Positions 1 through 10,438 of a stretch of 10,438 nt of DNA are shown here, piece by piece. The notes beneath the pieces were generated by a model. It saw nothing but the letters and a program-made list of their open reading frames with translations. It had not been told where the DNA came from and searched no databases. Numbering within the stretch: the first letter of the stretch is position 1; every line of letters begins with the position of its first letter. The translations under genes and the position numbers were made by a program. Source of the DNA: an uncultured Prevotella sp. GTDB lineage: Bacteria > Bacteroidota > Bacteroidia > Bacteroidales > Bacteroidaceae. The stretch covers positions 1 through 10,438 of the forward strand of contig CAKQDG010000081.1 of NCBI GenBank assembly GCA_934219025.1, given 5' to 3'.

Positions 1-98
1 CTGCCGAAGTCATACAGCACCTGCGCATTTACCTGCGCCTTGACGCTCGCCGTGCATAGTGTCAATGCCGAGAGCATTAGGATTAGATTTTTTTTCAT
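1..98 (-). CDS. N-terminus of a secreted or outer-membrane protein (partial, runs off the left edge)
   Basis: Reading the minus strand from an ATG at 98 gives an open frame of 32 complete codons to the window edge: MKKNLILMLSALTLCTASVK followed by AQVNAQVLYDFG. This is a classic Sec signal peptide: two lysines, a hydrophobic core (about residues 4-16), and a likely signal peptidase I site near residue 21, between Ala and Gln. The mature start, with its 'QVLYDFG' stretch, resembles the beginnings of Bacteroidales outer-membrane beta-barrel proteins of the DUF5020/Tsx-like kind, but so little is visible that this is only a guess. The ATG lies 4 bases after the stop of the phosphopantetheinyl transferase, so read-through transcription from the NRPS operon is likely. 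A role in the cluster, such as passage of the product across the outer membrane, cannot be judged from here. Confidence 0.65.
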   Translation of the reverse strand, partial: MKKNLILMLSALTLCTASVKAQVNAQVLYDFG

Positions 99-100
99 TT

Positions 101-131
101 TTTCAATCTTTCAATTTTTCAATTTTCAAAT
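101..131. repeat. Short 8-bp tandem repeat across the PPTase stop codon
   Basis: On the + strand the unit TTTCAATY occurs three times in direct succession (101-108, 109-116, 117-124). A degenerate, one-base-short fourth copy follows to about 131. The repeat encodes the last residues of the PPTase (LKIEKLKD), contains its stop codon and covers most of the 4-base gap before the next gene. A/T-rich TTTCAATT-type repeats of this kind are common between Bacteroidetes genes. Here one appears to have been absorbed into the reading frame, giving a low-complexity lysine-rich tail. Confidence 0.6.
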
Positions 132-720
132 CTTTCTCTCCGCATACGGAGCAAGCATATCCTTTAGAACAGAAGACTTGACTGTAAAGCTCAAACATGT
201 CTGCATCTTCTGTTTCAAGAAGAGTGGCGATATTATCGGTCAGTCCTTCACCGGTGAGTTTCAGCAGCGACTCCTTACGGGTCCATAGCCGGGCAAACTC
301 CGAACATGGATTTGCGGCGTTCTTTATGTTCATCCTCTCTTGCTCGCAGAATGCCGCCCCCAAAACATCTTCAGGAAGACAATGGGGAATTTCCTCGATG
401 TCGCACCCCACTGGCTTGTCGCCGACAACACACATCACGCCCTTTCTGCAATGGCTAAGATTGAAATGGATGTCAGGATAATTCAGAAGAAATGGTTTCC
501 CGTTTTCCCCGTATCCGAATTCCGCCTTCACGTCGTTTCCATACTCCAGGCGGAGTGCCTTGCGGAGCAACAGGTATGCACGGGCACTTTGCAGTCTGTC
601 AATGGGAAAACTGTAGTTCATGGCTATCGCCTTTCGCCAACCGGGGAGCTGATCCAAAGACTGCTCAAGATCTCTGCCTACAGTCCTTTCGTCTATGTCC
701 TCTATGTATATCTTCATCAT
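103..720 (-). CDS. Sfp-type 4'-phosphopantetheinyl transferase
   Basis: This 205-residue cytoplasmic enzyme transfers the phosphopantetheine arm of coenzyme A to the conserved serine of carrier domains. Its natural targets here are the two T domains of the adjacent NRPS. The family signatures are all present: GKPF followed by HFNLSHC (residues 74-91), VGCDIEEI (104-111) with the Mg-binding Asp107 and Glu109, and WTRKESLLKLTGEGL (146-160) with the third acidic ligand Glu150 and Lys154. The length is slightly below that of Bacillus Sfp (about 224). The start ATG overlaps the exporter stop codon in an ATGA arrangement (717-720), which indicates translational coupling. A second ATG follows immediately, so the start could be one codon later. 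The C-terminal KIEKLKD tail derives from a short tandem repeat and is unlikely to be functional. Confidence 0.95.
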   Translation of the reverse strand: MMKIYIEDIDERTVGRDLEQSLDQLPGWRKAIAMNYSFPIDRLQSARAYLLLRKALRLEYGNDVKAEFGYGENGKPFLLNYPDIHFNLSHCRKGVMCVVGDKPVGCDIEEIPHCLPEDVLGAAFCEQERMNIKNAANPCSEFARLWTRKESLLKLTGEGLTDNIATLLETEDADMFELYSQVFCSKGYACSVCGEKDLKIEKLKD

Positions 721-2474
721 GAGAGTGCCGGTACGGTTTGGTCTGCCTTGTCGTGAAAGACACTGGTTGTCGTGTTCTGATGGAAGATATAGTCGTATTT
801 CAGTTCGCCATACATACCCTTAACAATAGTCAGTCCGATTTTGTCTACCTCTTTGTGCTCAATCGGGTTAAACGGTCGGGCATCGTCACACAGGATGAGC
901 TTCACACCTTCTGGAATTAAAACAAGGCGGTAGTCAATGTAGCGCTTTTTGCCTCCTACTTTCAGTCCGTGGGTAATGATATTGTTTATCAGTTCCTCGG
1001 ATGTCAGCTCTATATGCATTGCCATATCTTTGCCTACTCCGTTTTTTCCAAGGAAATCCCTTGCAGACGCCAATGCCTCTGCCATACTGCTGAAGTTTGG
1101 CTCTATTGAAGTTTCAAATCCTATATAGTCGTCGTACTTAGGCACGAGTATCAACGGGCAACGGCTCTTGTCGCGCCATACGCCAAGTGTCGAAATTATT
1201 ATGATACATACTGCCGTAAACAGCTGTCCGAAGGCAAAGCCCCACCACACATGGTCTATGCAAAACTCTGCAAACAGCCAAATGCCGAAAGTTGGGGCAA
1301 GCGACTGGCATACCGACAGGAAGGTTGCTATCTTACTGTTGTCGTACAACTGGTATATGGGCAACAGCAGATATAGCATGCACATCAGAATTATATTGGC
1401 AGAAAACGGAGGGATAGCCTCTACCGCTGCCTGCAGGTAGCGGGGAGATGAAACGCCAAACAGCAGCGACACATACTGCGGAGCGAAAATCAGCGGCATA
1501 ACAAAGAAGAAAAAGCATACTGCCATAAACCCGTAGGCACGACGTATTGTCATCATCACTCCGCTACGGTCTCCGGCACCTTTCAATATCGAAGCAACCG
1601 GCTGGAAGGTCTTTAATGTTCCGGAAAGGATTATCATCGATATTTCAAGAAGATACATGCACACGGAGAGTGCCACGATGCCTATATCACCGAGATACTT
1701 CATTATGACACAGTTGTTGCCCCACAGCTGCACGGCAATCAACATGGTGGCAAGGCCAAAGGGTATGCCTTCGGCTACGGATTTCCCTAACGTAGGCATG
1801 ATATCATGATACACAAGCTTCAACGACTCTTTTTTCATGAAATGCGGAATCAGAAACAATACCGACACAACATTTGATATCATCGTGGCATATGCCGCAC
1901 CAGCTACCCCCCAGTCGAACAAATCGATGAACATATAGTCGAGGAATATGTTTACCAAAGTGGCTGCGACAATGGACAGGCTGACACGCTTCGGACTGCC
2001 GTCTACCGTTACGAACATCTCCAACATTATCGAGAGCATGAAAAACGGAGCGGCAATTACCGTTACGAAGAAATAGCTGGCTGTTACGCCAAACAGACTT
2101 TCTTCCGGACACAGGGATCTGACAATAGGCTCCAGGCATGTTACCCCTATAACAAGGAGCACTACCGACATGACGAACGCCAATATCATCACGCCTGAAA
2201 AGATATGGTTTGCCTTCACATGGTCGCGGTTGCCGATAGCCACGCCGACGAGCATGGAACTGCCGGCTCCGACCAATACCGTCAAAGCATAAAGCAACTG
2301 AATTACCGGACGGCAGATATTGACACTGCTCATCGCCTGCTCGCCGTCGAAATGACTCAACATCAATCCGTCGACCATGGAACCGAGCTGACTTGCCGAT
2401 ACGGTGAGTATGGAAGCCAGCAGAAAGCTGTTGAAAGCCTTGTTTACGAGATATGGATTTCGCTTTTGTTTCAT
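717..2474 (-). CDS. MATE-family exporter fused to a C-terminal RsbW/SpoIIAB-like serine-kinase (HATPase) domain
   Basis: This is a 585-residue membrane protein. Residues about 10-435 form a MATE transporter with roughly 12 hydrophobic segments (for example 14-35, 52-78, 92-113, 130-152, 313-333, 355-373, 410-432). Typical MATE stretches include SQLGSMVDGLMLSHF near residue 28 and SILKGAGDR at 295-303. MATE proteins export drugs, natural products or lipid-linked molecules using ion gradients. Standard members end near residue 450. This one continues with a soluble GHKL ATPase domain (about 455-575): an N box (residues 489-498, with Glu493, Glu494, Asn497 and Asn498), a G1-like motif DDARPFNP (530-537) and a G2-like IGLTIVKGM (546-554). 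This layout matches anti-sigma-factor serine kinases rather than two-component histidine kinases, as there is no phospho-accepting His domain. The start lies 13 bases after the NRPS stop, and the end overlaps the PPTase start. Its position argues for export of the NRPS product, with the kinase acting on the STAS protein encoded upstream. Confidence 0.92.
   Translation of the reverse strand: MKQKRNPYLVNKAFNSFLLASILTVSASQLGSMVDGLMLSHFDGEQAMSSVNICRPVIQLLYALTVLVGAGSSMLVGVAIGNRDHVKANHIFSGVMILAFVMSVVLLVIGVTCLEPIVRSLCPEESLFGVTASYFFVTVIAAPFFMLSIMLEMFVTVDGSPKRVSLSIVAATLVNIFLDYMFIDLFDWGVAGAAYATMISNVVSVLFLIPHFMKKESLKLVYHDIMPTLGKSVAEGIPFGLATMLIAVQLWGNNCVIMKYLGDIGIVALSVCMYLLEISMIILSGTLKTFQPVASILKGAGDRSGVMMTIRRAYGFMAVCFFFFVMPLIFAPQYVSLLFGVSSPRYLQAAVEAIPPFSANIILMCMLYLLLPIYQLYDNSKIATFLSVCQSLAPTFGIWLFAEFCIDHVWWGFAFGQLFTAVCIIIISTLGVWRDKSRCPLILVPKYDDYIGFETSIEPNFSSMAEALASARDFLGKNGVGKDMAMHIELTSEELINNIITHGLKVGGKKRYIDYRLVLIPEGVKLILCDDARPFNPIEHKEVDKIGLTIVKGMYGELKYDYIFHQNTTTSVFHDKADQTVPALS
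750..1112 (-). other. Domain: HATPase_c / anti-sigma serine-kinase module of the exporter
   Basis: This covers residues about 455-575 of the MATE fusion and lies after the last membrane segment, presumably in the cytosol. The ATP-binding residues of the GHKL fold look intact: the N-box asparagines 497 and 498, the catalytic-type glutamates 493 and 494, the Asp530-Asp531 pair of the G1 region and Gly547 of the G2 region. In RsbW and SpoIIAB this fold phosphorylates a serine of a STAS antagonist. That activity is inferred here, not shown. Confidence 0.8.
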
Positions 2475-2487
2475 CTATCAGCTGAAA

Positions 2488-5400
2488 TTAAATTTTGTCG
2501 AAGAAGCCAAAACCATTTATCGACTTTACCAACCTCTCTATATAATCCCACGAAGTGAACGGCCAGTAATAACCAAGGCGATACAACACCTGGGTTGTGT
2601 ATGAACTGCTGTAGTCGATGTATCTCACGTCATGCTCGCTGTTGTTCGAATATGCCAGTATCGGCTGCAGGAACTCGCTTCTGGAATCGTCTTCCATCAT
2701 CTTGCGCACCCGCTCATTAAACTCATTCCTTTCAACAGGAGTGATTTTCATTCCTATCACCTCCATGCTGCGCAACACGTCGCCAAGGGGCAACGTATGG
2801 TTGTTGCAGGGATGCAGAACTATCATTTGGCGCGGTGTCTTGGCAAGTAGCCTACTTGCACGGCACACTTCGTCGATTGGTGAGAACTCGCACGGCTCGT
2901 CCATCATGTCATACGATACGCATCCCAACTGGGCAAAGGCTCTCAATCTGCCCATAAAACCGTTTGTGCGGAAGTTTATCTGGAACTCGCCGTCGGCATT
3001 TCGGGAAGCAAGAGTTGCCACGCGCAATATTTTTGCATTCAGACTGTTGTCTCTAACAGCCTCGAAAACAAGCTTTTCAGCATTATACTTCGACTTGATA
3101 TACTGGTTGTCGAGCGATTGTCCGAAGTCGAACATGTGTTCGGTGAGCCTCGTGTCGGGCGAAGGCACCCCGTCTACGCTCAATCCACCAATACTGATGG
3201 TAGAAATCTGCACAAGTCTTGTATCTGTCTGCAAGCACCATCTAATAATATTGCGCACACCTTCCACATTGACTTTCTCTATATCGTCGCCAGCTGAAAA
3301 ATGCTTCACGTTGGCTGCACAGTTTATCGCCGTATCTGCCTCGATATTGAGCGTGTCGAATGTCGAAGCATCGGTAACGTCTCCGTTGATTACGAATATC
3401 CTCTTGCCGAAGAGCTCTTCATACGTATTGTCGAAATAATAAAACAGAAGAGAGCGCAAGCGACTTTCTGCCGGCATATCCTCCTTGCCGCGCAATATGC
3501 AGTAAATGCGTCCCGTTTCGTTTTCTATCAGTTCACGAAGGAAATGGATACCCATAAAGCCAGTAGCACCGGTAAGCAAGACATCGCCAAGCGGTTGGCT
3601 CTCGTTCTCGCTCAGACTGTCTATGGTGTTGGCGTCGAGCAGTTGGGCAAATTCAGATTTTTTAATATTTCTGTCCGGCTCTGTCGCTACGGTCTGGTGT
3701 ACCGGCGCCCCTGATGCTCCATCGGCCTTGCCTTTCAGATATGCAGCAAGCACACGTGGGGTTTTACATTCAAAGATGTTCTTGAATGAAAGTTTGTAGT
3801 CTTTTAGCGTCAATGCAGCCACAACTTTTATCGCCGACACGGAAGTGCCGCCCAACGTAAAGAAATTGTCGTTGGCACTTATGCGCTCTATTCCAAGCAC
3901 CTTGGAGTAAGCCTCGGCAATATCCGTTTCCATCTCGCCTTCCGGTTCGGCATAAGCCGATACGGTAGCTTGCTCTATCACAGGCTCCGGCAAAGCCTTG
4001 CGGTTCACTTTTCCGTTTGGAGTAAGTGGCAACTCGTCCATTTGCATGTATGCGTCGGGCACCATATATTCGGTTAGCGACTGCGACAGGTTTTCACGCA
4101 GTTTGTTGCTGTCTATTTCGCAGTCGGCTGTATAGTATGCACAAAGATGCTGCATGCCTCCGATTTCCTTTACAACGACGATGGCGCTGCGGATGCCTTC
4201 GTAACGGCATACTGCATTTTCAATCTCGCCGAGTTCGATACGGAAGCCTCGCAACTTCACTTGTGTATCGATTCTGCTGATATATTCAAGTTGTCCGTCG
4301 TCGTTCCAGCGGCACAGGTCGCCGGTATGATACATGCGCACTTTGCGCCCCCATCTGTCTTTCTGGATAAACGGACAGTCGCCGAAGACTTTTGCCGTTT
4401 GGTCATCTCTGTGCCAATAGCCGAGACTTACCTGTATTCCGGCGAAACACAGCTCTCCGGGAATGCCCTGCGGCAAGATATTTCCGGTTTCATCCACTAC
4501 AAAGTTCCAGCAGTTTGCCACCGTTGTTCCTATCGGTATCTCGTTGATTCTCTCTCCAGGCTTTATCAGATAGTAAGTGGCATCAACAGTACCTTCTGTC
4601 GGTCCATAAGTATTCAGAATCTCGATGTGGTCGCTATAGACAGGCGGTAGCTTTTCGCCGCCAGCCGTTATGAAACGCACCGACAGATCGCTGAAAGTGT
4701 TGAGCAAGAGACACGTTACGGCTGTAGAATAGCCTCCACCGGTAATATGGTGGTCGTACAGGAACTGTCGGATTTCTCCCAAATCCTTTCTTATGTCAGA
4801 CGGCATGAGATGGAAAGAACCACCAAGGGTAAGTATCGGGAACATGTCCTCAACATGTGCGTCGAACGAGAAAGAACTATGACCGCTGATACGGTCAGCG
4901 GCAGTCAGCTTCTCCATATAGATTACCGTGGCTATAAAGTTATGCAAGCCTGCCTGATGAAGACGTGCTCCCTTTGGGGTGCCTGTAGAACCGGAAGTAT
5001 AAATCATATATGCCACTCCTTCTGGCTTCGACAGGTCTATAGGTGTGGCTTCAAGAGCCTTTGCCTTGATGCCAGGGTCGGCAAAGATGTCGTCGATAAA
5101 GAACGGCTGTGCATTGCCTATGTTGAATTCGCCTTCGGCAAGTGTGGCTTCGAGTACGTCATGTGTTGTTATGAGCAATTTCGATTCTGAGTCTTCAAGC
5201 ATAAACGACAGGCGTTGGTTTGGATATTCAAAATCGAGTGGCACATAAGCTGCCCCGCATTTATGGAGCGACAACACGATGAGCGGAAATTCCTTTGTAC
5301 GCTCAAGCATCACACAAACGAGGTCGTCCGGTTTTATTCCTTCTTCCAGGAATTTGTGGGCAAGGAGATTGGAATAGATATCCATTTCTTTATACGACAG

Positions 5401-8400
5401 TTCGCTATTCGCGTCTGCCACCGCCAGGCGGTCAGGGGTCTTGTGTGCCTGTTCCACGAAAAGGTTTGCAAATGTCTTTGTAACATCCATTTCCACCTGT
5501 GGTCCCATACCGAGTGTCATCAGTCTGTCTTGCTCTTCATCTGTGGTGATGGCAAGAGAATTTACCGGCGTTTCGCTATCTGCCGCCGACATGCGTTGCA
5601 GCAGAGCCGCGATTGCCTTGCCAAAGGTTTGCATTGTGGCTTCTGAATAGATACTGCTGTCGTATTCTATCTCGAATTCAAGTTGGTTGTCTGCCCTATT
5701 CCATACGTCGATAGATACAGGTGTCTTCACCGTATCAAGGTGTAACGGTATTTTCTTGCCAGAGGAATTGCCCAAGCTTATTGCATCGTCTAGCACGTCG
5801 CCCTGATATGCTACCATTATCTGCGGACTGACGCCGTATCTTTCTACCAGACTTGTGAACGGGTATTTGTCGGCATCTATGGTTGCAAGCATCTGCCGGT
5901 GCATATCTTTTACGACATGTGCCACGCTACCACCGGAAAAGTGGCTTACTACCGGCAATGTCTGCACAAACATGCCAAAAGTAGCTGCCAAGTCTGTCGT
6001 TTCACGCCCGTTTGAAATAGTTGTTATCATTATATGATGCTCACGAGTGATGCGGTGTAAGGTCTGCATAACTGTTGCCATGACGAGAGAACTTTCCGTA
6101 ACGCCGAGCCGCTGGGCACATTCGGTTACAGATTGGCGGCAAATGCAGACACGTGTTTTCCGGGCACCGTTTTGTGTCGTTCCGCTTGCTGATGCAGGAT
6201 AATGAACAGACTCTACTTCACCCATGATACTGTCGAAATATTTTTCTGCTTTTTTGTACCCATTGCCCTTCTGCCAATGGTCGTAAGAAAGGGCATAGTC
6301 ATAGGCTGTTATGCTTTCCGTATTCAGTTCTTGTCCGCTGTATGCCTTGGCGATATCACGGAGGAGCACGTTCATGGATGTACCGTCGAATGCAATATGA
6401 TGGATATTCAGCAAGAGCCATGTCTCGCTTCCGTATGTGTATACACGTATGTCATACAGATTATGGTCTATAATATTGAACGGACGGATTTGACTCTGGA
6501 AATATTCCTGTGTAGGCTGTTCTTCAAGGGCGATGAGCTTTATATCTGCCGGAGCTTCGTCAAGACGTTCTTGCATTATCTCACCTTCGTGCATCACGAG
6601 ATGTACCTTTATATATGGGTGGGCAGAGAGCGTTTGCTCTATGGCTTGCTTAAGTTTTTCCAGTTTGATACCGCAGAACTCAAGCAGATATGGTATGTTA
6701 TACTGCAAGTCGTCGGGATGCTGTTCCCAATCAATATATACTCCAAGCTGGTTTTGAGTGAGCGGATAGTACTTTTGCTTCGGGTAGACCTGTATCTGCC
6801 CGTCAGAATCTGTATCGCTGTTCAAGGATTTTATCCATTGGCGTATTTCCGGATGCTTCATCATTGTCTTGGTAGACAGATGTATATTCAGCCGTTGCTG
6901 CAACAAAACTGACAATTTTATTGCACCGATTGACGTGAGTCCCATGGACACGAGATTTGTTGTGACTCCAAAATCATCGGTTCCTAGTTGCGCGGCAACG
7001 ATTTCAAATATTTTCTTCTCTGTCTCGGTCTCCGGCTTTACTATTTCGCCTATTTTTATTTTAGGCAACGGCAGGGCACGGCGGTTTACTTTTCCATTTG
7101 GGGTTAGGGGCATATCGTCCATGTGGACATATACTTCCGGCACCATAAACTCCGTGAGCGATTCCCCAAGATATGCCTTCAGCCTGTCGGTATCAACAGT
7201 TTTGTCTGAACAATAATATGCACAAAGCATCTGTACGCCATTTATATCCTTAACGTCTACAGCTGCTGACTTTATTCCCTCATAGCGCGACAATACGGAT
7301 TCTATCTCTCCTATCTCGATGCGCAGTCCGCGCAGTTTCACCTGATTGTCTATTCTTCCGAGGAATACGACATTGCCGGCTTCGTTCCACTTTACGAGAT
7401 CTCCCGTACGATACATTCTTTTGCCATTGAGTGTAACGAACTTTTCTGCCGTCAGCTTCGAGTTGTTAAGATATTCCCTTCCTACGCCTTCGCCTGCCAC
7501 GCACAGTTCTCCTGCCATACCACGTGGCAACAGATGCAAATTGTTGTCTACAACATAAAGCTGATAGCCGGCAAGAGGTCTACCGATTGGTGCATCTTCA
7601 TAGTCGCGGGCAAGAGGATAGAATGTTGAAAACAACGTACATTCTGTTGGTCCATATACATTATAGAAGTCAAACGACGGTTTTTTCATCGGCAGGAGTT
7701 TCTCACCGCCTACCGACATCAGTCTTATGGTAGAGAATTCAAACAAAGATGCCAGCTGCGTACCTATCTGGGTTGTAAAGAAGGCAATGGTTAGCTTATT
7801 TTCCTCTATATACTGATAGATTGCCGCCAGATCCATACGCATGTCTGAAGGCAAAATATATACCGAACCGCCACACGCCAGCAACGGATATATATCTATC
7901 ATATGGGCATCAAAACCGAAGTTTGCATAAGCCACGCTTCGGTCGGCTGCCGTAACCTTAAAATCTCTTATATACCAATGACAGAAATTCACAATATTAT
8001 GCTGCTCCAGCACGCATCCCTTAGGTCTGCCGGTAGACCCGGATGTATAAAGGATCACAAAGCTACAGCCTGGTGTCGGTCTGTCGGTCAGAGTGTCTTT
8101 TGCATCCGGCAATGCCATCACTTCATCCCGGTTTATCACATATCCCTTGAATTTAGGCAAGGCTGTAGCTACAAGACTATCCTCTGAAAGGATTAAATCC
8201 ACTCCCGCATCTTCAATCATATACGAGAGACGGTCTTCGGGGAAGTGGAAGTCGAGCGGCATATAGGCTCCTCCGGCTTTCATCACTGCCAAAGGATAAA
8301 TCACCATCCACTCGCTGCGGTCTATCATAACGCCTACCACAGTTTCCCTGTCCACTCCATATTTCTGCTGAAGATGAAGAGCAAGTCTGCTTGTAATATC

Positions 8401-9813
8401 ATCAATCTCCCGATATGTATATATGCGGTTTTTAAAAACCACAGCCTGTGCATCTGGAGTTTGTCTCGCCTGTTTTTCAAACAAGTCCACAAGAGTTTCA
8501 CTCCTGTCGTATTCCATTTCTTCTCCCTTGCCCAAGGCTATAAGCTCGTTCTTTTCGTCTTCTGAGACAATGGAGATTTCTTTCAAGGTATTGTCATAAT
8601 TAGCCATCAGTTGTGATGTGCAGTTTATCACAGCCTTACACACCTGACGGAGAAAAGCCTCATCATGCAGAGCATCACTCGTCTTTGCCTGTATTTCAAA
8701 ACTGTCTGCATGCTGATAAACGAAACATATCAAGTCTACGTCTGATGTGGTTCTCGGCAACTGACGGAATTTTATCTTACCTTCATAATATTCAAATTCG
8801 CGGTCTATCTTGTCTCCCTGATAAGAAAAGAATATTTGGGGCACACTTTGTATTTCTCTACAAAACATTGGAAATGAAAAATTGTCCATTATACGTGTAA
8901 TCTGCCATTCCCCATCTGTGTTTTTAAGGAAATCAACGACTTTCGTTTCCGGATTGGCGTCAGCAATCAGCGACACCGTTTTAACAAACATTCCATAGGT
9001 GTTTTTCAGAGCCTTGTCATAACGCCCGTGACGCACTGACGCATATGCTGTTTTCTGTTGCCGGCTAAGGCGGGACAAGACTAACGAGAAGGCTGCCATA
9101 AACAGGATGTTCGGTTTCACACCATGTTTCTCACACCACTCCAACACCGATGCCTTGTCTTGCGTCTCGCTTACTTCCAATGCGCGGCCTGCTGATGAAG
9201 AGAAAGTGTCGGCAAGATGAGTGAATTCCATACCAGAATATTTCTTTTTATAGAAATCCGCAGCCTGGGCAAGCAGGGGAGTCTTCATCATCTGCTGTTC
9301 CTCTACAGCATATTCCTGTAGCGTTTTTTCTTCCGGAACGAGTTCCTTACCCTCCAGAGCATCAACAAGGTCTTTTTTCGGGAAGAGTGTAAAAAACGAC
9401 AATCCGTCTGAAATTATATGATGTATGTCGCATAGAAGATAAAGTCCTTTCTCAGTTTCTATTATCTCAAAGCGGCAGAGAGGTTCCTTGCCAAGGAGTT
9501 CAAACGGGCGCATAAAGTCATGCTCTACATATTCCGCCATTTCACTCTCGCTCATTTTCCGCTTCCCGACAGGAATTTCCATTGTCATATCTACAAGTTG
9601 GCGCGGTTCGCCCTCATCATTCATAACAATACGGGTATGTAGCGTTTTTCGTTTTTCAAAGATTTTCTTCAAAGAACTTTCCAACATATATGCCGAGAAG
9701 TCCGCAGAAAACTTCATTTGGCAGGCAAGGTTATATTTTGTCAATGCAGGTTGAGCCTGACACTCTATGAATATTCCAAGTTGTGATTGGGTTAAAGGAT
9801 ATGTATTTTCCAT
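2488..9813 (-). CDS. Dimodular non-ribosomal peptide synthetase with terminal thioester reductase (C-A-T-C-A-T-R)
   Basis: This 2441-residue cytoplasmic assembly line has the order C (about 4-420), A (436-915), T (922-998), C (1014-1430), A (1445-1941), T (1955-2027), R (2076-2441). Key residues look intact throughout: HHIISDG (131-137) and HHIAFDG (1138-1144) in the C domains, SGSTG loops at 591 and 1607, carrier serines 961 and 1991, and the reductase NADP loop and YxxxK. Each A domain activates an amino acid as its adenylate and loads its carrier, the second C domain makes the peptide bond, and the R domain releases the thioester as an aldehyde (or alcohol) with NAD(P)H. There is no epimerase, methyltransferase or thioesterase. 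The N-terminal C domain with no upstream module suggests N-acylation of residue 1. The start ATG lies 30 bp after the STAS stop, and YPLTQSQLGI just behind it is a proper C-domain beginning. The exporter and PPTase follow immediately. Module order and intactness are clear; the product is not. Confidence 0.97.
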   Translation of the reverse strand: MENTYPLTQSQLGIFIECQAQPALTKYNLACQMKFSADFSAYMLESSLKKIFEKRKTLHTRIVMNDEGEPRQLVDMTMEIPVGKRKMSESEMAEYVEHDFMRPFELLGKEPLCRFEIIETEKGLYLLCDIHHIISDGLSFFTLFPKKDLVDALEGKELVPEEKTLQEYAVEEQQMMKTPLLAQAADFYKKKYSGMEFTHLADTFSSSAGRALEVSETQDKASVLEWCEKHGVKPNILFMAAFSLVLSRLSRQQKTAYASVRHGRYDKALKNTYGMFVKTVSLIADANPETKVVDFLKNTDGEWQITRIMDNFSFPMFCREIQSVPQIFFSYQGDKIDREFEYYEGKIKFRQLPRTTSDVDLICFVYQHADSFEIQAKTSDALHDEAFLRQVCKAVINCTSQLMANYDNTLKEISIVSEDEKNELIALGKGEEMEYDRSETLVDLFEKQARQTPDAQAVVFKNRIYTYREIDDITSRLALHLQQKYGVDRETVVGVMIDRSEWMVIYPLAVMKAGGAYMPLDFHFPEDRLSYMIEDAGVDLILSEDSLVATALPKFKGYVINRDEVMALPDAKDTLTDRPTPGCSFVILYTSGSTGRPKGCVLEQHNIVNFCHWYIRDFKVTAADRSVAYANFGFDAHMIDIYPLLACGGSVYILPSDMRMDLAAIYQYIEENKLTIAFFTTQIGTQLASLFEFSTIRLMSVGGEKLLPMKKPSFDFYNVYGPTECTLFSTFYPLARDYEDAPIGRPLAGYQLYVVDNNLHLLPRGMAGELCVAGEGVGREYLNNSKLTAEKFVTLNGKRMYRTGDLVKWNEAGNVVFLGRIDNQVKLRGLRIEIGEIESVLSRYEGIKSAAVDVKDINGVQMLCAYYCSDKTVDTDRLKAYLGESLTEFMVPEVYVHMDDMPLTPNGKVNRRALPLPKIKIGEIVKPETETEKKIFEIVAAQLGTDDFGVTTNLVSMGLTSIGAIKLSVLLQQRLNIHLSTKTMMKHPEIRQWIKSLNSDTDSDGQIQVYPKQKYYPLTQNQLGVYIDWEQHPDDLQYNIPYLLEFCGIKLEKLKQAIEQTLSAHPYIKVHLVMHEGEIMQERLDEAPADIKLIALEEQPTQEYFQSQIRPFNIIDHNLYDIRVYTYGSETWLLLNIHHIAFDGTSMNVLLRDIAKAYSGQELNTESITAYDYALSYDHWQKGNGYKKAEKYFDSIMGEVESVHYPASASGTTQNGARKTRVCICRQSVTECAQRLGVTESSLVMATVMQTLHRITREHHIMITTISNGRETTDLAATFGMFVQTLPVVSHFSGGSVAHVVKDMHRQMLATIDADKYPFTSLVERYGVSPQIMVAYQGDVLDDAISLGNSSGKKIPLHLDTVKTPVSIDVWNRADNQLEFEIEYDSSIYSEATMQTFGKAIAALLQRMSAADSETPVNSLAITTDEEQDRLMTLGMGPQVEMDVTKTFANLFVEQAHKTPDRLAVADANSELSYKEMDIYSNLLAHKFLEEGIKPDDLVCVMLERTKEFPLIVLSLHKCGAAYVPLDFEYPNQRLSFMLEDSESKLLITTHDVLEATLAEGEFNIGNAQPFFIDDIFADPGIKAKALEATPIDLSKPEGVAYMIYTSGSTGTPKGARLHQAGLHNFIATVIYMEKLTAADRISGHSSFSFDAHVEDMFPILTLGGSFHLMPSDIRKDLGEIRQFLYDHHITGGGYSTAVTCLLLNTFSDLSVRFITAGGEKLPPVYSDHIEILNTYGPTEGTVDATYYLIKPGERINEIPIGTTVANCWNFVVDETGNILPQGIPGELCFAGIQVSLGYWHRDDQTAKVFGDCPFIQKDRWGRKVRMYHTGDLCRWNDDGQLEYISRIDTQVKLRGFRIELGEIENAVCRYEGIRSAIVVVKEIGGMQHLCAYYTADCEIDSNKLRENLSQSLTEYMVPDAYMQMDELPLTPNGKVNRKALPEPVIEQATVSAYAEPEGEMETDIAEAYSKVLGIERISANDNFFTLGGTSVSAIKVVAALTLKDYKLSFKNIFECKTPRVLAAYLKGKADGASGAPVHQTVATEPDRNIKKSEFAQLLDANTIDSLSENESQPLGDVLLTGATGFMGIHFLRELIENETGRIYCILRGKEDMPAESRLRSLLFYYFDNTYEELFGKRIFVINGDVTDASTFDTLNIEADTAINCAANVKHFSAGDDIEKVNVEGVRNIIRWCLQTDTRLVQISTISIGGLSVDGVPSPDTRLTEHMFDFGQSLDNQYIKSKYNAEKLVFEAVRDNSLNAKILRVATLASRNADGEFQINFRTNGFMGRLRAFAQLGCVSYDMMDEPCEFSPIDEVCRASRLLAKTPRQMIVLHPCNNHTLPLGDVLRSMEVIGMKITPVERNEFNERVRKMMEDDSRSEFLQPILAYSNNSEHDVRYIDYSSSYTTQVLYRLGYYWPFTSWDYIERLVKSINGFGFFDKI
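2491..3588 (-). other. NRPS domain R (terminal thioester reductase)
   Basis: This covers residues about 2076-2441, a short-chain dehydrogenase-type reductase of the Lys2/CarA (thioester reductase-like) family. The dinucleotide loop is TGATGFMG (2081-2088, with Gly2082, Gly2085 and Gly2088), followed by the NADP-type basic residue in CILRGK (2105-2110). The catalytic triad is probably Thr2205 in ISTIS, Tyr2238 and Lys2242 (YIKSK). All three are present, so reductive release is expected rather than a dead or Dieckmann-type R* domain. Two-electron release (aldehyde) and four-electron release (alcohol) cannot be told apart from sequence. Confidence 0.93.
3733..3951 (-). other. NRPS domain T2 (peptidyl carrier)
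   Basis: This covers residues about 1955-2027, with the canonical DNFFTLGGTSVSAIK (1982-1996) and attachment Ser1991. A linker of about 50 residues rich in Ala, Thr, Ser and charged residues separates it from the reductase. Confidence 0.92.
3991..5481 (-). other. NRPS domain A2 (adenylation, acidic pocket predicted)
   Basis: This covers residues about 1445-1941. Core motifs are MIYTSGSTGTPKG (1603-1615), FDAHVED (1650-1656), YGPTE (1736-1740), YHTGDL (1828-1833), the hinge at RIDTQVKLRG (1847-1856) and NGKVNR with Lys1935. Alignment to GrsA by eye gives the specificity positions D1651, A1652, E1655, G1694, I1715, A1717, T1735, V1743, D1744, K1935. Glu at the third and Asp at the ninth position recall pockets for cationic side chains such as Lys, Orn or Arg. 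This is a low-certainty prediction. Confidence 0.88.
5524..6774 (-). other. NRPS domain C2 (peptide-bond-forming condensation)
   Basis: This covers residues about 1014-1430. It opens with YYPLTQNQLGV (from 1015) and has the intact HHIAFDG catalytic motif (1138-1144) and GMFVQTLPVV (1280-1289). The core C2 region reads SAHPYIKVHL, without the arginine-rich pattern of the consensus. Since no epimerase precedes it, it should join two L-configured units unless the A domains select D-amino acids. Confidence 0.88.
6820..7050 (-). other. NRPS domain T1 (peptidyl carrier)
   Basis: This covers residues about 922-998. The phosphopantetheine attachment site is Ser961 in SMGLTSIGAIK (956-966). The usual LGGxS is replaced by MGLTS, but the serine and the following helix are kept, so the domain should be functional. 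Confidence 0.85.
7069..8508 (-). other. NRPS domain A1 (adenylation, hydrophobic pocket predicted)
   Basis: This covers residues about 436-915. Core motifs are ILYTSGSTGRPKG (587-599), FDAHMID (634-640), YGPTE (720-724), YRTGDL (801-806), the hinge around RIDNQVKLRG (820-829) and NGKVNR with Lys908. Manual alignment to the phenylalanine-activating GrsA domain gives the ten specificity positions as D635, A636, I639, F678, M699, V701, V719, L727, F728, K908. This code matches no textbook code that I recall. The lining is wholly non-polar, so a hydrophobic or aromatic amino acid is likely. Confidence 0.88.
8554..9804 (-). other. NRPS domain C1 (N-terminal condensation, probable starter)
   Basis: This covers residues about 4-420. 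It opens with YPLTQSQLGI (core C1), shows RKTLHTRI at 55-62 (core C2) and has an intact HHxxxDG catalytic motif at 131-137. GMFVKTVSLI follows at 274-283. Because no module precedes it in this protein and no other NRPS gene is in the window, it probably acts as a starter C domain attaching an acyl group to the first amino acid. It could instead accept a chain from a synthetase encoded elsewhere, or be inactive. Confidence 0.85.
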
Positions 9814-9843
9814 AATGACACGTATTAAATAATGATTATATTA

Positions 9844-10146
9844 TTACAGACCGAACATTGCCGAGAAGCCTGTAAGGTCGAATACCGTCTTCACTCTTGG
9901 CGTCAAATTCTCCACATGCAGTTTTCCGTTTGCCTTATTCGTCAGCTTTAGAATAGAGATAAAGGCTCTTAATCCCGAACTGCTGATATATTCAAGTCCG
10001 GAGCAATCTATTACTGTTTTTCCTTTGAATCTCTCGCCTTCGAGAGTATTAATTTCATTCATAAACTTTTCGGCATTTACTGTGTCCAGTCTTCCGACAA
10101 TAGTTATAATAGTCTTACCTTTTTCTTTTTTTATATCTGTTGTCAT
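9844..10146 (-). CDS. STAS-domain protein, anti-sigma-factor-antagonist type (SpoIIAA/RsbV-like)
   Basis: This 100-residue protein is a single STAS domain. It begins MTTDIKKEKG, followed by the beta strand KTIITIVGRLDTVNA, the segment KTVIDCSGLEYISSSGLRAF (43-62) and an ending in which VKTVFDLTGFSAMFGL is typical of the family. The phosphorylatable serine by alignment with SpoIIAA Ser58 is Ser57 (codon 9976-9978). The preceding Asp of the DSSG motif is Ser here, as in many SSSGL/SSAGL-type members. Such proteins cycle between free and phosphorylated forms under a partner RsbW-like kinase. The likely partner is the kinase domain fused to the MATE exporter two genes downstream. I prefer the ATG at 10146 over an in-frame TTG at 10164, since it leaves a normal-length STAS N-terminus. 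Thirty bases separate its stop from the NRPS start, which suggests co-transcription. A hydrophobic membrane anchor or extra domain is absent. Confidence 0.93.
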   Translation of the reverse strand: MTTDIKKEKGKTIITIVGRLDTVNAEKFMNEINTLEGERFKGKTVIDCSGLEYISSSGLRAFISILKLTNKANGKLHVENLTPRVKTVFDLTGFSAMFGL

Positions 10147-10196
10147 AATCTTATGTATTAGCAATATTTATATATCATTTAAGATCAATTTATTCA
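10147..10196 (-). other. A/T-rich leader between the CHR transporter and the STAS gene
   Basis: This 50-base gap is the largest non-coding stretch in the window and the only plausible place for a promoter of the STAS-NRPS-MATE-PPTase unit. It is very A/T-rich. I see no convincing Bacteroidetes -33/-7 pair (TTTG and TAnnTTTG) and no G+C-rich terminator hairpin, so the cluster may be transcribed together with the upstream transporter gene. Confidence 0.4.
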
Positions 10197-10438
10197 TCAA
10201 TATATTATCAGTCCCAACACTCCACAGAGCAACATTATCAATATTGGGTTTGCCTTTTTATAGCGTGTCATTACAAACGAAAAGGCAAAGATGGCGATGC
10301 TGATCCAAAAATATACGGGGTCTTCGCTAAGCGACCCGAAGTTGTCTTTCGTCATGAGCAACACGGCGGCAGCGGCAATCAGTCCTACGATAGCCGGGCG
10401 CAAGCCGCCAAACACGTCTTTTACAATCTTTGAATCTT
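10197..10438 (-). CDS. Chromate-transporter (CHR) family membrane protein, C-terminal end (partial)
   Basis: The minus-strand frame is open from the right edge (10438) to a TGA at 10197-10199, about 79 visible residues. The visible part reads DSKIVKDVFGGLRPAIVGLI and continues with further hydrophobic segments to the C-terminus at VLGLIIY. The GLRPAIVGLIAAAA helix and the closing pattern of hydrophobic helices around RYKKANPILIMLLCG are characteristic of the C-terminal half of the CHR (ChrA-like) family, which in Bacteroidetes often occurs as short single-domain proteins encoded as neighbouring pairs. The frame continues upstream of the GTG at 10415 without a stop, so that codon is internal and the real start is outside the window. 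Members are linked to chromate or sulfate-type anion transport, but many have no tested substrate. It is co-directional with the cluster and 50 bases ahead of it. A functional link to peptide synthesis is not evident. Confidence 0.88.
   Translation of the reverse strand, partial: DSKIVKDVFGGLRPAIVGLIAAAAVLLMTKDNFGSLSEDPVYFWISIAIFAFSFVMTRYKKANPILIMLLCGVLGLIIY

What the first reader, a model, noticed from the sequence alone, without database searches (positions are those of the whole stretch)
717..10146. Possible partner-switching circuit bracketing an NRPS: STAS protein first, kinase on the exporter
A single-domain STAS antagonist with a candidate phosphoserine (Ser57, codon 9976-9978) is the first gene, and a RsbW-like kinase domain sits on the exporter after the NRPS. 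The two halves of a SpoIIAA/SpoIIAB pair are thus split around the biosynthetic gene in one tight transcription unit. Bacteroidetes are not known to use SigB/SigF-type sigma factors, so the switch probably controls something else: the exporter, the NRPS, or an unidentified partner. A dedicated export-synthesis feedback loop of this kind would be new as far as I know.
Basis: partly seen in the sequence, partly recalled or inferred. Interest (0 to 1): 0.85.

Follow-up and report, generated by a model that had tools for sequence, protein, structure and literature searches.

The report
Exporter carrying a partner-switch kinase
A gut-type bacterium's peptide-making gene cluster carries an on/off protein switch whose predicted kinase half is built into the pump that probably exports the product, and related gene sets recur in many gut bacteria and in some methane-making archaea, which suggests a new way for microbes to control export of small molecules.

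Summary
In detail: a SpoIIAA/RsbV-type STAS gene, a C-A-T-C-A-T-R NRPS, a MATE exporter with a C-terminal RsbW/SpoIIAB-type HATPase, and a PPTase lie on one strand with gaps of 30, 13 and -4 bp. One correction: the phospho-acceptor is Ser56 (codon 9979-9981), not Ser57; it is invariant in 51 of 51 distinct STAS stretches of related loci, residue 57 is Ser in 39. Relatives reveal a third part not in the window: a SpoIIE-type PP2C phosphatase. Of 31 NRPS-linked MATE-HATPase clusters on informative contigs, 29 have STAS and 25 SpoIIE on the contig. In 42 clusters with both, the HATPase sits on the MATE only (13), on both (11) or on SpoIIE only (18), never on neither. MATE-borne HATPases form one clade. 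Where that domain's active site is broken, 7 of 10 genomes lack the partners. None of 39 carrier genomes has a SigB/F/G sigma factor over cut-off, and some methanogen-type archaea carry the same trio beside LuxE/LuxC or GH3. So this is very likely a real partner-switching system tied to an exporter, with a non-sigma output. That the output is exporter activity is my best guess, untested. The window's own phosphatase was not seen.

The parts
9844..10146 (-). STAS-domain-only protein (SpoIIAA/RsbV type), 100 aa
   Evidence: PF01740 67.1 bits, TIGR00377 68.7 bits, both over cut-off; five of the six PDB matches are named anti-sigma antagonists or SpoIIAA, the sixth 'stage II sporulation protein'
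9979..9981 (-). Ser56 codon, predicted phospho-acceptor (reader named Ser57)
   Evidence: invariant in 51 of 51 distinct STAS stretches; aligns with RsbV Ser56 and with the Ala of the SpoIIAA variant 1tid
2488..9813 (-). NRPS, 2441 aa, C-A-T-C-A-T-R
   Evidence: Pfam domains, motifs; NF047350 AusA 1110 bits, below its cut-off of 2500
717..2474 (-). MATE exporter with C-terminal HATPase_c_2 domain, 585 aa
   Evidence: PF01554 and PF13581; AlphaFold model pLDDT 81.9, best PDB matches MATE transporters
792..1091 (-). HATPase (RsbW/SpoIIAB-type) domain, residues 462-561
   Evidence: PF13581; domain model best matched by RsbW, SpoIIAB and UsfX; E494, N498, D530, G547 present
981..995 (-). N-box codons from E494 (993-995) to N498 (981-983), the E-x3-N catalytic/Mg motif
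   Evidence: invariant columns in A1 and A3; RsbW Glu49 contacts RsbV Ser56 (PMC7340262, passages)
103..720 (-). 4'-phosphopantetheinyl transferase (activates the NRPS carriers)
   Evidence: PF01648 48.3 bits; nearest NCBIfam model AusB, 69.2 bits, below its cut-off of 225

Best explanation
This is the window's share of a three-part partner-switching system tied to an exporter. Shown by sequence: STAS protein, NRPS and MATE-HATPase in one tight gene run. Shown in relatives: a SpoIIE phosphatase, in some with a dCache-type sensor. Inferred mechanism: the MATE-borne HATPase is a serine kinase that phosphorylates STAS Ser56; a SpoIIE phosphatase (here presumably elsewhere in the genome) removes the phosphate when its sensor binds a ligand; unphosphorylated STAS docks on the exporter's HATPase and changes the exporter's activity. 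Export of the NRPS product (predicted peptide aldehyde or a derived pyrazinone) is thereby set by an outside signal, and the exporter's own state may feed back through its kinase.
Against: No SpoIIE in the window, and no genome held for it. No interaction, kinase or transport data. STAS and/or SpoIIE missing from the contig in 7 of 31 clusters; G007 lacks both (G013, G014 and G1013 are cut by contig ends). Eight intact MATE-HATPases without an NRPS have neither partner in the stretch read (L081-L083, L085, L093, L154-L156). Strong SpoIIE is common in the order at large (24 of 50 sampled genomes). RsbV Arg84 is kept in the window but not in the family, so the docking surface differs in part. 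Counts are not phylogenetically independent: 17 of the 18 kinase-on-SpoIIE clusters come from one MATE clade. Nothing shows that the exporter, rather than another protein, is the output.
Confidence: 0.5

Rival explanations
1. The three parts form a real STAS phospho-switch, but the output is an unlinked target (a transcription regulator, a second-messenger enzyme or an unknown protein); the MATE-borne kinase only feeds the exporter's state into it.
For: Known non-sigma STAS proteins act on unidentified targets (SypA; PMC8256260, passages). Eight intact MATE-HATPases lie without STAS or SpoIIE in the stretch read (L081-L083, L085, L093, L154-L156).
Against: The smallest clusters (e.g. L001: SpoIIE-HATPase, STAS, NRPS, MATE-HATPase, PPTase) hold no other candidate target, and the exporter is the part kept across different biosyntheses.
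Confidence: 0.22
2. STAS acts on the NRPS (or its partner enzymes), as SiaC acts on SiaD; the exporter HATPase is the kinase that withholds STAS.
For: STAS directly precedes the NRPS in the window (30 bp) and in L001-L004; SiaC-SiaD precedent (abstract start).
Against: The same STAS/SpoIIE/MATE-HATPase trio occurs without any NRPS, beside LuxE/LuxC or GH3, so the NRPS is not the constant partner.
Confidence: 0.12
3. Canonical sigma control: STAS releases a SigB/F-like sigma factor from the HATPase.
For: The solved structures at the top of the fold list are anti-sigma factors.
Against: TIGR02980 (SigB/F/G) is over cut-off in 0 of 39 carrier genomes and in 1 of 14 control genomes; the archaeal carriers have no sigma factors (established knowledge); here the HATPase is fixed to the membrane.
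Confidence: 0.06
4. The MATE-borne HATPase is not a kinase but a docking or ATP-sensing domain; SpoIIE's own HATPase is the kinase.
For: In 11 clusters SpoIIE also carries a HATPase, and in 18 only SpoIIE does; the window's closest genome relatives are of the 'both' kind.
Against: In 13 clusters SpoIIE has no HATPase and the MATE's is the only one found in the mapped stretch; catalytic Glu and Asn are invariant in the intact set.
Confidence: 0.08
5. Chance neighbours with no shared function.
For: None beyond the lack of experiments.
Against: 29 of 31 co-localisation over diverged clusters and recurrence in archaea.
Confidence: 0.02

Closest known systems
SpoIIAA-SpoIIAB-SpoIIE and RsbV-RsbW-RsbU partner switches (Bacillus)
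   Same: STAS protein with Ser two before Gly, HATPase_c_2 with E-x3-N, SpoIIE-type PP2C in relatives
   Different: HATPase is fused to a membrane exporter; no SigB/F/G sigma factor over cut-off in 39 carrier genomes
SypA/SypE (Vibrio fischeri) and BtrV/BtrW (Bordetella)
   Same: Non-canonical STAS switches; SypE is a dual kinase/phosphatase, as the SpoIIE-HATPase of relatives may be (PMC8256260, passages)
   Different: No exporter fusion is described in the passages read
SiaABCD (Pseudomonas aeruginosa)
   Different: A threonine phosphorylation pathway (title of PMC7647112), and the target is a diguanylate cyclase
AusA/AusB aureusimine NRPS and PPTase
   Same: NRPS ending in a reductase domain plus small PPTase; best NCBIfam models
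   Different: Both far below the equivalog cut-offs; here an N-terminal C domain (absent from AusA, recalled) is present and a MATE-HATPase and STAS are added
ClbM and other dedicated MATE exporters of natural products
   Same: MATE fold; ClbM structure 4z3n is among the matches; its role in colibactin export is recalled
   Different: No HATPase domain on ClbM (recalled)

Membership tests
RsbV/SpoIIAA anti-sigma antagonists (STAS-only) | TIGR00377 ant_ant_sig match over cut-off | tested here: met
   68.7 against 53.45 bits
RsbV/SpoIIAA anti-sigma antagonists (STAS-only) | Phospho-acceptor Ser two residues before Gly | tested here: met
   Ser56, invariant 51 of 51 distinct stretches
SpoIIAA equivalog (TIGR02886) | Score over the equivalog cut-off | tested here: not met
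   45.4 against 114.75 bits
RsbW/SpoIIAB serine kinases | HATPase_c_2 domain | tested here: met
   30.5 against 27.4 bits
RsbW/SpoIIAB serine kinases | E-x3-N box, G1 Asp and G2 Gly | tested here: met
   E494, N498, D530, G547
RsbW/SpoIIAB serine kinases | Fold closer to SpoIIAB/RsbW than to histidine kinases | tested here: met
RsbW/SpoIIAB serine kinases | Phosphorylates the STAS partner | not testable with these tools
   needs biochemistry
Sigma/anti-sigma partner switch | A SigB/F/G-type sigma factor in the genome | tested here: not met
   in relatives: 0 of 39 carrier genomes over the TIGR02980 cut-off; the window's own genome is not held
Complete partner-switch module | SpoIIE-type PP2C phosphatase next to the STAS | tested here: inconclusive
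   not found in the five window proteins scanned; on the contig in 25 of 31 related clusters
AusA aureusimine NRPS (NF047350) | Score over the equivalog cut-off | tested here: not met
   1110 against 2500 bits
MATE exporters | MatE domain and MATE fold | tested here: met
   77.2 bits; best PDB matches of the model are MATE structures

The most novel reading that the evidence does not exclude
A portable, partner-switch-controlled exporter: one ancestral fusion of a MATE transporter with an RsbW-type kinase, working with a STAS protein and a (sometimes dCache-sensing) SpoIIE phosphatase, gates release of small molecules made by different adenylate-forming pathways (NRPS-reductase, LuxE/LuxC, GH3) in Bacteroidales and in methanogen-type archaea. 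Transport, not transcription, would be the output of partner switching, in organisms without the sigma factors it is known for.
Probability: 0.42. Interest if true: 0.9.

Novelty: new variant of a known kind. Interest (0 to 1): 0.76.

Why it matters
Partner switching is known mainly as control of sigma factors. Here its kinase is welded to an exporter, conserved with the STAS substrate and a phosphatase, in bacteria without SigB/F/G sigma factors and in archaea, which have none. If the exporter is the output, it is a way to switch secretion of a made metabolite by serine phosphorylation of a small protein, and it would show how gut Bacteroidales control NRPS products predicted to be reactive aldehydes. 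It also gives a concrete, testable non-sigma output for orphan STAS/SpoIIE genes.

Tried and rejected
A single-protein scan of genome contigs found no relative; an alignment-based scan found 31 loci, of which L031 (Aneurinibacillus, E 1e-4, query residues 171-247) was set aside. L032-L072 (search loci) were left out of the domain maps; places of interest were re-fetched. Left out of the 31-cluster count: L005, L006, L015, L020, L022, L023, L030 (contig cut or NRPS not seen whole), L024 (MATE without HATPase), L028 (archaeal, no NRPS), and intact MATE-HATPases without an NRPS beside them (L081-L083, L085, L093; later L154-L156, second copies in G010, G017 and G025).

Kinase-on-SpoIIE class: I fetched 20 plain-MATE loci and their missing ends. 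17 of the 20 have STAS plus a SpoIIE-HATPase; L115 and L121 end with their contigs, and L123 with its extension L170 shows no NRPS, STAS or SpoIIE. With L024 this gives 18. An earlier count of 7 (p = 0.012) was made; one search repeats it with 18 (p = 1e-4, not corrected for kinship).

In some searches I used 45 genomes as 'intact'; G024 should not be among them, so repeats the tests with 44. G1164, counted as degenerate, has a second MATE-HATPase whose N-box Asn reads Ser (L153), so it stays there.

A profile that mixed MATE- and SpoIIE-borne HATPases (A2) scored RsbW higher than the MATE-only profile (A3); for sequence I rely on A3. The domain model was built on A2; its first sequence is the window's. 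phmmer of the window's domain against the PDB found nothing. Co-folding of STAS with the HATPase was not possible (single chains only). Paper searches for a MATE-HATPase or an exporter-linked partner switch in NRPS clusters gave no such paper in the titles and abstract starts listed; several listings were capped, and subscription papers and bioRxiv are not held. MATE and HATPase trees disagree on L074/L079 against L011/L014; not resolved.
Full report
What is in the window. On the minus strand lie a STAS-only protein (10146-9844), an NRPS (9813-2488), a MATE protein with a C-terminal HATPase (2474-717) and a PPTase (720-103), with gaps of 30, 13 and -4 bp. The 3' end of a chromate-transporter gene lies 50 bp upstream of the STAS on the same strand, so whether STAS opens the transcription unit is not known. 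The NRPS reads C-A-T-C-A-T-R with HHxxxDG in both C domains. From established knowledge of reductase-terminated NRPSs the product is probably a peptide aldehyde or a derived pyrazinone, perhaps N-acylated; this is inference. No whole genome is held for the window.

The serine. In RsbV the phosphorylated residue is Ser56, touched by RsbW Glu49 (PMC7340262, passages only). The window's Ser56 lies in that column, and 1tid, a SpoIIAA variant, has Ala there. Over 45 distinct STAS proteins of related loci, Tyr53, Ser56 and Gly58 never vary. With loci fetched later, Ser56 is Ser in 51 of 51 distinct stretches (one a truncated copy of another), while residue 57 is Ser 39, Ala 11, Thr 1. Eight archaeal STAS, one of them (L028) among the 51, also have Ser at that place (alignment).

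The missing third part. Domain maps show a SpoIIE PP2C protein in most clusters. Of seven bacterial SpoIIE proteins scanned with Pfam, three (L004, L009, L106) have a dCache-type sensor over cut-off, L074 and L001 have a dCache and a HAMP match below cut-off, and L132 and L138 have neither. Of 31 NRPS-linked clusters with an intact MATE-HATPase on informative contigs, 29 have STAS and 25 have SpoIIE on the contig, at most 17.3 kb away start to start. Exceptions: no STAS in G007 and G1078; no SpoIIE in G007, G010, G013, G014, G018 and G1013; of these G013, G014 and G1013 are cut by contig ends. In G001-G004, G021, G296, G443, G518, G611, G724, G762 and G785 the cluster's SpoIIE is the only match in the genome. 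Eight intact MATE-HATPases that have no NRPS beside them show neither STAS nor SpoIIE in the stretch read (L081-L083, L085, L093, L154-L156).

Where the kinase sits. Among 42 clusters with STAS and SpoIIE both seen, the HATPase is on the MATE only in 13, on both in 11 and on SpoIIE only in 18; none lacks it (p = 1e-4, not corrected for kinship: 17 of the 18 come from one MATE clade). In the first class the MATE-borne domain is the only candidate STAS kinase in the mapped stretch. In L001 and L002, of the 'both' kind, the SpoIIE-borne HATPase lacks the G1 Asp while the MATE-borne one is intact. G021 is the cleanest: one SpoIIE without HATPase, one STAS, and the MATE as its only listed HATPase_c_2 over cut-off; its completeness is not given and the list is capped. 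The MATE-borne HATPases, degenerate ones left out, form one clade (52 rows, 100/98, all 200 bootstrap trees) apart from SpoIIE-borne ones (which warns of few columns). The window groups with L001-L004, L091 and L092 on the MATE tree (99/89), all of the 'both' kind.

Loss together. Strong SpoIIE matches (100 bits or more) occur in 44 of 44 genomes with an intact MATE-HATPase, in 3 of 10 genomes whose MATE-HATPases have a broken active site, and in 15 of 80 same-family control genomes, 3 of which (G435, G457, G826) turned out to hold kinase-on-SpoIIE clusters. The 7 degenerate genomes without SpoIIE also lack a stand-alone STAS: their PF01740 matches lie in ORFs of 498-597 aa, or there are none. 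The degenerate cases fall into few clades, so independent events are few. Against this, 24 of 50 genomes sampled from the whole order have a strong SpoIIE, so the phosphatase is not rare as such.

No sigma factor. TIGR02980 (SigB/F/G) is over cut-off in 0 of 39 carrier genomes (G024 among them); the best sub-threshold matches are about 120 bits, mostly in ORFs of about 290 aa, which I take to be primary sigma factors. Archaea have no sigma factors at all (established knowledge), yet 8 of 147 genomes in the order of G028, a Methanomethylophilaceae archaeon, carry a MATE-HATPase (9 matches, one a plain MATE). STAS is beside it in 8 of 8, SpoIIE in 7 of 8 (not found at L147), and LuxE plus LuxC in 6 of 8 (Pfam identity of the L028 pair). 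In L152 a GH3 enzyme precedes it. L028 holds an F420 ligase, which fits an archaeal contig. Exporter, STAS and phosphatase are thus constant while the biosynthesis changes.

Reading. That these parts form a phospho-switch is likely (about 0.85 in my judgement). That the exporter itself is the output is the best single guess (0.5): it is the constant partner, it carries the STAS-binding type of domain, and the smallest clusters contain no other target (L001). An unlinked target, or the NRPS, remains possible. What is known: STAS switches with unknown non-sigma outputs (PMC8256260, abstract and passages) and direct activation of an enzyme by a partner-switch substrate in SiaABCD (PMC8457831, abstract start). 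I found no description of an exporter-fused RsbW-type kinase in the listings; much of the literature is not held. In the rumen BGC survey PMC8241843 (passages) Bacteroidaceae NRPS clusters are counted and the word 'transporter' does not occur in the main text.

Verdict. A new variant of a known kind, with an unusual architecture and a wide, cross-domain distribution.

Noticed in passing
L028 2882-11716; L146-L150: Methanomethylophilaceae and related archaea carry SpoIIE(-HATPase), STAS, a HATPase protein of ~410-500 aa (GNAT match in L148), LuxE, LuxC and MATE-HATPase in a row (SpoIIE not found in L147, on the other strand in L149): partner switching beside a fatty-aldehyde-type pathway in archaea.
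   Followed up: partly
L147 4088-6004: STAS and the HATPase of the HATPase-GNAT-like protein lie in one open reading frame, a possible natural STAS-HATPase fusion.
   Followed up: no
L151 24-3918; L152 1924-7536: Three-gene unit STAS, MATE-HATPase, SpoIIE-HATPase, in L152 preceded by a GH3-family enzyme.
   Followed up: partly
G008:C16, G009:C89, G010:C24, G012:C38, G025:C1 and others: Stand-alone HATPase_c_2 ORFs of ~135-145 aa near a STAS gene, in some cases with SpoIIE, away from the NRPS clusters: apparently a general Bacteroidales partner switch of unknown output.
   Followed up: no
L084, L086-L089, L099: A clade of MATE-HATPase proteins whose HATPase has lost the E-x3-N box and G2 motif but keeps the C-terminal YGQN motif, in genomes without strong SpoIIE or stand-alone STAS matches.
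   Followed up: partly
L094 2-7312: SpoIIE-HATPase, STAS, a discrete AMP-ligase, a MATE with degenerate HATPase and a discrete condensation protein in one run: a non-modular version of the cluster.
   Followed up: no
L015 4971-6275 and similar ORFs in L012, L016, L017, L022, L023, L025: A ~420-460 aa protein just upstream of the MATE-HATPase; the L015 copy has no Pfam match.
   Followed up: no
L074, L079, L011, L014: MATE and HATPase trees disagree, as if the HATPase had been swapped between MATE lineages.
   Followed up: no
L027 3218-4901: The MATE-HATPase gene is split over two overlapping frames (frameshift or assembly error).
   Followed up: no
L154 5708-7423, L155 8356-10119, L156 8475-10364, L153 12123-13910: Further MATE-HATPases outside NRPS clusters in G010, G017, G025 (active site intact by eye) and G1164 (N-box Asn reads Ser; a SpoIIE without HATPase lies nearby).
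   Followed up: partly
window 10197-10436: 3' end of a chromate-transporter gene on the same strand, 50 bp upstream of STAS, where the relatives L001-L004 have SpoIIE-HATPase.
   Followed up: partly
window 1-98: Start of a further same-strand gene downstream of the PPTase, seemingly with a signal peptide.
   Followed up: no
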